Positions 1 to 64,000 of a DNA stretch of 64,000 nucleotides are shown one piece after another. Origin of the DNA: Bacillota bacterium (lineage in GTDB: Bacteria; Bacillota; Clostridia; Peptostreptococcales; Acidaminobacteraceae); contig JAIUOA010000002.1 in NCBI GenBank assembly GCA_020161295.1, positions 1 through 64,000 of the forward strand, given 5' to 3'. The notes under the pieces were generated by a model, which had not been told where the DNA came from, did not search any database, and worked only from the letters and a program-made list of their open reading frames with translations. Numbering within the stretch: the stretch's first letter is position 1; every line of letters starts with the position of its first letter. The translations under genes and the position numbers were made by a program.

Positions 1-178
1 CATTTCTGAGTCAACCAAGGGTGAATTCTGCATTCATCCATAATCAAATGGTCTTAATCAACCTTTGACTCACAAGAAAACGCTGATTTTTTTTAAAACC
101 TTTTTTCATAGGTTATTTGACACTACCTTACTCGATTATAGATTTTGAGGTGATAAAGGTCAAATAAAATGAAGAAAT

Positions 179-207
179 TTGACATAATCACTAATTAGTA
201 TTATATT
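179..207 (+). promoter_or_regulatory. Sigma-A promoter of the DsbA-like gene
   Basis: TTGACA (179-184) and TATATT (202-207) are separated by 17 bp, about 80 bp before the start codon at 289. The rest of the 288-bp leading stretch shows no coding region or other clear element. Confidence 0.6.
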
Positions 208-288
208 AGTATTAGAAGCTTAATAAAGGAATGCCACTGTATAGCGAAGGGGTTGGCATAAAGAATAGTCGATTTAGGAGTAGATCAT

Positions 289-924
289 ATGAGCAAAATT
301 AGAATAGAATTTTTTCACGATGTGATTTGTAGCTTTTGCTTTCCCATGTCATATCGCATGCGACAGCTTAAAGCGCAGTTTCCAGAGTTGGAAATCGTGC
401 ACCGTTCGTTTGCTTTAGTTAAAGAGGTGCGTGATTTTGATGACATGTTTGGATCTCGTGAAAGGGCAAAGGCAGAGGTATTAGGGCACTGGGTGCATGC
501 AAATCAAAATGATGATTACCATCGGTTTAATATCGACGGGATGCGGAAAGCTGATTTTCCGTTTCCGGAGTCCATGCTAGGCTTAAGAGCCTGTAAGGCG
601 GCATCAAAGGTGGCAGGTGAAGCGGGCTACTGGGATGTTTTCGACGGTCTCCAGGAGGCGTTTTTTATGAAAAGTCAGAATATCGGCGACATGACCATCA
701 TCGAGCAGGTAGTGAAGTCGACACAAGTAGACTTCGAAGAATGGAAACGCTACTTTGAAGATCCCGCTACACTGTTGGCGGTTGAAGATGACCTTATGTT
801 AGCAAGAGACTATCGCATCACCAGTGTACCCACCCTGATTATTAATGGCACTAAACGCATAATTGGCGCTCAGGGGTTAGATGCAATCATAGCGGCAGTA
901 AAAAATCCGGATCAGCCTTTTTAG
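289..924 (+). CDS. DsbA-family (FrnE-like) thiol oxidoreductase
   Basis: The 211-residue protein has a thioredoxin-fold DsbA/FrnE layout. The N-terminal strand is followed by a CSFC redox motif (residues 15-18), there is a long helical insertion, and the C-terminal part contains the SVPTLIING cis-proline loop typical of the family. No signal peptide is visible, so it probably works in the cytoplasm as a dithiol-disulfide isomerase. The start at 289 follows TAGGAG. It is monocistronic, with its own promoter and a hairpin overlapping the stop codon. The family call is good; the substrate is unknown. Confidence 0.85.
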   Translation: MSKIRIEFFHDVICSFCFPMSYRMRQLKAQFPELEIVHRSFALVKEVRDFDDMFGSRERAKAEVLGHWVHANQNDDYHRFNIDGMRKADFPFPESMLGLRACKAASKVAGEAGYWDVFDGLQEAFFMKSQNIGDMTIIEQVVKSTQVDFEEWKRYFEDPATLLAVEDDLMLARDYRITSVPTLIINGTKRIIGAQGLDAIIAAVKNPDQPF

Positions 925-943
925 GTGATCCGGATTTGCTTTT
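903..943. terminator. Bidirectional terminator between convergent genes
   Basis: A perfect 12-bp stem AAATCCGGATCA / TGATCCGGATTT (903-914, 926-937) with an 11-nt loop overlaps the stop codon of the DsbA-like gene. Reading in either direction it is followed by a short T run, so it can also end the facing MATE gene. Confidence 0.8.
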
Positions 944-951
944 ATGCAGAA

Positions 952-2310
952 TTAGTTAAGCATGAGCAGCGCCCACTTTTTGCTGTGAAAGCGTCTGAAA
1001 ATAATGATGGCAGTGGCGAAAATGGAAAGAATTTCTGCCTGCCAAAGACCTGCCACACCTTGATTGAGTGTGAGGATAAACAAATAGGAGAGTGGAACAA
1101 AAAGTGCCCAGAGTCTTATCATGGTATAAATCATGAGTTTATAGGTATCTCCAGCCCCTCTCAAAGCGCCGCCCATGACGATCATGAAGTTAAGTCCAGG
1201 CTGATTGATCGCCATGTAAACCATTACTGGAATCCCTAAGGCGATGACGGTTTGATCTGTAGTAAAGGCATAAAGTAGTGGAAGTGGAATCGTTACGAAA
1301 AGGATCCCGACGAAAATTCCCCATAGGATGCCTAAGACGGAAGAGGTAAGTCCAATTTCAGATGCTTTATGAATGTCCTTTTCACCGAGAGATTTCCCCA
1401 CCAAGGTGGCCGCTGCGATGCTGACGCCTACAGCTGGCATAAACGATAAGGATTCGATTTGAATGAGGATTCTAAATAATGCCTCTGCATCTGTTTCAAG
1501 CTTAGCGATGAAGACACCCACTACGACGAAAGAAAGCTGCATGAAAAACTGCTCAATTCCGCCAGGGAGGCTGATTCTAAATAATGGACCCAGTATGTGT
1601 CGATCCATTATCCATTTGGCTTTTAGTTTGATCATGGAATTCTTAACATAGAGGACATAGATATAAATCGCTGTTGCGACGATTCTCGATAGTGAGGTTG
1701 ACAGAGCAGCCCCCGCTATGCCCATTTCGGGAAAGATGCCCCATCCTGTGATGAGAACGTAGTTGCCGAGGATATTCAGGAGATTTGCAAAACCTGTAAT
1801 CCACATGGGTGTTTTCGTATCACCGGAGCCCCTTAATATGGAAGCGAAAGCGAACGAAAGGAACATGGGCACAAATCCGATTAGGATGTAATTAAAATAG
1901 AGTATCGCGTCTTCGAATATTTTAGGTTCAATCTCATAGATTCTGAATATATCTTCTTTAAAGACGAACGCCAAACCCATGACACCTAGACCAATCAACA
2001 GGTTGAGAACGACGTTTTGCTCTGCAATATGCTTCATTTTATGGGAGTCTTTTTCACCATAGGCTCTGGAAATCATGGCCACTGCACCGGTGTTAAAGGC
2101 AGAGAAGGTGAAAATCAAAAAGTACATGATTTGGTTCGAGAAACCAACCGAAGCGATGGCTCCGGATCCAATCATTTGTCCGATCATGATCATATCAGCG
2201 ACGCCGAGTAGGGTGTTAAGCCCCATTTCTATGATGGCAGGAGCCGCCATAGCGAGAATCGCTAAGATGAGCGCCTTTTTACCTGTTAGCTTTTCAAATA
2301 GTTTTTGCAT
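952..2310 (-). CDS. MATE family efflux transporter
   Basis: This 452-residue polytopic membrane protein has about 12 hydrophobic segments and the two-fold repeated organisation of the MATE (multidrug and toxic compound extrusion) family. It carries family-like stretches such as MIMIGQMIGSGAIASVGFSNQ near the N terminus and ILRGSGDTKTPMWI and ALRGAGDTYKLM in the two halves. Proteins of this type exchange Na+ or H+ for cationic drugs or metabolites; the substrate cannot be read from sequence. The ATG at 2310 follows AGGAGA. It is a single gene, convergent with the DsbA-like gene. Confidence 0.9.
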   Translation of the reverse strand: MQKLFEKLTGKKALILAILAMAAPAIIEMGLNTLLGVADMIMIGQMIGSGAIASVGFSNQIMYFLIFTFSAFNTGAVAMISRAYGEKDSHKMKHIAEQNVVLNLLIGLGVMGLAFVFKEDIFRIYEIEPKIFEDAILYFNYILIGFVPMFLSFAFASILRGSGDTKTPMWITGFANLLNILGNYVLITGWGIFPEMGIAGAALSTSLSRIVATAIYIYVLYVKNSMIKLKAKWIMDRHILGPLFRISLPGGIEQFFMQLSFVVVGVFIAKLETDAEALFRILIQIESLSFMPAVGVSIAAATLVGKSLGEKDIHKASEIGLTSSVLGILWGIFVGILFVTIPLPLLYAFTTDQTVIALGIPVMVYMAINQPGLNFMIVMGGALRGAGDTYKLMIYTMIRLWALFVPLSYLFILTLNQGVAGLWQAEILSIFATAIIIFRRFHSKKWALLMLN

Positions 2311-2353
2311 AATTTCTCCTAGTGTTTACAAATATTACTTCGACTGTCTAAGT

Positions 2354-2359
2354 AGTATA
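2354..2359 (-). promoter_or_regulatory. Extended -10 element for the MATE gene
   Basis: On the minus strand TGC-TATACT lies about 45 bp before the MATE start codon. No good -35 hexamer is present, so this is a weak extended -10 assignment. Confidence 0.35.
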
Positions 2360-2401
2360 GCATAAATGGATTATAAGCAAAATACCAATGGAAGATTATT
2401 T

Positions 2402-2419
2402 ATATCGTGAGCACGATAT
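2402..2419. promoter_or_regulatory. 18-bp perfect palindrome, candidate operator
   Basis: ATATCGTGAGCACGATAT is a perfect inverted repeat placed 46 bp upstream of the broken TspO-family gene and between it and the divergent MATE gene. Its size and place suit a dimeric repressor. The regulator is not identifiable. Confidence 0.45.
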
Positions 2420-2464
2420 GATTATGGGTATTCATGATAATACAATGATTACAAGGAGGTAACC

Positions 2465-2901
2465 ATGGGAATAGCGATGAAACTGACGATACTTTTTTCA
2501 TATGGTTTAATGATCACTTTAAATGCACTTGCGAATATCCTTCCGATCAATGGATTGGGTACGGGTCAGATTTCGGATGGATTACTGTTGCAACCATCGC
2601 AAATGTAACGACTTTGTTGGTTAGTCTGGATTGGAGTGGATTCGGAATATCCAATCAGGTTTGGATGATTATGATTTTAATCATTGGGGCCTTAATCGGG
2701 ATTATTACCATCTATAGACAAAAGGACATACCTTATGGAATGGTGATTATATGGGCTTATGGCGGAATTCTTTTAAAACACCTGTCAGAAACGGGGTTTA
2801 GTCGTGAATATCCACTGGTTATCGCCACCGTTGGTTTTTGTATCGTAGTGATACTGGGGGCTCTACTGAAAGTCTTTAATCGTTTAAGACAAGTAACATA
2901 A
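2465..2901 (+). pseudogene. TspO/MBR-family (tryptophan-rich sensory) protein, internally deleted
   Basis: A strong AAGGAGGT site precedes ATG 2465. The first frame encodes 47 residues containing NALANILPINGLGTGQISD, which resembles the N terminus of long TspO-family membrane proteins, and stops at 2608. A second frame, open from about 2578 to the stop at 2899-2901, encodes WITVATIANVTTLLVSLDW followed by three hydrophobic segments, matching the C-terminal half of the same family. The central part (normally the PxGxxFSxWxxIY region) is absent and the two pieces are out of frame. This is best read as a gene disrupted by an internal deletion of a few hundred bases. The family assignment is from remembered consensus. 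Confidence 0.7.
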
Positions 2902-3036
2902 GATTTATACTCCCTAACGATAATCAAAGGAGGCGTTTACAGGATATCCTCCCAAAATGTGAGGCGCATCTATGTAAAAAAGCTTTCAGACATCGATGTC
3001 GATGTCATGAAAGCTACGAGATAAAAAATGAGTTGT

Positions 3037-4275
3037 TTATCCTTTATAAAGCATGCGGTCGTACATGTGGACGAAGCCCATTTTTTCGTAGAGTTTTTTA
3101 GCGCGTCCGTTAGGAATATCCACATGGAGAGAAAGATTACCACCCGTTTTGTCAATGGCTTGGTTGATGAGTTCGGTGGCGATACCACGACCTTTGTTTC
3201 CTTTTTTTACCCCGATATAAGCGAGATGGTATGAAGGGATAAAATCTGAAAATCCCATATGTACCACCACGCAGATGCCTTGGATTTCTCCATTATGAGT
3301 TGCTTTAAAGATGAAACCGACATCGATGGCCTTTTGAACGGCATCAGAGGTCTCTTCGATGCTGTCGTGATAAGGCTCAAGGAGTTTACGGACATGTGTA
3401 ACAATTTCTGATTTATCTGTGCTTGGATGCTTTGAGATCTCAGAGATTTCGATGTCGTTCCTTCCATCATTTAAAATGACGATATGGGGACTAGGTAATG
3501 AAGCGCCATTTTCAATTAACGCGGCAAGGGCATAAGCTTCACCAGCACTGATACTTATATTTTCAAGTCTTTTAAGGAGCCTAGCGGCTTCTTTTAATTT
3601 TTCGGTACCGATATCGTAAAGAGTAGCTTTTGTGCTTGCAATCGTTTCTGATAGCGCATCATCATGGGCTAGACGCTTTAAAGTGAGTGAATGCACACCA
3701 CAATTGATCTGCGGAATCTTAACGATTTTCCCGTTAACCCAGCTACGCATTAGCTCGTGGTAGATGCTTTTTAAAGTATAGCCACCATTGATCTGTGTCC
3801 AAATAGTGGCTGGTTCAGATACCCTTTCGAGAATTTCCTCGGTGATTTTCTGGATGGCGAGACTTCTGATGAAGGGCTTCTTCTCCCATTCGGACATTAA
3901 GAAGTATCCTTGAGAAATGGCATATTGTTCAATTTGATCATGCGTGTCCATACTTTGATTTCGCTTTATGGATATCCAATTGATTTCAGGATATTTTTTT
4001 TGAAGGAGCGTGGATTCCTTCGATTTATGCCCATACAGCGTCATCTCTTTTCCTAAAGCGAAATGGGAAATGGATTTTACATATTGCTCAGAACCATAGA
4101 CGAAGATATTTTGGAATCCTTGGTCGTAAGCAAATTGTACCAGAGATTCGGCGATGCGATCGTTCTTATGGCCAGAGGGATTACTGCCTTCCAGTTTTAA
4201 GTAGATTGAATCTATCCCTAAGTGTTTCTCTAAATTTTTCGCCCGGAATAGAGGCGTTTGACCACTTAAATGCAT
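3037..4275 (-). CDS. PLP-dependent lyase-like domain fused to GNAT acetyltransferase
   Basis: The 412-residue protein has two parts. Residues 1 to about 285 resemble a fold-type II PLP enzyme (threonine synthase/tryptophan synthase beta superfamily). It has TPLFRAKNLEKHLGI, then KLEGSNPSGHKNDR with the likely Schiff-base lysine at K37, and a late serine/glycine-rich segment. Residues from about 290 to 412 form a GNAT domain with the acetyl-CoA loop GNKGRGIATELI and the ending LYEKMGFV. The start at 4275 follows AAGGAGGAT. It stands alone, facing away from the TetR operon. The substrate is unknown; the fusion suggests an amino acid or amine that is made or cleaved and acetylated. Confidence 0.7.
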   Translation of the reverse strand: MHLSGQTPLFRAKNLEKHLGIDSIYLKLEGSNPSGHKNDRIAESLVQFAYDQGFQNIFVYGSEQYVKSISHFALGKEMTLYGHKSKESTLLQKKYPEINWISIKRNQSMDTHDQIEQYAISQGYFLMSEWEKKPFIRSLAIQKITEEILERVSEPATIWTQINGGYTLKSIYHELMRSWVNGKIVKIPQINCGVHSLTLKRLAHDDALSETIASTKATLYDIGTEKLKEAARLLKRLENISISAGEAYALAALIENGASLPSPHIVILNDGRNDIEISEISKHPSTDKSEIVTHVRKLLEPYHDSIEETSDAVQKAIDVGFIFKATHNGEIQGICVVVHMGFSDFIPSYHLAYIGVKKGNKGRGIATELINQAIDKTGGNLSLHVDIPNGRAKKLYEKMGFVHMYDRMLYKG

Positions 4276-4365
4276 ATTTCATCCTCCTTAAAAAGTGATA
4301 ACTACCTATTAAGTATATCTGATTACGCCTGATCATGCAAAAAGGCACTGACTTGTAAGTTTGAT

Positions 4366-4464
4366 TTGACAAGTTTTCATTATAGGAATATACTATGACT
4401 GAAAGACCGGATTCGGTCATAGTTTTTATCGTATCTATGACTGGAATGGAAACGTGAGTCATAG
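4366..4464 (+). promoter_or_regulatory. Promoter with paired inverted repeats, probable TetR operators
   Basis: TTGACA (4366-4371), a 17-bp spacer and TATACT (4389-4394) form a near-consensus promoter. Overlapping its -10 is the inverted repeat CTATGACTGAA / TTCGGTCATAG (4393-4422), which contains the core GACCG-N4-CGGTC (4405-4418). A second repeat CTATGACT / AGTCATAG spans 4435-4464. The four TATGAC-type half sites suggest autoregulation by the TetR-family protein encoded next. The first repeat followed by TTTTT could also fold as an attenuator. Confidence 0.6.
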
Positions 4465-4475
4465 CTGGAGGTGTT

Positions 4476-5105
4476 ATGGGAAAACCATTTACTGAAGAAG
4501 AGAGAAGTAAGCTTAGGACACTTATGGTTCAAAATGCGCGAAAGGCGTTTGAATCACAGCCGTTTAACGAAGTAAAGGTCGAACAGATTACGAAGGAAAC
4601 GGGCATCTCAAAAGGCGCGTTCTATACCTTTTATAAATCTAAGGAGGAGCTCTTTATCGACGTCCTTATAATAGTCGAGGAAGAAATGCAACAGCAGATC
4701 ATGCAAAAAATAGCCCGACAGTCTACACTTAGAAAGCAGCTGAAGACCATCCTCATCGAGGCGATCCATACCTTCGAAAAGGGTTATTTATTTAAATCCT
4801 TTGAAGATCCTATCATCCAGGCTGCGATTCTTTCTAAGGCCACTGACGCTCAAAGGGAGCAAATGCTCGTCGCAGACAGGCGCTTTCTCGAGCAGCTTAT
4901 CGCTGATGAAAGCAGTCTAAAGCTAGACAGGGCAACGGCACTTGACCTGTTGAGAAGCGTTTTTTTTATATTACCTGTTAAAGCGCAACTGGAATCACCC
5001 TTTGAAACATTTATCAGTCAGTTTGTATCTGCAATGGTGGATACCATTATACATGAAGAGGCACCCGGCATGGTGGTGCCGAAGGAAGGCAACTATGTGT
5101 CATAA
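4476..5105 (+). CDS. TetR/AcrR family transcriptional regulator
   Basis: The 209-residue protein has an N-terminal TetR DNA-binding domain: RKAFESQPFNEVKVEQITKE, then GISKGAFYTFYKSKEELF as the recognition helix and following turn (to about residue 60). A helical ligand-binding domain follows. It is the first gene of a four-gene operon with an ABC ATPase, its permease and a membrane protein, so it probably represses an exporter that removes its inducer. GGAGGTG precedes ATG 4476. The upstream inverted repeats are the likely operators. Confidence 0.9.
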   Translation: MGKPFTEEERSKLRTLMVQNARKAFESQPFNEVKVEQITKETGISKGAFYTFYKSKEELFIDVLIIVEEEMQQQIMQKIARQSTLRKQLKTILIEAIHTFEKGYLFKSFEDPIIQAAILSKATDAQREQMLVADRRFLEQLIADESSLKLDRATALDLLRSVFFILPVKAQLESPFETFISQFVSAMVDTIIHEEAPGMVVPKEGNYVS

Positions 5106-6057
5106 AGGATTAGAAGCATCATGGAGCATCGAAATTGATCAGTTAACGAAATATTATGGCAAACACATAGGGGTAAAGGATTTATCCATGTCCGTAAGAA
5201 CGGGCGATTTTTATGGGTTTATCGGTCCAAATGGTGCCGGGAAGACCACTGCGATTAAAACACTGGTAAACCTGCTCATCCCGACATCTGGAGAGGTAAG
5301 GATACTGGGTGCCAATACCGCTAAGCACCTCGATAAAATTAAGGACAGAATCGGCTTTATGCCGTCAGAGGTCAATCTCTATGAAGATTTGACGGTGGAA
5401 GGCCTTCTGCAGATGAACAGGAGTTACTATAAGAAACGTGGCGGACAGGTTAAGCAAGATCAAATGAAGGCCTATGAAAAGAAGGTCATCGACTGTTTAG
5501 AAATCGATGTTACGAAGCGTTTTAAAGCGTTATCACTGGGAAACAGAAAAAAAGTTGGGTTTCTAATGTCCATAGCCCATGAACCGGAGGTGCTGATTCT
5601 TGATGAGCCCACTTCTGGTCTCGATCCGCTGATCCAGGATGAGCTGATGAAGCTGCTGAGTGAAAGGCATCAGGCGGGAACGACGATTCTTTTATCCTCC
5701 CATACTTTAAGTGAAGTGGAAAACAACTGTATCACTGTAGGACTCATCAAAGAAGGCCGAATGATCATGCAAGACGATATTTCTAGGCTGAAGCGGATGA
5801 ATCTGAAACACGTTGAGGTTTATATTGACCCAGCTGAACTTCAGAGCCTATTAAACTGGGCGAATAGAATCGGTGCTGTACAATCAGAGCCTGCTAGGAG
5901 CAGTGGTGCCAGTAAGGTCGTTTTATTTAAGACGGCAGCGGCGATTACAGACGTGATGCAAACCCTTTCTCAAGTCGCTACGCGGGATGTGAATATTTTT
6001 GATCCCACTTTAGAGGATTTGTTTATGCACTATTATCAACAGAAAGAGGTGAAGTGA
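5095..6057 (+). CDS. ABC-2 type exporter, ATP-binding protein
   Basis: This 320-residue ATPase has Walker A GPNGAGKTT (about residues 44-52), an atypical signature LSLGNRKKV in place of LSGGQ, and Walker B VLILDEPTSGLDP, followed by a C-terminal accessory domain. The pattern is that of DrrA/CcmA-like subunits. The ATG at 5095 overlaps the end of the TetR gene by 11 bp and follows AAGGAAGG. Earlier in-frame starts would lie deep inside the TetR gene and are not supported. It should power the permease encoded immediately downstream. Confidence 0.9.
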   Translation: MCHKGLEASWSIEIDQLTKYYGKHIGVKDLSMSVRTGDFYGFIGPNGAGKTTAIKTLVNLLIPTSGEVRILGANTAKHLDKIKDRIGFMPSEVNLYEDLTVEGLLQMNRSYYKKRGGQVKQDQMKAYEKKVIDCLEIDVTKRFKALSLGNRKKVGFLMSIAHEPEVLILDEPTSGLDPLIQDELMKLLSERHQAGTTILLSSHTLSEVENNCITVGLIKEGRMIMQDDISRLKRMNLKHVEVYIDPAELQSLLNWANRIGAVQSEPARSSGASKVVLFKTAAAITDVMQTLSQVATRDVNIFDPTLEDLFMHYYQQKEVK

Positions 6058-7367
6058 TGTTCACTTTCGTGAAAAATGAATGGTTGAGGCGATATAAGGC
6101 CCCTATGATTTTTACGCTAATCGTAGCGAGCATGATTTTCATCAGCATGCAATTTTATAAAACCATCATGGAAAACATGATTTTACTGGATACCTTCCTC
6201 TCTACCGATATGATGAATGGGATATTAGGGGCGTTTGGGGTAGATGTGGCGGCCATGAAAAGCGTGGTCGGATTCTTTTCGAGTTATTCCACCATGTGGG
6301 TGATGATGGCGGGAGGGATTTACTTCGCTTACTTCGGTGCAGAGATGATTGCGCGTGAGGAACGCCTGAATACCATCAGTTACCTGGCGATCAAACCGAT
6401 GTCGCGACGTGCGCTTTTCCTCTCCAAATGGCTGGCGCTACAAGGCATCATTCTTGCGTTTTTTATGGGTATTTCACTGGTAGGCGTGCTATCCGTAGGC
6501 ATGCAGAGCCGATATGCGCCGTGGACCATCAACGCTGAGGCGCTTACGGAAGAGCGTGTCAACCGAATCGCTGAAAATGGGGAGGCATTATCGCCCTATT
6601 TAAAGGTGGACGAAGCCTTGTTCGATGCATTTACCATGGAAATGCTGTTTGGCCAGTTTACAGGAAACGAAGCAGAAATCGAAGCTGCGGGCATCGATGC
6701 TCAGGGGCTTATCGCATCCATAGGAGATGAACTTCAAAATCCGGAGGTGATGTTCGACAACATGCTTCAAAACCCAGAGAAGTATCTAGAGACATTTAAG
6801 CGATATTTAGGTGATTCTGAGGCCTTAAAACTGGATGAAGCGACCTTTGCGGAGGCAGTTAAGGAGGAACAGGCGAAATACCGAGATATGAAAGCCGATT
6901 TTTTAACAGGTAAAAATGTCATCGGCCATTACTTTTCCTATGCCCCTGAGTTTTTCCTCGAAGAAATGATCACGTCGAATCAAATACCTTTGATGATAGC
7001 GGTGCACCCTGAACTCTCTGAGGTCGTTCAAAGGGTGAACTGGCGTAGCTTTGCGTATGTGATTTTCAACATGTGGGGTGTGGTATCCGCTCTAGGCACC
7101 TTCGGACTTTGCATCGCTGCGGTTACCATCCATGCGCAGCTGAGCGGTCAAATCGCCATGCTGATCAGCCTGATCTTCTATTTTATGAACACCATCCTAG
7201 AAATGGTGGGCAGTCTGAAGCTCCTTAAGTGGCTAACGCCATTTAGCTATGCAGACACCAGCGGTTCTAATCCAAATCTAATAAATATTATGATATTATT
7301 AATAGTGATGATGGGGATAAGTGCAATCGGTGCACTTCGCTATAAGAATCGCGACATCATCGGATAG
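6057..7367 (+). CDS. ABC-2 type exporter, permease protein
   Basis: A 436-residue membrane protein with hydrophobic segments near residues 15-35, 75-100, 125-150 and several in the last 120 residues. They are separated by a long hydrophilic stretch (about 160-330) predicted to face outward. This fits an ABC-2 permease. The ATG at 6057 overlaps the ATPase stop codon by one base (TGATG) and follows GAGGTGA; a GTG three bases earlier is possible. The exported compound is unknown, and drug, peptide or lipid are all possible. Confidence 0.85.
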   Translation: MFTFVKNEWLRRYKAPMIFTLIVASMIFISMQFYKTIMENMILLDTFLSTDMMNGILGAFGVDVAAMKSVVGFFSSYSTMWVMMAGGIYFAYFGAEMIAREERLNTISYLAIKPMSRRALFLSKWLALQGIILAFFMGISLVGVLSVGMQSRYAPWTINAEALTEERVNRIAENGEALSPYLKVDEALFDAFTMEMLFGQFTGNEAEIEAAGIDAQGLIASIGDELQNPEVMFDNMLQNPEKYLETFKRYLGDSEALKLDEATFAEAVKEEQAKYRDMKADFLTGKNVIGHYFSYAPEFFLEEMITSNQIPLMIAVHPELSEVVQRVNWRSFAYVIFNMWGVVSALGTFGLCIAAVTIHAQLSGQIAMLISLIFYFMNTILEMVGSLKLLKWLTPFSYADTSGSNPNLINIMILLIVMMGISAIGALRYKNRDIIG

Positions 7368-7380
7368 ATGGGAGGGTGTC

Positions 7381-8394
7381 ATGAACCTAAGTATATGGAT
7401 GATCATTTTTTTCCCCTTATTACTCTTAACGATGGTGACCATAGAAAAGTGGTATGGACCAAAAAGCCGTAGAAAGATTAGTTATGAAAGTCAAAGACTG
7501 CTATTGACCTTATTTATAGTCCTTGGTCCCAATGTGCTTACGTGGTACATGACGGACCGAGGGCTTAAAGAGATAGCCATCGCAACGGCAGTGCTTGTTA
7601 TGGCGGCCTTGATAGGCAATTTTATCGGACCGAAGGTGTACCAAGTCGTCGACATTTCAGAAGTGTCCATTAAAAATGTCATCCTTAAAGCATGCCGAGA
7701 ACTGGATCTCGGTGAGGTGACGATCACCAGTGAACAAGAAGAATTAAAGGAAGTTATCCGCTTCTCAAAATCAAAAGCGACCCTTTCGTTGGTTTATGCG
7801 AATCGATTCCCAACCGATTTAGCGATCGTCAAACTAGGCTTCCATACCATACATAAAGGTCCTATAATTAAGCCCATCATCGAAACCATTCGTGAGGCAG
7901 TCGAGCCTTATGAAATTCCTAGAGATTCGATGGGTATTAGATGGTTTAAAGGCGTGACGGTAACGGTCATGCTTGCAGGCATCCTCGTGATGGGGACGAA
8001 TATTCTAATTGAAACCTACGAACAACAGCTGATGCCGATTTCGACTTATCCTGAACAACTAACGGTGACGAAGCTTGATAAGAATATTACGGATCAAAAG
8101 CAGCATGAAGTGAATGTTCTGACGGATGAAGCAGCGATTAAAGCCTTTTATGAGGCGCATCTCAACGGGCAAATATTCGATCAATATGAGATTAACCTAG
8201 AACATAAGATGATGAGCTTTGATTACGAAGTGGTTTTTGATGCACCTTGGAAACGCGCATATATCGGCGATTATGAGTCTTTTCTCGTGATTGATTATGA
8301 AATCATGGCGGCAGAAGAAAGCTGGGTTAGACCCTTTGCAATCCTTTATAGACTCTGGCATAAGGGAGACCAAAAAATTTATAGATTCCTATAG
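7381..8394 (+). CDS. Membrane protein of unknown function in the exporter operon
   Basis: The 337-residue protein starts at ATG 7381 after GGAGGGTG, 13 bp behind the permease. It has N-terminal hydrophobic segments (about residues 3-20, 40-58 and 63-80), a soluble stretch of about 120 residues, another membrane segment near 195-215, and an acidic extracytoplasmic C-terminal domain. I do not recognise a family. Position and spacing make it part of the TetR/ABC-2 operon, where it may assist export or sense the envelope. Confidence 0.75.
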   Translation: MNLSIWMIIFFPLLLLTMVTIEKWYGPKSRRKISYESQRLLLTLFIVLGPNVLTWYMTDRGLKEIAIATAVLVMAALIGNFIGPKVYQVVDISEVSIKNVILKACRELDLGEVTITSEQEELKEVIRFSKSKATLSLVYANRFPTDLAIVKLGFHTIHKGPIIKPIIETIREAVEPYEIPRDSMGIRWFKGVTVTVMLAGILVMGTNILIETYEQQLMPISTYPEQLTVTKLDKNITDQKQHEVNVLTDEAAIKAFYEAHLNGQIFDQYEINLEHKMMSFDYEVVFDAPWKRAYIGDYESFLVIDYEIMAAEESWVRPFAILYRLWHKGDQKIYRFL

Positions 8395-8522
8395 CTTGCT
8401 AGATTTGAAACGGCATTTGTCAGTGACAAAAATACCCCCAACCGAGGTTGTTATGGTAAAATATGAGCAAGTCAACAACATAAGGAATTTGCAGTTTCCA
8501 CAAGTTTTAGGTTTGGGAGGTT

Positions 8523-9131
8523 ATGATGAAAAAGTGGGGCATGTTATTACTCATGTTAGGTTTATTAGTTGGTATCTTAGCATTGAGCGGCTGTTCAAAT
8601 GGTGGGGATACGGAAGCGAATACCGAAGCTACAATTGACCAAACGACATTGGCAGAAGAAACCACTGCTGGAGCGGTGGAAGCAGAAGCAACTGAAGAGA
8701 CTGTTTTTGATCCTGGAAAAGACTTGCCACCTGTTGATTCCGAGGAGTTTGTCGGATACTGGCGTATGGTGGAAAGGAATGAAAATGGAGAGGTCAAGGA
8801 CGTTTCTGATTATCCGATCTACTTTTTAGAGGTAACTGAAAATCGTCTTTATATCATCACGACCTCTTTAAATGAAAATGAAGGTTATTCATCCGCAGAT
8901 AAATTCTACGTTTTGGACGGTGCATACTGCTATTATGATTATGACGAAATCAATCAAGATAATTATAAAAATGCCATTGATTCTCCATGGGGAGGGCGTT
9001 ATGTCGTTTCCTTCGACGATGAGGATCAGCTAGTTCTTACAGAGTATTATAGTCTGGCGGGATTGAATGATGCCTATAATACCTATACCTATGTAAAAAT
9101 TCCAGCAAACGAATGGCCGATTAGCGATTGA
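8523..9131 (+). CDS. Lipoprotein of unknown function
   Basis: This 202-residue protein begins with a lipoprotein signal: basic start MMKKW, a hydrophobic core, and the lipobox LSGC near residue 24. An acidic threonine/alanine/glutamate-rich linker (about residues 25-60) is followed by a globular domain containing EEFVGYWRMVERNENGEV, resembling small lipocalin-like surface proteins that open with a GxW motif. GGGAGG lies before ATG 8523. It has its own downstream terminator and probably is not part of the exporter operon. The function is not known. Confidence 0.75.
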   Translation: MMKKWGMLLLMLGLLVGILALSGCSNGGDTEANTEATIDQTTLAEETTAGAVEAEATEETVFDPGKDLPPVDSEEFVGYWRMVERNENGEVKDVSDYPIYFLEVTENRLYIITTSLNENEGYSSADKFYVLDGAYCYYDYDEINQDNYKNAIDSPWGGRYVVSFDDEDQLVLTEYYSLAGLNDAYNTYTYVKIPANEWPISD

Positions 9132-9147
9132 TCAAGTAAAAAAATGA

Positions 9148-9194
9148 AGACGCATCCAAGTCATCTAATGATTAAAGGATGCGTCTATTTTTTT
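9148..9194 (+). terminator. Intrinsic terminator after the lipoprotein gene
   Basis: AGACGCATCC (9148-9157) pairs with GGATGCGTCT (9177-9186), followed by ATTTTTTTT. Confidence 0.85.
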
Positions 9195-9215
9195 GGAGCA
9201 TTCTTGCGAACAATG

Positions 9216-9244
9216 TTGACTATTTTAGCTAAAATAGCTAAAAT
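9216..9244 (+). promoter_or_regulatory. Promoter with an 18-bp palindromic operator in its spacer
   Basis: TTGACT (9216-9221), a 17-bp spacer and TAAAAT (9239-9244) form the promoter of the Phd-like/Uma2 gene. The perfect palindrome CTATTTTAGCTAAAATAG (9220-9237) fills the spacer, and its half TAGCTAAAA overlaps a direct repeat. Binding there would block RNA polymerase, as expected for autorepression by the Phd-like N-terminal domain of the encoded protein. Confidence 0.65.
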
Positions 9245-9301
9245 AAAATTAGGAAATGCTGGAAATTACTCACGAACATGTACGAGAATGGGAGGTTTAT
9301 T

Positions 9302-10090
9302 ATGAAAATACCCTCGACGGAAATTAAAAACGCTTTTGGAAAATACCTTAGGCTATGTGCAACTGAGCCTGTGTACATCACTAAAAACGGGGTGGTGATC
9401 GCTAAACTATTGAATCATACACCTGAGGATGAGATTATCGAGCAATCAGGAAACCTTAGGAAGGTGTTCGATGTGGATGCCATCGAGCGTCGCGATTATG
9501 ATTATGATCGGGTCGCAGAAGCCATCGAAGTCTATAATCTTGAACGGGTGAAGATGTCATTAGAAGCGTTTAAGCAGATGAATGAGGATGCGACAAATCG
9601 CTATGAGTATATAGACGGCGAGGTCTATCTACTGGGTGCACCTAGTATATTTCATCAGCGTGTGGTTTCACGGCTTCATATTGAGATGGACCGCTATCTC
9701 TCGGGGAAACCATGTGATGTTTTTGAGTCGCCGTTTGATGCGACACTTCTTAGACGGGGAAATAAGGCCTTCACAAACATCGTACAGCCCGATCTACTGG
9801 TGCTGTGCAACTGGCGTTCGGACACAGATGAAACGGGTCATTATAATGGCATCCCGAAACTATTGGTCGAAGTGCTTTCTCCGGGTAATACAAATAAGGA
9901 AATGTTTACGAAGCTCGACCTTTATCGCGATTCGGGGATAGAAGAATACTGGCTCATGGATCCCATAAAAGGCAACGCCATCATCTATCGTTTTGATGAC
10001 TATAAAATCGTAGAAACACGTGCCTATAACCCTAATGATGTCTGCGAATCCATGATTTATCCTGGATTGACCTTTAAAGTGCTAGAATAA
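9302..10090 (+). CDS. Phd/YefM-like antitoxin domain fused to Uma2-type (DUF820) nuclease
   Basis: This 262-residue protein joins two domains. Residues 1-40 (IPSTEIKNAFGKYLRL, then EPVYITKNGVVIAKLL) match the DNA-binding half of Phd/YefM antitoxins. Residues from about 80 on match Uma2/DUF820 proteins of the PD-(D/E)xK nuclease fold. They include YEYIDGEVYLL, the acidic residue in VQPDLLVL, LLVEVLSPGN, and the lysine in FTKLDLYRDSGIEEYWLMDP. The ATG at 9302 follows GGGAGG. Uma2 proteins are common and poorly understood; the fused Phd domain suggests it regulates its own promoter, where an 18-bp palindrome lies. Confidence 0.8.
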   Translation: MKIPSTEIKNAFGKYLRLCATEPVYITKNGVVIAKLLNHTPEDEIIEQSGNLRKVFDVDAIERRDYDYDRVAEAIEVYNLERVKMSLEAFKQMNEDATNRYEYIDGEVYLLGAPSIFHQRVVSRLHIEMDRYLSGKPCDVFESPFDATLLRRGNKAFTNIVQPDLLVLCNWRSDTDETGHYNGIPKLLVEVLSPGNTNKEMFTKLDLYRDSGIEEYWLMDPIKGNAIIYRFDDYKIVETRAYNPNDVCESMIYPGLTFKVLE

Positions 10091-10119
10091 AAAAGGACAT
10101 TTTTCAACGGCTGGGAAAT

Positions 10120-10147
10120 AAAAAAAGCGCTGAATAAGCGCTTTTTT
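10120..10147. terminator. Bidirectional terminator
   Basis: AAAAAAGCGC (10121-10130) and GCGCTTTTTT (10138-10147) form a stem with A and T tracts on both sides, between the convergent Uma2 and methyltransferase genes. Confidence 0.8.
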
Positions 10148-10156
10148 AATGTCTGG

Positions 10157-11029
10157 TTATTTTTGTTTTCGGTCACCGCTACGATCGATGAGTGCTTCGT
10201 ATAAAATAAGCGTCGCAGCGATTCCCACGTTAAGCGAGTCGCAATCTCCACGCATGGGTATTTTTACTGCTTCTGATGGAATCTGGTACCAGTCCTTTGA
10301 GATGCCATATCGTTCACTGCCCATGATAATGGCGATCCTCCCTGAGTAATCCTGCTCATAGTAATACTGTTCTGCATCGGTATCGGTTAGGATAATTTGA
10401 TAGCGATTCTGTTGAAGCCACGAGATGACCTTTTGGGTCTCTTCTTCGATGATGGGGACCTTGAAGCAGGAACCCTGTGAGCTTCTGAGAATCTTCGGAT
10501 GGGTCACTCTGGTTTTACGGTTACAGATGATGATGGCGTCTGTATCGGTTCCATCACAGGAACGGATAATCGTACCGATGTTGCCGGGAATTTCCAATCC
10601 ATCTAAAACGACGATGACTTCGTGCTTCTTCGGACTTAGGTTATCCAGATGTTTTTGAGGGAATTTTGCTAAGGCAAAAACGCCGGATGATGTCCCCACT
10701 TCTACGATTTTTTCGAAGGTGCTACTGGAGACGATATGCACTTCCTCAGCAAGGTCGCAAAGTGAAATCATAATTTGATAGGCTTCAGGTGTTGTGATGC
10801 CATAGAGATCTAAAACCACCGCTTGAATAGCCACGTTGTTTTTGATGAGCTGCTGGCAGCCCCATATGCCTTCTACACCAACCAGCTTCTCTGGATTTGA
10901 TTTTGTGTTGTTGACGACAGCTTGGATTTTCTTGATGACAGCCGCATTTTTACCGGACAAACGGCATTTTCTTTTATAGTTTTCACGAATAAATCGCTCT
11001 TTTTCTTCTAAACTTTGTTTAATGAACAA
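10157..11029 (-). CDS. TrmH/SpoU family RNA 2'-O-methyltransferase
   Basis: A 290-residue SPOUT enzyme. An N-terminal RNA substrate-binding domain is followed by the three SpoU motifs: VLDGLEIPGNIGTIIRSCDG, IAIIMGSERYGIS, and VKIPMRGDCDSLNVGIAATLILYEA. These bind S-adenosylmethionine in a trefoil knot and methylate a ribose in rRNA or tRNA. The start is probably TTG 11029, which has GGAGG five bases upstream. A GTG at 11065 would lie upstream of the transcription start predicted from the -10 at 11069-11074. The exact RNA target is not known. Confidence 0.85.
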   Translation of the reverse strand: MFIKQSLEEKERFIRENYKRKCRLSGKNAAVIKKIQAVVNNTKSNPEKLVGVEGIWGCQQLIKNNVAIQAVVLDLYGITTPEAYQIMISLCDLAEEVHIVSSSTFEKIVEVGTSSGVFALAKFPQKHLDNLSPKKHEVIVVLDGLEIPGNIGTIIRSCDGTDTDAIIICNRKTRVTHPKILRSSQGSCFKVPIIEEETQKVISWLQQNRYQIILTDTDAEQYYYEQDYSGRIAIIMGSERYGISKDWYQIPSEAVKIPMRGDCDSLNVGIAATLILYEALIDRSGDRKQK

Positions 11030-11068
11030 TTGATACCTCCATAAAGACTTCTTAGTTTCACCCACCTC

Positions 11069-11074
11069 ATTATA
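11069..11074 (-). promoter_or_regulatory. Extended -10 promoter of the methyltransferase gene
   Basis: On the minus strand TGC-TATAAT is about 40 bases before the TTG start at 11029. The -35 region is weak, which an extended -10 can compensate for. Confidence 0.5.
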
Positions 11075-11095
11075 GCATGAATTGGTTTGTATTAT

Positions 11096-11124
11096 TTGAC
11101 GAACAACTGTATTTGAGATAAAAT
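11096..11124 (+). promoter_or_regulatory. Sigma-A promoter of the CNNM/CorC operon
   Basis: TTGACG (11096-11101), a 17-bp spacer and TAAAAT (11119-11124) drive a long leader of about 185 bases before the start at 11318. Confidence 0.6.
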
Positions 11125-11130
11125 ATTAAC

Positions 11131-11317
11131 TGAATAAATGAAAGGGAGTGAAAACGAGCATGGACGATGAACCTGGGGAAACGAAGCATTATAATTGCAC
11201 GATTTTCCAAATGTTCAACCGCAAATTTAGGACTTACCATAGAAGACCGTGAAGCAGAAGCTATAGTTCTGTTTTATTTGGTCTATTTTTGTTTGTAAAT
11301 CTATGGAGGAAACTATT
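11131..11317 (+). ncRNA. Structured 5' leader with terminator-like hairpin, possible unidentified riboswitch
   Basis: The leader can fold into two elements. The first (11169-11217) pairs TGAAC with GTTCA, then GGAAA with TTTCC, with an inner GCA/TGC hairpin. The second (11245-11286) pairs AGACC with GGTCT around AAGCAGAA / TTCTGTTT, and is followed by ATTTTTG just before the ribosome site of the CNNM gene. A terminator placed directly before the start codon is typical of riboswitch or attenuator control. The sequence does not match a riboswitch class that I can recall with certainty. Two short overlapping frames here lack good ribosome sites. Confidence 0.4.
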
Positions 11318-12649
11318 TTGATAAAGCAACTATTCTTAATAATGATACTTATTGCTGCAAATGCATTTTTCGCAGCATCTGAGATGGCTTTAATCTCACT
11401 TAATGATAATAAAATTAAACTCATGGCTGAGGACGGTAATAAAAAGGCAAAGCAATTATTAAAACTGCTTGGAGAACCAAGTCGGTTCTTAGCGACGATT
11501 CAAATCGGCATCACATTGGCTGGATTTTTAGCCAGTGCATTTGCCGCTGAATCGTTTGCAGATCCCTTAGTAAGTTTTTTAAATAACTATGAAATTCCCG
11601 TTTCAGATGGCGTCTTAAAGGTTGCTGTGGTTATAGCCATTACGATTGTATTATCTTTTTTTACTTTAGTGATTGGCGAATTAGTACCTAAGCGTGTAGC
11701 GATGAAAAAAGCAGAAAGTATCTCATTTCGCGTCGTTGGATTGCTACTGATCTTATCAATAATTTCGGGCCCTTTTGTTAAATTACTCACTGCATCAACG
11801 AATGTTTTCGTTAGGCTGTTTGGTGTCGACCCGCATTCACTTGAAGACGATGTCACTGAAGAAGAAATTCGTATGATGGTGGACGTTGGAGAGGAAAAGG
11901 GCACCATCGACGAACGCGAGAAAATCATGATCAACAACATCTTCGAGTTCAATAATAAGACCGCAGAAGAAATCATGACTCACCGAATGGAGTTGGTAGG
12001 GGTTCCTGTAACGGTTGAATTATCAACACTTATGAACCGACTTGCAGAGGAGCGTTATTCACGGATCCCCGTCTATGACGGAAGTATCGATAATGTCGTG
12101 GGAATCCTTCATGTAAAAGATCTACTGGCATTAATCAATGTGGATTCGGAAATCAATTTTAAGATTGAAGATTACATGAGGAAGCCTTACTTTATTCCGA
12201 AGCAGAAAAAGATTGATGAACTCTTCGTCGATATACAAAATGCGAAAACGCATATGGCCATCGTCATCGATGAATATGGTGGAACGGCAGGCGTCGTAAC
12301 AGTCGAGGACCTCGTCGAAGAAATCATGGGCAATATTTTTGATGAGTATGATGAAGAAGAAGACAGAGAAATCAAACAATTAGATGATTACACGTATGAA
12401 GCAAGCTGTAGAATCGGTTTAGATGAGTTAAATGAAATTCTGGATGCAGACTTGCCAGTTGACGATTTTGATACATTAAATGGCTTTTTAATTAGTCTAA
12501 TTGGAAACATACCACCAAAGGATGAAATCATCGAGATAAGGTTTAATCATGTGCGCTTTCGCGTTATCGAAGTGACGGATAAACGAATCGAGAAAGCGAT
12601 TATCCTCATCGATGAACCAAAATCTTTTATAGATGAGCTGTTAGAGTAA
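11318..12649 (+). CDS. CNNM/CorC (HlyC) family CBS-domain membrane protein
   Basis: The protein is 443 residues from the TTG start at 11318. It has an N-terminal CNNM (DUF21) membrane domain starting [16 protein letters not shown], a pair of CBS domains (about residues 215-335, with [13 protein letters not shown] and [20 protein letters not shown]), and a C-terminal CorC_HlyC domain. Relatives take part in Mg2+ or Co2+ efflux and homeostasis, and the hemolysin name is historical. TTG 11318 follows GGAGG by eight bases; an ATG at 11303 lies on top of that ribosome site and is less likely. It is the first gene of an operon and carries a structured leader. Confidence 0.85.
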
Positions 12650-12673
12650 CTTTATACCGGAGGCAGACTAATC

Positions 12674-13756
12674 ATGGAACCTTTTAATAAATCAAACCAT
12701 AATCTCCAGTATATGTCCATCGGTTATGCGATACTGGCTGCGCTCCTGTATGGGATCAGTGCACCTGTTTCGAAGCTTCTTCTCGTAAAGCTCAGCCCTA
12801 CGATGATGGCGGCCCTACTGTACTTAGGCGCTGGCTTAGGCATGCTGTTTATCAATATTTTAAAGCGTATTCGCAGAGTCGAGCAAAATGAAGCGAAGAT
12901 GACGAAAAAAGAGATGTCCTACATTATTGGGATGATTCTACTGGATATTGCGGCGCCTATATTTTTGATGATTGGGTTATTAAGCTCGACTTCTGGCAAT
13001 GCTTCTCTTCTTAATAATTTCGAAATCGTCGCCACCTCGCTGATAGCGCTGTTCATCTTCAAAGAAGCCATCGGAAAACGAATGTGGACCGCTATCACAT
13101 TCATAACCCTTTCTAGTATGATTTTATCGTTTTCGGACATTACAAGTCTGAAATTCTCCATTGGTTCCATCTTTGTCTTACTTGCTTGCATTTCTTGGGG
13201 ACTCGAGAACAACTGTACAAGGATGCTCTCGCTAAAGGATCCTTTACAAATCGTCGTGGTAAAGGGGCTTGGCTCTGGATTCGGTGCACTTATCATCGCC
13301 TTCGCCATAAAAGCAGTGACCTTTGACTTTTTATATGTAATCATGGCATTATTACTAGGTTTCGTCGCCTATGGCATGAGCATTTATTTCTATATCACAG
13401 CTCAAAGAACACTGGGGGCGGCCAGAACAAGTGCATACTATGCAGCAGCACCATTTATAGGCGTGCTTGTTTCCTGGGTGTTTTTAAGAGAACCCATTAC
13501 GATTAATTTCTTAATCGCGTTAGGGATTATGCTACTCGGAACCTATTATGCCGTTACAGAAGATCATGGACACAGTCACGCACACGCTGTTGAAGCCCAT
13601 GAGCATAAGCACCGTCATGACGATGGTCACCATGATCATGTACATGACACGCCGATAATCGGTGAACACTCTCATGAGCATCAGCATGAAGCGATGATAC
13701 ACACACATGCACATACACCAGATTTGCATCATCGGCATACCCATACGCACGCCTAA
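12674..13756 (+). CDS. EamA/DMT family transporter with histidine-rich C-terminal tail
   Basis: A 360-residue protein. Residues 1 to about 295 form ten hydrophobic helices in two EamA repeats, with YGISAPVSKLLL and ARTSAYYAAAPFIGVLVSW as typical stretches. The last 63 or so residues are hydrophilic with about 24 histidines in HxH and HxHxH runs, a composition seen in metal-binding tails. It follows the CNNM gene by 24 bp and precedes the sigma-54 activator by 11 bp. The tail suggests that a divalent metal is bound or sensed; the transported substrate is unknown. Confidence 0.85.
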   Translation: MEPFNKSNHNLQYMSIGYAILAALLYGISAPVSKLLLVKLSPTMMAALLYLGAGLGMLFINILKRIRRVEQNEAKMTKKEMSYIIGMILLDIAAPIFLMIGLLSSTSGNASLLNNFEIVATSLIALFIFKEAIGKRMWTAITFITLSSMILSFSDITSLKFSIGSIFVLLACISWGLENNCTRMLSLKDPLQIVVVKGLGSGFGALIIAFAIKAVTFDFLYVIMALLLGFVAYGMSIYFYITAQRTLGAARTSAYYAAAPFIGVLVSWVFLREPITINFLIALGIMLLGTYYAVTEDHGHSHAHAVEAHEHKHRHDDGHHDHVHDTPIIGEHSHEHQHEAMIHTHAHTPDLHHRHTHTHA

Positions 13757-13767
13757 GGAGTATAAAC

Positions 13768-15798
13768 ATGAACTCAAAAATTCTAGCTTTGGTAACAGAA
13801 TCCGAAGCCACTAAAAACGATTTGTGCCTACAATTGAGATCGTTACTAGAAGGGTATATGCAAGTGGTTGGCTACGCCACAGAATCGGGGATTGATGGCT
13901 TGGTCGTCGCAGATTTGGTGGTGTTCAGCTCCATGGAGATGTATGAAATTGCACGGGATGTCGTCGATCCGAGTTGTCCTGTGGTCATCGCGAATCGTTC
14001 CCTCAACATGTCGCAGATTGATCAGCTATTCAATATTCCTGATGGTACGGATGTACTCGTGGTAAACGATTTGCTGAATAATGCCTACGAAGTGATTAAG
14101 CTCCTTACGGAGGTTGGCGTCGATCATTTGAACTATCATGCCTATGCCCCTGGTAGTCACTACGATTTGGAGATCAAGTATGCTGTGACACCTGCTGAGG
14201 TAGCGCTAATCCCCAAAACCATTCCCAATTGTATCGATTTAGGCGCTAGAATTATAGACATCACGACGATTATAGAAATATTAGGCAGGCTAGATCTTTT
14301 GGATGCGAAGGCTCATTTTATCAGCGCACGTTATGTAGAAACCATCGTCAGGTTAAATAAAAGACTATATGACTCCATCTCGGAGGCAACGGTTTATAAT
14401 CGACATTTAAATAAAGTGCTTAATCACATTAATGATGGAATCATCTCTTATGATGAAAATGGCACGGTTACGTTATTTAACGAAACCTGTGAAACCATTT
14501 TTGGCATGAGGTCATCCTTTGCCATCGGCAAAAAAATTCATCAGATTGTTCGTGATCACACCATCCGCGAGTTTTTAAGTACTGTTAAGGGAAGCGATGA
14601 GATGGTGGGAAAAATCGGTGAAAACCAATACATTATCGGTCGAATGGCAGTCGATAAGACCCATTCGTTTGTATGTACCTTTAAAGATGCAAGAAACAGC
14701 CTGGATATCGAAAAAAAACTCAGACAGATGATGAAAAAGGGACTGGTGGCTAAGTACCATTTGTCCGACATCATCGGCAGCTCGCCTCAAATGAGAAGTA
14801 CAGTGGAGACAGCGAAAAAGTTAGCCTCGACAGACCACAGCATTTTAATAAGAGGCGAAAGTGGTGTGGGAAAAGAAATATTTGCCAGTGCGATTCATAA
14901 TGCGTCTCAAAGGTTAAATGGTCCATTTTTAGCCATAAACTTTAGCGCTTTACCTGAGGAGTTAGCGGAAAGTGAGCTTTTCGGTTATGAAGAAGGTGCT
15001 TTCACAGGGGCGAGAAAGGGTGGTAAAAAAGGCCTTTTTGAGGAAGCTGAGGGCGGTACGATTTTTCTGGACGAAATAGGTGACATCTCACCACGGTTAC
15101 AAGCGCGGCTATTACGTGTGTTACAAGAAAAGGAAATCCGAAGAATTGGTGGTGCTGAAATTATTCCAGTTAATGTCCGCGTCATCGCTGCAACACACCG
15201 CGATCTCGTTAAAATGTGTCAGATGGGTCAGTTTCGGGAAGATTTATATCATCGATTACGTAAGCTTTATATTAAGATTCCACCGTTACGTGACCATATT
15301 GAAGATATCGATGAACTGATTGCCCATTTTAAAAGGATCAATGGTAGCGAACGTCTGGTATTCAGCCATGAAGTGATGAATACGCTTAGAAGTAGCCCTT
15401 GGTCTGGAAATATTAGAGAGCTGCAAAATCTCATGGATTATTTTCAAGCGGTATGCGTGCAGGATGAGGTTGGTCTTCGCGATTTGCCTGATGATTTTTT
15501 TGAAATGCAACGTCCTTTACAATTTGAGAATATAGAAAGCTTACCGACTGAAAAAGTCTTTGACGCCATTTCTTTAGAAGAAAGGGCGACGCTTGAAGCG
15601 ATCCAATTTTTTAATCAACAGGGTGTTGGTGTAGGGAGAGAGGCCGTTGCGCGCCATATGCAGAAACAGTTTCCCAGAATGACGCCTCATCGCGTGAGGT
15701 TCCTTTCTGATCACTTGGCGGTAAAAGGATTGATCGTGAAGTCGCAAGGTCGATCGGGAATGCATCTTACAGAAAAGGGCATGGCACTGATTTCTTAA
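13768..15798 (+). CDS. Sigma-54-dependent transcriptional activator (PAS, AAA+)
   Basis: This is a 676-residue enhancer-binding protein. Residues 1 to about 200 form an unrecognised sensory region. A PAS domain follows (about 215-305, HINDGIISYDENGTVTLFNE). The AAA+ module has Walker A GESGVGKE near 363-370, the sigma-54 contact loop GAFTGA at 410-415, Walker B FLDEIGD and arginine finger FREDLYHRL. The C terminus (about 590-676) looks like a winged helix rather than the usual Fis helix. AAGGAG precedes ATG 13768. A sigma-54 promoter and two upstream sites follow the gene, so it most likely activates the YfcC/isoaspartyl dipeptidase operon. Confidence 0.9.
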   Translation: MNSKILALVTESEATKNDLCLQLRSLLEGYMQVVGYATESGIDGLVVADLVVFSSMEMYEIARDVVDPSCPVVIANRSLNMSQIDQLFNIPDGTDVLVVNDLLNNAYEVIKLLTEVGVDHLNYHAYAPGSHYDLEIKYAVTPAEVALIPKTIPNCIDLGARIIDITTIIEILGRLDLLDAKAHFISARYVETIVRLNKRLYDSISEATVYNRHLNKVLNHINDGIISYDENGTVTLFNETCETIFGMRSSFAIGKKIHQIVRDHTIREFLSTVKGSDEMVGKIGENQYIIGRMAVDKTHSFVCTFKDARNSLDIEKKLRQMMKKGLVAKYHLSDIIGSSPQMRSTVETAKKLASTDHSILIRGESGVGKEIFASAIHNASQRLNGPFLAINFSALPEELAESELFGYEEGAFTGARKGGKKGLFEEAEGGTIFLDEIGDISPRLQARLLRVLQEKEIRRIGGAEIIPVNVRVIAATHRDLVKMCQMGQFREDLYHRLRKLYIKIPPLRDHIEDIDELIAHFKRINGSERLVFSHEVMNTLRSSPWSGNIRELQNLMDYFQAVCVQDEVGLRDLPDDFFEMQRPLQFENIESLPTEKVFDAISLEERATLEAIQFFNQQGVGVGREAVARHMQKQFPRMTPHRVRFLSDHLAVKGLIVKSQGRSGMHLTEKGMALIS

Positions 15799-15810
15799 GA
15801 AGTGAATTAT

Positions 15811-15866
15811 TATCTGGTTAAAACTGGCGCCATAAAACGCCAATTAAATCCATATTGCGCCAGATA
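15811..15866. repeat. Inverted repeat after the sigma-54 activator gene
   Basis: CTGGCGC (15824-15830) and GCGCCAG (15857-15863) are perfect inverted copies, with an extra TATCTGG (15811-15817) that can pair with CCAGATA (15860-15866). There is no T tract. It could be a weak terminator or a protein site. Confidence 0.35.
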
Positions 15867-15907
15867 GACAGGTGCCACACCCTAAATCCATCTTTCAAAT
15901 TAGAAAC

Positions 15908-15947
15908 ACATGGAACTATGTTTGAACTTCGATACATAGAACCATGT
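15908..15947. promoter_or_regulatory. Two upstream activator sites (UAS) of a sigma-54 promoter
   Basis: Site 1 ACATGGAACTATGT (15908-15921) and site 2 ACATAGAACCATGT (15934-15947) are each ACAT-N6-ATGT dyads. They are inverted relative to each other, with consensus ACATGGWWCTATGT and centres 26 bp apart. They lie 54-93 bp upstream of the sigma-54 -24 element, the usual distance range for enhancer sites of an AAA+ activator. Confidence 0.65.
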
Positions 15948-15998
15948 GTTTTCAACGTGTTAAAAAAATAATCGAATTTTGTTTACATTTTATTCATT

Positions 15999-16015
15999 TT
16001 GGCATGATTTATGCG
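15999..16015 (+). promoter_or_regulatory. Sigma-54 (-24/-12) promoter
   Basis: TTGGCATGATTTATGCG has the invariant GG-N10-GC spacing (GG 16001-16002, GC 16013-16014) and agrees well with the TGGCAC-N5-TTGC consensus. Transcription should start near 16025, upstream of the ribosome site at 16053-16058. Confidence 0.75.
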
Positions 16016-16064
16016 AATTATATGGATGGTACCAAATACTTTTAATCCATATAGGAGGAAAGCA

Positions 16065-17813
16065 ATGGCGAAGCAAAAGTCAGAAAAAGGCATCGAAAAA
16101 ATTGGGAAGGGTCTGACACGTTTTCAAACTCCCCATACCTACGCAATTATATTTTTCGTCGTATTATTTTGCTGGGCACTAACTTTTATCGTACCTGCGG
16201 GTAAATTCAACACAGAAACTATTAGCTATGAGGATTCAAATGGTGACATCAAAGAAAGAACCGTATTAAATTCCGATTCTTTCCGATATGATTACGCACT
16301 TGATAATGCACTCTTATCTACTGAGCTTAACAAGCTCGTCCAGGATGTTGATCAGTTGACAGCACTTGGCGTGGATCAAGCCGCTTTAACAGAATTCTTA
16401 GCAACAGATCCTACCACTTGGGATCAAGGTCAATTAGATGATCTCGGATTAACGGATGCAGTCATTTTCGATCTTTATGGCAATTCAGTGTTTGACACGA
16501 GCCAAAAGAATCATAAAGTTGCGAAAATCTGGGGCACAGATGACTATGACGGATTTGGTTTCATGAACTATATCTTCGAAGGATTGGTCACTGGAAGCAA
16601 ATATGGTTCTGCAGTTGGAATCGTAGCTTTAATTCTTGTAGTGGGCGGTTCGTTTGGTATCATCATGAAAACAGGTGCCATCGATGCTGGAATTTATGCA
16701 TTTATCTCAAAAACACGAGGACTTGAAAGATTAGCACTTCCGTTATTATTCTTTATGTTCTCATTAGGTGGCGCAACCTTCGGTATGTCGGAAGAAGTCA
16801 TTCCGTTTGCCATGATTATGGTACCGTTTGTAATTGCACTTGGCTATGACTCAATCGTCGCAGTAACAGTTACCTTTGTTGCTTCACAGGTTGGTAATGC
16901 GACCTCATGGATGAGCCCATTCAGCGTGGCTGTAGCTCAGGGTATCGCGGGTATTCCGGTATTATCTGGAGCAAGTTTCAGATTGATCATGTGGTTTGTC
17001 GTGACGGCTGCAGCTGCTGCTTACATGATGGTGTATGCAGAGCGTATCCGTAAACATCCAGAAAAATCAGTAATGCATCATGCAGACAGTTATTTCAGAG
17101 ACCGCATCGCTCAAACAGGCGAAGGTGGAAAGAAATTTACCTTAGGCGACAAGTTAATCCTTTTAGAAATGTTAATCGTTTTAATTTGGATCATCTGGGG
17201 TGTAACAGAAAAAGCATACTATATTCCTGAAATCGCTTCACAATTCTTCGTAATGGGCTTCGTGGCAGGCGTTATCGCAGTCATCTTTAAACTCAATGGC
17301 ATGACCATCAACGGTATGGCAAGTGCATTCCAAAGTGGAGCTTCTGATTTAGCAGGTACGGCTATCGTCGTCGGTATGGCGAAAGGTATTTTACTTGTAC
17401 TGGGCGGGGCAGATGCTGCAGTGGCGTCGACCTTAAATACTGTACTGCATAGCATTGGAACAGCGTTAAACGGTCTTCCTAAAGTGGTTGCTGCATGGAT
17501 CATGTACGTCTTCCAAAGTTTATTTAACTTAGTGGTTACTTCTAACTCAGGACAAGCGGCTTTAACGATGCCGATCATGGCACCATTATCAGATATCGTA
17601 GGCGTCAGCCGTCAAGTAGCGGTTCTTGCTTATCAGTTAGGTTCAGGTTTCGTCGATGCGTTTACACCAGTTTCTGCTAGCTTAATCGGTGTTTTAGGTG
17701 TGGCGAGAATTGATTGGATGAACTGGGCAAAATTCCAAATCAAAATGCAAGGTTTCTTCTTTGCAATAGGTTCAATTTTCGTAATTGCAGCAGTTTTAAT
17801 CAATTTCCAATAA
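16065..17813 (+). CDS. YfcC/DcuC-superfamily transporter
   Basis: The 582-residue membrane protein has about 12 helices and features of the YfcC family (C4-dicarboxylate/amino-acid antiporter type), such as FVVLFCWALTFIVPAGKF, GIIMKTGAIDAGI, FGMSEEVIPFAMIMVPF and VTSNSGQAALTMPIMAPLSD. The loop after helix 1 is long (about residues 45-150), longer than I recall for YfcC. ATG 16065 follows AGGAGG. An earlier ATG at 16011 lies inside the sigma-54 promoter and cannot be the start. Co-transcription with isoaspartyl dipeptidase suggests uptake of isoaspartyl or related dipeptides, or exchange of their products. Confidence 0.85.
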   Translation: MAKQKSEKGIEKIGKGLTRFQTPHTYAIIFFVVLFCWALTFIVPAGKFNTETISYEDSNGDIKERTVLNSDSFRYDYALDNALLSTELNKLVQDVDQLTALGVDQAALTEFLATDPTTWDQGQLDDLGLTDAVIFDLYGNSVFDTSQKNHKVAKIWGTDDYDGFGFMNYIFEGLVTGSKYGSAVGIVALILVVGGSFGIIMKTGAIDAGIYAFISKTRGLERLALPLLFFMFSLGGATFGMSEEVIPFAMIMVPFVIALGYDSIVAVTVTFVASQVGNATSWMSPFSVAVAQGIAGIPVLSGASFRLIMWFVVTAAAAAYMMVYAERIRKHPEKSVMHHADSYFRDRIAQTGEGGKKFTLGDKLILLEMLIVLIWIIWGVTEKAYYIPEIASQFFVMGFVAGVIAVIFKLNGMTINGMASAFQSGASDLAGTAIVVGMAKGILLVLGGADAAVASTLNTVLHSIGTALNGLPKVVAAWIMYVFQSLFNLVVTSNSGQAALTMPIMAPLSDIVGVSRQVAVLAYQLGSGFVDAFTPVSASLIGVLGVARIDWMNWAKFQIKMQGFFFAIGSIFVIAAVLINFQ

Positions 17814-17852
17814 TAGCAACTGCCGAAAATTTTCTCGGCAAAGGAGTTTGTC

Positions 17853-19061
17853 ATGATGGTATTAATTAAGAATGCAAGGTTGTATAACCCTGATGACCAG
17901 GGCATTAACGATGTTTTGATCGTTGAAGGCCGTATATGGGCTTATGGTAAACAATTGCATGAAACGTTTTTATCGGGTTCAGGAGATTGGTTAAATGCGA
18001 AGTGTGAGATCGTAGACGCGTCTGGGAAAATATTAACCCCTGGATTCATCGACTCACATGTGCATCTACTGGGCGGCGGCGGAGAAGGCGGTTATCATAC
18101 GAGAACGCCAGAAATAAAGTTGACGGACTTAACCACAGCGGGTGTAACCACAGTTGTGGGATGTCTTGGAACTGACGGCGTCACACGTGATATGATGTCA
18201 TTAGTGGCGAAAGCACGTGGTCTTGAGACAGAAGGATTAACGACCTATGTTTACACAGGTTCGTATCAAATACCTGTGAAAACATTGACGGGTGGGATAC
18301 AAAAGGATTTGCTGGCCATCGATAAGATTATCGGTGTCGGGGAAATCGCCCTATCAGATCATCGTTCGTCCCAACCGACCTACGATGAGTTCGTCAGAAC
18401 GGTTGCGGATGCACGTGTGGGTGGCATGTTGGCGGGTAAGGCAGGCATCGTCAATATTCATTTAGGAGATGGGGCCAGAAAGCTTGATTTCCTCTTTAAA
18501 GCCATCGATGAATCAGAAATTCCAGTGACGCAATATCTTCCTACACATGTCAATCGTAACGCGGAGCTTTTCGAATCCTGTATAACGTTTGCAAAAATGG
18601 GTGGTACCATCGATTTCACAGGCTCTGAAGACCCGGAATTCTGGGAATCTTTAGATGGCGAGGTGCGATTTAGTGCAGGAATTAAGCGATTGATGGAGGA
18701 GGGGGTTTCATTAGACCTTTTCACTTTATCTTCCGATGCGCAAGGTAGTTTGCCGATGTTTAATGAGAAAAAGGAGTTCGTCGGCCTGGGGGTGGGTTCC
18801 GCAAAATGCTTGTTGATGGAAATTCAAGACAGCGTTTTACGTGCAGATCTTCCGCTCGAAGTGGTTTTAAGGGCGGTCACAACCAATCCGGCACGTATTC
18901 TTAAACTTTCTAAAAAGGGTCGGATAGATGAAGGATACGATGCAGATTTATGCCTTTTAGATGCGGCAACCTTATCGATAGATGCCGTAATGGCTAAGGG
19001 CAAGTGGATGGTGAGAGATTCTAAACCAATTGTGTTTGGCACATTTGAGAAAAAATATTAG
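17853..19061 (+). CDS. iadA: Beta-aspartyl-peptidase (isoaspartyl dipeptidase)
   Basis: The 402-residue amidohydrolase matches IadA along its length. It has the metal-binding HVH (H69, H71) in TPGFIDSHVHLLGGGGEGG, the conserved ALSDHRS, LPTHVNRN, GGTIDFTGS, LFTLSSDAQGSLP with the catalytic aspartate, and TTNPARILKL near the end. It cleaves beta-aspartyl dipeptides formed by protein damage or taken up from outside. Where E. coli IadA has a carboxylated lysine bridging the two zinc ions, this protein seems to have Glu164. It lies 39 bp after the YfcC gene and shares its sigma-54 promoter. Confidence 0.9.
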   Translation: MMVLIKNARLYNPDDQGINDVLIVEGRIWAYGKQLHETFLSGSGDWLNAKCEIVDASGKILTPGFIDSHVHLLGGGGEGGYHTRTPEIKLTDLTTAGVTTVVGCLGTDGVTRDMMSLVAKARGLETEGLTTYVYTGSYQIPVKTLTGGIQKDLLAIDKIIGVGEIALSDHRSSQPTYDEFVRTVADARVGGMLAGKAGIVNIHLGDGARKLDFLFKAIDESEIPVTQYLPTHVNRNAELFESCITFAKMGGTIDFTGSEDPEFWESLDGEVRFSAGIKRLMEEGVSLDLFTLSSDAQGSLPMFNEKKEFVGLGVGSAKCLLMEIQDSVLRADLPLEVVLRAVTTNPARILKLSKKGRIDEGYDADLCLLDAATLSIDAVMAKGKWMVRDSKPIVFGTFEKKY

Positions 19062-19076
19062 CCTAACCATAAAAGC

Positions 19077-19105
19077 TTGACAAATGATTTAAGGTAACAT
19101 ATTAT
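19077..19105 (+). promoter_or_regulatory. Sigma-A promoter overlapping a large palindrome
   Basis: TTGACA (19077-19082), a 17-bp spacer and TATTAT (19100-19105) precede the membrane protein gene at 19158. The -10 lies inside the left arm of a 46-bp inverted repeat. Confidence 0.55.
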
Positions 19106-19136
19106 ATAATCGATTGATTATGTAATGTGTTACCTT
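19091..19136. terminator. 46-bp near-perfect inverted repeat, terminator or operator
   Basis: Two 21-nt arms (AAGGTAACAT... and ...ATGTGTTACCTT) pair with only two mismatches, both G-U in RNA, around the loop GATT. TTTTATTG follows. It stands 30 bp after iadA, so it may end that operon. Because it also spans the -10 and start point of the next gene's promoter, it could instead be a repressor site. Confidence 0.5.
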
Positions 19137-19157
19137 TTATTGTTTAAGGAGCTTGAT

Positions 19158-20030
19158 ATGAAAAATGTAAAAATGATGATGATTTTATTAGGACTTATTA
19201 CTTTGCTCTCATCTGTGGCATCACTTTCTGGATTATTATATTCGGAGGTTTCTGGTGAGAGGCTCCATGTGTCGGTGTTTGATGAGCAAGTTCAACTAAA
19301 AGGCACTGGACTCTATAAAAATGACTCTGTGTCAGTTGCTGCGCAAGGGATTGCTTCTGACTTCGTAACCATCGTTCTCGCTGTGCCAATGCTCGTAATT
19401 AGTACTTATTTCGCCTTTAAAGGGAGTTTTAAAGGGAAGCTTGCCCTTACGGGTACACTTGGTTACTTTCTGTACACCTACATGTCTTATACTTTTTTAT
19501 GGATGTATAACCCGTTATTTTTAGGTTATGTTGCATTGATGTCCTTAAGCTTTTACGCTTTTGTGTTAATGTTGACCTCTTTTGAATTAAATTCGATAGG
19601 AGCACATTTTAAGGCGAGTCTACCTGTCAAATATCTCGGCGGTTTTCAAATTTTTATCGGAATCATGCTACTGTTTTTATGGCTCGGGAAAATCGTACCC
19701 ACTATTTCATATGATGACATGCTTACTGTAACTGCACCCGTTGGACTTGAGCACTACACGACACTGGTGATTCAGGGCATGGACCTGGGTTTTATCGTCC
19801 CCACGGCATTTTTATCAGGTTTAGCAATCCTTAATCGAAAGCCTATCGGCTATCTCTTAAGTAGCGTGGTCATATTCAAAGCAATTACCATGTTGACGGC
19901 TATAACGGCCATGATGATCAATATGGCACTAAGCGGCGTAACGATTTCACCTGTGGAAGTGACAGTATTTTTAGCGTTTGATCTACTTGCGGCAGGTGCA
20001 TTGATACAGTTACTGAGAAATGTGGAATAA
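19158..20030 (+). CDS. Polytopic membrane protein of unknown function
   Basis: The 290-residue protein has about eight hydrophobic segments. A hydrophilic loop follows segment 1 (residues about 25-60, containing GERLHVSVFDEQVQLKGTG), and there is a second loop near 185-205. No catalytic motif or family is recognised. ATG 19158 follows AAGGAG. The gene has its own promoter, overlapped by a long palindrome, and is not obviously linked to its neighbours. Confidence 0.75.
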   Translation: MKNVKMMMILLGLITLLSSVASLSGLLYSEVSGERLHVSVFDEQVQLKGTGLYKNDSVSVAAQGIASDFVTIVLAVPMLVISTYFAFKGSFKGKLALTGTLGYFLYTYMSYTFLWMYNPLFLGYVALMSLSFYAFVLMLTSFELNSIGAHFKASLPVKYLGGFQIFIGIMLLFLWLGKIVPTISYDDMLTVTAPVGLEHYTTLVIQGMDLGFIVPTAFLSGLAILNRKPIGYLLSSVVIFKAITMLTAITAMMINMALSGVTISPVEVTVFLAFDLLAAGALIQLLRNVE

Positions 20031-20044
20031 TCACTGCGCTGGAT

Positions 20045-20073
20045 TTGAAATCTGCCTTGCATTATGTTAAGAT
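20045..20073 (+). promoter_or_regulatory. Probable sigma-A promoter of the HD/PhnA/DUF503 run
   Basis: TTGAAA (20045-20050), a 17-bp spacer and TAAGAT (20068-20073) lie 48 bp before the HD-domain gene. Confidence 0.5.
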
Positions 20074-20120
20074 AAGGCGATGAAAAGTCAGCATAAAATA
20101 ATTGAAGGGCAGGTATCCAC

Positions 20121-20609
20121 ATGATCGTATCAGCAGTAGCGAAGAAAATGGTTGAATTTTCAGAAGGGAACCTTCACGATATCAACCACCTATTAAAAGT
20201 GCATGCCTATGCAAAAATCATCGGTGAATGCGAAGGGCTTTTAGATGAAGTTCAGACGTCGCTTGAACTAGCGGCTTTACTACATGATATCGCCTGTCCA
20301 TTATGCCGTATAAAATACGGAAACACAAATGCCAAATGTCAACAGGAGGAGGGTGCAATTCTCGCTAAGGGTTTACTTAGTGGATTCGGACTCCCTGATT
20401 CACTAATCGATCGTGTCGTTTATTTAGTGGGTCACCACCACACGTTAGAGGCGATTAAAGGTCTAGATTATCAGATACTCATCGAGGCAGACTATCTCGT
20501 GAATGCGGATGAAGGAAAATTACCTGAGGATCATATCCGTCATATGATGGAGACCGTATTTAAAACCAAGACGGGAATCGCATTATTGAAATCTGTTTAT
20601 AGGCTATAA
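20121..20609 (+). CDS. HD-domain phosphohydrolase
   Basis: The 162-residue protein carries the HD metal-dependent phosphohydrolase pattern: H in NLHDINHLLKVHAYA, the HD pair in LAALLHDIACP, HH in VGHHHTLE, and a late aspartate in IEADYLVNAD. Such proteins hydrolyse nucleotides or phosphoesters, and the substrate here is unknown. It is the first of several closely spaced genes, followed 23 bp later by a PhnA-like protein. Confidence 0.85.
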   Translation: MIVSAVAKKMVEFSEGNLHDINHLLKVHAYAKIIGECEGLLDEVQTSLELAALLHDIACPLCRIKYGNTNAKCQQEEGAILAKGLLSGFGLPDSLIDRVVYLVGHHHTLEAIKGLDYQILIEADYLVNADEGKLPEDHIRHMMETVFKTKTGIALLKSVYRL

Positions 20610-20632
20610 ATATATTATGAGGAGAAAAATTA

Positions 20633-20971
20633 ATGTCTAGTTTACCAAATTGTCCAAAATGCCACTATGAATACACCTATGATGATGGTGTGATGTTTAT
20701 TTGCCCTGAGTGTGGGCATGAATGGCCTATGGACGGCAGTAGTGAAACAGAAGAAGCCTTTGTGGTGAAGGATGCGAACGGGAATATTCTCGCTGACGGC
20801 GATTCCATCACCATCATTAAAGATTTGAAGGTAAAGGGAAGCTCGTCGTCCCTTAAGATTGGCACAAAGGTTAAAAATATTAAGCTCGTGGATGCAGACC
20901 ATAACATCGAATGTAGAATCGAAGGCTTCGGCGAGATGAAACTTAAATCGGAGTTTGTGAAGAAACTTTAG
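20633..20971 (+). CDS. YjdM/PhnA-family zinc-ribbon protein
   Basis: The 112-residue protein is full length for the YjdM (PhnA) family. The zinc ribbon CPKC-N14-CPEC at residues 7-26 is followed by a beta-rich KOW-like domain with [23 protein letters not shown] and [11 protein letters not shown]. The historical link to alkylphosphonate use is weak and no phosphonate genes are nearby. The true role is unknown. AGGAG precedes ATG 20633. Confidence 0.9.
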
Positions 20972-20981
20972 AGGTAATCCT

Positions 20982-21269
20982 ATGATCATGTATAATGGCG
21001 TTGCGGTATTCAAGCTGCGCGTCGAATGGCAATGCACCCTTAAAGAAAGAAGGCAGGTTTCACAAAAGGTGAGAGATCATATCAAGAATCAGTTCAATGC
21101 ATCTGTTAAACTCGACTATGAGGAAGAGGCTCAGATTTTTTATTGTGTGGTTTCCTTGCTGGGTGAGTCAGAAAATTTTATCGATAATCAACTGAGATAC
21201 ATAGAAGATTATCTGGAGATGCTCGGAGAAATCACTTATACATGTGAAGTCAGTATCGATCGCGTTTAA
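20982..21269 (+). CDS. DUF503 (YlxP-like) family protein
   Basis: The 95-residue protein resembles the small DUF503/YlxP family. It opens with a beta strand, then has the basic LKERRQVSQKVRDHIKNQFN helix, a central strand pair, and a C-terminal ferredoxin-like half. In some Bacillota a YlxP protein is encoded beside ribosome-binding factor A; here it follows the PhnA gene by 10 bp. Its molecular role is unknown. Confidence 0.7.
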   Translation: MIMYNGVAVFKLRVEWQCTLKERRQVSQKVRDHIKNQFNASVKLDYEEEAQIFYCVVSLLGESENFIDNQLRYIEDYLEMLGEITYTCEVSIDRV

Positions 21270-21307
21270 ACCGCAAAGCAAATAACCATCTATTGAGGAG
21301 GATGTAT

Positions 21308-22240
21308 ATGGAACGAGTGATGAAAGGCGAGTACTTGATCGTATTAAATAAGGATGAGGATACCCTCTCGCTGGTGTCACTGGCGTCGAATGAAGTCGTT
21401 AAGACGATTCCTTCTGACCATAACCCCCATGAGGTGGTGGTTTCACCAGATGGGCTGAAAACCTACGTGACTTGCTCGCTGGGGAATACCATCGATGTCA
21501 TCGATAATGGGTCGTTTGAAATCATCGATCGGATTACCGATCCGGAGTTCGATTTTCCACATGGTGTAGGAATCGACCATCACGGGATGCTTTATATGGC
21601 CTCGACTTATAGCTCGAAAGTGTTTTTTATTAATACGGCTTCGGATAGAATCGTCGCTAGAATCGATACAAGCGAAAAGCATTCACATATGATTGCCCTT
21701 ACGCCTGACGAGAAGACAATTTATGTGCCTAATATCGGTAGCGACAACCTTAGCATCGTTTCCACCGAGACGAGAAAAATTAGTGGTCATATCGAAGTGG
21801 GTGGCGGACCTGAAGGCGTTGCTGTTCATCCTAATGGCAAATGGCTTTATGTGGCAAACCAGCACGATAATAACCTAATGATACTCGATACAGCACATCA
21901 TGAAATCCTATGGAAACGAAAAATTGGTGCGTGCCCGATTCGCGTCGTGTTTTCACCTGATGGTAAATATGCCCTCATCCCTAATCGTGAGTCGGACGAT
22001 TTATCCGTAATTTTAACCGAACAAACGCTAAATGGCAGCACCAGACCATGGGAGATCAAACGTATCCCGGTTGGAAAATGGCCTGGCGGTACTGTTTTTA
22101 ACTCAGCAGGCACTTTTGCTTATGTGGCCAATAATAAAACGAACGACATTTCCATTATCGATATGACCTCACTTAAAGAGGTGGGAAGGATCGATGTGGG
22201 CATCCACCCAGATGGTATGGCGCTTCTCGTCAGAAGCTGA
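21308..22240 (+). CDS. YVTN/YncE-type beta-propeller protein
   Basis: The 310-residue protein consists of about seven propeller blades with the YVTN-type pattern: VVVSPDGLKTYVTCSLGNTIDVID, AVHPNGKWLYVANQHDNNLMILD and FAYVANNKTNDISIIDM. There is no signal peptide, which suggests a cytoplasmic location. ATG 21308 is chosen because GAGGAGG ends seven bases upstream. The ligand is unknown. It overlaps the end of the convergent GNAT gene by 11 bp. Confidence 0.85.
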   Translation: MERVMKGEYLIVLNKDEDTLSLVSLASNEVVKTIPSDHNPHEVVVSPDGLKTYVTCSLGNTIDVIDNGSFEIIDRITDPEFDFPHGVGIDHHGMLYMASTYSSKVFFINTASDRIVARIDTSEKHSHMIALTPDEKTIYVPNIGSDNLSIVSTETRKISGHIEVGGGPEGVAVHPNGKWLYVANQHDNNLMILDTAHHEILWKRKIGACPIRVVFSPDGKYALIPNRESDDLSVILTEQTLNGSTRPWEIKRIPVGKWPGGTVFNSAGTFAYVANNKTNDISIIDMTSLKEVGRIDVGIHPDGMALLVRS

Positions 22241-22778
22241 TTTCACTTTTCTTATGGCGCATCACGATTATAAAGCCATCCAGAATTTCATGGCTCACCC
22301 TAAAGCCCTTTGATTCGTAGAATTTTAAGGCATCCAGGTTGCCATTTGAGACGTAGATAAACAGATCTTCCACATCATCGAAGGTTTTCATCCAGTCCAT
22401 GGCGACGTTGAATAGGAAGCTGCCGATGCCATTTCCTCTGTATTCTGGCTCGATGTAGAACTGGGAGAGGCATCCGACATAGTCACTCACCACTGAATCC
22501 ATATCGAAGAAGCACCCAAACGGACCCGCTGCATAGTGGGTCTTTTTATTAATGTTCGAATAGGCATAGGCGATGACGCGATCGCCATCTTTAGCCACGA
22601 TGATGTGATTATCCCTAGCGCCTTTTACAGACGGTAAAAGACGCGTTTCATAGTTCATGGTATCGAAGCGCTCTGGCGTGATGTGCGCCTTTGACTTTTG
22701 AAAGGCCATCAAAGCGTTGCATAGAGGCTTAAGTATTTCTAAATCTGCGAGTGCGAGGACTTCGTATTTTAGATTCAT
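22230..22778 (-). CDS. GNAT family N-acetyltransferase
   Basis: The 182-residue protein has GNAT motifs: FYIEPEYRGNGIGSFLFNVAMDWM (acetyl-CoA loop RGNGIG) and the final LDALKFYESKGFRVSHEILDGF. Its substrate is unknown. AGGGAG lies before the start at 22778. The convergent end overlaps the beta-propeller gene, with no terminator visible between them. Confidence 0.88.
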   Translation of the reverse strand: MNLKYEVLALADLEILKPLCNALMAFQKSKAHITPERFDTMNYETRLLPSVKGARDNHIIVAKDGDRVIAYAYSNINKKTHYAAGPFGCFFDMDSVVSDYVGCLSQFYIEPEYRGNGIGSFLFNVAMDWMKTFDDVEDLFIYVSNGNLDALKFYESKGFRVSHEILDGFIIVMRHKKSEISF

Positions 22779-22824
22779 GGTGTTCTCCCTTCTCAGTAAT
22801 CACATTTGTTCTTCTCTTAACCTG

Positions 22825-22852
22825 TTGACAATGCTTTCGCATCCGATATAAT
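22825..22852 (+). promoter_or_regulatory. Promoter of the HxlR remnant
   Basis: TTGACA (22825-22830), a 16-bp spacer and TATAAT (22847-22852) form a near-consensus promoter whose first open frame is the truncated HxlR gene. It may now drive the HAD gene. Confidence 0.6.
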
Positions 22853-22947
22853 TTTATATCAAAGACACAAAATCACAAGTATGCATATTATTCAGAGTAA
22901 GGCAGAAAAAACAGAGTGTCGATAATTAGAACGATTGGAGTGTAGTG

Positions 22948-23058
22948 ATGAGTAAATATGAAGCGTGTCCATTGACACAAACCATGAACATCATCGGCGG
23001 AAAATCGCTTATTCCTGCACTTAAAATGCTGGCGGAATGGGGAAAAGACTTCACATAA
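22948..23058 (+). pseudogene. HxlR-family regulator, N-terminal remnant
   Basis: The 36-residue frame MSKYEACPLTQTMNIIGGKS (first 20) matches the start of HxlR regulators, with the conserved CPL/V and IIGGKW-type motif, then stops after residue 36. The recognition helix and the rest of the roughly 110-residue domain are missing. It retains a promoter, which suggests a recent truncation by deletion. Confidence 0.65.
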
Positions 23059-23138
23059 ACCTAAATTGTTCTTAATTCAGGGCTTACATGCGGATGTTAT
23101 GCTATCTTCAGAAGGCTAAAAAAGAACAGGAGGCAATG

Positions 23139-23831
23139 ATGAATAGCATGACAAAAAAACGTAAACCAGTAAACACGATCATTTTTGATTTTGACGGTAC
23201 GATTATAAATACGAATTTGTTAATCGAGGAAGGACTGAACTATTTCGCACTTAAATATAGAGGACGGTATTTAACGCAAAAGGAGTTATCGGATTTGACA
23301 GGTAAGACGCTGGAGGATCAGATGGCATTTATTAGAAAAGACAAAGCGGAGCTGATGATCGAACAGTTTCGCATCTGGTACAACCATAATCACGATGCGA
23401 AAACCAGTGCGTTTCCAGGGATGGTAGATCTTTTAAAGCACCTAAAAATGCTCGGGTATAGGCTGGCGCTCGTTAGTAACAACAGTAGAGCCTCCATAGA
23501 GCAAGGCTTAAGACATCTCGGTCTTAAGGATGTTTTCGAGATGATCATCACGCGTAATGATGTGAAAGAAGTCAAACCTTCTCCAGAAGGACTGATAAAG
23601 GTCATGGCACAGCTTGACGTTTCACCAGAGCGCTGTGTTTACATCGGCGATACGGCTGGTGATATGCTGGCTGCAAAGGCAGCACAGATTCAAAGTATCA
23701 TGGTAGGCTGGACGCATCTGTCTCAAAGTCAGGTATTCGCCATCGAACCCGACTGGGTGCTGAAAGTACCGAATCATCTGTTTATGATTCTCGATGAGTA
23801 TCTGCTCGAAGAGAACTTAGTCGCAGGTTAA
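23139..23831 (+). CDS. HAD hydrolase, phosphatase/PpaX-like
   Basis: The 230-residue protein has all HAD motifs: IIFDFDGTIINTN (nucleophile DxD), VSNNSRA (motif II), VKPSPEG with the motif III lysine, and YIGDTAGDM (motif IV). A four-helix cap sits after motif I. The closest well-known group is pyrophosphatase PpaX or phosphoglycolate phosphatase. ATG 23139 lies five bases after AGGAGG; the ATG at 23136 is also possible. A terminator follows at 23867. Confidence 0.85.
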   Translation: MNSMTKKRKPVNTIIFDFDGTIINTNLLIEEGLNYFALKYRGRYLTQKELSDLTGKTLEDQMAFIRKDKAELMIEQFRIWYNHNHDAKTSAFPGMVDLLKHLKMLGYRLALVSNNSRASIEQGLRHLGLKDVFEMIITRNDVKEVKPSPEGLIKVMAQLDVSPERCVYIGDTAGDMLAAKAAQIQSIMVGWTHLSQSQVFAIEPDWVLKVPNHLFMILDEYLLEENLVAG

Positions 23832-23866
23832 TCCACTTCATTTAATAGATGCATCTCCCCTTTGAG

Positions 23867-23890
23867 ACACAGCCTGGCTGTGTTTTTTTT
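23867..23890 (+). terminator. Intrinsic terminator after the HAD gene
   Basis: ACACAG and CTGTGT pair around CCTGG (23867-23883) and are followed by eight T residues. Confidence 0.8.
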
Positions 23891-23892
23891 AT

Positions 23893-23940
23893 TTGACAAT
23901 GAAAGTGCTTGTGGTAAAATATAGTTAGTTAAACTAACTA
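23893..23940 (+). promoter_or_regulatory. Promoter with MarR-type operator
   Basis: TTGACA (23893-23898), a 16-bp spacer and TAAAAT (23915-23920) are followed directly by the 19-bp palindrome TAGTTAGTTAAACTAACTA (23922-23940), which covers the start point. This is where an autorepressing MarR protein, encoded 25 bp downstream, would bind. Confidence 0.7.
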
Positions 23941-23965
23941 ACAAATTTATTGAGAGGAGCACTTC

Positions 23966-24388
23966 ATGGATCAATTTTTAATCGAGTCAGCCGAAACGAT
24001 TGGTTTATTCTGCCGCTTACAGATGAATGGACGGAGAAATTTACCCATCAGAGCCAGTGAAATGGGACTCTTAATCTATGTGAGCCGAGAAAATGAACCG
24101 GTAACGCCATTGGCACTCAGCCAATTCTTTAAGATTACGAAGCCATCTGTGACCACGATGGTCAGTGCTTTAGTGACAGGTGGGTATCTGGAAAAGCTGC
24201 CATCTGTGGAGGATAAGAGAAGCTATTCCGTTAAACTTACAGAAAAGGGAGCGCAGCTAGTTAGGGAGACCTTTGATGTTTATTATACGGAACTTACCCA
24301 AATCAGATCCGGATTAGGTGAGGCGGATTTTCTAGCGTTTATGAAGCTGTTAGGTCGTGTGAACGGGATTCTTCAGGAGGGGCGATAA
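23966..24388 (+). CDS. MarR family transcriptional regulator
   Basis: The 140-residue protein has a winged-helix MarR domain: LALSQFFKITKPSVTTMVSALVTGGYLEK as helix-turn-helix, then VEDKRSYSVKLTEKG as the wing. GAGGAG precedes ATG 23966. The gene is followed two bases later by an NmrA-like reductase, a frequent MarR target. The upstream palindrome supports autorepression released by an electrophile or aromatic ligand, which is inference. Confidence 0.9.
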   Translation: MDQFLIESAETIGLFCRLQMNGRRNLPIRASEMGLLIYVSRENEPVTPLALSQFFKITKPSVTTMVSALVTGGYLEKLPSVEDKRSYSVKLTEKGAQLVRETFDVYYTELTQIRSGLGEADFLAFMKLLGRVNGILQEGR

Positions 24389-24389
24389 T

Positions 24390-25247
24390 ATGCGTGTATT
24401 AGTAACAGGGGCATCTGGTAATGTCGGTAAATATGTGGTTATGGAGCTACTTAAACGTGACCAGCGCGTTTTGGCAGCTGGAACGGATACAGATAGGCTT
24501 AAGCAAATGTTAGGTGAACGGGTGGAAGTGGTGAAGTTCGATTTCCTAGACGCCTCGACATTTGAGACTGCATTAACGGATGTCGATCGTATTTTCCTCA
24601 TGCGCCCGCCACATCTGGGAAAACCAGAAGATCTCTATCCGTTTATTCTAGCTGCGAAGGAAAAGAATATCGCACTTATGAGCTTCCTGTCGCTGATGGG
24701 CGTTGAAAACAATACGATTCCGCCGCATCATAAAATCGAGAAGGCCATCGAAAAGGCGGGTATTCCTTATACGCATATCAGGCCAGGTTTTTTTATGCAA
24801 AACGTTTCGGGGATTCATGCTGAGGAGATAAAGCAGCTGGATGAGATCTGGATACCGGCAGGTCGAAGCAAGACCAGCTTCATCGATGCGGAAGATATAG
24901 GAACCGTTATAGCGACAGTGCTTGCTGATGCTTCGATGCATAAGAATACCGCCTATACCATCACTGGTCCAGAAGCACTGGATTATGATGAGGTGGCTCA
25001 GATTTTATCTAAGGTGACAGGGCGACGCATACGTTATAAAAATCCTAGTTTTTTAAAGTACCGTAGCCACTATATTAAGGTGAGAAAACTTGATAAGGGT
25101 TATGTGAACGTGACCTTAGCGCTTTATTTGATGACGCGACTAGGAACTGCGAAGGCTGTAACAGACACATTTTTCAAGTTAACGGGCAAACAGCCTAAAA
25201 CGTTTGAAAATTTCGTCACTGATCACAAGACATGTTTTATAAAATAA
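24390..25247 (+). CDS. NmrA-like NAD(P)-binding SDR protein
   Basis: The 285-residue atypical short-chain dehydrogenase has the nucleotide-binding loop VTGASGNVGKYV, DFLDASTFETAL and the NmrA-type stretch HHKIEKAIEKAGIPYTHIRPGFFMQN. Such proteins act as NAD(P)H-dependent reductases or redox sensors, for instance towards quinones. It is cotranscribed with the MarR regulator and probably detoxifies the inducer. Confidence 0.85.
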   Translation: MRVLVTGASGNVGKYVVMELLKRDQRVLAAGTDTDRLKQMLGERVEVVKFDFLDASTFETALTDVDRIFLMRPPHLGKPEDLYPFILAAKEKNIALMSFLSLMGVENNTIPPHHKIEKAIEKAGIPYTHIRPGFFMQNVSGIHAEEIKQLDEIWIPAGRSKTSFIDAEDIGTVIATVLADASMHKNTAYTITGPEALDYDEVAQILSKVTGRRIRYKNPSFLKYRSHYIKVRKLDKGYVNVTLALYLMTRLGTAKAVTDTFFKLTGKQPKTFENFVTDHKTCFIK

Positions 25248-25272
25248 GTCTCAAAAATTAAAGGGTTTTTAG

Positions 25273-25312
25273 ACGCCTTATCGAATTTCTATTTGATAGG
25301 GCGTTATTATTT
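25273..25312 (+). terminator. Terminator after the MarR/NmrA operon
   Basis: ACGCCTTATC (25273-25282) pairs with GATAGGGCGT (25295-25304) with one G-U pair, followed by TATTATTT. Confidence 0.6.
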
Positions 25313-25322
25313 AGGGGGCATT

Positions 25323-26090
25323 ATGTCGGAAAGGGCAGCGATTTTTGAACGCGTGGAAAAAATCAAAACGGAGACGATAACAGTTGAGGACCGCGTTTAC
25401 GAGTTCGCCATAACCGAACACGTAGGGACGCCGATTATTTTAATCAACGGTACTGGAGGGCCCATCGATGGCTGGATGAAGCTTTGGCGACGATTAAGGG
25501 ATAGCCATCGGTTGTTTTGCTATAATCGACCTGGGATGGGACTTAGTTCTGCACCCTTAAGCCCACAAAACGGCCTTCAAATGGTTTCGGAGCTGAGGGA
25601 GATTTTGCATACACTTGACATGAAACCGCCCTATCTACTGGTTGGGCATTCGCTGGGAGGATTCATCGCACAGCTTTTCGCCTGCCATTATCCAGAGGAG
25701 ATAAAAGGCATCGTCATGCTTGAGCCTTCCACTGTGACAGATGTGCTGTCGAATAAAAAGAGAAAACAGAGAAAACCTAGAAATAACGAAAACCCCTATA
25801 ATGAAATTTTCCATGTGGAGGAGACGGTTGAACAAATTCAGTCCTGTCCACCTTTTCCAGCTGTTCCGCTTACGGTTCTCGCAGGGACACATCCAGTAGC
25901 GAAGCACTTTATGCCCACCAAAGTGATTTTCAATCGGCTGGAAAATTTGAGAACGGCATCACGACTGAGCCCGTTAGGGAAACTGGTCATCGCCCATCAC
26001 AGTGGTCATTTTCCACAACTATCCGATGCAAAAATGGTGGCGATGGCCATCGAGGAGGTCTTATGCGCATCATCGATCTCACCCATTTAA
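25323..26090 (+). CDS. Alpha/beta hydrolase
   Basis: The 255-residue protein has the alpha/beta-hydrolase pattern: oxyanion region INGTGGPIDGW, nucleophile elbow VGHSLGGF, a C-terminal catalytic histidine in HHSGHFPQ, and a cap region between. The substrate is unknown. It overlaps the following cyclase gene by 28 bp, and the three genes from here to 27225 form one operon. Confidence 0.85.
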   Translation: MSERAAIFERVEKIKTETITVEDRVYEFAITEHVGTPIILINGTGGPIDGWMKLWRRLRDSHRLFCYNRPGMGLSSAPLSPQNGLQMVSELREILHTLDMKPPYLLVGHSLGGFIAQLFACHYPEEIKGIVMLEPSTVTDVLSNKKRKQRKPRNNENPYNEIFHVEETVEQIQSCPPFPAVPLTVLAGTHPVAKHFMPTKVIFNRLENLRTASRLSPLGKLVIAHHSGHFPQLSDAKMVAMAIEEVLCASSISPI

Positions 26091-26722
26091 TCACTGAAGA
26101 CATGCCAGTCTATCCGGGCACTGAGCCGCCTAAGCTTCAGGAGGCCAATACCTACGCCAGGGACGGCTTTAAAGAAACGAAGCTGGAGATGTTTTCCCAC
26201 ACAGGGACGCATATGGACGCACCAGCTCATTTATTTTATGGTCATGCCACACTGGATGCATTACCCATCGAGCAATTTATCGGTTCGGCGGTGGTCATCG
26301 ATTGTACAGGATTTAAAGAAGGGGAACGAATCTCATTAAAACATGTGTTGAAAACGCAACCCCTTGCGTCTAGTGCGGATTTCTTACTGTTTTATACGGG
26401 ATGGGATCGTTTTTGGGGAACAGATGCCTATTTTGATGATTATCCAACCGTAACAGAGGATGTCATCGATTTCGTGGTCAAAAGCGGTAAAAAAGGAATC
26501 GGATTTGATGTCATCGGACTGGATGCCATCAGCGATGGTGAACTTCCTTTGCACAAGCGGCTGTTATCTCAGGGGAAATTTTTAATCATTGAGAATTTAA
26601 GAAATTTAGGTAGAATCGGGGATGGATTATTTACGCTGTATGCGTTACCATTAAATTATATTAATGCAGATGGTGCACCGACTAGGGTGGTGGCTGTTTG
26701 CCATGAAGAGGAGTCATTATGA
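26063..26722 (+). CDS. Cyclase/kynurenine formamidase-like metal hydrolase
   Basis: The 219-residue protein belongs to the cyclase family (Pfam Cyclase, KynB-like). It opens IIDLTHLITEDMPVYPGT and carries the signature HTGTHMDAPAHL, which binds the metal. Members hydrolyse N-formylkynurenine or cyclic amides, but no tryptophan catabolic gene is close. GGAGG inside the upstream hydrolase gene precedes ATG 26063. It shares an operon with a hydrolase and an acetyltransferase. Confidence 0.88.
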   Translation: MRIIDLTHLITEDMPVYPGTEPPKLQEANTYARDGFKETKLEMFSHTGTHMDAPAHLFYGHATLDALPIEQFIGSAVVIDCTGFKEGERISLKHVLKTQPLASSADFLLFYTGWDRFWGTDAYFDDYPTVTEDVIDFVVKSGKKGIGFDVIGLDAISDGELPLHKRLLSQGKFLIIENLRNLGRIGDGLFTLYALPLNYINADGAPTRVVAVCHEEESL

Positions 26723-27225
26723 CATCATTAGTGATTAGACCAGCAGTAAAAGACGATTATCCAGCAATACTAGAACTCAACGAATCGTTGGTTCATTTTC
26801 TTTCACCCATGGATGAAGCTAAGCTTTCTCATCTACATGAAGAATCAGAACTGTTATATGTCGCTGAGTTATCTGGAAATGTAGAAGCTTTTGCCCTTTG
26901 TATTAGAGAAGGAAAAGATTATGACAGTGTGAACTATACTTGGTTTTCAGAACACTATCCACAGTTTCTGTACGTGGATCGTATCGTCGTTTCTAATAAT
27001 GCACAGGGAAAAGGTTTAGGCGCGGCATTGTATAAGCAGGTCTTTAATCATGCGCAAGAGACAGGTGTTAGTCATGTCACCGCAGAAATCGACATACTGC
27101 CACCTAATCCAGGATCCTTAGTTTTTCATGAGAAATTTGGTTTTAAAGAAGTGGGGCAGCAGGCGGTTGCTGGTGGTAAAAAGCGCGTTTCATTACAAGC
27201 GGTAGAAGTTAAAGCCGAGGATTAA
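26719..27225 (+). CDS. GNAT family N-acetyltransferase
   Basis: The 168-residue GNAT protein has LYVDRIVVSNNAQGKGLGAALYKQVF, with the acetyl-CoA loop QGKGLG, and ends GSLVFHEKFGFKEVGQ. This resembles acetyltransferases of the YhbS/amino-acid type. Its ATG overlaps the cyclase stop codon (ATGA), so it is translationally coupled. The stop codon lies in the terminator hairpin. Confidence 0.85.
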   Translation: MTSLVIRPAVKDDYPAILELNESLVHFLSPMDEAKLSHLHEESELLYVAELSGNVEAFALCIREGKDYDSVNYTWFSEHYPQFLYVDRIVVSNNAQGKGLGAALYKQVFNHAQETGVSHVTAEIDILPPNPGSLVFHEKFGFKEVGQQAVAGGKKRVSLQAVEVKAED

Positions 27226-27237
27226 TCCTCGGCTTTT
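27211..27237. terminator. Terminator overlapping the GNAT stop codon
   Basis: AAAGCCGAGGATT and AATCCTCGGCTTTT form a compact perfect stem, with A and T flanks. Confidence 0.75.
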
Positions 27238-27272
27238 AGGGTTTTCATATAAGAGATTCTTGGGAGTGTTTG

Positions 27273-28544
27273 ATGATTAAGCTAACGACCGATCGCCTTG
27301 TGATTAGAGACCATATTGGACCTGATATTTTGGATTTACATAGCTTGCTTTCAGATCCTGTGGCCATGCGCTTTATCCCGGATTTGTTTTCGACATCACT
27401 GTCAGATTCAGAAGAAAATTTACGCGTCGCCATGGAAGAGGCCGCGTCAGGAAACCGGTCAAAATATTTTTTCGCCATCACTAAAGAGGATAAATATATC
27501 GGAGAAATAGGCTTCACGATTTTAGAGAATACGCATGCGTTTTCGGTTGCCGAGCTTGGTTACTTCATCAAGCCTGAGTTTTGGGGAAAAGGCTATGTCA
27601 CCGAAGCGGCTAGAGCGGTCCTCGACTTCGCATTTGATGTGGTCGGTGTCACGAAAATCATCACTGGATGCAATGCGAAAAACATCGCTTCCGAAAGGAT
27701 CATGAATAAACTTGGGATGATAAAAACCGATCACCTTCAGGCGCATAGTCTTTTGGAGGGAGAGTGGTGCGACCGCGTTTGCTATGAACTTATCGGCAAA
27801 ATTGATCGTCATGTCAGAAATCGGCAGAAATATCAAAATGAAACAGGAAAATCGTCGGCGCATGTTTATCAATTTTTTACAAATAAAGATTCAATTTTTT
27901 TGAAGATTGATCATACAGGTAGTGAACTCAATAGGGAAGTGGCCATCATCAATTGGTTGACAGGAAAACTACCCATTCCAGAAGTCATTGAGGCGTTCTC
28001 AATGGGCGACCGGACCTATTTGCTCATGAAAGCGGTACAAGGCCAAATGGTCAAATCAGTCATTAAGGCGCATTCTCCAGAATCAATCGTCAAAGCACTT
28101 GCAAATGGTGTGAATAGACTTCATAGCATCGATGTAACGGACTGCCCTTTTGAAAATACGCTCGACATGAAGCTGACTTCAGCGCGAAAGCTTCTAGAAA
28201 ATAATCAAATTTCAACAGAGGATTGGGAAGAAAACACGCTCTTTGAATCGCCCGAAGCACTTCTAGAGTATTTAGAAAATAATCGACCTGAAGAAGAACT
28301 TGTTTTTACACATGGCGATTATACAAAAGAGAATATTTTTATAGAGGGACCCGAGGTGACAGGGTTTATCGATTTAGGGCGTGCAGGAATCGCAGACCAG
28401 TGGCAGGATTTAGCGCTTTGTATAAGGACTTTAAGAAAACTGTACAAAAGTGAAGCGTTGATTGCACTATTTCTCAAAATAATCGAAATTCCAATGGATG
28501 AAAGAAAACTAGATTACTACATCATGCTTGATGAGTTGTTTTAG
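27273..28544 (+). CDS. GNAT acetyltransferase fused to APH(3')-like phosphotransferase
   Basis: The protein is 423 residues. Residues 1-178 form a RimJ/RimL-type GNAT domain (TDRLVIRDH, GYFIKPEFWGKGYVTEAA, N-ASERIMNKLGM). Residues from about 180 match aminoglycoside phosphotransferases of the APH(3') group: GKSSAHVYQF nucleotide loop, LKIDHTGSELNREVAIINWL, KLPIPEVIEAF, catalytic HGDYTKEN (D349, N354), metal-binding IDLGRAGIADQWQDLA (D367) and the ending YYIMLDELF. The layout recalls bifunctional aminoglycoside-modifying enzymes, but both partners differ from AAC(6')-APH(2''). Activity is not shown by sequence. ATG 27273 lies six bases after GGGAG. Confidence 0.8.
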   Translation: MIKLTTDRLVIRDHIGPDILDLHSLLSDPVAMRFIPDLFSTSLSDSEENLRVAMEEAASGNRSKYFFAITKEDKYIGEIGFTILENTHAFSVAELGYFIKPEFWGKGYVTEAARAVLDFAFDVVGVTKIITGCNAKNIASERIMNKLGMIKTDHLQAHSLLEGEWCDRVCYELIGKIDRHVRNRQKYQNETGKSSAHVYQFFTNKDSIFLKIDHTGSELNREVAIINWLTGKLPIPEVIEAFSMGDRTYLLMKAVQGQMVKSVIKAHSPESIVKALANGVNRLHSIDVTDCPFENTLDMKLTSARKLLENNQISTEDWEENTLFESPEALLEYLENNRPEEELVFTHGDYTKENIFIEGPEVTGFIDLGRAGIADQWQDLALCIRTLRKLYKSEALIALFLKIIEIPMDERKLDYYIMLDELF

Positions 28545-28558
28545 GAGGTTTTACCCTG

Positions 28559-29410
28559 ATGTTTTTGAATCGTTTTTACTTTCCCAGTGGCGATCGGGAG
28601 TTTGACTTTTTTCTCTCCATCAAACGAAAATGTTATGATAATTTTTATCCATTTCAGGTAATGCCACGTAAGGGACTTACTCAATTAGACTTTGAGCCCA
28701 TCACTATCCTATATGGCGGAAATGGCTCTGGAAAGACCACTGTGTTAAACGTCATCGCCGAAAAATTGAAGATAGACCGGGAATCCATGTATAACCGTTC
28801 CAGTTTTTTTGAGGACTATTTGGCGCTTTGCCGATTTGAAATGGAAGAAGAAGCCCCTTCGCCTAGTAAGATAATTACTAGCGATGATGTCTTTAATTTT
28901 ATGCTGAATCTTCGTGCCCTAAATGAGGGCATCGATATGAAACGCGAGGATTTGTTTGAAGAGTATTTGGATGCGAAATATAGCAACTTTAAAATGCGCT
29001 CTTTAGAAGACTATCATCAGCTAAAAAAAGTTAACCAGTCACGTAGTAAAACGCAATCGAAATTCGTAAGAGCAAATCTGATGGAAAACGTCAAAGGCAA
29101 TTCCAATGGCGAAAGTGCGTATCGTTATTTCACCGATAGCATTAAAGGGCGCGCACTCTATCTGCTTGATGAGCCTGAAAATAGCCTTTCGGCTGAAAGG
29201 CAGCTTGAACTCGTTTCCTTTATCGAGGAGTACGCCAGATATGAAGGCTGCCAGTTTGTCATCTCTACCCATTCGCCATTCCTGTTAGCCATTCGAGGGG
29301 CTAAGATTTACGATCTGGATGAGTCCCCCGTGGATGTTAAACGGTGGACAGAGTTAAAAACAGTAAAGCTTTATCAACAGTTCTTTAAGAAACATGAAAA
29401 TGAGTTTTAA
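28559..29410 (+). CDS. AAA family ATPase (ABC/RecF-like)
   Basis: The 283-residue ATPase has Walker A LYGGNGSGKTTVLN (about residues 53-66), Walker B YLLDEPENSLS and the switch histidine in FVISTHSPFLLA. A short insert (about 80-190) replaces a coiled coil. These are single-domain ABC-type ATPases found in many accessory loci. It lies 14 bp after the GNAT-APH gene and is probably cotranscribed. The role is unknown. It overlaps the convergent Crp/Fnr gene by 4 bp. Confidence 0.85.
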   Translation: MFLNRFYFPSGDREFDFFLSIKRKCYDNFYPFQVMPRKGLTQLDFEPITILYGGNGSGKTTVLNVIAEKLKIDRESMYNRSSFFEDYLALCRFEMEEEAPSPSKIITSDDVFNFMLNLRALNEGIDMKREDLFEEYLDAKYSNFKMRSLEDYHQLKKVNQSRSKTQSKFVRANLMENVKGNSNGESAYRYFTDSIKGRALYLLDEPENSLSAERQLELVSFIEEYARYEGCQFVISTHSPFLLAIRGAKIYDLDESPVDVKRWTELKTVKLYQQFFKKHENEF

Positions 29411-30054
29411 AGTAGTTTAATATGTGTTGCATCATAATCGATAAGCCCATCATGCTTCATTTTTTGAAGCTCTCGTGACAGCGACGTCCTCTGGACACCG
29501 ATTCGCTCTGCGAGGGCTTTTTTTGACATCGGTAGTTCAATAGGGTTCACCCCCTGTCTTTTTAGTTCGCTCTCAAAATAAGTCAACAGGCTTTCTCTAA
29601 TCGTGCGCTGTACGTAATGCTTAATTTTATCACCCAGTAGAAGCGTGTGGTCTGAAACATACTCAAGGTAACTTGCAAGAAAATCCGGATAATGTGTGCA
29701 GAGGCTGAACGTTGTTTCTTTTGAAAACGCAAGTAGATCAACAGGTGCTTTTGCTGTAACCGTCAGTGGGTAATGAGGATTTTTAGAAAAGAGCAGATTA
29801 CCACCAATGATGTCCCCTGAAAAGAACTCAGTAATCGTGAGTAAATTGCCCTCTTGATCAATCCTTTCGATCGCCACATGACCGGATAGGATGACCTCCA
29901 TCTGTTTACATCGATCGCCATCCATGTGGATGATTTCATCTTTCGCGTAGTGCTTTTTCATGATTTGTGTGTTTTTTAGCAATAGCTTTAGGACATCTTG
30001 GGGAATCACTTTGATTAATGGAAGACCATCTAATATATTGCTTAAATTTTTCAT
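29407..30054 (-). CDS. Crp/Fnr family transcriptional regulator
   Basis: The 215-residue regulator has an N-terminal cyclic-nucleotide-type beta roll (DEIIHMDGDRCKQMEVILSG, GDIIGGNLLFSKNPHYP), a dimer helix, and a C-terminal winged helix (SKKALAERIGVQRTSLSRELQKM). Cysteines for an FNR-type cluster are not present in the usual N-terminal place, so the effector is unclear. It is divergent from the polyferredoxin gene. A 24-bp perfect palindrome next to its ribosome site probably serves both genes. Confidence 0.9.
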   Translation of the reverse strand: MKNLSNILDGLPLIKVIPQDVLKLLLKNTQIMKKHYAKDEIIHMDGDRCKQMEVILSGHVAIERIDQEGNLLTITEFFSGDIIGGNLLFSKNPHYPLTVTAKAPVDLLAFSKETTFSLCTHYPDFLASYLEYVSDHTLLLGDKIKHYVQRTIRESLLTYFESELKRQGVNPIELPMSKKALAERIGVQRTSLSRELQKMKHDGLIDYDATHIKLL

Positions 30055-30065
30055 GATTTTCTCCT

Positions 30066-30112
30066 AATGAGTTACTTAAGTAACTCATTTCATTTTGGTA
30101 ATAGTATATACT
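30066..30112 (+). promoter_or_regulatory. Class II Crp/Fnr-type promoter with 24-bp palindrome
   Basis: A 24-bp perfect palindrome (30066-30089, half site AATGAGTTACTT) lies before TATACT (30107-30112). The -35 position is poor. With the start point seven bases after the -10 (about 30119), the palindrome centre falls at -41.5, the standard place for class II activation. On the other strand it sits just before the regulator gene's AGGAG site, which suits autoregulation. Confidence 0.7.
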
Positions 30113-30142
30113 TGATTTGAAGACAATTAAAGAGGAGTCGTT

Positions 30143-30766
30143 ATGGAAAAAGTAAGAGTTGGCATGGAGCTATTATTCCTGTTGATTTTCATCGTTTTAG
30201 TTGCCAGTGGTAAAATGATGTTATGGCTCACTATTTTCGTCATAAGTTTACTAACAGCAGCCGTTTTTGGTCGTTATTTTTGTGGGTATATTTGTCCGAT
30301 GAATACGCTCATGCGTTTATCAGAAATGATATCTATGAAAATGGGCTGGCAGAGCAATTCTGTGCCCAAATGGCTTCAAAGTCGTGTGACGCCATGGGTT
30401 GTATTGGTACTCATGATCTTAACCACTATTTTTTCGAAAAGAATCTTACAACGAGAATTTCCAGTGCTTTTAATTCTACTATTCGTCGCCTTTTTCGTGA
30501 CGCTGCGGTTAAAACCATGGGCATTTCACAACCATATTTGTCCTTATGGTGCATTATTAAGACTTACAGGAAAATATGCAAAATTCGCCACTACAGTAAA
30601 TGCTTCTGACTGTATCGGATGTAAAAAATGCGCAAAAGTGTGTGATGCAAATGCCATTACCTTTGAATCACCATCAAAAGAAGCGCGTATTGATCCATCC
30701 ATTTGCCATCAATGTGCAGCATGCATAACCATATGTCCAGTAGATGCCATCAGGTATCAAAAATAA
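30143..30766 (+). CDS. Membrane polyferredoxin (NapH/CcoG-like) 4Fe-4S protein
   Basis: The 207-residue protein has four hydrophobic segments. Between them are the membrane-proximal motifs GRYFCGYICPMNTLM and FHNHICPYGALLR, and it ends with two 4Fe-4S motifs, CIGCKKCAKVCDAN and CHQCAACITICPVDAI. NapH and MauN-type proteins pass electrons from the quinone pool or ferredoxin to a partner. The partner is not in the window. The gene is divergent from a Crp/Fnr regulator and followed 21 bp later by a cupin gene. Confidence 0.88.
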   Translation: MEKVRVGMELLFLLIFIVLVASGKMMLWLTIFVISLLTAAVFGRYFCGYICPMNTLMRLSEMISMKMGWQSNSVPKWLQSRVTPWVVLVLMILTTIFSKRILQREFPVLLILLFVAFFVTLRLKPWAFHNHICPYGALLRLTGKYAKFATTVNASDCIGCKKCAKVCDANAITFESPSKEARIDPSICHQCAACITICPVDAIRYQK

Positions 30767-30787
30767 AGAAATATTTAGGAGGAACAG

Positions 30788-31105
30788 ATGATTGAAACGA
30801 TTTTTAAGATGACCTTTAGTGATGAACGTTCTGTGGAACGCGTCATTCAAGATGAGAATGTCCATTACATTCACATGACTTTCAATAAGGATGAAGGCCT
30901 TCCGGAGCATTTTTCAAACTCAAATGTGTACATGACCGTTTTAAGGGGCGTACTTTCCATACAGTTAGATGATCAAGGGACACATGTGTACGAAGCAGGT
31001 ACCGTACTGCGCATTCCAAAAGGTATTAAAATGAATGTGGGAAACAAGGACGACGTGACATTAGAACTGATTGTGGTCAAAGCACCAGCTCCAATGGCAA
31101 TGTAG
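30788..31105 (+). CDS. Cupin-domain protein
   Basis: The 105-residue protein fits a single small cupin barrel: DENVHYIHMTFNKDEGLPEHFSNSNVYMTVLRGVLSIQLDDQ, with metal-type histidine and glutamate, then AGTVLRIPKGIKMNVGN. It probably shares the Crp/Fnr-controlled transcript with the polyferredoxin gene and may sense a metal or ligand. AGGAGG precedes ATG 30788. Confidence 0.85.
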   Translation: MIETIFKMTFSDERSVERVIQDENVHYIHMTFNKDEGLPEHFSNSNVYMTVLRGVLSIQLDDQGTHVYEAGTVLRIPKGIKMNVGNKDDVTLELIVVKAPAPMAM

Positions 31106-31111
31106 CTAACG

Positions 31112-31146
31112 AAAGCAGATTTCAATTTGAGATCTGCTTTTTTATT
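31112..31146 (+). terminator. Terminator after the polyferredoxin/cupin operon
   Basis: AAAGCAGAT (31112-31120) and ATCTGCTTT (31132-31140) form the stem, followed by a T-rich run. Confidence 0.8.
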
Positions 31147-31169
31147 TGCGTTCGATATGCAAAATTCAC

Positions 31170-31198
31170 TTGACTTTATGAAACCGGTTTCCTATTAT
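31170..31198 (+). promoter_or_regulatory. Promoter with LacI-type operator, site 1
   Basis: TTGACT (31170-31175), a 17-bp spacer and TATTAT (31193-31198) form the promoter of the amylosucrase-like gene. The perfect palindrome GAAACCGGTTTC (31180-31191) occupies the spacer. The same layout recurs at 33069-33097. The LacI-family protein at 36320 is the likely repressor. Confidence 0.75.
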
Positions 31199-31238
31199 GA
31201 GAGTAGAAACCTAACGATTAGGAGGTGTTCGTATCAAC

Positions 31239-33059
31239 ATGATCTCTGAACACGAAAAGCGTATCAAAATGCATTACAATTCACTTTATCCAGGTGAAAC
31301 AGAGGCTTATGAAGGATTAATCAAACTACTGAACAAATACAAAAAAAACCGTTCTAAAGCGTTACAGAAACTTGATGACGAAGGCACTGCATGGTTGACT
31401 TCAGGAAATACCGTGGGGATGATGCTCTATGTGGATTTGTTCTCTGAAACCTTAGAGAAGCTAATCGGAAAAGTGAATTATTTTGAAAAACTGGGAATAA
31501 CGTTAATTCACTTGATGCCTGTTCTTGAAGCGCGCGTGGGTGAAAATGATGGCGGATATGCGGTTAAGAATTATCGAGAGATTGATCCGAAGCTTGGTGA
31601 TATGGCTATTTTTGAAAAGCTCGTCAAAGCCTATCATAAAAAGGGCATACGCATCTGTATCGACTATGTGTTAAACCACACGGCAGATGACCATGAGTGG
31701 GCGATAAAAGCGAAGCAAGGCAATCCGACATATCAAAGCTATTACTGGATGTTTGATGACCGCCGTATACCAGATCAGTTTGAAAACACATTAAATCAAG
31801 TGTTCCCAAATGTTGCGCCGGGAAATTTCACTTTTTTACCTGAACTCGATAAATGGGTAATGACCACCTTTTATCCGTTTCAATGGGATCTTAACTATGG
31901 CAACCCTTGGGTGCTTAATGAGATGATCGAGAACTTGCTATTCCTTGCGAACAAGGGGGTAGACATGATTAGGCTCGACGCGATTCCTTATATTTGGAAA
32001 CAGCTTGGCACCTCTTCTCGAAATTTACCGCAGGTGCACGAAGTGATGGCGATATTCAGAGAGGTCGTCGCTTACTGCTCACCTTCAACCGCATTACTCG
32101 GTGAAGCCATCGTTCAGCCAGAAATCATCGTGAAATATTTTGGAACTGAGCAAATGAAAGAATGTCATACCCTTTATAATGCCTCTTTCATGGTGGAAAT
32201 ATGGAACGCACTGGCGACGCGAGATGCACGTCATATTAACCATATGCCCTATTATCCGATTCCCAGTGAGAGCACTTGGATAAACTATGCAAGGTGCCAT
32301 GATGATATTGGATGGGGACTTGATGAGGGGAGAATTCGTGAATTGGGCTTCGATCCACACGCACATAAGATGTTCCTTATCGATTTTTATCATGGAATCC
32401 TAAAGGATAGTTTTGCTTTAGGGGAGCTTTACGAGTTTAATCCGGAAACGCTGGATGCCAGAAACTCTGGTACTTTAGCGAGCCTGGCTGGCCTTGAAAA
32501 AGCGATTTTAAAATCCGACAGGTATCAGCGGGAGCTCGCCATAAAACGCATTCAGTTAATCCATGCGATGTTCATGTTCAAACGCGGCGTTCCGATGCTG
32601 TATAGTGGTGATGAAATCGCTGCACTCAATGATCATAACTATAAGCGGTTTGAACATAAAAAACATGATTCTAGATGGCTTCACCGGTCACCCTTTAAAT
32701 GGGAAGATGCTGAACAGCTAGGGGATCATGATGACCCTAAAACCATCGTTAACAGTGACATCACGAAACTGATTGAAGCGAGAAAGGCAGTTTACGGTGA
32801 TGTCATCGTGACGGATGAGCATGCGATCGTATTTTCAAATCATCACGTTTTGGGCTTCAAGCAAACGGTTTCCGGCTCTGATGACGATATCGTTTTACTA
32901 TTCAACCTATCGGAGGATCGACAGTGGATTTATAGCGCGGAGTTAAAACGCAATGTAAGCTCGGGTATTTGGAAGGAACAGTTGACTGGGAAGGGTGTCG
33001 ATTTTGATGAAGAGAAACTGCTTCTCGGTTCTTATGAAATTTTTTTATTACAAAAATGA
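31239..33059 (+). CDS. Amylosucrase-like GH13 glucosyltransferase
   Basis: The 606-residue cytoplasmic enzyme follows amylosucrase rather than common amylases. It has an N-terminal helical extension, then GITLIHLMPVLEAR, the nucleophile in DMIRLDAIPYIWK (D247), the acid/base in LLGEAIVQP (E289) and the ARCHDDIGW motif (D355). Amylosucrases split sucrose and transfer glucose to glucan, water or fructose. It has no signal peptide, so the sugar must be imported, consistent with the ABC transporter downstream. AGGAGGTG lies 11 bases before ATG 31239. Confidence 0.85.
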   Translation: MISEHEKRIKMHYNSLYPGETEAYEGLIKLLNKYKKNRSKALQKLDDEGTAWLTSGNTVGMMLYVDLFSETLEKLIGKVNYFEKLGITLIHLMPVLEARVGENDGGYAVKNYREIDPKLGDMAIFEKLVKAYHKKGIRICIDYVLNHTADDHEWAIKAKQGNPTYQSYYWMFDDRRIPDQFENTLNQVFPNVAPGNFTFLPELDKWVMTTFYPFQWDLNYGNPWVLNEMIENLLFLANKGVDMIRLDAIPYIWKQLGTSSRNLPQVHEVMAIFREVVAYCSPSTALLGEAIVQPEIIVKYFGTEQMKECHTLYNASFMVEIWNALATRDARHINHMPYYPIPSESTWINYARCHDDIGWGLDEGRIRELGFDPHAHKMFLIDFYHGILKDSFALGELYEFNPETLDARNSGTLASLAGLEKAILKSDRYQRELAIKRIQLIHAMFMFKRGVPMLYSGDEIAALNDHNYKRFEHKKHDSRWLHRSPFKWEDAEQLGDHDDPKTIVNSDITKLIEARKAVYGDVIVTDEHAIVFSNHHVLGFKQTVSGSDDDIVLLFNLSEDRQWIYSAELKRNVSSGIWKEQLTGKGVDFDEEKLLLGSYEIFLLQK

Positions 33060-33068
33060 AAAAAAGAC

Positions 33069-33097
33069 TTGCAAATGTGAAACCGGTTTCCTATAAT
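33069..33097 (+). promoter_or_regulatory. Promoter with LacI-type operator, site 2
   Basis: TTGCAA (33069-33074), a 17-bp spacer and TATAAT (33092-33097) precede the sugar-binding protein gene. The same GAAACCGGTTTC palindrome (33079-33090) sits in the spacer, so both transcripts respond to one regulator. The site is close to a CcpA cre box, but its last bases differ. Confidence 0.75.
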
Positions 33098-33169
33098 GGT
33101 GTTAACAGGTCGTCTAAATCATGTGACGACTCACGCGGTTAAACTCATAAAATCCAAAGGGGGATTAAA

Positions 33170-34417
33170 ATGAAAAAGAGTCTGGCTTTATTACTAGTAC
33201 TGATGCTCGTAGGCGCGATGTTCGCAGGTTGCGCAGGTAAAACTGAAGAAGCAAAAGAAGTGGTTATCTATCAAAACAAGGTTGAAATTGGTGAACAACT
33301 CACTGCATTTGCCGCAGCTTACACTGAAGAAACTGGCGTTAAAGTAACGATTAAGACTTCAGGTGGTGACTCACCTTATGCTGAAGCACTTAAAGCAGAG
33401 TTTCAATCAGATCGTCAGCCTGACATCTTCGTTATCGAAGGTATGGGTGGTTACAACACTTGGGCAGATAAACTTGGCACTTTCGAAGGTGACGAGTGGA
33501 TTGATTTAACAGCGCTTGAGTTTGTGGTTGATGGTAAAGTCATCGGATTCCCAGTGGCTGTTGAAGCTTGGGGTATGGCATATAATGTCGATTTGCTAAA
33601 CAAAGCGGGTATCGACCCTGCAACCCTTACTTCTCAAGCAGGCTACAAAGCGGCATTTGAAAAAATCGAAAGCATGAAAGCTGAACTCGGTGTAGATTCA
33701 GCTGTGGCGATGGCTGCTGGCCCAGATATGAGATGGGTAACAGGACTTCACAACTTCAATGGCTATTTATCAGCGGGATTACCATATGGTGATACAACCG
33801 TTATTGACAAGTTAAATAATGGTGAAGCAGATATGGACCGTTTAACTCAGTATGCTGATTGGGTAGAGTTATTATTCCAATACGCTGATAAATCAGTTCT
33901 CCTTACTGGTAACTACGATGCACAAGTTGGTCAGTTTGCAACTGGTAAATCTGTATTTATTCATCAAGGAAACTGGATTGATCCATGGTTAATCTCAAAT
34001 GGCGTTACATTCCCGATGGCATTTGCACCACATGCGTCTGTTGCGGGCGAATTTGACAGTATCTTCATCGGTGCACCATCATTCTACGTACTCAACAAAG
34101 ACAGCGCTAGCACTCAAGAAGCGAAAGATTTCTTAAACTATATGGCAACTAACGAAAAAGGCCATGCTTACATGGTAAATGAAGCGAAAATGGTTCCAGC
34201 ATTTACGAATGTAACATTGACACCAGATGCACCACTCTCTGCAGACGTTGCTAAATGGGTTGCTTCAGGAAAAGCTTACACTTGGTTACAAAATGACATG
34301 CCAGATGGTTTTGGTATGAACACACTTGGACCTTTATATGAAAGCTTTGCAAAAGGTGACATCGATAAACAAACATTCATCGATCAAGTGGCAGCAAAAA
34401 TCGCAGAAAATAAATAG
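33170..34417 (+). CDS. Sugar ABC transporter substrate-binding lipoprotein
   Basis: The 415-residue protein has a lipoprotein signal with lipobox FAGC near residue 20. A mature part typical of family 1 extracellular solute-binding proteins follows: VVIYQNKVEIGEQL, PDIFVIEG, then EAWGMAYNVDLLNKAGI. It binds the disaccharide outside the cell and delivers it to the two permeases. AAGGGGG lies before ATG 33170. A hairpin after the gene probably lowers expression of the permeases relative to the binding protein. Confidence 0.9.
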   Translation: MKKSLALLLVLMLVGAMFAGCAGKTEEAKEVVIYQNKVEIGEQLTAFAAAYTEETGVKVTIKTSGGDSPYAEALKAEFQSDRQPDIFVIEGMGGYNTWADKLGTFEGDEWIDLTALEFVVDGKVIGFPVAVEAWGMAYNVDLLNKAGIDPATLTSQAGYKAAFEKIESMKAELGVDSAVAMAAGPDMRWVTGLHNFNGYLSAGLPYGDTTVIDKLNNGEADMDRLTQYADWVELLFQYADKSVLLTGNYDAQVGQFATGKSVFIHQGNWIDPWLISNGVTFPMAFAPHASVAGEFDSIFIGAPSFYVLNKDSASTQEAKDFLNYMATNEKGHAYMVNEAKMVPAFTNVTLTPDAPLSADVAKWVASGKAYTWLQNDMPDGFGMNTLGPLYESFAKGDIDKQTFIDQVAAKIAENK

Positions 34418-34432
34418 TGAACGGTTAAAACT

Positions 34433-34463
34433 AAAAAAGGGTGCTTAAAAACACCCTTTTTTT
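34433..34463 (+). terminator. Hairpin with T tract between binding-protein and permease genes
   Basis: AAAAAAGGGTG (34433-34443) pairs with CACCCTTTTTTT (34452-34463). Read-through would give fewer permease than binding-protein transcripts, a usual pattern in sugar ABC operons. Confidence 0.65.
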
Positions 34464-34494
34464 ACTAAAATTATTTGGTTGTGAAGGAGTAGCT

Positions 34495-35400
34495 ATGAAA
34501 AAACAGACGAAGGACCATCTGGTATTTTGGTTGTTTCTAGCACCGGCACTCATCTCTTTCGTGGTGGTGGTCATCATACCGTTTTTCATGGGGCTTTACT
34601 ATTCGATGACAGACTGGACTGCAGTTGCTGATAGTACACCAGTGTGGGTTGGACTAGAAAATTACAAATCCATGTTTTCGGATTTTGCTTTTAAATATTC
34701 ATTTATACGAACCTTTTTATTCAGCGTTCTGAGCGTCATTTCCATTAACTTAGTGGCACTGACATTTGCTTTCCTGGTAACACGGGAAATAAGGTTTAAA
34801 AATTTCTATCGTGCAGGTTTCTTTATTCCCAACTTAATCGGCGGTTTAGTTCTCGGTTATATTTGGCAGTTCATCTTTAAAAGTGTGGTTCCCTCTATAG
34901 GCGCACTCCTGGGAATCGACTTCATAGAAAACCTTTTATTATTAGCGGATCCCAACCTGACATTATTTGGTCTCATCTTTGCTTTTACTTGGCAGTATGC
35001 AGGCTACATCATGATGATCTATGTGGCAGCTCTACTTAATGTGCCACAAGAACTGCTCGAAGCCAGTGAAATCGACGGCGCCAATTTCTGGCAGAAGCTA
35101 ATCAGCATCACGATTCCGATGATTGCCCAAGCCTTTACCATTACATCGTTTTTAACGTTAGTCAGCTCATTTAAGCAGTACGATATCATCGTCGCTTTGA
35201 CGAATGGAGGCCCTACAGATCTCTATCAAGGACAGGTGGTCAACTCCAGTGAACTTCTAGCGATGCACATTTATAATGTCGCCTTCAAGTATAATAACAT
35301 GGCGGAAGGTCAGGCGAGAGCCATTATATTCTTCTTAGTGTTATCTGTGGTTTCGATTGCTCAAGTTTACTATAACAAAAAGAAGGAGGTGGAGATGTAA
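34495..35400 (+). CDS. Sugar ABC transporter permease (MalF-like)
   Basis: The 301-residue permease has six hydrophobic segments and the inner-membrane EAA loop EASEIDGANFWQKLISITIPM, which contacts the ATPase. It starts at ATG 34495 after AAGGAG. An earlier in-frame start would lie within the preceding hairpin. It pairs with the permease at 35400 and the ATPase at 38301 in a carbohydrate uptake type 1 transporter. Confidence 0.9.
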   Translation: MKKQTKDHLVFWLFLAPALISFVVVVIIPFFMGLYYSMTDWTAVADSTPVWVGLENYKSMFSDFAFKYSFIRTFLFSVLSVISINLVALTFAFLVTREIRFKNFYRAGFFIPNLIGGLVLGYIWQFIFKSVVPSIGALLGIDFIENLLLLADPNLTLFGLIFAFTWQYAGYIMMIYVAALLNVPQELLEASEIDGANFWQKLISITIPMIAQAFTITSFLTLVSSFKQYDIIVALTNGGPTDLYQGQVVNSSELLAMHIYNVAFKYNNMAEGQARAIIFFLVLSVVSIAQVYYNKKKEVEM

Positions 35401-36260
35401 TGGCCTCAAAAAAGAAAATTACACGTGCCTTAATTACGCTCTTAACAGTGGTCTTATTTTTAGCAACCATGTTTCCTTTCTTTATCGTCGTCATTAACGC
35501 CGCTAAATCCTCACTGGAAATCATCACAGACCCGATCGCACTTCCTGATAAGTGGTCACAGCTTTTCGCAAACATAAAAACCATCTGGACAAGTCCAAGT
35601 ATTCGTTATGCTTCCAGTGTCTATACTTCTGCGATCATCACCATCGTATCGCTCATCACGATTTCTGTGTTTTCGGCCATGGCGGCTTGGGTGCTGGTAA
35701 GAAGAAAAACCAAGGTATCCACTATTGTGTTTATCATCTTCATCAGCGGATTGGTCATTCCATTCCAGGTGGTTATGTTCCCACTGGTTTCTCTGTTTAG
35801 AATCATAAACGAAACCTTTGGCATCCAAATGCTAAGGACCTTCCACGGTATGATATTTGCGTACATCGGTTTTGGTGCACCTATGGCCGTCTTCATGTTC
35901 CACGGTTTTATTAAATCCATTCCGCTGGAGCTAGAAGAAGCAGCGCTAATCGATGGGTGTACAAAACCTCAGATCTTCTTTAAAATCGTCATGCCGATCT
36001 TAAAACCGATATTTGTGACCATCAGTATATTAAATGCGATCTGGATATGGAATGACTTTCTGCTACCTTCGCTTATACTTGGGATTGGACAGGAGCTTCA
36101 AACCATTCCACTGGCCATCGCAGCATTTGCGGGTTCCTTCGTTAAAAAATGGGACTTAATCATGACTGCGGTATTGATGGCGGCAACCCCTATTTTAATC
36201 GGATTTTTTCTCGGTCAAAAACACATTATTAAAGGTATGGTGTCTGGTTCCATCAAATGA
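35400..36260 (+). CDS. Sugar ABC transporter permease (MalG-like)
   Basis: The 286-residue second permease has six hydrophobic segments and the EAA loop LEEAALIDGCTKPQIFFKIVMPILKP. Its ATG overlaps the previous stop codon by one base, which indicates translational coupling. A short hairpin (36275-36293) without a T tract follows. Confidence 0.9.
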   Translation: MASKKKITRALITLLTVVLFLATMFPFFIVVINAAKSSLEIITDPIALPDKWSQLFANIKTIWTSPSIRYASSVYTSAIITIVSLITISVFSAMAAWVLVRRKTKVSTIVFIIFISGLVIPFQVVMFPLVSLFRIINETFGIQMLRTFHGMIFAYIGFGAPMAVFMFHGFIKSIPLELEEAALIDGCTKPQIFFKIVMPILKPIFVTISILNAIWIWNDFLLPSLILGIGQELQTIPLAIAAFAGSFVKKWDLIMTAVLMAATPILIGFFLGQKHIIKGMVSGSIK

Positions 36261-36319
36261 TATGATTTTATAAGTGGCTTAAATTCTAAGCCATTGATCA
36301 ATACAGTTTGGAGGTCAGC

Positions 36320-37348
36320 ATGAAAACTACCATCAATGAGATAGCAAGACAAGCGGGCGTATCAAAAGCCACGGTTTCCAGAGTCTTAAATGATTCAAAG
36401 CCCGTGAGCGAGGATATCAGAAAGCGCGTTTTAGAAGTGATAGAAAGCAACAATTTTAAACCCAGCTCAGTGGCTAGAAGTTTGTCCATGCGAAAGTCTC
36501 ATTTGATCGGGATCATCATTCCAGACCTTTCGAATCCAGTTTTTTCCAGAATTATCGCAGGCATCGAATCCTATATTCGAAACCTTGATTACTCTTTATT
36601 GATTACGGCAACCGATTTTGACATCGATATGAAAATTCAGCATATCCAGATTTTAAAAGACAAGGGTGTCGATGGTCTGATTTTAGTCACTGACCACGGC
36701 AATGACGCTTTCTTTCAGGCGATGATCGACTTTAAAAAGCCCATCATTATGATTGGCTCTGATAGTGCGGCAGATTCTATTCCGGTGGTTAAAATCGACA
36801 ACTACAAAGCCGCCAGTGAGGCGACGCAGTATCTCGTCGATCTCGGTCATAAGCACATCGGTATGATCAGAGGACCACTGGACGACCCTCAGTCAGGACT
36901 CGAGCGCTTTCACGGGTATCGAGATACGCTTAAAAAAGCGGGACTTTACGATGAAAACTTAGTGGTGGAAGGCTGGTATTCCTTCGATGATGGATTTGAA
37001 GGAATGGAACAGCTGCTCAATACCAAACGGGAAATGAGCGCCGTCTTTTGTGCCTGTGACCTTATGGCGGTCGGCGCCATGAAATGCGCTCACGAAAAAG
37101 GCATCGATGTCCCGAAACAGCTCTCTGTGATGGGATTTGACGATGTGGACATTGCGCGGATGTACAGCCCTTCATTGTCGACCGTTAGACAGCCTTTCGA
37201 AGAGAAGGGGAGACTTTCCATCATGACACTGGTGAAGATGATCGAGGGCAAGGATGCAAATCTTTCGTTTCAAAGTGAAATTTTACCGCATCAGATTATC
37301 GTACGAGACAGTACGGTGAAATACACAAAGGGAGCTCATAAAAAATGA
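36320..37348 (+). CDS. LacI family transcriptional regulator
   Basis: The 342-residue regulator has an N-terminal LacI HTH and hinge (TTINEIARQAGVSKATVSRVLNDSKPVS) and a periplasmic-binding-protein-like effector domain with LIGIIIPDLSNPVFSRI and SVMGFDDVDIARMYSPSLSTVRQP. ATG 36320 follows GGAGG; the TTG at 36308 is not needed. It is embedded in the sugar operon and should bind the two GAAACCGGTTTC palindromes. The effector is probably the transported sugar or a metabolite. Confidence 0.92.
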   Translation: MKTTINEIARQAGVSKATVSRVLNDSKPVSEDIRKRVLEVIESNNFKPSSVARSLSMRKSHLIGIIIPDLSNPVFSRIIAGIESYIRNLDYSLLITATDFDIDMKIQHIQILKDKGVDGLILVTDHGNDAFFQAMIDFKKPIIMIGSDSAADSIPVVKIDNYKAASEATQYLVDLGHKHIGMIRGPLDDPQSGLERFHGYRDTLKKAGLYDENLVVEGWYSFDDGFEGMEQLLNTKREMSAVFCACDLMAVGAMKCAHEKGIDVPKQLSVMGFDDVDIARMYSPSLSTVRQPFEEKGRLSIMTLVKMIEGKDANLSFQSEILPHQIIVRDSTVKYTKGAHKK

Positions 37349-38304
37349 CTTCGGTACTTTGTACAGGTGAACTGTTAATTGATTTTATCGGTGAGAACGC
37401 TCATGAAAAAATGGCGGCTCAGACCTCCTTCCTTATGAAAGCGGGAGGTGCCCCTGCAAACGTCGCCTGTGTGATTAGTACACTCGGCGGAGATTGTAGT
37501 TTTTTCGGAGCGGTAGGGCGTGATGGCTTCGGCGATTTCTTAGTGAGCACCCTTGATGCGTTTCGGGTCAACATGGTGAATCTAAAGCGTTCTGCTAAGG
37601 CGACGACATTAGCGTTTGTTTCTGTGGATGCAAACGGGGATCGCGATTTCGTATTCGTTCGCGGCGCAGATGCCGACCTAGTGCTCTCCGATTTAGATGA
37701 GACCTTCTATAAGGAATGTGGCATTCTCCACTTTGGCGCAGCCACTGCATTTTTAGAAGGTGACCTACAAAAGACTTATAAGGACTTACTTTATCGGGCA
37801 AAGTGGGATCATAAGTGCATCGTCTTTGATCCGAATTATCGCAGCGCCTTTTGGGCACATGACCAGGAGGGGTTTAAAACAGCCGTGCAGTCCTTTCTTA
37901 GCGTAGCCGATTTGATTAAGCTTAGTGATGAGGAAGCGTTGATCGTCACGGGTGAGACCGCGCTAGAAAATGCGATTGAAAGGTTAAAAGATGATTATGA
38001 GGGTGTGGTTGCCATCACTTTAGGCGCGGCAGGTGTCCGCGTATTTTGCAAGACCTATGACTTCATCGCCTCGGCCCCTGTCGTTTCGGTTAAAGATACC
38101 ACAGGTGCAGGGGACGCTTTTATCGGGGCGTTAATCTTTGCTTTAAGTGAGACCGAGGACCCGAAAAAAAGTCTTCGCGACGAAGCGATTATGAAAATTT
38201 TTGCTAAGGGTGCCAATTCTATCGCCGCACAGGTATGCACCGAATATGGGGCACTTACTGCACTTCAAAAGGTTGTTCAAGAAAGTAAACTGGGAGGTTT
38301 ATGA
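37345..38304 (+). CDS. PfkB-family fructokinase
   Basis: The 319-residue kinase has the start GELLIDFIGEN, GGAPANVACVISTLGG and the C-terminal catalytic motif DTTGAGDAFIGALIF with the catalytic aspartate. It fits fructokinases of the PfkB family and would phosphorylate the fructose released from sucrose-type disaccharides. It overlaps the LacI gene by four bases (ATGA) and the following ATPase gene by four. Confidence 0.88.
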   Translation: MTSVLCTGELLIDFIGENAHEKMAAQTSFLMKAGGAPANVACVISTLGGDCSFFGAVGRDGFGDFLVSTLDAFRVNMVNLKRSAKATTLAFVSVDANGDRDFVFVRGADADLVLSDLDETFYKECGILHFGAATAFLEGDLQKTYKDLLYRAKWDHKCIVFDPNYRSAFWAHDQEGFKTAVQSFLSVADLIKLSDEEALIVTGETALENAIERLKDDYEGVVAITLGAAGVRVFCKTYDFIASAPVVSVKDTTGAGDAFIGALIFALSETEDPKKSLRDEAIMKIFAKGANSIAAQVCTEYGALTALQKVVQESKLGGL

Positions 38305-39389
38305 TGGCTGGAGTTAAAATTTGTAAATTGAATAAGATTTATCCAAACGGATTTCACGCGGTTAAAGACGTCAACCTGGACATAGCAAACAAAGAGTTCA
38401 TGATTCTCGTCGGACCTTCTGGATGCGGAAAAACCACCACACTCAGAATGATTGCGGGACTTGAGGATATTACCACAGGTGAGATGTACATCGGCGACGA
38501 GCTCGTGAATGAAGTATCCCCAAAGGATCGTAACATCGCCATGGTTTTTCAAAATTACGCTTTATATCCACATATGTCGGTTTATGATAATATGGCGTTT
38601 GGTCTCAAACTTAAAAAAACGCCGAAGGATGAAATCGATGAGCGCATAAAAAAAGCGGCGAAAATCCTCGACATCGAAGCCTTATTGAAAAGAAAACCTA
38701 AACAGCTTTCTGGTGGTCAGAGACAGCGTGTCGCCTTAGGACGTGCCATCGTTAGAAAACCTGAGGTGTTTCTCATGGATGAACCCCTTTCAAACCTCGA
38801 TGCGAAGTTAAGGGTACAAATGCGTGCTGAGCTCATTAAACTCCATAACGAGCTGCAAACGACCTTTATCTATGTTACCCATGACCAAACGGAAGCCATG
38901 ACTATGGGAACGCGTATTTGCGTTATGAACGACGGCGTCGTTCAACAGGTCGCAGACCCACGTACCATTTATAATGCACCAGCAAACGTCTTCGTGGCGA
39001 GCTTTATCGGTGCACCACAAATGAACTTCTTTAAAGGAAAGATTGCAGATACCCCTGTGGTTGAAGTCGCATCACACGTGTTTAAATTAAGTGATCACAT
39101 GGCGGAAGTCGTAAAAAATAAAGGTAAATTTAATGCGGAAGTCATCGTCGGCATTAGACCTGAAGATATTAAACTCGGAAATTCATCTGAGGGCTTACCA
39201 GCAAAGGTGGAAGTCACAGAGCTTCTGGGAAGCGACCTTAACGTTTATTTTAAGATCGGGGAAAAAAGCTATATTATGAAGACGGAATCGTCATCTGATG
39301 TGAAAATCGGTGACACGATTTATCCGGTATTCGACATGAATAAGCTTCATTTGTTTGATTCAGAAACAGAAAAATCCCTTTTATATTAG
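38301..39389 (+). CDS. MsmX/UgpC-type sugar ABC transporter ATPase
   Basis: The 362-residue ATPase has Walker A GPSGCGKTTT, Q-loop VFQNYALYPHM, signature LSGGQRQRVALGRAI, Walker B VFLMDEPLSNLDAKLR and switch YVTHDQTEAMT. The C-terminal OB-type TOBE domain is typical of MsmX/MalK. It energises the two upstream permeases and may also serve other sugar transporters, as MsmX does. GGGAGG precedes ATG 38301; the ATG at 38304 is an alternative. Confidence 0.9.
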   Translation: MMAGVKICKLNKIYPNGFHAVKDVNLDIANKEFMILVGPSGCGKTTTLRMIAGLEDITTGEMYIGDELVNEVSPKDRNIAMVFQNYALYPHMSVYDNMAFGLKLKKTPKDEIDERIKKAAKILDIEALLKRKPKQLSGGQRQRVALGRAIVRKPEVFLMDEPLSNLDAKLRVQMRAELIKLHNELQTTFIYVTHDQTEAMTMGTRICVMNDGVVQQVADPRTIYNAPANVFVASFIGAPQMNFFKGKIADTPVVEVASHVFKLSDHMAEVVKNKGKFNAEVIVGIRPEDIKLGNSSEGLPAKVEVTELLGSDLNVYFKIGEKSYIMKTESSSDVKIGDTIYPVFDMNKLHLFDSETEKSLLY

Positions 39390-39405
39390 TGAGGTGGCGC
39401 AACAC

Positions 39406-42312
39406 ATGTGGAAGCTTAAGACAAATCTGTACCAAGTGGACCGTCAGATGCTGGATGAAAGTCTATATATGATTGGTAATGGCTATATTGGCGTTCGTGG
39501 CAGCTTTGAAGAGGGTTACCCTGAAGGACCGTCCATTCGTGGAACCTATATTAACGGGCTCTATGACCGTGTACCGATGGTTCATGCAGAGATGGCCTAT
39601 GGTTTTCCTGTGGAACAAGATAAGCAGCCTCGCATCGTTGATACGCAAACCTGCGAAATCTATGTTGATGGTGAAATGGTCCAGCTAAAGCCTGGCCAAA
39701 CCCTTGATTATGAACGCAGTATCGATTTTCAAACGGGCGAATCGGTAAGAAGCTATGTCTATATTACACGAGAGGGAAAGCATGCTTATGTGTCCTTCCA
39801 TAGACTCGCATCGTTTCATCAAAAAAACACCTTGATTTATAAAATCGAGGTTCAGTTCGAGGGTGATATCGAACTGAGAAGCGTTTGTGACACAGAGATT
39901 GAAAACTATACAAATCCGAACGACCCTCGGACAGGACAGGGGCATAGCCGTTTAATGAAGCTGGTTTCATTAGAATCAGAGGGACATCACGTGCATGCGC
40001 TGATGCAGACGAAGCAAACACAAATCGAGCAGGCGGTATCGATCCTTCATAATATTCATGCCAGTGGCCCCTATCAGGTTAGTCATCATCGTTCCGATGG
40101 AAAACTGACAACCGTTATTAAATCGAAAAATCAAATCGTGCTTGAAAAGCGATGCTTTTTTACAGATGGCCTCAGGGAGCGTTTTCCACTTGAAGCCTCA
40201 AAACAGTTGATGTCCGAATCGCGTGCCTATCATTATGAAGAATATGTCTATCATCAAAAGCTCATACTCGACGACTTTTGGATTAATGCGGGCATCGAAA
40301 TCGAAGGCGCACCTGAAGACCAAAATGCCATTAGAATGATGCAGTTTAGCCTTCTTCAATCGATTGGAACAGACGAGTACTCAAACGTCGCAGCAAAGGG
40401 ATTGTCCGGCGAGGGCTATGAAGGCCATTATTTCTGGGATACTGAAATCTATGTCATCCCCGTGTTCCTTATGAATCAGCCTGAAAAAGCGAAACGCCTT
40501 TTAGAGTACCGTTATCATATCCTACCTCATGCGAAAGAGCGCGCCTTAGAGCTTGGACACAACCGTGGTGCAGCCTATGCATGGCGTACGATCTCGGGCA
40601 TCGAATGTTCGGGGTATTTTCCAGCAGGGACAGCGCAGTATCATATCAATGCAGATATCGCTTATGCGTTTATCCAGTATTATCTCTATACAAACGACTT
40701 TGATTTCATCGTCGATAAGGGAGCAGAGGTTATCCTGGAAACAGCGCGACTCTGGATGGAAATAGGCCACTTTTATAAAGGTGCATTTCATATTCATGAC
40801 GTTACAGGACCGGATGAGTATACCGCCATCGTTAATAATAACTATTATACGAATGCCATGGCGAAGTATCATCTCGACTGGGCACACCGTTTTTATGAGA
40901 TGTTAACGCAGCCAGCTGATGCCGCCATCCGCGCGAAAGCAGAAGATTTGTGCCAGCGCCTACAGATTTCCAGTGACGAAATTCATAGGATGAAACAAGC
41001 ATCTGATCAGATGTATTTTCCCTACGATTCGGAATTAAAGCTATATGCGCAAGATGACGCTTTTCTTTCGAAACCGATATGGCCATTTGAATCTGCTGAT
41101 CCTGATAAAAAACCACTTCTCCTTCACTATCACCCGCTCCACATATACAGGCATCAAGTCCTGAAACAAGCGGATACTGTTCTGGCGCATATGCTTTTGG
41201 AACAATACGCAAGTCTGGACGACATTACACGTGCGGTTGCCTATTATGAAAAAATCACCACCCACGACTCATCGCTATCGAGCTGTATTTATGGCATCAT
41301 GGCTTCTCGCATCGGCGAACATGATAAAGCCTATGATTATTTTAAAGAATCTGTAATCCTGGATCTCCAGGATACCCATAAAAACACCAAGGACGGCCTT
41401 CACATGGCGAATATGGCGGGAACCATCCTCAGTGTGACCGCGGGATTCGGTGGTCTTCGTATCACAGAAGATGGGCTCCAGCTTAGACCGGTTAAACCGA
41501 AAGCGTGGAAACAGTTTTCATATAAAATCCAGTACCATGGGCGCTTAATACAAGTGGTCATCGGAGAAGAGACGAAAGTGAATCTCTTAAAAGGGGCGCC
41601 ATTAACCATTAAGCTATGGGATAGCGCCTACGAACTCACTAAGGAATCACATCCTGTTAAAGGCGTCATCTTCGATCTAGATGGGGTGCTGACCGAAACC
41701 AGTAAAGCGCATTTCGAAGCGTGGCGAGACCTTGCGCACAGCTTAGGTTTTGAAGTGCCGCATCGACTTGAGGATGAGGTTCGGGGCATATCACGAATGG
41801 ATTCCTTAGAATGTGTTCTGGCATATAGCGAATCTGAAGCATTAAAAAACCTCCTTCATGATGAAAAGGTCGCTTTAGCCACACAGAAAAATGAGATGTA
41901 TCTGAAACGAATCGAGCAGTATAACCCCATGGATTTATCTCCGGGTGCGAGGGAGCTTCTAGACTTCCTAAAAGAAAAAGGACTAAAGCTAGCACTGGCT
42001 TCAGCCAGTAAAAATGCCCCGTTTCTTTTAAAGGCCATGGAAATCGATCATTATTTCGATGCCGTGGTGAATCCAGGTGAAATCGCAAACGGGAAACCCG
42101 CACCGGACATTTTCCTTCGGGCTTGTGAACTTTTAGGACTTCAGCCGGCAGAATGCATCGGCATCGAGGATGCCTATGCAGGGATTGAAAGCATACATGC
42201 CGCAGGCATGAAAGCCATCGGAATCGGATCAAAAGAGGTGCTCACGAACTGTAAAGATGTCGTCAGTGGACTTGAGTCCATCTGCAGCATCATCAGTAAT
42301 GAAATCATGTAA
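39406..42312 (+). CDS. GH65 phosphorylase fused to beta-phosphoglucomutase
   Basis: The protein is 968 residues. Residues 1 to about 745 form a GH65 glycoside phosphorylase (maltose, kojibiose, trehalose or nigerose type), with the catalytic glutamate in DVTGPDEYT (E471) and the barrel stretches EGYEGHYFWDTEIY and CSGYFPAGTAQYHINADIAYAF. From about residue 752 a HAD beta-phosphoglucomutase follows (GVIFDLDGVLTETSKAH, FEAWRDLA, IEDAYAGI). Phosphorolysis would give beta-glucose-1-phosphate, which the fused mutase turns into glucose-6-phosphate. GAGGTGG precedes ATG 39406. The two activities are usually separate, adjacent genes. Confidence 0.88.
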   Translation: MWKLKTNLYQVDRQMLDESLYMIGNGYIGVRGSFEEGYPEGPSIRGTYINGLYDRVPMVHAEMAYGFPVEQDKQPRIVDTQTCEIYVDGEMVQLKPGQTLDYERSIDFQTGESVRSYVYITREGKHAYVSFHRLASFHQKNTLIYKIEVQFEGDIELRSVCDTEIENYTNPNDPRTGQGHSRLMKLVSLESEGHHVHALMQTKQTQIEQAVSILHNIHASGPYQVSHHRSDGKLTTVIKSKNQIVLEKRCFFTDGLRERFPLEASKQLMSESRAYHYEEYVYHQKLILDDFWINAGIEIEGAPEDQNAIRMMQFSLLQSIGTDEYSNVAAKGLSGEGYEGHYFWDTEIYVIPVFLMNQPEKAKRLLEYRYHILPHAKERALELGHNRGAAYAWRTISGIECSGYFPAGTAQYHINADIAYAFIQYYLYTNDFDFIVDKGAEVILETARLWMEIGHFYKGAFHIHDVTGPDEYTAIVNNNYYTNAMAKYHLDWAHRFYEMLTQPADAAIRAKAEDLCQRLQISSDEIHRMKQASDQMYFPYDSELKLYAQDDAFLSKPIWPFESADPDKKPLLLHYHPLHIYRHQVLKQADTVLAHMLLEQYASLDDITRAVAYYEKITTHDSSLSSCIYGIMASRIGEHDKAYDYFKESVILDLQDTHKNTKDGLHMANMAGTILSVTAGFGGLRITEDGLQLRPVKPKAWKQFSYKIQYHGRLIQVVIGEETKVNLLKGAPLTIKLWDSAYELTKESHPVKGVIFDLDGVLTETSKAHFEAWRDLAHSLGFEVPHRLEDEVRGISRMDSLECVLAYSESEALKNLLHDEKVALATQKNEMYLKRIEQYNPMDLSPGARELLDFLKEKGLKLALASASKNAPFLLKAMEIDHYFDAVVNPGEIANGKPAPDIFLRACELLGLQPAECIGIEDAYAGIESIHAAGMKAIGIGSKEVLTNCKDVVSGLESICSIISNEIM

Positions 42313-42384
42313 TAATTCCTAGTCATTTTATATGACCATCGCAATAATTTGTGTCCAATCTCCCAGACGGAACAAATGGTATGG

Positions 42385-42420
42385 AAACGCCCCGAGCAAT
42401 ATAAGCTCGGGGCGTTTTCT
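42385..42420 (+). terminator. Terminator of the disaccharide operon
   Basis: AAACGCCCCGAGC (42385-42397) pairs with GCTCGGGGCGTTT (42405-42417), followed by T residues. Confidence 0.85.
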
Positions 42421-42536
42421 TTTAGCGTTTTGAACTTGAGGCTGGTGGAAATTAACGTTTTAAATTATAATATGGGTAATCATACAATTACGCTTGATAA
42501 TGCAAGAAACGTCAAACACACCAGAAAGGAATAAAT

Positions 42537-42836
42537 ATGCCGAATTTATACCAATATGCACTCACTGATGAAGAAATTTTTGAAAATGTATTTGACGACG
42601 AACGTTATTTAATGAACCACGTGGTTATGGCACCTGGTAAAAAGTTTCCAAAGCACCCAACAGACGCGGAGGTGACCATCATCGTGCTTCGCGGCACACT
42701 TACCGCCATGGCATCCTCTGACGCACCTATCGACATCATCAAGGGGCAAGTGCTCCAGATTGAGAAGGGCACAGATTCGGCACTTTCAAACGAGACGGAC
42801 GAGGTCTGTGAATTACTGGTATTAAAGGTTAAGTAA
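42537..42836 (+). CDS. Cupin-domain protein
   Basis: The 99-residue cupin has MNHVVMAPGKKFPKHPTDAEVTIIVLRGTLTAM and IIKGQVLQIEKGTDSALSN, a one-barrel cupin without an attached catalytic domain. It resembles the cupin at 30788 in general form. The function is unknown. AAAGGA precedes ATG 42537. Confidence 0.82.
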   Translation: MPNLYQYALTDEEIFENVFDDERYLMNHVVMAPGKKFPKHPTDAEVTIIVLRGTLTAMASSDAPIDIIKGQVLQIEKGTDSALSNETDEVCELLVLKVK

Positions 42837-42867
42837 TCCCATCATTTAGTAAGAATTAGGAGTTTTT

Positions 42868-43158
42868 ATGAGTTCATGCATTTGTAGTACCTGCAAAAAT
42901 TTAAAAAGCGTTGCCGACGAAGAGGATATCGAGGGCAACGGCATTATCGAGTCATGTGAATTTGGATTTCCATCTGAGGATTGTGAGACCTGTGAACTGG
43001 AAGGCTGCGAGTTAACCTGTGATCATTATGTCAGCGACATAGGGTCAGAGGATTTTATGATGACCACTTGTTCGCGATGTGGCGTCTCTATAAAGCTGAT
43101 GGCGAATCGCCAAGATGGCGATGTCTACTGCTTCGATTGCTATTTAAAGAAGCAATAG
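42868..43158 (+). CDS. Small cysteine-rich protein
   Basis: The 96-residue protein has four cysteines in a first cluster (MSSCICSTCKNL), a central acidic cluster (SEDCETCELEGCELTC) and a C-terminal zinc-finger-like pair (CSRCG, then CFDCYLKK). It is probably a zinc- or iron-sulfur-binding protein, and I recognise no family. AGGAG lies before ATG 42868. It ends inside the convergent CPBP gene. Confidence 0.6.
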   Translation: MSSCICSTCKNLKSVADEEDIEGNGIIESCEFGFPSEDCETCELEGCELTCDHYVSDIGSEDFMMTTCSRCGVSIKLMANRQDGDVYCFDCYLKKQ

Positions 43159-43815
43159 GAAGCCCACGATATTGATGGCGAAGTTTGCGAACATGTGCAC
43201 CATCCATGAAGCGACGATATTGCCTGTGTGCTCGTTTAGTTGATTGAAAATCAGGCCCCCCACAAACAGCGAAATCATCACCAGTGCGAAGAGCAAGGGT
43301 GAGAACCAATTGGCGATGATGGAGAGGTGATAAACGGCGAAGATACTGGCACTAAAGATCATGGCGAAGCGTTTCGTGGAAAGACGGCGAAGCTCGATAA
43401 AAGCAAAGCCTCTAAAGAAGAACTCTTCGAGCAGTGAGTTTACAAAGGAAACGTAGAGTGCCAGGAGGACGAATGTGTTTCTGTTCACTTCCAGGTCATG
43501 CCTAAGAGAAGCCTCCACAGCTGAAAAATCGAAGAATCGTCCAATCGAGAAGTATGCACCTAAAATGAGGAGAAATAGTAAGCTTCCTAGTAATGCTGAG
43601 GATTTAAGGTGCTGATTACTCGTCTTTAAAAGATGTGTATAGGAGACATCATGCGTAATTTTCGCATAAAGAAGTGGTATCGCCAAAAATAGAAGTAGCT
43701 TAACGGTTGAGTGGATTATATAGCTGGGTTCCCAGAGGATATCGACGATGGCCATGATGCTGCAGGCGAAAAGAATCGTAAAGATCATGGTGATTAATCT
43801 GGTTTTGTTGTTCAT
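43144..43815 (-). CDS. CPBP-family intramembrane metalloprotease
   Basis: The 223-residue membrane protein has six or so hydrophobic segments and the CPBP (Abi/CAAX protease-like) motif EEFFFRGF, followed by a helix with FAVYHL and NLNEHTGN-type residues near the end. Such proteins process prenylated or other peptides, or confer bacteriocin immunity. It is a single gene, and its 3' end overlaps the Cys-rich gene by 15 bp. Confidence 0.85.
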   Translation of the reverse strand: MNNKTRLITMIFTILFACSIMAIVDILWEPSYIIHSTVKLLLFLAIPLLYAKITHDVSYTHLLKTSNQHLKSSALLGSLLFLLILGAYFSIGRFFDFSAVEASLRHDLEVNRNTFVLLALYVSFVNSLLEEFFFRGFAFIELRRLSTKRFAMIFSASIFAVYHLSIIANWFSPLLFALVMISLFVGGLIFNQLNEHTGNIVASWMVHMFANFAINIVGFLLLL

Positions 43816-43877
43816 AAGTCACCTCTTTGCATTATTCATCCACAGCATAACACGCCAAGGTTAAAATACGGAAAGAA

Positions 43878-43921
43878 AAATGGGCATCGCACCTCTAGTA
43901 AGAGATTGCATATGCCCATTT
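43878..43921 (-). terminator. Terminator of the DUF1292 gene
   Basis: AAATGGGCAT (43878-43887) and ATGCCCATTT (43912-43921) pair around 24 bases. On the minus strand T residues follow. Confidence 0.65.
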
Positions 43922-43924
43922 GTT

Positions 43925-44251
43925 TTATGCTTCGTCTTCCTCATCCTCTTCGACGAGTTCGTTAAATGCAGCTGCTACCAGCTCGTATTCTTCGTCGCTG
44001 ACGATTTCTGTAAGCTCAAGGGACTCATCTTCGTGCTCAACAAAGCCGTAAAGGAGTGCCACTTCTTCTTCAGGGTGGAGAAGCGCGATGTACTCTTTGC
44101 CTTCCACTTCGAAGATTTCTAATATCGGACAAACCAGCTCTTCGCCGTTTTCAAGCTCAAGCGTTACGGTGTGTACGTGCTCATGATCGTGATCATGGTC
44201 ATGGTCGTGGCCACAGCCGCAACCGTTATTTTCATTTTTGATTTCAGACAT
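43925..44251 (-). CDS. DUF1292 protein with histidine-rich N terminus
   Basis: The 108-residue protein has a short DUF1292 domain (VTLELENGEELVCPILEIFEVEGKEYIALL) and a strongly acidic end. Before the domain lies HDHDHDHDHEHVH, a metal-binding-like run. DUF1292 proteins are common in Bacillota and of unknown role. The His run could bind zinc or nickel; this is inference. The start at 44251 follows AGGTGA. Confidence 0.85.
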   Translation of the reverse strand: MSEIKNENNGCGCGHDHDHDHDHEHVHTVTLELENGEELVCPILEIFEVEGKEYIALLHPEEEVALLYGFVEHEDESLELTEIVSDEEYELVAAAFNELVEEDEEDEA

Positions 44252-44323
44252 TTTTTCACCTCAAATTAAGATACATAAATTATACACTGACATCGGAGAG
44301 ATGTCGAGGGTTCCTATCTGATA

Positions 44324-44998
44324 TTATAGGATGCCAAGCGTCTTTTTTGCTTCTGGAAGCTGGCGGTAGTAAGCATCATAGAATGTTTCTTCTGCCCCTG
44401 GGTCTATACTGAAGAAGGTGGTTAAAAAGTACTGTGAAAGCTTATTTGCGGTTTGGGTGTCATGCTCAAACTTGAGCCTGAATTTCAGTGCTTTAACGAT
44501 CTGGTACCAAGAAAGGATGAATTTTTTATTTTCCTCATAGTCGTCGATAGCGATCCACTTATCTACTGGGATGAGTTTTAAGATGGGCTTTACGCAGGCG
44601 CCGATTTGTAGGAAGTATTTAAAATCATTAGGCATGTCCGTATAAACCCTTCCCAGTGGAAATAGACGGCATGTGCTCGGTCTAAACCCATGAACATCAC
44701 ACCGATTATCTACGTTTAGAAAGGTACAACGTTCATCGCTTCCGATTGTTTTTAGATGGGGAATCATCAGTTTTCCATCGGGGATAGTGGTCACATGCTG
44801 GTGATTAAGCGCCTCAAAGGTTAAATTTGTGGCATTTCTCAGCTGAAAGACATCATATGGATTCAATTCAACCATGCCATCAATTCCCAAACAGCAGGCA
44901 TGACAGAGGACGCAGCCACTTGTATCCGCCTTGACATGGTCTTTTTCCGTGTATAATCGACCGTTTGAGATCGTCATCAGGTCGTCTATCTTCTTCAT
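44324..44998 (-). CDS. YkgJ-type cysteine-cluster protein
   Basis: The 224-residue protein has the YkgJ pattern: CVLCHACC near residues 28-35, then CTFLNVDNRCDVHGFRPSTCRLFP. This cysteine set is thought to bind zinc or an iron-sulfur cluster. Its ATG overlaps the end of the GGDEF gene by four bases, so the two are cotranscribed. The function is unknown. Confidence 0.8.
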   Translation of the reverse strand: MKKIDDLMTISNGRLYTEKDHVKADTSGCVLCHACCLGIDGMVELNPYDVFQLRNATNLTFEALNHQHVTTIPDGKLMIPHLKTIGSDERCTFLNVDNRCDVHGFRPSTCRLFPLGRVYTDMPNDFKYFLQIGACVKPILKLIPVDKWIAIDDYEENKKFILSWYQIVKALKFRLKFEHDTQTANKLSQYFLTTFFSIDPGAEETFYDAYYRQLPEAKKTLGIL

Positions 44999-46800
44999 CT
45001 ATTAATCTCCTTTGAACTAACGACGCGGTTTCTGCCGTTTTCTTTTGCCTGATAAAGTGCTTCGTCTGCTTCGTGGATTAATTGTTTTTCATCGAGGATG
45101 CCATCGTGAACGGCTGCGACGCCGAAGCTGGCGGTAATGCCGAAGCCTCCAGCCGGGAAGCTAAACTCAATGGCTTCAACCTGTTTTCTTAGTTGCTCGG
45201 CATGTCTTATGGCATCTTCGAGAGAAGTAAAGCGAAGGATGATTAAAAATTCCTCGCCACCAAAACGACCGACGATATCTGAACGTCTTGAGTGTTCGAT
45301 AAGAACTTCAGAAACTTTTTTAAGCACTTCGTCACCGATCATATGGCCGTACGTGTCGTTTACGATTTTAAATAAATCTAAGTCAATCATCAAAATGGAA
45401 AGCGCACCGTTATAACGTTTATAGCCTTCTAGCTCGATTTGGAGTGTTTCCATAAGATACCCTTTGTTAAAGAGATGGGTTAAGCTATCCACTTTCGAGA
45501 GATTTTCGAATTTATTCTTCTCAGACTCGAGCTCTTGAGTTCTGGAAATCACGAGTTGTTCCATGTTGAGCTTTAAATAGGCCTCTGTACGTAGCGCGCG
45601 ATGGAGTCTCATGGCCAAAACAGCTGCTTGAGATAATATGAGAACGAAAAGCCCCATGCTAAGGTAATAACCGGTTTTTATGAGAAGCATGCTATAAAGG
45701 ATGTCATTGATGGCGACTACGAAAAAAACGATATACCCTAAAGTATAGATGATGGCACCTTCTATATGAAGCCAAATCCCCTTAAGTGCCCAGAAGAGAA
45801 TCATCGCGGCAGAGACGAAAATAAGTAACTGATAGACGATAAAGGTCTCTTGGTACCATCTTTGTGGGAGTAGGAGTATTAAGAACGCTTGTATCACGGA
45901 GGCCAAATAAAAAAACCATTCATAGCGTGAGGTCACGAGTGGTCGGAAACATTCGGATGCAAATTTCATAAAAGAAACCGCTATGCCAGGGATCATCAAA
46001 TAGGCGATACGAAGCCCCATATCATAGTTGACAAAAGAGTAGAGCTCAAAGCCTAACTGGTGTCCGGCAAACAGCGATTTAACAGTAACAAAAGTACATG
46101 CTAAAGCAAAGTAGAGAACGGCTTTATCTTCTCGCATGATGAAAAATAGAATCCATAGATAAAGTGTCATAAAGAAAATTGCTCCGATCATAAATGCATC
46201 TGATCGTTTAGAGGCCACTTCGTATTGATGGATTAAGCTTGCACTGCCGAAAAGGGTTTTTTGCCAAATCCCCATTAAATGACTGCTATTAGTGGACACG
46301 TGAATCACCACTTCAGCAGTATTGGTATCTGGTCTAAAGAAGGCAGTTTTTACTTTTGCTTCGGATATGGTTAACTGTGGTTCGGTGGATGGAACGCCAA
46401 GGCTGGCTATTTTCTCTCCATTTACATAAAAATCATAGGCGGTTAAGGCATCCATTAGGTGAAAACCATAGAGTTTTCCAGGCGTCAACCCAGTGATGTT
46501 CAAACGATAAGAGGCATGTGTAACACCGGAGCTAACTTTCCATGTGAATGGCATGGCACCATACTTAATGTCCTCAGCATTAAAACCGCGCATGGGAATG
46601 AAGGTGTTTGGATAGATTTCTATATCGCCTGTCAGCTGGTAGATCACCTGATCTAAATCAAGAGTAGAAACATCTAAAACCCCCGAATTTAGTTCTGCAG
46701 CAGGACTAAAAGACCCTTGGAAGTTGATGAGGGGCCTAAGAAGTAGGGCGATGGTAGATGCAAATAGTAGGAAAATTAACAGCGTATTTTTTATTTTCAT
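44995..46800 (-). CDS. 7TMR-DISM membrane protein with GGDEF diguanylate cyclase
   Basis: The 601-residue protein has an N-terminal signal/anchor, an extracytoplasmic beta-rich region (7TMR-DISMED2-like, about 50-190), a seven-helix module (about 200-400), and a C-terminal GGDEF domain. The latter has FGGEEF as the active site and an I-site RxxD (RRSD) five residues before it, so c-di-GMP synthesis with product feedback is expected. ATG 46800 follows AAAGGTGA; the ATG at 46830 lacks a ribosome site. It is cotranscribed with the YkgJ gene. Confidence 0.88.
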   Translation of the reverse strand: MKIKNTLLIFLLFASTIALLLRPLINFQGSFSPAAELNSGVLDVSTLDLDQVIYQLTGDIEIYPNTFIPMRGFNAEDIKYGAMPFTWKVSSGVTHASYRLNITGLTPGKLYGFHLMDALTAYDFYVNGEKIASLGVPSTEPQLTISEAKVKTAFFRPDTNTAEVVIHVSTNSSHLMGIWQKTLFGSASLIHQYEVASKRSDAFMIGAIFFMTLYLWILFFIMREDKAVLYFALACTFVTVKSLFAGHQLGFELYSFVNYDMGLRIAYLMIPGIAVSFMKFASECFRPLVTSRYEWFFYLASVIQAFLILLLPQRWYQETFIVYQLLIFVSAAMILFWALKGIWLHIEGAIIYTLGYIVFFVVAINDILYSMLLIKTGYYLSMGLFVLILSQAAVLAMRLHRALRTEAYLKLNMEQLVISRTQELESEKNKFENLSKVDSLTHLFNKGYLMETLQIELEGYKRYNGALSILMIDLDLFKIVNDTYGHMIGDEVLKKVSEVLIEHSRRSDIVGRFGGEEFLIILRFTSLEDAIRHAEQLRKQVEAIEFSFPAGGFGITASFGVAAVHDGILDEKQLIHEADEALYQAKENGRNRVVSSKEINR

Positions 46801-46964
46801 GGGTTCACCTTTTGTCATATTGATTTGCATAAGATTGTTTAGTGATTATACCCCAAATTATAGCATAGTCGACATGCGAACAGTACAAAATACCTAGGCG
46901 AAAATAAAGGGTTTTTATGATTTTTAGCGAAATAGGTAATACTATTGGTTAGTGGGAGGATTGA

Positions 46965-48281
46965 ATGTTAAAAAAGGGAACTGGCGTTTTGATTTTTGCG
47001 TTGTTTCTGTTTTTACTGACAGGATGTAGTACAAAGAATCAAACCGATCCAACGGATCGAATAAACGCAACCGATCAAGCAAACGCTTCTGAGCAAAGCG
47101 GCTCGGCTGAAGAAAAGGATTCAACTGCCCAGAGGTTGGAAGACTTGAATTTTGTATATGATAACCTCGTCAGCAAGCATAAGAATGCTTTTGCATTAGT
47201 GAGTGAGGCGGAATTGCTGGCTGAAAAACAGCGCATCGAGAGTAATCTTGAAGGCTTTTCGGATGCTGAGTTTTATTTTGAACTAAAGCGATTCGTCAGT
47301 AAGCTTGGTGATGCCCATACAAACGTCTATTATTCAGATAGTGTGTATAAGCATTTGATGGCACTGCCGTTTGCGGTGGACAAATATGGGGATGCGTGGC
47401 ATTTGATGATGCTGGATGAAGAAAATCACTTCTATATGGGTGCAGAGGTGTTTGAGATTAATGGGGTTAAAATTGCGGATGTCTATGAAAAATCTAAAGC
47501 AATTATGTCTTACGAAAATGAAGCATGGGCGACGACGCAGTTTTCAAATACCATCAATTTCAAGGAAGCACTAGAAGCCATCGGTGTAGTGGAAAAGGAT
47601 GCGCCGATTAAGCTTACGGTCAAGTCCATGGGGGGAGTCGACGGTGAAATCGAGGTGAAGCCGCTGAGCTGGAACGATCTCGCCAGTGCTGAAATCGATG
47701 TGCTCGATGGCGAATCCTATGCACCGACCTGGCTTCAAAATGGAAACTACAGTGCAAAAGCACTGGATAACGACCATTTTTATATTCAGTATAACGTCTG
47801 TGAGGATTCAAGCGACCTGCCGATTAAAGACTTCGCAGCCTCCATCGCTTCAGAGCTCGAAGCGAATGCCTATAAAAAAGTGATTATCGATCTCAGATAT
47901 AACTCAGGCGGCAACTCTGATGTCATCGAACCACTGCTTGAAATGCTTAAAAAGCAACGGGAAAAGGGAAATCTCACTTTCTATACGTTAATCGGTGGAA
48001 AGACGTTTTCCTCAGCGATTATTAACGCAGTCCAGTTGAAGGATGAGCTGGGAAGTATCCTGGTGGGTTCGCCGACGGGTGGTAATGTGAACCACTTTGG
48101 AAAGGTTCAAAGCTTCGAACTCCCAAATGCACCCATGATCGTCACTTATTCGGTCAAATATTTCGAAATGATCGATGGCTATGATAAGGATTCCCTTTAT
48201 CCGGATCATGAAGTGACGGAATCCTTTGATGATTTCATCAAGGGCATCGATACAGCAGTGGAGTGGATAAAGAAACAGTAG
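46965..48281 (+). CDS. S41-family peptidase, lipoprotein
   Basis: The 438-residue protein starts with a lipoprotein signal and lipobox LLTGC near residue 21, then a low-complexity linker. The later part matches tail-specific (S41) proteases: KLGDAHTNVY, VIIDLRYNSGGNSDV and the likely catalytic serine in GGKTFSSAIINA. No clear PDZ domain is seen. It should act outside the membrane on unknown proteins. The gene stands alone and ends before a strong hairpin. Confidence 0.85.
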   Translation: MLKKGTGVLIFALFLFLLTGCSTKNQTDPTDRINATDQANASEQSGSAEEKDSTAQRLEDLNFVYDNLVSKHKNAFALVSEAELLAEKQRIESNLEGFSDAEFYFELKRFVSKLGDAHTNVYYSDSVYKHLMALPFAVDKYGDAWHLMMLDEENHFYMGAEVFEINGVKIADVYEKSKAIMSYENEAWATTQFSNTINFKEALEAIGVVEKDAPIKLTVKSMGGVDGEIEVKPLSWNDLASAEIDVLDGESYAPTWLQNGNYSAKALDNDHFYIQYNVCEDSSDLPIKDFAASIASELEANAYKKVIIDLRYNSGGNSDVIEPLLEMLKKQREKGNLTFYTLIGGKTFSSAIINAVQLKDELGSILVGSPTGGNVNHFGKVQSFELPNAPMIVTYSVKYFEMIDGYDKDSLYPDHEVTESFDDFIKGIDTAVEWIKKQ

Positions 48282-48310
48282 CAGGGTTAAGTAACAGTCA
48301 CATAAAAAGC

Positions 48311-48353
48311 AAGGCGTGAGGGTTCGTAAAGAATCCTCACGCCTTATTTTTTT
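48311..48353. terminator. Terminator between S41 peptidase and proS
   Basis: AAGGCGTGAGG (48311-48321) pairs with CCTCACGCCTT (48335-48345), followed by a run of seven T residues. Confidence 0.85.
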
Positions 48354-48368
48354 ATTAGTTTTTTTCGA

Positions 48369-50090
48369 TTAACCGTTGATTTCAGCGAAAAGCTCAGAGA
48401 TTAATGCTTTAATTTCCTCGACCACTGAATCAGCTGCCACCTTTTTATTCACGCGCTTATCGCGTGTAACGATTTCTACCAATGATTCTTTAAGATTTTT
48501 TGGGCTGACGATGACGCGTACAGGTACGCCGAGTAAATCGGCATCTGCAAACATGAAGCCTGGTCGAACGTCTCTGTCATCGTAAATGACTTCGATGTTT
48601 TGGTTTTGAAGCGTTTTATAGAGGTTGTCTGCAAAGCCTTTTGCTTCAGCGTCATCAACGCGTAAGCAGCAAAGGTGAACCTGCCATGGCGCGATAGTGA
48701 TCGGCCAGATTGGACCGTAGTCGTCGTGTTTCGCTTCGCAGACCGATGCAGCCAGTCGGCCGACGCCGATACCATAGCAGCCCATGATTGGGTGCTGTGG
48801 TTCGCCGTTCACGTCTTGATATGTCATGCCCATGCCTTTAGAGTATTTGGTGCCGAGCTGGAAGATGTTACCCACCTCGATGCCTCTAGAAAGCTTGATG
48901 CTATGGTTACCACATTTAGGGCAGATACCGCTCTCTTGGATTTTTGATAGGTCACTATAATTGACGGGACCGTAGTCTCTTTCGAAGTTGAAGCCTGTGT
49001 AGTGGTAGTCCTTTTCATTGGCACCCACGACGAGGCTGTCGATGCCTTTTAAAGAGCGATCGAATAAGACAGTGACGTCTTTTGAAAGGCCTTTAGGACC
49101 GATAAAGCCTGCGACGATGCCAGAGTTTTCGGTGATGGTTGCTGGATAGACTTGGTCGCCTAGATGGTTGACGAGCTTGATGTCATTAATGTCCATGTCA
49201 CCACGCGTGAAGACCACGACATAGCTATCGTCAGCGTTGCGCTGGTAAACGACGGCTTTACAGGACTGTTTAATGCTGGACTTTAAGAAGCCGGTGACTT
49301 CCTCGATGGTTTTCGCATCAGGCGTATGGACCTTAGTAAGTGGTGCGGCTGCCACGGTATCGTTTACGATGATGGTTTCTGCTGCCTCCATGTTTGCACT
49401 GAAGTCACATGCATCGCAAATCGCCAGTGAGTCTTCGCCGATAGGTGTGAGTAGCATGAACTCGTGTGCGACCTTGCCGCCCATCATACCTGTATCGGAT
49501 GCCACAGTGATGACCTCTGGGATGCCCGCGCGTTTAAAGATACGGTTATAGGCATCGAGGCACTTATCATAATACGCTTCGAGGTCTTCCTGTGTGAGGT
49601 GGAAGGAATAAGCGTCCTTCATGGTAAACTCGCGAACGCGGATCAGCCCTGCGCGTGGGCGCGCTTCATCTCTAAATTTGGTTTGAATCTGATAAATCAT
49701 AAATGGATAACGGGAATAGGTGTTTGCATAGTCTCTGACGAGGTGGACGGCTGCTTCCTCGTGCGTCATGCCGAGGACCATAGGCGTGTCACCGCGGTCT
49801 TTAAAACGCAGGAGCTCACTGCCAATGCTTTGGTACCTTCCAGATTCTTCCCATAAGCTTCCTGGGAGGACCACTGGGAAGAGGACTTCCTGTCCGTCGA
49901 TGGCATCCATTTCCTCACGAATGATGTTTTCGATTTTGTGGGTGATGCGTTTAAGGGATGGATATTGGGAGAAGATACCGTTTGCCACGTTCTTCATGTA
50001 TCCGCCTTTGATCATCAGTGCGTGGCTGTCCACGACACAGTCGGATGGTCTCTCTTTAAAGCGCTCACCGACGAGGTTTACAAGTTTCAT
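48369..50090 (-). CDS. proS: Prolyl-tRNA synthetase
   Basis: The 573-residue class II synthetase is of the long bacterial type. Motif 2 is in SRYPFMIYQIQTKFRDEARPRAGLIRVREF, followed by TMKDAYSFH. An editing (INS) domain lies in the middle (SEDSLAICD to VVGANEKDY), then motif 3 GIGVGRLAAS and a C-terminal anticodon-binding domain (DDAEAKGFADNLYKTLQNQ). It charges tRNA-Pro and is essential. A T-box leader senses uncharged tRNA-Pro. AGGAGG lies before the start at 50090. Confidence 0.97.
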   Translation of the reverse strand: MKLVNLVGERFKERPSDCVVDSHALMIKGGYMKNVANGIFSQYPSLKRITHKIENIIREEMDAIDGQEVLFPVVLPGSLWEESGRYQSIGSELLRFKDRGDTPMVLGMTHEEAAVHLVRDYANTYSRYPFMIYQIQTKFRDEARPRAGLIRVREFTMKDAYSFHLTQEDLEAYYDKCLDAYNRIFKRAGIPEVITVASDTGMMGGKVAHEFMLLTPIGEDSLAICDACDFSANMEAAETIIVNDTVAAAPLTKVHTPDAKTIEEVTGFLKSSIKQSCKAVVYQRNADDSYVVVFTRGDMDINDIKLVNHLGDQVYPATITENSGIVAGFIGPKGLSKDVTVLFDRSLKGIDSLVVGANEKDYHYTGFNFERDYGPVNYSDLSKIQESGICPKCGNHSIKLSRGIEVGNIFQLGTKYSKGMGMTYQDVNGEPQHPIMGCYGIGVGRLAASVCEAKHDDYGPIWPITIAPWQVHLCCLRVDDAEAKGFADNLYKTLQNQNIEVIYDDRDVRPGFMFADADLLGVPVRVIVSPKNLKESLVEIVTRDKRVNKKVAADSVVEEIKALISELFAEING

Positions 50091-50137
50091 AAGGGTTCCT
50101 CCTATTATATGATGGGTGATGAATTTAAAATAAAAAA

Positions 50138-50404
50138 GCCCTAAGCATATAGCTTAGGGCGAATGGACTCCGCGGTACCACCTAATTTCAGACGAGGTCT
50201 GCACTTGGATACAAACTGTCAGTACATTCTGCCTGCAGTTGATATCGTATCCCGATAACGGGGGAAGCCGGTTGAACTTTCCGGGGTTAACCATGGGTTC
50301 ACAGTTCAAAGCTAGGTTCGATGGATCATCTGTAGAGGCTTTCACCGACCACCTCTTCTCTGAAACATAGACACATCTACTGGGCTTATCATTACTTTTA
50401 AACA
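50138..50404 (-). ncRNA. T-box riboswitch (proline) of proS
   Basis: Read on the minus strand, the leader has a Stem I with the K-turn/AG-bulge parts CAGAGAA and GGTCGGTGAAA, then a candidate specifier loop GAACCTA. The codon CCU (Pro) is at 50314-50316. Next come the T-box AGGTGGTACCGCGG (50170-50183) and the terminator GCCCTAAGC / GCTTAGGGC (50138-50160) with a T run. Uncharged tRNA-Pro should favour the antiterminator. Confidence 0.9.
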
Positions 50405-50410
50405 TATCGG

Positions 50411-50440
50411 ATTTTAGCATAAAATACCGTGCTTTGTCAA
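50411..50440 (-). promoter_or_regulatory. Sigma-A promoter of the proS T-box leader
   Basis: On the minus strand TTGACA (50435-50440), an 18-bp spacer and TAAAAT (50411-50416) start the leader. Confidence 0.7.
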
Positions 50441-50451
50441 CTGTTTAGGCA

Positions 50452-50862
50452 TTAATTCTCAGGTTTTTGATGGTTAAAGCTCCAGTTGACACCGAATTGG
50501 TCGGTGAGTGCACCATAAATCGCACCCCAGAATGTGTCCTGTAATGGCATGGTGATATTGGCACCCGCAGAGAGGCCTTCAAATATGCGTCTGATTTCTT
50601 CTTCGGTATCGATATTGAGGTTGATTTGAACATTCATTCCTGGTTGGTATTCGCCTTCCTCAGATGTGTCTGAGAAGTACATCAGGTCGTCGCCGAGAAC
50701 AAGCTCAGCATGCATGACGCGATTAGCGATTTCGGCAGGAATCTCGGGCCCTTGTGAACCGTAACGCATGATTTCGCTTTGACTTCCACCGAGCACTTTA
50801 TGGTAAAAATTGAATGCCTCTTCACAGTTGCCATTGAAATAGAGATAAGGAACGACTTTCAT
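50452..50862 (-). CDS. VOC-family (PhnB-like) protein
   Basis: The 136-residue protein belongs to the VOC superfamily of the PhnB/3-demethylubiquinone-type group: VPYLYFNGNCEEAFNFYHKVLGG at the start, VMHAELVLGDDLMYFSD, and the terminal WGAIYGALTDQFGVNW. Its role is unknown. AAGGAG lies before the start at 50862. Confidence 0.88.
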   Translation of the reverse strand: MKVVPYLYFNGNCEEAFNFYHKVLGGSQSEIMRYGSQGPEIPAEIANRVMHAELVLGDDLMYFSDTSEEGEYQPGMNVQINLNIDTEEEIRRIFEGLSAGANITMPLQDTFWGAIYGALTDQFGVNWSFNHQKPEN

Positions 50863-51039
50863 AATAACTCCTTTCGGGTGATTTCACCCATCGTTTAGCG
50901 AGACTATGGTCATTTTACCCATAAATGAGAGCCGTAATCATCGCACTAATGAAACAATTAAATTCGGCTTAAACCCTGATGATGTCATTATTTTAACTTT
51001 TGTCACCATTCACCTCTGCCAAATTCGATGGTCTTTGTT

Positions 51040-51068
51040 TTGAAAAATGTTTGACTGCATGGTTTAAT
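51040..51068 (+). promoter_or_regulatory. Sigma-A promoter of the hexitol PTS operon
   Basis: TTGAAA (51040-51045), a 17-bp spacer and TTTAAT (51063-51068) precede the first PTS gene by about 50 bp. A GGCATGAGG stretch just downstream resembles a sigma-54 element only by chance. Confidence 0.5.
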
Positions 51069-51120
51069 TTGGGCATGAGGAAAGCATCCTCGATGAAACT
51101 TTTATTCCAAGGGGGAAACT

Positions 51121-52503
51121 ATGGAGAATGTTTTAAAGACGAGTGGATCGTCTAAAAGTGGCGTTCAAAGATTTGGTCGCTTCTTAAGTGGTATGGTAAT
51201 GCCGAATATCGGCGCTTTTATCGCTTGGGGTATCATCACGGCATTATTTATTCCTACAGGCTGGACACCGAACGAGAGCTTATCGAAGCTCGTGGGTCCG
51301 ATGATTATTTACTTGTTACCATTACTGATCGCTTATACGGGTGGTAAGCTCGTAGGCGGCGGAAGAGGCGCGGTTGTTGGTGCGGTTGCAGCGATGGGCG
51401 TTATCGTGGGCGTAGACATCCCGATGTTTATCGGCGCGATGATCATGGGTCCTTTAGGCGGCTTCGTTATTAAGAAATGGGATGACGCAGTAGAGGGCAA
51501 AATTCCAGCAGGGTTCGAAATGCTCGTATCTAACTTCTCAGCGGGTATCTTAGGGATGCTCGTAGCGCTCTTCGGCTTCGTGGCCATCGGTCCAGTCGTT
51601 GTGGCATTAAACAACGTTTTAAAGGTCGGTGTTGAAGGCATCGTTAATGCGGGTCTTCTTCCGTTAACGTCACTTTTCATCGAACCTGGTAAAATCCTAT
51701 TCCTTAACAATGCCATGAACCATGGCGTTCTTGGACCTTTAGGTATCCAGCAAGCAACTGAAGCTGGAAAATCGATCTTCTTCTTACTCGAAACAAATCC
51801 AGGTCCAGGTCTCGGTATCCTTTTAGCTTACTGGGTATTTGCTAAGGGCATGGTTAAGCAATCGGCTCCAACATCGATCATCATCCACTTCTTAGGTGGT
51901 ATTCACGAAATTTACTTCCCATATGTGTTGATGAGACCGATCTTAGTGCTTGCCGTTATCGCAGGTGGTATGAGTGGTGTGTTCACATTTGGATTACTTG
52001 ATGCAGGCTTAATCGCTACACCATCACCAGGAAGTATCTTTGCACTTATGGCAATGGCACCTAAAGGTGGCTTATTACCAGTATTAGCAGGCGTTTTAGT
52101 CTCTACAGTGGTATCGTTCTTAGTCGCTTCGTTCTTTATCAAGGGTAAAGGTGGCGATGATGATTTAGATCAAGCAAGAGCAGCGGTATCTTCCATGAAG
52201 GCAGAAGCAAAAGGCCAAGTGAAAACATTTGTTAGAAAAATCGTCGTTGCTTGTGATGCTGGTATGGGTTCTTCAGCAATGGGCGCTACGACGCTTAGAA
52301 AAAAAGTTAAAAACGCTGGACTCGACATCGAAGTCGTTAACACTTCGATCGAAGATATTCCAGCGGATGCGGATATCGTCATCACTCACTTGAATCTGGC
52401 GGACCGTGCAAAAGCAAAAGTGGCTTCAGCAGAACTCATCACCATCGATCAATTCGTAGGTAATCCTATCTATGATAGCTTGGTGGAAAGATTAAAAAAA
52501 TAA
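51121..52503 (+). CDS. mtlA: Mannitol-type PTS transporter, IICB components
   Basis: The 460-residue protein is MtlA without IIA. The IIC membrane domain (about 1-345) shows GRFLSGMVMPNIGAFIAWGIITALF and GGIHEIYFPYVLMRP. The IIB domain (about 365-460) has the phosphocysteine loop VACDAGMGSSAMG. It imports and phosphorylates a hexitol. IIA must come from another protein, and the IICBA at 54803 carries one. No separate mtlF is seen. Confidence 0.9.
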   Translation: MENVLKTSGSSKSGVQRFGRFLSGMVMPNIGAFIAWGIITALFIPTGWTPNESLSKLVGPMIIYLLPLLIAYTGGKLVGGGRGAVVGAVAAMGVIVGVDIPMFIGAMIMGPLGGFVIKKWDDAVEGKIPAGFEMLVSNFSAGILGMLVALFGFVAIGPVVVALNNVLKVGVEGIVNAGLLPLTSLFIEPGKILFLNNAMNHGVLGPLGIQQATEAGKSIFFLLETNPGPGLGILLAYWVFAKGMVKQSAPTSIIIHFLGGIHEIYFPYVLMRPILVLAVIAGGMSGVFTFGLLDAGLIATPSPGSIFALMAMAPKGGLLPVLAGVLVSTVVSFLVASFFIKGKGGDDDLDQARAAVSSMKAEAKGQVKTFVRKIVVACDAGMGSSAMGATTLRKKVKNAGLDIEVVNTSIEDIPADADIVITHLNLADRAKAKVASAELITIDQFVGNPIYDSLVERLKK

Positions 52504-52536
52504 TTAAACCCTAATCGCAGCAGTTAAGACAGCACT

Positions 52537-52576
52537 GGAGTTGTTGTAAGTCTTTCGAAGGATTTACAGCAACTCC
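52537..52576 (+). terminator. Hairpin after the first PTS gene
   Basis: GGAGTTGTTGTAA (52537-52549) pairs with TTACAGCAACTCC (52564-52576) with one G-U pair. The T tract is short, so it may only attenuate. Confidence 0.5.
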
Positions 52577-52737
52577 TTTCAACATTTATGGGCTTATTCA
52601 GTTTTGGCACTAATAAATAATGACATTAACGAGCAACTTACCAGCGAAACATTTGAATTTTAAGGATATAATAATATTAGAAAAGTTATCTGAAAATTTG
52701 AATGATAAATACCGTCGCTAATTATTAGGGGGTTGCC

Positions 52738-54813
52738 ATGAATTGCACGAAACGTATCATCGAAATCATAAGTGTGCTGGTAGGGCGTACTGATTATATT
52801 TCCGTCTCCGATGTGGCTGACCAGTTAAGCATCAGCAAAAGAACCATTTTCAGGGAAATGGATGTTGTGGAGGATGTCCTGACCCATTTTGGCATGAAGC
52901 TTGATAAGAAGACGCGTCTCGGTGTGAAGCTCATAGCAACTTCGAGTCAAATCGACGCTTTTAGGAAATTTGCAGAAAACTGTACGGACAATGGCCTTGA
53001 TCAAGAAACAAGGCAAAAAAAATTGATTATCGAACTCTTGAAGACGAGAGAGGCAAAGAAATTCTACTATTTTTCAAAGCTGTTCGATGTATCAGAGGCC
53101 ACGATATCCTACGATATGGATAAGATTGAGCCCTGGTTTGATTCAAAGGGAATCAAACTCGTCAGAAAACCCGGGTATGGTGTCTTTTTGGAAGGCACCG
53201 AAAAACAGTTCAGAAAAGCCATCGTCGATTTTTTATACCAAAACTATGATCATGAAGCCCTTCGTGACTTATTTAGCACGCAGGACACCATAATGGGTGA
53301 GGTGCTCGATAAGAATACACTTATACAAGTAGGAAATATCCTACAGGCTTTCGGAAGTGTGCTCATCAACCACCTCACAGAAAATGCCCATATGGGGCTT
53401 ACCATACACCTCACCATCGCCATTCAAAGGGTTAAACGCGGTGAGGCCATCACCATGAAAGGCGAGTTATTACAGTCCTTAAAAAAGGATGAGCTCTTTA
53501 AGATCGCTTACGAAATCGGCGCTAAAATCGAATCCGATTTCAATATTCGGTTTCCTGAGGATGAGATCGGCTATATCACGATGCATTTGAAGGGATCGAA
53601 GCTCAAAACGGGTAGCATCACTGAATCTGACGGCGTATTGATTTCTAATTTTGAAATGACACGTCTGGCTTCTCGGATGGTTCAAAAATTCGATGCCCTC
53701 AGTGGGCTTAACCTAAAGCAAGACAACCAACTCCTAATCGGCTTGGTGACACATTTGAGGCCTGCGATTTCTCGAATTTCCATGGGACTCGAAATTAGAA
53801 ACCCCTTACTTGAAAAAATTAAAGAAATGTATCCCGATATTTTCTCATTAACAAAGTTTGCTTCGGAGATCGTGGAAAGCCAATATGAAATTACACTTTC
53901 AGAAGGCGAGGTTGGCTACTTGGCCATGCATTTTGGCGCTTCCATGGAACGTAACCGACAGGAAGCACTCCAGCAACGAAAAGTACGCATAGGCGTCGTT
54001 TGTGCCAGCGGCATAGGCACCTCGAGTCTTCTATTATCCAGACTCGAAAAGACCTTTCCAGATATGGAGTTGGTTTCTCAGCTCTCAAAGGAAGCGGTAT
54101 TGGAAGGTGAGGCAGAAGACATGGGGTTGGAGCTTCTCATTTCCACGATACAACTTGAGAGTGAAGCCATTCCTGTGATACAGGTTAATCCCTTATTGTT
54201 AGGGACAGATATCGATAAAATCAGCAAACTCCTCCCGATGATCAAGAGCAAGCCACGTGTTTTTCAACGACCTGAATCTGATGAGTCGTCGGAGCAAATT
54301 AAGCGGATTAGAGACATCACTGAAGTGATTCTCTCCATAGAAGAGCACTTTGAAATCGTTCGAATCGGTTCGATTGCTTCCATGAAAGCGCTTATCAAGA
54401 CCATCGCTTCCCACATGTCAGATCGATTTGTAGATGCCGTTCTTTTGCAAAAGGAACTGCTGTATCGGGAGAAGCTTGGAAGTACGCTTATACACGGAGA
54501 GCAAACCATTATCGTTCATACGAAGACAAATGCTGTTCAGAAGGCCAAGCTCGCACTTTGGCGAATGGATCAACCCTTGAAGCATGATTCAGGTGAACCC
54601 GTCAAGCTGGCGATCGTCATGTTGATACCAGAAAATGCTTCAAAAGTCTCAATGGAGCTTATGGGACGCATCAGTAAGGCGTTGATCGAACAGGATGCCT
54701 TCTTAAGCTTGCTGAAGTCCGGCGAATCCCCAGAAGTCATAAAGGCGATCAAGTCGATCCTTCATGCTTGGCTCAGACAGAATATTAAGCGAGGTGACGG
54801 TTATGAATTCTAG
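52738..54813 (+). CDS. mtlR: MtlR-type PRD transcriptional activator
   Basis: The 691-residue regulator has an N-terminal HTH (LSISKRTIFREMDVVEDVL), a second winged helix, two PRD domains (about 190-410), an EIIB-like domain with the cysteine loop VCASGIGTSSLLLSRL, and a C-terminal EIIA-like domain with a histidine in GSTLIHGEQTIIVH. PTS phosphorylation at these sites controls activity in MtlR. It lies between two mannitol-type PTS genes and should activate them. GGGGGTTGCC precedes ATG 52738. Confidence 0.88.
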   Translation: MNCTKRIIEIISVLVGRTDYISVSDVADQLSISKRTIFREMDVVEDVLTHFGMKLDKKTRLGVKLIATSSQIDAFRKFAENCTDNGLDQETRQKKLIIELLKTREAKKFYYFSKLFDVSEATISYDMDKIEPWFDSKGIKLVRKPGYGVFLEGTEKQFRKAIVDFLYQNYDHEALRDLFSTQDTIMGEVLDKNTLIQVGNILQAFGSVLINHLTENAHMGLTIHLTIAIQRVKRGEAITMKGELLQSLKKDELFKIAYEIGAKIESDFNIRFPEDEIGYITMHLKGSKLKTGSITESDGVLISNFEMTRLASRMVQKFDALSGLNLKQDNQLLIGLVTHLRPAISRISMGLEIRNPLLEKIKEMYPDIFSLTKFASEIVESQYEITLSEGEVGYLAMHFGASMERNRQEALQQRKVRIGVVCASGIGTSSLLLSRLEKTFPDMELVSQLSKEAVLEGEAEDMGLELLISTIQLESEAIPVIQVNPLLLGTDIDKISKLLPMIKSKPRVFQRPESDESSEQIKRIRDITEVILSIEEHFEIVRIGSIASMKALIKTIASHMSDRFVDAVLLQKELLYREKLGSTLIHGEQTIIVHTKTNAVQKAKLALWRMDQPLKHDSGEPVKLAIVMLIPENASKVSMELMGRISKALIEQDAFLSLLKSGESPEVIKAIKSILHAWLRQNIKRGDGYEF

Positions 54814-56611
54814 CGTTCAAACAGTCGGTCGTTTTCTTAGCCGCATGGTGATGCCTAACATTAGTGCATTTATCGCATGGGGGATCATCACGACCCTTTT
54901 TCACAGCAATGGATGGTTTCCAAATGCGTCCATCAGTCAACTAATCGAACCCATGATATTTTATGCCCTACCGTTATTGATCGCCTATACAGGTGGAAAA
55001 GCGTTTGAAAGCAGTCGTGGCGGCGTCATGGCTGTGGTGGTGACAATTGGACTGATCGTCGGTTCGGATGTGCCCATGTTTTTAGGCGCGATGATTGTAG
55101 GCCCCTTTTGCGGTTGGCTAGCCACCCGTATGGATCAACTCCTTAAGAATCGCATTCCCACAGGATTCGAAATGCTTAGTAATAATTTCTCTGCTGGGAT
55201 ATTAGGGGCTATTTTAGCGGTTATCGGTCTAAAAGTAATCGGTCCACTATTGGCTGGGCTTAACGCCATTATCGAAGTGGGCGTCGGCCAGGTCGTCGAT
55301 TCGAATCTTCTGTTTTTAGCTTCCGTTTTCATAGAACCTGGGAAGGTGTTGTTTCTTAACAACGCCATGAATCATGGCATATTAGGACCGCTTGGCATCA
55401 ATGAAGTCCTCGCTCAAGGAAAATCCATTTTCTTTCTACTGGAAACCAATCCAGGCCCCGGACTGGGGATCCTACTAGCTTACTGGTTAATGGGCAAGGG
55501 CTCTGTCAAGCAATCTTCTCCAGCAGCGATGGTGATTCACTTGTTCGGCGGCATTCATGAAATCTATTTTCCGTATGTCCTCATGAATCCGTTCCTGTTT
55601 ATCGCCGTTATTCTCGGAGGAATGGCGGGTATTTTAACGGGGCAGTTTTTTAATATCGGCTTAGTGGCAACGCCGTCGCCAGGTAGTCTGTTTGCGATAC
55701 TGGCGCTTACCCATCGTGACGATTTCATCGGCGTACTATTAGCGATTCTCGTTTCCACAGTCGTCACCTTTACCATAGCTTCCCTGGATATACGCCGTAA
55801 GGCCGCTTTATTTGAAGAGGCCAATAAGAACCTGATAGAAGGCTATAAGGGAAATTACACACTAAGACGCATCACCTTTGCCTGTGATGCAGGCATGGGT
55901 TCCAGCGCTATGGGGAGCTCCATATTAACGAAGCTCATCAAGGAACACGGCATGGACGTTCCTGTTGAAAACTGCTCCATTGATGATATACCGCTTGATG
56001 CAGAAATCGTCGTCACATACACCGAGCTTACAAAGCATGCAAAAAAACGCGTCCCGAATGCACTTCACATCGGTCTTAAGGATTTCATGGACAAAAATGA
56101 ATACATGGAACTGCTGGAGCTGATCAGGGATAAGTTTGAAATCATTAGGGAGGAAAAAATGATGAGTAAACCAAATGAAATTTTAATGAAAAGCAACATT
56201 ATTATAAGCCGTCCATCCGTAACGATGGAGGAAGCCATCATCCATGTGGGAAATTTACTAAACCAAAGCGGATATGTTGAAAAGGGTTATATCGATGGCA
56301 TGCTAGCACGAGAGCGTAAATTCAGTACGTATATCGGCAATGGCGTCGCGATACCACACGGCGAGAACGAGGTGAAAGATTTAATTAAAGCATCGGGCAT
56401 CGCAGTGGTTCAATACCCGGATGGGGTTGATTTTGGAGAGGGTAAACTGGCAAAAATCGTCATCGGTATCGCTGGCCTTGGAAATGAGCATATTCAAATT
56501 TTAGCGAACATCGCTGAAGCCATCGAAGAAGAAGAGATTCTAGAGAAGCTTCACACCACACAAGACATCGAATGGATCCATCAGATCTTCTCAAGTGAGG
56601 AGAACGCTTGA
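54803..56611 (+). CDS. Mannitol-type PTS transporter, IICBA components
   Basis: The 602-residue protein is a full MtlA. The IIC domain is like that at 51121, IIB follows with FACDAGMGSSAMGSS, and a C-terminal IIA domain (from about residue 455) has the phosphohistidine in GNGVAIPHGENE. ATG 54803 follows GAGGTGA and overlaps the MtlR gene by 11 bp. It could supply IIA to the shorter paralogue upstream. Two related permeases in one operon suggest different or broadened hexitol specificity. Confidence 0.9.
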   Translation: MNSSVQTVGRFLSRMVMPNISAFIAWGIITTLFHSNGWFPNASISQLIEPMIFYALPLLIAYTGGKAFESSRGGVMAVVVTIGLIVGSDVPMFLGAMIVGPFCGWLATRMDQLLKNRIPTGFEMLSNNFSAGILGAILAVIGLKVIGPLLAGLNAIIEVGVGQVVDSNLLFLASVFIEPGKVLFLNNAMNHGILGPLGINEVLAQGKSIFFLLETNPGPGLGILLAYWLMGKGSVKQSSPAAMVIHLFGGIHEIYFPYVLMNPFLFIAVILGGMAGILTGQFFNIGLVATPSPGSLFAILALTHRDDFIGVLLAILVSTVVTFTIASLDIRRKAALFEEANKNLIEGYKGNYTLRRITFACDAGMGSSAMGSSILTKLIKEHGMDVPVENCSIDDIPLDAEIVVTYTELTKHAKKRVPNALHIGLKDFMDKNEYMELLELIRDKFEIIREEKMMSKPNEILMKSNIIISRPSVTMEEAIIHVGNLLNQSGYVEKGYIDGMLARERKFSTYIGNGVAIPHGENEVKDLIKASGIAVVQYPDGVDFGEGKLAKIVIGIAGLGNEHIQILANIAEAIEEEEILEKLHTTQDIEWIHQIFSSEENA

Positions 56612-57549
56612 TGAATGTGCTTACGATAACCTTAAACCCAGCAGTTGACAAGACTTTAGAGGTTGAAGGCTTTCACGTCGGTGGACTTAATAAAGTCGCT
56701 GCCTCACGTGCAGATGCAGGCGGGAAGGGGATCAATGTCTCCAGAGTGCTGAAAAGCTTAGGGACAGATAGCTTGGCTACTGGACTGATCGGCGGTCGCA
56801 CAGGTGACTTCATCATCGATGCCATCGACAAGCTCGGGATCGATAATGACTTTGTCCACCTGCCGCATGACACGAGAACCAATTTGAAGGTATTCGATCG
56901 CTTAACAAAAACCATCACGGAAATAAACGAACCAGGGCCTGAAGTGCAGGCCGATAAGTTTCAGTCGTTACTCGATAAAGTGTCGCTCCATTTAAGAAAG
57001 GACATGCTGGTGATCTTATCCGGCAGTATCCCTGCTTCCGTGGGCGTAGATGCGTATTCAAGGCTTATTCAAATCATCGAGGCGCAAGGCGCATTAGCCG
57101 TTCTCGACGCTGATGGAGCCCCTTTTAAAGCGGCGATTAAGGCGGCACCGTTTATGATCAAGCCCAACAGGGACGAACTGATACGCTATTTCAACAGTGC
57201 CCTCGATACAGAGGAAGACCTTTTAGAAGCCATGAATCATTTCATTAGCTTAGGCGTAAAGCATGTATTCGTGACGCTTGGTAGTGAAGGGGCCTATTAT
57301 CGATCAGAGGGGTGTGCTTATCGACTGAAGCCGCTTAAAATCGAAGCGCATAGCTCGGTTGGTGCGGGGGATGCATTCGTCGGAGGCGTCGTTCATGCAT
57401 TAAGCTGTGGGTTTGATGTTGAAACGATGCTACGATATGGCGTTGCTTCCAGTGCAGGCGCAGTGACCACTATCGGGACCAATCCTGCAAGTAAAGAATG
57501 GATTTTAAATCATATACGAAAAGTTGAGCTAATTAAACTTATGGGCTAG
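56611..57549 (+). CDS. 1-phosphofructokinase family kinase
   Basis: The 312-residue PfkB kinase has the FruK/LacC start VLTITLNPAVDKTLEV, DAGGKGINVSRVL, a central ILSGSIPASV and the C-terminal HSSVGAGDAFVGGV with the catalytic aspartate. It phosphorylates fructose-1-phosphate or tagatose-6-phosphate to the bisphosphate. Its ATG overlaps the previous stop codon by one base, so it is a committed member of the hexitol operon. Confidence 0.85.
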   Translation: MNVLTITLNPAVDKTLEVEGFHVGGLNKVAASRADAGGKGINVSRVLKSLGTDSLATGLIGGRTGDFIIDAIDKLGIDNDFVHLPHDTRTNLKVFDRLTKTITEINEPGPEVQADKFQSLLDKVSLHLRKDMLVILSGSIPASVGVDAYSRLIQIIEAQGALAVLDADGAPFKAAIKAAPFMIKPNRDELIRYFNSALDTEEDLLEAMNHFISLGVKHVFVTLGSEGAYYRSEGCAYRLKPLKIEAHSSVGAGDAFVGGVVHALSCGFDVETMLRYGVASSAGAVTTIGTNPASKEWILNHIRKVELIKLMG

Positions 57550-57578
57550 TTATGCGCATGGGTTAACAGGAGGATTAG

Positions 57579-58838
57579 ATGAAAACGAGAGCCGTAAGAA
57601 TGTATGGTCAAGACGACCTGAGATTAGAAGTGTTTGATTTACCAGAAATCAAAGAGGATGAAATATTAGTAAAAGTGGTATGCGATAGCGTTTGCATGTC
57701 TACTTATAAAGCATTAAAGCAAGGTGCCAACCATAAACGTGTACCTGACGATGTGCATGAAAAGCCTGTAATCGTCGGTCACGAGATGGCAGGTGAAATC
57801 GTAAAAGTCGGCGCGAAATATGAAGGCGAGTTCAAACCAGGTCAAAAGTTTTCACTCCAGCCTGCCCTTAACTATAAAGGGAGTCCATACGCTCCAGGTT
57901 ACTCTTACCAATACTTCGGCGGAAATGCCACGTATAATGTCATCCCTCAAGAGGTCATGGAACTCGGCTGCTTACTTGTTTACGAAGGCGACAGCTACTT
58001 CGGGGCTTCATTAGGTGAACCGATGTCGTGTATCATCGGTGGCTTCCATGCAAATTATCACACGGTACCAGGTGCTTATCAGCACATCATGGGGACGAAA
58101 AAAGGCGGGAATCTCGTGGTGATGGGTGGCGCTGGTCCAATGGGCCTCGGCGCAGTGGATTATGCATTGGCCATCGAGGACAGACCGGCTATGATCGTGG
58201 TAACCGACATTAATGATGAGCGCCTCAGCCGCGCATCACAGTTCATCACGAAAGAACGTGCAAAGGCTGCCGGTGTAGAACTGCATTATGTGAACACAGC
58301 GGCTTATGAAGATCCTATCGCTGAGCTCATGCGCCTAACGGATGGCTATGGATATGATGACGTCTTCGTCTATGCACCAGTGGAGCAGTTGGTGCTTCAG
58401 GGAGACAAAATTTTAGCGAAGGACGGATGCATGAATTTCTTCGCAGGTCCGACAGACCACGGCTTCAGCGCAGCCATCAACTTGTATAACGTCCACTATA
58501 GCAATACCCATATCATGGGCTCAACAGGTGGTAATACAGATGACCTTAAGGAAGCGCTGGAGATGTCGGCGAAAGGCTTAATCAATCCTTCTGTCATGTT
58601 GACGCATATCGGCGGCATGGATGCTGCGATTGACGCTATTAAGGATTTACCAAAAATTCCAGGTGGTAAAAAGCTCATCTACAACTTCATCGAAATGCCA
58701 CTGACAGCCATCGATGACTTTGAACAGCTCGGAAAAACCGATGAACGTTTCAAACACCTTCACGAACTTGTAGTGAAGCATAGTGGCCTATGGAACACAG
58801 AAGCAGAAAACTATCTGCTTGAAAACTTTAGCGTTTAA
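57579..58838 (+). CDS. Zinc-dependent polyol-phosphate dehydrogenase (SorE-like)
   Basis: The 419-residue medium-chain dehydrogenase has CDSVCMSTYKALKQG, the conserved VGHEMAGEIVKVG near residues 65-77, the nucleotide loop VVMGGAGPMGLGAVDYAL and NLYNVHYSNTHIMGSTGG. It resembles L-sorbose-1-phosphate reductase and related sugar-phosphate dehydrogenases more than long-chain MtlD. In this operon it probably oxidises the hexitol phosphate made by the PTS. AGGAGG precedes ATG 57579. Confidence 0.8.
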   Translation: MKTRAVRMYGQDDLRLEVFDLPEIKEDEILVKVVCDSVCMSTYKALKQGANHKRVPDDVHEKPVIVGHEMAGEIVKVGAKYEGEFKPGQKFSLQPALNYKGSPYAPGYSYQYFGGNATYNVIPQEVMELGCLLVYEGDSYFGASLGEPMSCIIGGFHANYHTVPGAYQHIMGTKKGGNLVVMGGAGPMGLGAVDYALAIEDRPAMIVVTDINDERLSRASQFITKERAKAAGVELHYVNTAAYEDPIAELMRLTDGYGYDDVFVYAPVEQLVLQGDKILAKDGCMNFFAGPTDHGFSAAINLYNVHYSNTHIMGSTGGNTDDLKEALEMSAKGLINPSVMLTHIGGMDAAIDAIKDLPKIPGGKKLIYNFIEMPLTAIDDFEQLGKTDERFKHLHELVVKHSGLWNTEAENYLLENFSV

Positions 58839-58865
58839 AGAAGATTTAGATAGGGGACGAAAGCA

Positions 58866-59129
58866 ATGGAGAGATTTGAGGTCGTATTAACAAACGCGCA
58901 TGGCTTACATGCAAGGCCAGCTGGCATGCTTGTTCAAACCAGCGGAAAGTTCAAAAGTGAGATCAACATTCTAAAAGGCGAAATCAAAGCAAATGCGAAA
59001 AGCCTCTTAAGCATGATGAAGCTCGCAGCTTCTAAGGGAGATCAATTGACGGTCGAGATAAATGGTGAAGATGCAGATGATGCTGCGAAGGCATTAAAAG
59101 CACTATTTGATTCGTCATTTGGCGAGTAA
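58866..59129 (+). CDS. HPr-family phosphocarrier protein
   Basis: The 87-residue protein has the histidine phosphorylation site in NAHGLHARPAGMLV and the regulatory-serine region in NAKSLLSMMKLAA. It can pass phosphate from Enzyme I to the PTS proteins and may serve this operon specifically. It is the last gene before a strong terminator. GGGGAC lies upstream. Confidence 0.88.
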   Translation: MERFEVVLTNAHGLHARPAGMLVQTSGKFKSEINILKGEIKANAKSLLSMMKLAASKGDQLTVEINGEDADDAAKALKALFDSSFGE

Positions 59130-59152
59130 GCATTTCGAAATTGATTAATAGT

Positions 59153-59200
59153 AAAAGGGATCAGATGGGCTTCGATGAGGAAGCGTGTCTGATCCCTTTT
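59153..59200. terminator. Bidirectional terminator between hexitol and hyp operons
   Basis: AAAAGGGATCAGA (59153-59165) pairs with TCTGATCCCTTTT (59188-59200), with an inner GCTTC/GAAGC stem. T runs occur in both directions. Confidence 0.85.
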
Positions 59201-59228
59201 TGATGGGGTTATCTAGGAAACATTATTG

Positions 59229-59570
59229 TTAGCAAGCGACGATTTCTTTGATGCTAAACTCACGACCGGTGAGGAGTGTTGACTGGTCAGAATGACAGTT
59301 CGGACAAACTCTCCGGTGTTCCACTAGGTTGAACTGCTCATGGCAGCTGTTACAAGCCGCCATGGCAGGGATGATGATGATTTCCAGTTTGGTATGTGCA
59401 TAGGGGGTATCGTTCACCGCGGCGGGGAAGCAGGACTCAAGAAACTTAGGGACGGCTGATGAAAGCTGACCCACCTCGAGTACGATCTTTTCCACCTGTG
59501 AAAGGTCGTTTTCGGCGACGAATCGGTCGACGATTTTTATGATTTCAAAGACGATGCCAAGCTCGTGCAT
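59229..59570 (-). CDS. hypA: Nickel metallochaperone HypA
   Basis: The 113-residue protein starts MHELGIV with the nickel-binding histidine and glutamate, and has the zinc site CNSC / CPNC near residues 73-92. It delivers nickel to [NiFe]-hydrogenase, and in some bacteria to urease or CODH. It lies 24 bp after the flavoprotein gene and is the last gene of a hypB-flavoprotein-hypA cluster. No hydrogenase subunit is in the window. Confidence 0.93.
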   Translation of the reverse strand: MHELGIVFEIIKIVDRFVAENDLSQVEKIVLEVGQLSSAVPKFLESCFPAAVNDTPYAHTKLEIIIIPAMAACNSCHEQFNLVEHRRVCPNCHSDQSTLLTGREFSIKEIVAC

Positions 59571-59593
59571 CTGTTCCTCCTCATAGATGATGA

Positions 59594-62368
59594 TTATCTC
59601 TTTTCAGAGAAGGGGTTGATCTTATTCAGTGTGATTTTCGCTTTGCGCTTCAATGCTGTTTTCATCACGTGCTTTGGTAGGGCGTCGATCTCAAAGCCCT
59701 TTACATCATAGACACGCTCAAGCTTGATGGCATCAAATTTACATCTGAGGGTACACGCGCCACAACCGACACAAAGATAGGAATCAACCTTCGTTGCGCC
59801 ACAGCCGAGGCAGCGTGATGTTTCCTTCGCGATTTGCTCTTCCGTTAGAATCCCTCTGAGGTCTTTAAAGGTGGATTTTGAGAGTTTACCATCTATCGGG
59901 TTCAGACGTTGTCTTTCCGTTCCGTCGTAATCTATCGCTTCCGCCAGGTTCTCTTTGCTTAGCATTTTATAGGCGTGCATGTCTCTACCAAACAGAAGGG
60001 ATTGGCCCTTTTGAACAAATCGGTGGATGGAGACGGCTGCTTCCTTTCCTGCTGCGATGGCATCGATGGCAAGTCTAGGTCCGCTCGCGACATCGCCCCC
60101 AGCAAAGATATCTGCTTTTGAGGATTGTAGGGTAATGGGATTGACCTCGATGGTGTTTCTAGGCGTGAGATTAACACCTTCACCTGCTAATAAGGACCCG
60201 TAATCGTAGGTTTGGCCGACACTGAGGATTACGTAATCGCATAGGACCACCGTTCTGTTTGCATGATCAAACTGTGGTGAGAATCTTCCATTTGAGTCTA
60301 CTGTGGAGACGCATTTTGTAAACTCCACGCCTGTTACACGACCATTTTCAGTGATGATACGCGTAGGTCCCCAACCGTTCTCGATGCCAATTTCTTCTTC
60401 AAGGGCTTCGTGAACCTCTTCATTATGGGCTGGCATGCCTTCTCTGGATTCTAAGCAATAGAGCTCGGTTTGAATGACACCGGAAAGTCTCGCAGCACTT
60501 CTCGCCACATCGATGGCCACATTTCCACCGCCGATGACGACGACTCTTCCGCCGACTGCGCTTTGTTTTCCGAGGTTGAGGTCTCTTAAGAAATCAACAC
60601 CACTTAAAACCTCAGGCGTATTTTCGCCCTCTATGCCGAGTTTTCGTCCAGCCTGTGCACCAATCGCTACATAAAATGCGTTGAAGCCTTGCTTTCTTAG
60701 GTCTTCGAGGGTAAGGTCCTTACCGATCTCTACTCCGGTGACGAACTTGACACCCATTTCTTTGATGACTTCGATTTCAGCATTTAGTACGTCTTTTTCC
60801 AGACGGTAGGATGGAATACCTAAGGTAAGCATGCCGCCTAGCTTTTGCTCCTTTTCAAAGACGGTGATGTCGTAGCCATCCAGTGCGAGATCATAGGCAC
60901 AGGTCAGACCGGATGGTCCTGATCCGATAATGGCGATTTTTTTATCGCTGTAGTCATGACGTTTCGCAGGAATAAAGCGACTAGCCTGCTCTAAATCCTT
61001 TTCGGCGATGAATTTCTTAATATCGTCTACAGCAACCGCTTCATCGATGTCGCCTCTGGTGCAGTCTTCTTCACAGAGGCGTGGACAAATACGGCCGCAG
61101 ACAGCAGGCAGTGGATTGTGTTTTTTGATCAGCTCAAGCGCCTCGGTGTATTTTCCTTGTGAAGCCAGCTTGATGTAGCCCTGAACTGGGATATGGGCAG
61201 GACAGTTGGTAATGCATGGCGCTGTGCCTGAATCAAGGGCGTTCTTACGATTGATACGGTAGTCGCTGTTCCACTTTTCTTCTGGCCACTCCGTATTTCG
61301 AGGTGTGGCTTTAATGATGGTTTCATCGATAGGCGTCTTGGTGCATAACTTTTGGCCAAGTCTGAGAGCATTGGTCGGACAGACGTCCACGCATTCGCCA
61401 CAGGCGACGCACTTGCTCTCGTCGATGACAGATTTATAGTTGGACCGGACGATGTCGTTATTGATAAACTCGTTTGCGAGGCGCATGGCGTAGCAGCCAC
61501 AGCCACAGCAGTTACAAATGGCGTGTGTATGACCAGGTGTATCCAGGTTAGGAACCGAGTGCATGAGGCCGTTATCTTCGGCGCGTTTGATGATTTCGAA
61601 GGCCTCTTCTCTGGTGATTTCACGACCTCTTCCTGTCTTGATGTAGTACTCTGCCGCGTGGTCCAGCTGGATACACATCTCCTCCTTGAGGTGTCCACAG
61701 CCTTCATCCATGGCTTCCCTAGAGGTTCTGCAGGAACAGTCGGATACGGAAAAAATGGAGGCTTCATTTAAATGATAGGAGACCTCCTCGTAGCTGAGAT
61801 GCTTCGATTCCCCATCAAGCGCTCTTTCGATGGGAAGCACACGCATTGGACCAGCACCGATAGGCATGATGCCCGCAGCCATAGGGCCTTTTTTGCTACC
61901 GAAGTAGTAAAACGCTTCTGCCACCTGAGGGTATTTTGCAACCAGTTCTTTATTATTGTTGATCATCTCCAGATGGCCAGGTACGAAGATGTCTTGCCAA
62001 TACAGATCGACGCCATCCACGGTATTGACGAAGGCGACACCCGCCCAAGCGATATAATCGAGGGCTTCCTTCACCTTCTCATAGGGTTCTCCGGAAGTTT
62101 TCGCCACGTCATCTGCGCTACGTTTCTCACGAAATGCCAAGTGCATGGCGATTTTTGCTTGGTAATCATCCATGATTGGGTCCAGTGCATAATACTCTGG
62201 TCCGAATGGAATCGCTTCACGACTGGTGCCTGCTTTGGTACGTCCTATTTTATTCGCCAGGTCCACGATGCTTTGACGATAGGGTCTACCTTCCACATCC
62301 GCCCAGGTCAATGCGAAATTGAAATTCTTCGATTTGTTGAAGTTGGTTTTTTCAGGTTGCTTCGCCAT
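59594..62368 (-). CDS. Fe-S flavoprotein, GltD/NfnB-like NAD(P)H oxidoreductase
   Basis: The 924-residue protein has an N-terminal region with CSCRTSREAMDEGCGH and CNCCGCGCYA cysteine groups, then a ferredoxin motif CVACGECVDVCP. After that comes a GltD-like part: Fe-S domain CITNCPAHIPVQGYIKL, CGRICPRLCEEDCTRGDID, FAD-binding IIGSGPSGLTCAYDLA, NAD(P)H-binding VVIGGGNVAIDVARSAA, and at the C terminus CLGCGATKV with CVGCGACTLRC. It should pass electrons between NAD(P)H, ferredoxin and a partner. Its place between hypB and hypA suggests a role linked to hydrogen or nickel enzymes. Confidence 0.85.
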   Translation of the reverse strand: MAKQPEKTNFNKSKNFNFALTWADVEGRPYRQSIVDLANKIGRTKAGTSREAIPFGPEYYALDPIMDDYQAKIAMHLAFREKRSADDVAKTSGEPYEKVKEALDYIAWAGVAFVNTVDGVDLYWQDIFVPGHLEMINNNKELVAKYPQVAEAFYYFGSKKGPMAAGIMPIGAGPMRVLPIERALDGESKHLSYEEVSYHLNEASIFSVSDCSCRTSREAMDEGCGHLKEEMCIQLDHAAEYYIKTGRGREITREEAFEIIKRAEDNGLMHSVPNLDTPGHTHAICNCCGCGCYAMRLANEFINNDIVRSNYKSVIDESKCVACGECVDVCPTNALRLGQKLCTKTPIDETIIKATPRNTEWPEEKWNSDYRINRKNALDSGTAPCITNCPAHIPVQGYIKLASQGKYTEALELIKKHNPLPAVCGRICPRLCEEDCTRGDIDEAVAVDDIKKFIAEKDLEQASRFIPAKRHDYSDKKIAIIGSGPSGLTCAYDLALDGYDITVFEKEQKLGGMLTLGIPSYRLEKDVLNAEIEVIKEMGVKFVTGVEIGKDLTLEDLRKQGFNAFYVAIGAQAGRKLGIEGENTPEVLSGVDFLRDLNLGKQSAVGGRVVVIGGGNVAIDVARSAARLSGVIQTELYCLESREGMPAHNEEVHEALEEEIGIENGWGPTRIITENGRVTGVEFTKCVSTVDSNGRFSPQFDHANRTVVLCDYVILSVGQTYDYGSLLAGEGVNLTPRNTIEVNPITLQSSKADIFAGGDVASGPRLAIDAIAAGKEAAVSIHRFVQKGQSLLFGRDMHAYKMLSKENLAEAIDYDGTERQRLNPIDGKLSKSTFKDLRGILTEEQIAKETSRCLGCGATKVDSYLCVGCGACTLRCKFDAIKLERVYDVKGFEIDALPKHVMKTALKRKAKITLNKINPFSEKR

Positions 62369-62389
62369 ATTGAATCCTCTCCTTATGCG

Positions 62390-63067
62390 TTATGATGACT
62401 GGTTTTTCCAGTTGTTTACTTCAGTCTGGAGCCAGTTGGTCCACCGATCAAGCCCTTCGCCTGTTTTCGCAGATATCGGGATAATCTCGATTTTAGGATT
62501 GATTTTTTTAACGCGCTCCACTACTGCTTCGTAATTGAAATCGAAATAGGGGAGGGTGTCGATTTTATTGATGAGCAGGACGTCGATGACGCTGAACATC
62601 AGCGGGTATTTAAGTGGCTTATCGTCTCCCTCTGGAACGCTGAGAATCGCTGCACTTTTGCAAGCACCAGTATCGAACTCCGCAGGGCAAACGAGGTTGC
62701 CGACGTTTTCTAAAATGACGAGATCTAGTCCTTCGTGCTCAAGTTCGTTTAGCCCCTGCTTCGTCATGTCCGCATCGAGGTGGCACATACCGCCGGTATG
62801 GAGCTGAATGACCTTTACACCCGTTTCAGAAATCGTCCTCGCATCCACGTCAGAGTCGATGTCTGCCTCCATCACACCGATATTTAGCACATCCTTTAGC
62901 GAATGCATGGTCTTTACGAGTGTGGTGGTTTTACCTGAGCCGGGGGAGGACATGAGGTTTAGTAAAAATGTTTTGTCACTTTTAAGCTGCATCCTGAGAA
63001 GATCAGCCTGTTTGTTATTATCCTCGAAAATACTTTCCTTCACTTCAATCACTTTAAAGGGTTTCAC
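62390..63067 (-). CDS. hypB: Hydrogenase nickel incorporation GTPase HypB
   Basis: The 225-residue GTPase has the P-loop LMSSPGSGKTTTL, EADIDSDVDARTI, the metal site GGMCHLDADMT, LVICEN-like LVILENVGNLVCPA, and the guanine motif LLINKIDTL. It has no N-terminal CxxCGC or His-rich nickel store. Start GTG 63067 follows AAGGAGG. It drives GTP-dependent nickel insertion together with HypA. Confidence 0.93.
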   Translation of the reverse strand: MKPFKVIEVKESIFEDNNKQADLLRMQLKSDKTFLLNLMSSPGSGKTTTLVKTMHSLKDVLNIGVMEADIDSDVDARTISETGVKVIQLHTGGMCHLDADMTKQGLNELEHEGLDLVILENVGNLVCPAEFDTGACKSAAILSVPEGDDKPLKYPLMFSVIDVLLINKIDTLPYFDFNYEAVVERVKKINPKIEIIPISAKTGEGLDRWTNWLQTEVNNWKNQSS

Positions 63068-63100
63068 GTCTTCCTCCTTATCGCAGATGTTAAAATTGTT

Positions 63101-63119
63101 ATTATATTGTCAATATAAT
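63101..63119. promoter_or_regulatory. 19-bp palindrome upstream of hypB
   Basis: ATTATATTGTCAATATAAT is a perfect inverted repeat with a central T, 34 bp upstream of the hypB start codon. It is a candidate operator of the hyp cluster; no known regulator consensus is evident. Confidence 0.45.
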
Positions 63120-63242
63120 TGTATGGTGTTAGAAACAATAAGTCAAAATTGTGAAAGCATTATAAATGCTAACTTTCATGGAAAACACTTTCGAGATAAG
63201 TTTACACTCTGTTGATGAAAAGGTGTCTGAAAATAAAGAAAA

Positions 63243-63278
63243 TCCAGTCGACTCACGCAAATACAAGTGTCAACTGGA
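63243..63278 (-). terminator. Terminator of the FAD protein gene
   Basis: On the minus strand TCCAGTTGAC pairs with GTCGACTGGA (one G-U), followed by TTTTCTTTATTTTC. It separates the gene at 63296 from hypB. Confidence 0.65.
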
Positions 63279-63295
63279 CTTGAAAGTAAAATTAA

Positions 63296-64000
63296 TTAGA
63301 AAAAATCACTGACTAAGGACTCGGAAAAACGGATACAATTTTCAAGTGATAGTGCACTGAGGCATTCTCCTGCTAAAAACAAGCCGTTTTTACCCTGTAA
63401 CGCCTCTATTCTCTGGAAAAATCCATTCTGAAGCTGGTCGCTGTCCACATGGGGAGAATGTCGCCAGCGCTTCATTTGGTAGATTCGTGGCGAACTCACA
63501 CCGAGTGCCACCAAATCCTCCATCACCAGTCGTGTCGTCGTCTGGGGGTTACCATCTGGGGCATCATAAGCATAAGCGATGACCAGCGCTTCTTTCGAAG
63601 TCACCTCCCAGCGCGTATCAAACAACGTGATGTGGCCTCTTCGCTCGGGTTTTAGGTTATCCAGAAGGCATCCCACACCGGAAGGGATGTTCTCGGCACA
63701 AATGGCGTAGACATTAAACGATTCCACCTTGATTTGATTTAGCATTTTGCTTAATGCCGAATCAAAGCAAGCAAAATGTGAAACTTCATCAAGTGGAGCG
63801 GCGATGATGACTTGGTCATAAAGCGCGGATTCATAAGCTGTCGTAAGCTGCCACTGCTGGTTTTCGAGCTGCTTTAAATCGGTCACCGCTTGACCCAATC
63901 TAACGTCCTTCACCGATTGTCCCAGTTTTTGTACCAATGTTATAGCGCCGCTTTTCCATGTCACAAAATCAGGCATTTCCATGAAGGTCATAAGATTATC
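63296..64000 (-). CDS. FAD-dependent amine-oxidase-like protein (5' end outside window)
   Basis: The frame stays open to the window edge, so only the C-terminal 234 or so residues are seen. They include VIIAAPLDEVSHFACF and the FAD-contacting C-terminal motif GLFLAGECLSALSLENCIRFSE, as in flavin amine oxidases and protoporphyrinogen-oxidase-like proteins. The N-terminal Rossmann motif lies outside. The substrate is unknown. Confidence 0.65.
   Translation of the reverse strand, partial: DNLMTFMEMPDFVTWKSGAITLVQKLGQSVKDVRLGQAVTDLKQLENQQWQLTTAYESALYDQVIIAAPLDEVSHFACFDSALSKMLNQIKVESFNVYAICAENIPSGVGCLLDNLKPERRGHITLFDTRWEVTSKEALVIAYAYDAPDGNPQTTTRLVMEDLVALGVSSPRIYQMKRWRHSPHVDSDQLQNGFFQRIEALQGKNGLFLAGECLSALSLENCIRFSESLVSDFF

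Follow-up and report, generated by a model that had tools for sequence, protein, structure and literature searches.

A solitary Phd-Uma2 fusion gene, probably self-repressing, with an operator hexamer that changes with its Phd type

What kind of genetic unit is a gene that joins, in one reading frame, the DNA-binding half of an antitoxin to a nuclease fold, and that has a palindrome in its own promoter? The gene in question lies in a 64,000-nucleotide stretch of the genome of a Bacillota bacterium (the window). The answer that we favour, at a probability of about 0.8, is a solitary self-repressing gene for a putatively active nuclease, toxin-antitoxin-like in its regulation and not a type II toxin-antitoxin pair. 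Its grounds, all of them present in the sequences compared, are the domain architecture, the operator sites, their co-variation with Phd type, conservation of the active site and the lack of a recurring partner gene.

The gene, on the + strand, runs from an ATG at 9302 to a stop codon at 10088-10090 and encodes 262 amino acids. A sequence-only reading had begun its span at 9216; the gene is there, but the stretch from 9216 onward includes the promoter. The features are as follows (L numbers are our handles for loci, G numbers for genomes):

9216 to 9221, + strand: -35 hexamer TTGACT (10/12 consensus, 17-bp spacer; TTGA kept in both close orthologues)
9220 to 9237, no strand: 18-bp perfect palindrome from a palindrome scan, its outer arms not conserved in the orthologues
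9226 to 9231, + strand: predicted operator hexamer 1, TAGCTA, in the promoter spacer, aligning with TAGCCA in L059 and L060
9235 to 9240, + strand: predicted operator hexamer 2, TAGCTA, 9 bp downstream and overlapping the -10 hexamer by two bases (motif search and orthologue comparison)
9239 to 9244, + strand: -10 hexamer TAAAAT (promoter scan; identical in L059 and L060)
9290 to 9295, + strand: ribosome-binding site GGGAGG (from the sequence; GGAGG invariant in three orthologues)
9302 to 10090, + strand: Phd-Uma2 fusion gene, 262 amino acids (open reading frame and Pfam matches)
9305 to 9412, + strand: Phd/YefM-type DNA-binding domain, residues 2-37 (PF02604, E 1.1e-5; model pLDDT about 80-89; Foldseek)
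9413 to 9562, + strand: linker, residues 38-87, mostly disordered in the model (pLDDT <50 at 43-79)
9518 to 9535, + strand: linker motif V-x-E73-x-A-x-x-Y78, given from E73 to Y78 (alignment of 89 members)
9563 to 10075, + strand: Uma2 (DUF820/COG4636) PD-(D/E)xK nuclease domain, residues 88-258, with E102, D164, E190 and K204 kept (Pfam, Foldseek)

Both domains first named by eye, a Phd/YefM domain at residues 1-40 and a Uma2/DUF820 nuclease from about residue 80, were recovered by profile searches. Pfam's PF05685 matches residues 88-258 at E 2.7e-25, with 89.3 bits against a curated cut-off of 27, and no NCBIfam model matches the Uma2 part. At the other end PF02604 matches at E 1.3e-4 when the whole protein is searched, and the N-terminal 56 amino acids alone reach 25.6 bits, below the curated 29.8, with NCBIfam's phd_fam giving this piece 20.9 bits for a cut-off of 20.8. 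The N-terminus does score against PhdYeFM profiles, where the lack of a score would have told against the sequence-only reading, and both PF02604 and PF05685 are matched at E<=0.01 in 89/89 aligned full-length members (the 92 fusions described below minus three, kept if they had a start codon and >200 amino acids), the best PhdYeFM value being 7.8e-12. The Phd assignment is accordingly good but not watertight for the window protein, and firm across the family. In an AlphaFold2 model, built on 17 aligned rows and averaging pLDDT 80.7, two confidently predicted parts flank the disordered stretch. With Foldseek the large part finds the Uma2 structures 6okh, 9y1l, 1wdj and 3ot2 at E 6.7e-14 to 2.1e-7; the small part finds 2odk, a putative prevent-host-death protein, and the RelB antitoxins 9g12 and 3g5o, with probability 0.99-1 yet E 0.05-0.17. 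The solved Uma2 proteins share the fold and the PD-EXX-K residues, and differ in having chains of about 187-190 amino acids without a Phd half, to which the fusions add both that half and an operator.

How widespread is the arrangement? Well over a hundred relatives, most of them Clostridia and Bacilli and a few of them spirochaetes, show the same pairing of a Phd-Uma2 gene with an operator. A scan of the class gave a match in 41/391 genomes, and a hand count, resting on 30 fetched loci and further stretches and not on every hit, put the genomes with fusions at no fewer than 16; in a sample of the phylum 186/398 genomes matched, 56 of them with a near-full-profile match (also counted by hand), often in several copies; and among the best 80 of 571 confirmed loci from a scan of named genomes most were from Clostridia and Bacilli and some from Spirochaetes. 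Within the genus one of three other species has the gene, a patchy distribution. Tandem copies were seen at G422:C19:47197-48726 (L238, L248) and G410:C38:20167-21638 (L156, L162).

Once identical Uma2 domains had been dropped, the first set comprised 141 distinct Uma2 open reading frames, 92 of them with a Phd half, which a simple N-terminal pattern divides into types A (62), B (28) and C (2). A quick tree built from the Uma2 domain puts the 90 fusions used together on a single branch (91 rows, support 93), to which only one other row belongs, L128, whose match starts at its contig end; the window gene sits in a clade of three rows, and type B occupies one side of the branch (support 76). Matches over Pfam's cut-off also reveal Uma2 fused to HTH_3, of XRE type (L051, L052, L054), and to RHH_1 (L050); on the tree the XRE-type rows make up a starred branch of their own, and the RHH-Uma2 row has a different position again. 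It seems that Uma2 acquired DNA-binding halves of antitoxin type at least three times. By eye no clear palindrome was found upstream of the XRE-Uma2 and RHH-Uma2 genes.

Text searches of the open literature, as distinct from subscription papers and domain databases, found no description of a Phd-Uma2 fusion. Pfam's site lists architectures of Phd-Uma2 type. The family is ordinary in its parts and, as far as searched, new in their combination and in its operator code.

Is the Uma2 half still a nuclease? For COG4636, PMC551604 describes a PD-EXX-K site with a displaced lysine, and the window protein has D164, E190 and K204 in these places together with E102. All four are invariant in the alignment A1 and nearly so across the 92 fusions. 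In type A they are kept in 62, 61, 61 and 61 of 62 members respectively, with one gap in each of the last three, in type B in 28/28, and they are likewise essentially invariant in Uma2 proteins without a Phd half. The linker is variable except for E73 (88/89 members) and Y78 (82/89), a motif that could dock on the nuclease. The Uma2 part also matches PADLOC's PDLC04832 (PDC-S03) at E 6.9e-46. PDC stands for 'phage defence candidate' in PMC11514479, and PDC-S03 is a single-gene candidate of that kind; its profiles, of 184-207 positions, cover the Uma2 part only, and ‘defence’ is there a candidate label.

No partner gene recurred among the neighbours within 3 kb at the 92 loci, and a separate partner was set aside on that count. 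What does recur is other Phd-Uma2 or Uma2 genes (9/92) and general families (7/92 or fewer). The window gene itself stands next to a lipoprotein-like open reading frame and, downstream and convergent, a SpoU methylase, neither with a PADLOC match. Where a type II toxin-antitoxin system has two genes, an antitoxin and a toxin, there is here one fused gene. The N-terminal domain is probably of the Phd/YefM type found in YefM-YoeB and Phd-Doc, and core-hexamer palindromes at the promoter are common to both; YefM, a Phd-family antitoxin, has TGTACA core hexamers in paired promoter palindromes (PMC4803016). The differences are that the fusion has neither toxin gene nor toxin-binding tail, has a putative nuclease domain in their stead, and is associated with TAGCTA or CGTACG.

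Might it nevertheless be a toxin-antitoxin system within one polypeptide, in which free Uma2 would be toxic to its own cell, the Phd half and the linker motif would restrain it in cis, and proteolysis of the Phd half would release it? Makarova and colleagues (PMC2701414) proposed that Uma2 is probably a solo toxin, seldom associated with antitoxins, and the preservation of E73 and Y78 in an otherwise variable linker, the XRE and RHH fusions and the multiple paralogues per genome would all suit such an arrangement. Against it are the lack of a separate antitoxin gene and of any sign of a plasmid-addiction setting, since none of the 36 plasmid records that matched the protein did so over more than 80% of the query and the single matching phage record matched the Uma2 part only. 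We regard this reading as possible and rather doubtful. Viral carriage was set aside in its turn: the ten loci on viral contigs match only part of the protein, seven the Uma2 part and three the Phd end. A less probable view, and one we think improbable, is that Uma2 is non-catalytic and serves oligomerisation or nucleic-acid sensing in what would be purely a regulator. Some PD-(D/E)xK folds are indeed non-catalytic (PMC551604), and the literature consulted presents Uma2 catalysis as unproven, but the near-invariance of the four active-site residues, with and without a Phd half, argues for a working site.

What, then, of the promoter? The perfect 18-bp palindrome first noticed there, CTATTTTAGCTAAAATAG at 9220-9237, is real. 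The window has three perfect palindromes of at least 18 bp, where 40 dinucleotide shuffles gave 0.35 (at most 2), so that a single one of 18 bp is unusual but not unique. The other two are a 24-bp palindrome at 30066-30089, likely an operator, between a Crp/Fnr-like gene (-) and a ferredoxin-like gene (+), and one of 26 bp at 27211-27236, probably a terminator, at the end of an acetyltransferase-like gene, these genes being named by eye. That the 18-bp palindrome lies exactly between the promoter hexamers is largely right, but its first two bases are also the last two of TTGACT, and it ends one base short of TAAAAT. The promoter match as such is not beyond chance (6 found by the scan against 5.3 expected).

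Comparison with the nearest orthologues is more telling. These are L059, from Clostridia bacterium Kmv40 (77% protein identity), and L060, from Fusibacter bizertensis (72%), and upstream their DNA is no longer alike outside the ribosome-binding site and a block reading TTGA...TAGCYAAAWTRGCTAAAATA; in L060 the hexamer pair reads TAGCCA-AAT-TGGCTA. Because it is this block that is kept, with the -35, the -10 and the hexamer pair but without the outer arms, the conserved unit is the pair of hexamers spaced by 9 bp, and the 18-bp palindrome was rejected as the operator. The expectation of an upstream palindromic operator common to homologues therefore stands, with its unit redrawn as TAGCTA hexamers spaced by 9 bp (or by some 22 bp). 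Around L059 and L060 the tested open reading frames of the window match nothing except the gene itself and one overlapping frame, so the gene's position is not conserved.

The genome to which the window belongs (3.08 Mb, 41 contigs) contains two Uma2 genes, each with an in-frame Phd match at its N-terminal end. Within it TTTTAGCTAAAA occurs at three places, upstream of both Phd-Uma2 genes and inside an open reading frame that, from its sequence, we take to be alanine-racemase-like (alr-like). At the paralogue, L006, the motif sits between TTAGAC and TATAAT, and there an AraC-type HTH gene (L006:2235-2585) overlaps the stop of the fusion gene. TAGCTA-N3-TAGCTA occurs once in this genome, at the window promoter. 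A wider regulon was looked for and rejected: besides the one exact paired site there is one site with a single mismatch, which falls within a locus containing an open frame of 1004 codons. A search of 11 further genomes for TTAGCTA-N3-TAGCTA returned four rows, from 3 genomes and representing three places, all of which, by their coordinates, are upstream of Phd-Uma2 genes. TAGCTA is absent upstream of the remaining three Phd-type genes in the window's own genome. One of them, L003, an ordinary Phd gene with a small RelE-like open reading frame behind it, has CGTACG, the hexamer of the type B fusions, some 43 bp upstream of 1501.

It is across the family that the operator acquires the character of a code. 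With genes having less than 100 bp of upstream DNA dropped, TAGCTA lies within 120 bp upstream of 57/62 type A genes (123 sites, against 6.3 sites in 6.0 genes in shuffles) and within 150 bp of 0/28 type B genes. CGTACG lies within 120 bp upstream of 14/28 type B genes (22 sites, against 1.0 in 0.9 genes) and within 150 bp of 1/62 type A genes. No palindromic hexamer is enriched upstream of 46 Phd-less Uma2 genes. The spacing between TAGCTA sites peaks at 9 bp (19 times), 22 bp (11) and 23 bp (8), about one and two helical turns. A promoter match of 9 of 12 is found in the last 120 bp before 56/62 type A genes, 53 of the 56 also having a site, and 39 type A genes have a site in the interval from the -35 to about +10. 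The rule was fixed before it was applied to a held-out set of 109 Uma2 open reading frames (from 125) with <90% identity to the first set (loci L155 onward, some fetched earlier and not inspected), with the same upstream minimum: TAGCTA preceded 57/62 type A and 0/36 type B genes, CGTACG 22/36 type B genes, and 8 Phd-less Uma2 genes had neither. Homologues thus share an upstream palindromic hexamer, and the absence of one that might have told against the sequence-only reading was not seen. Among the examined loci, which had been picked around Phd-Uma2 genes, 41/41 TAGCTA clusters precede such a gene (37 by script, 4 by reading).

Exceptions there are, exact TAGCTA being absent from 5/62 type A genes in each set and exact CGTACG from about half of type B. 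Among the type A cases L060 has the variant hexamers already given, and the N-terminus is missing from L129; L012 has, by coordinates, a paired site in its genome some 265 bp upstream; of the five in the held-out set two, L188 and L239, resemble type B and escaped the pattern, and a third, L259, has a disrupted N-terminus; L100, L103, L170 and L245 are without explanation. In L129 (about 3919-4010) the paralogue's counterpart from Fusibacter tunisiensis looks decayed, with its operator and the start of its Phd half apparently gone.

How many independent events does the code represent? Collapsed at 70% identity, type A has TAGCTA in 46/49 clusters and CGTACG in none, type B TAGCTA in 0/6 clusters and CGTACG in 5/6. 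With linkage at 50% the two types merge, and type B is one group on the tree, so there was one deep switch between A and B and not many independent ones, which limits what can be drawn from the co-variation. Types A and B also stand side by side within L043 (genes at 1077-1808 (+), 1848-2612 (-) and 4961-5677 (+)), and in the genome concerned, G134, the L042 gene and the two plus-strand genes of L043 have TAGCTA and its minus-strand gene CGTACG. Because a change of Phd type goes with a change of operator, the hexamer is very probably read by the Phd domain itself.

Would a domain that reads TAGCTA steer Uma2 to that sequence, there to cut in a restriction-like or homing-like way? The union of a sequence-reading domain with a nuclease fold invites the thought, but the protein would then cut its own promoter, no methylase or similar partner recurs, and the hexamer is not avoided, being seen 5 times in the window outside the locus against 4.7 expected, and 72 times against 45.8 in 264 kb of type A flanks, where the excess may include neighbouring Phd-Uma2 promoters; we consider such targeting very unlikely. 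Least credible, if only by a little, is that the sites belong to another repressor, a TAGCTA binder like RptR, with the Phd domain doing something else: RptR, as described in PMC12255303, binds TAGCTA in 9-bp direct repeats over the -10 box, but that source presents it as conserved in Gammaproteobacteria, and the change from TAGCTA to CGTACG follows the Phd type of the gene downstream even within G134.

The likeness to RptR deserves a word of its own. RptR represses type I restriction islands (PMC12255303) and has in common with the Phd-Uma2 genes the hexamer and spacing over the -10, a nuclease cargo and autorepression, the last predicted for the present family. It differs in being an unrelated, all-helical protein encoded apart from the nuclease genes, and the resemblance of the operators looks convergent.

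The self-repressing gene that we favour would work as follows. The N-terminal Phd domain would dimerise and bind palindromic TAGCTA hexamers, of which there are two here 9 bp apart; with the promoter spacer and -10 covered, RNA polymerase would be kept off, and we infer from the placement of the sites that the gene is very likely shut off by its own product. Should the protein be lost or diluted, expression would climb until repression set in again. The C-terminal Uma2 domain, its PD-EXX-K site retained, is probably an effector that cuts nucleic acid. The Phd half would stand in for the DNA-binding half of an antitoxin, the toxin-binding C-terminal tail of which would have given way to linker and nuclease. 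More tentatively, these may be a widespread family of one-gene defence nucleases, each with its Phd half as an inbuilt repressor that would also be a sensor. Two codes at least, TAGCTA and CGTACG, would switch with Phd type, the former having converged on the RptR operator, so that copies with different codes might coexist without cross-regulation.

Uma2 proteins are abundant and their structures have been solved, and their function is unexplained. Since a single gene here unites the nuclease with a regulatory half and the DNA site for it, one can ask directly by experiment what releases expression, and from that what Uma2 does. The coexistence of types A and B in L043, each with its own hexamer, is a natural test of cross-regulation, and it is striking that two kinds of repressor of nuclease genes, RptR and the one predicted here, should have TAGCTA in common though they are unrelated. 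How Phd/YefM antitoxins read DNA can be studied on the natural data set that the two Phd types and their two hexamers provide.

Follow-up and report, generated by a model that had tools for sequence, protein, structure and literature searches.

The window analysed here, a stretch of bacterial DNA of 64,000 nucleotides, carries at positions 27273-28544 of the forward strand a single open frame that is translated without a stop into 423 residues. The initial annotation had placed a GNAT acetyltransferase and an APH(3')-type kinase together in this frame, and that reading is borne out: the frame is open throughout, both halves match profiles, and the four motifs quoted for it (GKSSAHVYQF, HGDYTKEN, IDLGRAGIADQ and YYIMLDELF) are all found in the translation. 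A frame break near 27,800, which had been named as evidence that would speak against the fusion, is absent, the sequence there containing neither a stop nor a frameshift. The gene is read from the ATG at 27273, with an in-frame TTG three bases 5' of it (27270) as a possible other start; a putative ribosome-binding site, GGGAG, was read from the sequence at 27262-27266 (+), 6 nt 5' of the ATG.

A separate GNAT gene, assigned by profile match and belonging to another subfamily, lies 5' of the fusion gene on the same strand (26719-27225, +). Between the two genes, fold energy reveals a strong terminator-like hairpin with an 11 bp stem (27211-27236, +), overlapping the upstream GNAT gene at its 3' end; the region 27200-27260 folds at -20.3 kcal/mol (z -3.7), and a consensus terminator scan did not pick up this hairpin. 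The hairpin may indicate that the fusion gene is transcribed from a start of its own. Directly 3' of the fusion gene, positions 28559-29410 of the window encode an AAA ATPase with weak matches to AriA/PtuA-like defence profiles. A search for this ATPase across 41 host-family genomes found relatives with 57-72% identity in 8 other genomes of the family; at the threshold used, the 3 other genomes of the same genus lack it. Profiling of 8 products from the neighbourhood returned no mobile genes, in agreement with the earlier statement that no mobile element is close. Elsewhere in the same genome, two more APH-family genes have a GNAT gene just upstream (G000:C29:123750-125604 and G000:C31:108012-109381).

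The two halves and their junction

The GNAT domain comprises residues 1-174 (27273-27794, +), as delimited by Pfam, an AlphaFold model in which the last strand spans residues 168-174, and conserved columns. Residues 8-149 match Acetyltransf_3 (PF13302; E 1.9e-29, 103.5 bits against a gathering cut-off of 25.4), and the half modelled alone by AlphaFold reaches a pTM of 0.81. It retains 33 of the 35 columns conserved in its clade, about as many as its free-standing relatives, and alignments locate the segment FWGKGYVTEA at residues 103-112 (27579-27608, +), which, from knowledge of the GNAT fold, we take to be the acetyl-CoA-binding region. The nearest matches by sequence and fold are 3fbu, PA3944, RimL, RimJ and SpeG. 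Judged by its Acetyltransf_3 profile and fold matches, the N-terminal half is a RimL/RimJ/SpeG-like GNAT, sharing fold and profile with proteins such as 3fbu and PA3944. Unlike these relatives, which are free-standing, it is part of a longer chain, and its scores against the RimJ, RimL and SpeG equivalogs (29-34 bits) fall well short of the respective cut-offs (184-218).

The kinase domain occupies residues 185-423 (27825-28541, +), as defined by NF033068 and a fold match to APH(3')-IIIa. Failure of this half to match APH profiles had also been anticipated as a possible refutation, and does not apply: residues 194-388 match PF01636 (APH; E 1.9e-26, 93.7 bits against a cut-off of 23.2), and the NCBIfam APH(3') equivalog NF033068 spans residues 176-423 with 258.9 bits, for a cut-off of 205. 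APH(3')-IIIa is the best match both by sequence among solved structures of the PDB (E 4e-53) and by fold (E 1.4e-24); the likeness extends across the whole kinase half at about 39% identity, and the catalytic residues checked are the same. By alignment, K211 (27903-27905, +) corresponds to the ATP-binding lysine K44 of APH(3')-IIIa and E222 to E60. The HGDYTKEN motif (28311-28334, +) contains D349 and N354, equivalent to the catalytic D190 and to N195, whereas DLGR (28371-28382, +) provides D367, equivalent to the magnesium-binding D208. The C-terminal LDELF (28527-28541, +) carries D420, E421 and F423, the counterparts of the substrate-side residues D261, E262 and F264. All 8 catalytic or substrate residues checked are intact. 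The APH(3') enzymes characterised so far have, to our knowledge, a single domain; the window's kinase differs from that family in being preceded by a GNAT domain and in lacking a start codon of its own.

Comparison with 79 other APH(3') sequences gave 43 columns with at least 90% conservation, and the kinase half retains 39 of these. The four departures are E353, T386, I404 and M418, of which T386 replaces an otherwise invariant serine, and the half sits on a long tree branch (1.18, against a median end branch of 0.34). The substrate specificity of the kinase may therefore have shifted, as the long branch and the four conserved-column changes suggest. A further step along this line, close to the enzyme for another amino-sugar compound that the initial annotation had considered, would be that the kinase has moved to another amino-sugar or a sugar alcohol, the fusion then serving metabolism or self-protection and not aminoglycoside resistance. 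The profiled neighbours, which include no recognised biosynthetic cluster or resistance cassette, add to the sequence changes in its favour, but the kinase passes the APH(3') equivalog cut-off and has conserved C-terminal residues on the substrate side, which makes such a change of substrate distinctly improbable. Since the NF033068 cut-off is passed and D420, E421 and F423 are kept, aminoglycosides are the first-guess substrate.

The junction was assigned to residues 175-184 (27795-27824, +) from the models and from the ends of stand-alone GNAT relatives, which stop approximately 3-16 residues from it, except for one with a longer open frame. A linker had been proposed near residues 170-195, and structure prediction gives no sign of one: in the model of the GNAT half alone, the last strand (168-174) is followed immediately by a helix, so that it enters the first helix of the APH domain directly. 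The full-length model is confident for the kinase half, but the first 50 residues of its GNAT half fall below pLDDT 50, for which reason the packing of the two domains is not readable from it. From codon 161 to codon 210 there is no in-frame ATG, GTG or TTG. The kinase thus has no start of its own, and an intact kinase would hardly be made without the GNAT half; an arrangement of two overlapping genes, or a separate translation of the kinase, is accordingly unlikely.

Origin of the fusion and its counterparts in other clostridia

Within the host bacterial family, the fusion is present in one of 41 genomes, namely that of the window. Its GNAT half falls in a clade of 15 sequences from the same family (support 98), and the other 14 members stand alone. 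The APH half clusters (98/87) with free APH(3') genes of a Clostridium and of a Treponema MAG, and in the tree it is placed apart from L007 and L013, which are the two APH(3') genes in its own family. In base composition, the GNAT half has 45.3% GC and the APH half 39.0%. The suggestion in the initial annotation that the gene might be a chromosomal ancestor fails on these trees, in which both halves are nested among stand-alone genes. Because the GNAT half lies among stand-alone GNATs of its own family and the APH half among stand-alone APH(3') genes of other families, the fusion is derived and lineage-specific, and its simplest history would be that the APH(3') gene was acquired and became joined to a GNAT gene already resident. 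In searches of mobile and viral sequences, none of the plasmid matches listed (at least 5000) covers 80% of the query, and copies of APH(3')-IIIa rank at the top; no phage record covering 80% of the full fusion query was found; and viral contigs yielded three APH(3')-IIIa-like genes and no such fusion.

Absence of the fusion from relatives had been raised as a further ground for rejecting it. This absence holds within the family, but analogous fusions occur in Lachnospiraceae, which are related bacteria of the gut. These were recovered by scanning 84,980 species genomes with the APH-half alignment, supplemented by samples searched with the APH(3') profile: 391 genomes from the class and 397 from Lachnospiraceae (a second class sample seems to consist of nearly the same genomes). 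Fusion A (L092, L093 and three more species) joins an Acetyltransf_1-type GNAT to APH(3') in a Lachnospiraceae protein of 453-474 aa as read; one genus of 35 genomes has it full-length in 5, and the four copies besides L093 are 77-85% identical to L093. A relative of fusion A in two pieces (L190, G1257:C56:14257-15024; 91-92% identity) may be a disrupted copy or may result from faulty assembly. Fusion B (L156 and L183) is a protein of about 433 aa found in 2 of the 13 genomes of another Lachnospiraceae genus, with a GNAT of a third type whose Pfam match is weak (22.6-24.2 bits against a cut-off of 20.7). In fusion C (L162:1174-2280, G575), APH(3') stands behind an N-terminal domain that resembles a shortened inorganic pyrophosphatase, the corresponding Pfam profile reaching 18.7 bits, below its cut-off of 23.5.

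Fusions A and B, exemplified by L093 and L156, have the same architecture as the window's fusion and the same join at the APH N-terminus, but are built from other GNAT subfamilies and other APH(3') branches. In the APH(3') tree, the window's fusion and fusions A, B and C lie on different branches, those of A and B being supported; as the N-terminal partners also differ, the four fusions arose independently. Pairwise dN/dS is 0.07-0.16 for both halves of fusions A and B, values that apply to these sister fusions and not to the window's gene, which comes from a single genome, and both halves of A and B are thus maintained. Fusion is rare: APH(3') exceeds the cut-off in 13 of the 391 class genomes, where one copy, the window's own, is fused, and in 32 of the 397 Lachnospiraceae genomes, which contain two GNAT fusions and one of type C.

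The restriction of the window's fusion to one contig of one genome, with 40 other family genomes lacking it, would also fit a mis-assembly or a neutral accident, that is, a useless fusion with one decaying half. Against such an origin, the joint is in frame and lies exactly at the domain boundary, conserved columns are kept in both halves, and the analogous fusions in other taxa have been kept across several species with low dN/dS. An artefact or accident is consequently regarded as highly improbable.

Unfused GNAT genes are also found beside APH(3') genes. Of 84 distinct APH(3') loci, 18-19 have a GNAT gene no more than 1.5 kb away, nearly always on the same strand. GNAT density is 1.06 per 10 kb near APH(3') and 0.66 per 10 kb farther out in the same loci, compared with approximately 0.13 per 10 kb across the window's genome (39 hits in 3.08 Mb), a factor that is rough, given the different methods of detection and the bias in the sampling of the loci. 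At three loci (L047, L158 and L168) a GNAT gene lies directly 5' of a free APH(3') gene; that of L168 is of the same kind as the GNAT of fusion B, so this locus illustrates the unfused pair. NUDIX, GNAT and methyltransferase genes recur near clostridial APH(3') (L158, L108 and L031) in array-like sets of small-molecule-modifying genes, in which the NUDIX and methyltransferase genes were judged by eye from ORF translations and most GNATs by profile.

Proposed activities and relation to known enzymes

The explanation that we somewhat favour is a lineage-specific fusion enzyme that carries a working APH(3') and a working GNAT on one polypeptide. At its origin, a GNAT gene like those that stand alone in the host family would have been extended at its 3' end, in frame, by an APH(3') gene like those that are free in other clostridia. 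From its sequence, the most probable activity of the C-terminal half is ATP-dependent phosphorylation of kanamycin/neomycin-type aminoglycosides at the 3'-hydroxyl. The N-terminal half would move an acetyl group from acetyl-CoA onto an amine, most likely that of the same acceptor as in its stand-alone relatives. If the two halves are active as we infer, with aminoglycosides as substrate of the kinase, and if the fusion is selected for the reason supposed here, it would couple the production of two small-molecule-modifying enzymes whose genes are often adjacent in clostridia.

The obvious point of comparison is AAC(6')-Ie/APH(2'')-Ia of staphylococci and enterococci, which likewise unites an N-terminal acetyltransferase and a C-terminal aminoglycoside kinase in one chain. 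The initial annotation held that the partners here are different ones, and it was right to do so: profile and fold both identify the kinase as APH(3'), its fold match to APH(2'')-Ia being much weaker (E 1e-10, 17% identity) than that to APH(3')-IIIa (1.4e-24), and the acetyltransferase is RimL/RimJ/SpeG-like, with all AAC profiles below cut-off. The best AAC profile listed for the GNAT half, of the AAC(6')-I A10 type, reaches 26 bits against a cut-off of 400. On the evidence of both halves, a protein of the AAC(6')-Ie/APH(2'')-Ia type is ruled out.

A double-modifying resistance enzyme could nevertheless be envisaged: the GNAT half would then be an N-acetyltransferase of aminoglycosides, and a single drug would be modified by both domains, as happens with AAC(6')-Ie/APH(2'')-Ia. 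In favour of this, the domain order matches that of the known bifunctional enzyme (PMC3675766), APH(3') has been fused to GNATs from three distinct subfamilies, and GNAT genes cluster near APH(3') as described above. On the other side, the differing GNAT subfamilies imply no common AAC activity, the AAC profile scores are far below cut-off, the closest folds are protein and polyamine acetyltransferases, and the genomes in which the GNAT half has a stand-alone relative show no match to the APH half at the same threshold. Modification of one drug by both halves is therefore considered unlikely. Similarly low confidence attaches to a broader proposal, according to which clostridia repeatedly join to APH(3') the GNAT that precedes it, and the GNAT halves would be unrecognised acetyltransferases of aminoglycosides or other drugs acting together with the kinase. 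Because the fused GNATs come from different subfamilies, a shared two-step reaction is disfavoured, and co-production of two modifying enzymes, as in the explanation preferred here, is favoured.

A 2013 review listed four bifunctional aminoglycoside-modifying enzymes, none of which contains APH(3') (PMC3675766), and the benefit of having both activities on one chain has been described as unclear (PMC5722643). No description of a GNAT-APH(3') fusion enzyme was found in the open-access papers searched, an absence that is not proof of novelty. At least three independent GNAT-APH(3') fusions, with apparent unfused counterparts, are present in clostridia; two of them are shared by more than one species, and purifying selection acts on both of their halves. 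The GNAT partners of APH(3') escape the family profiles for resistance enzymes, and the natural pairs of fused and unfused genes make the question of what two activities on one chain bring a testable one.
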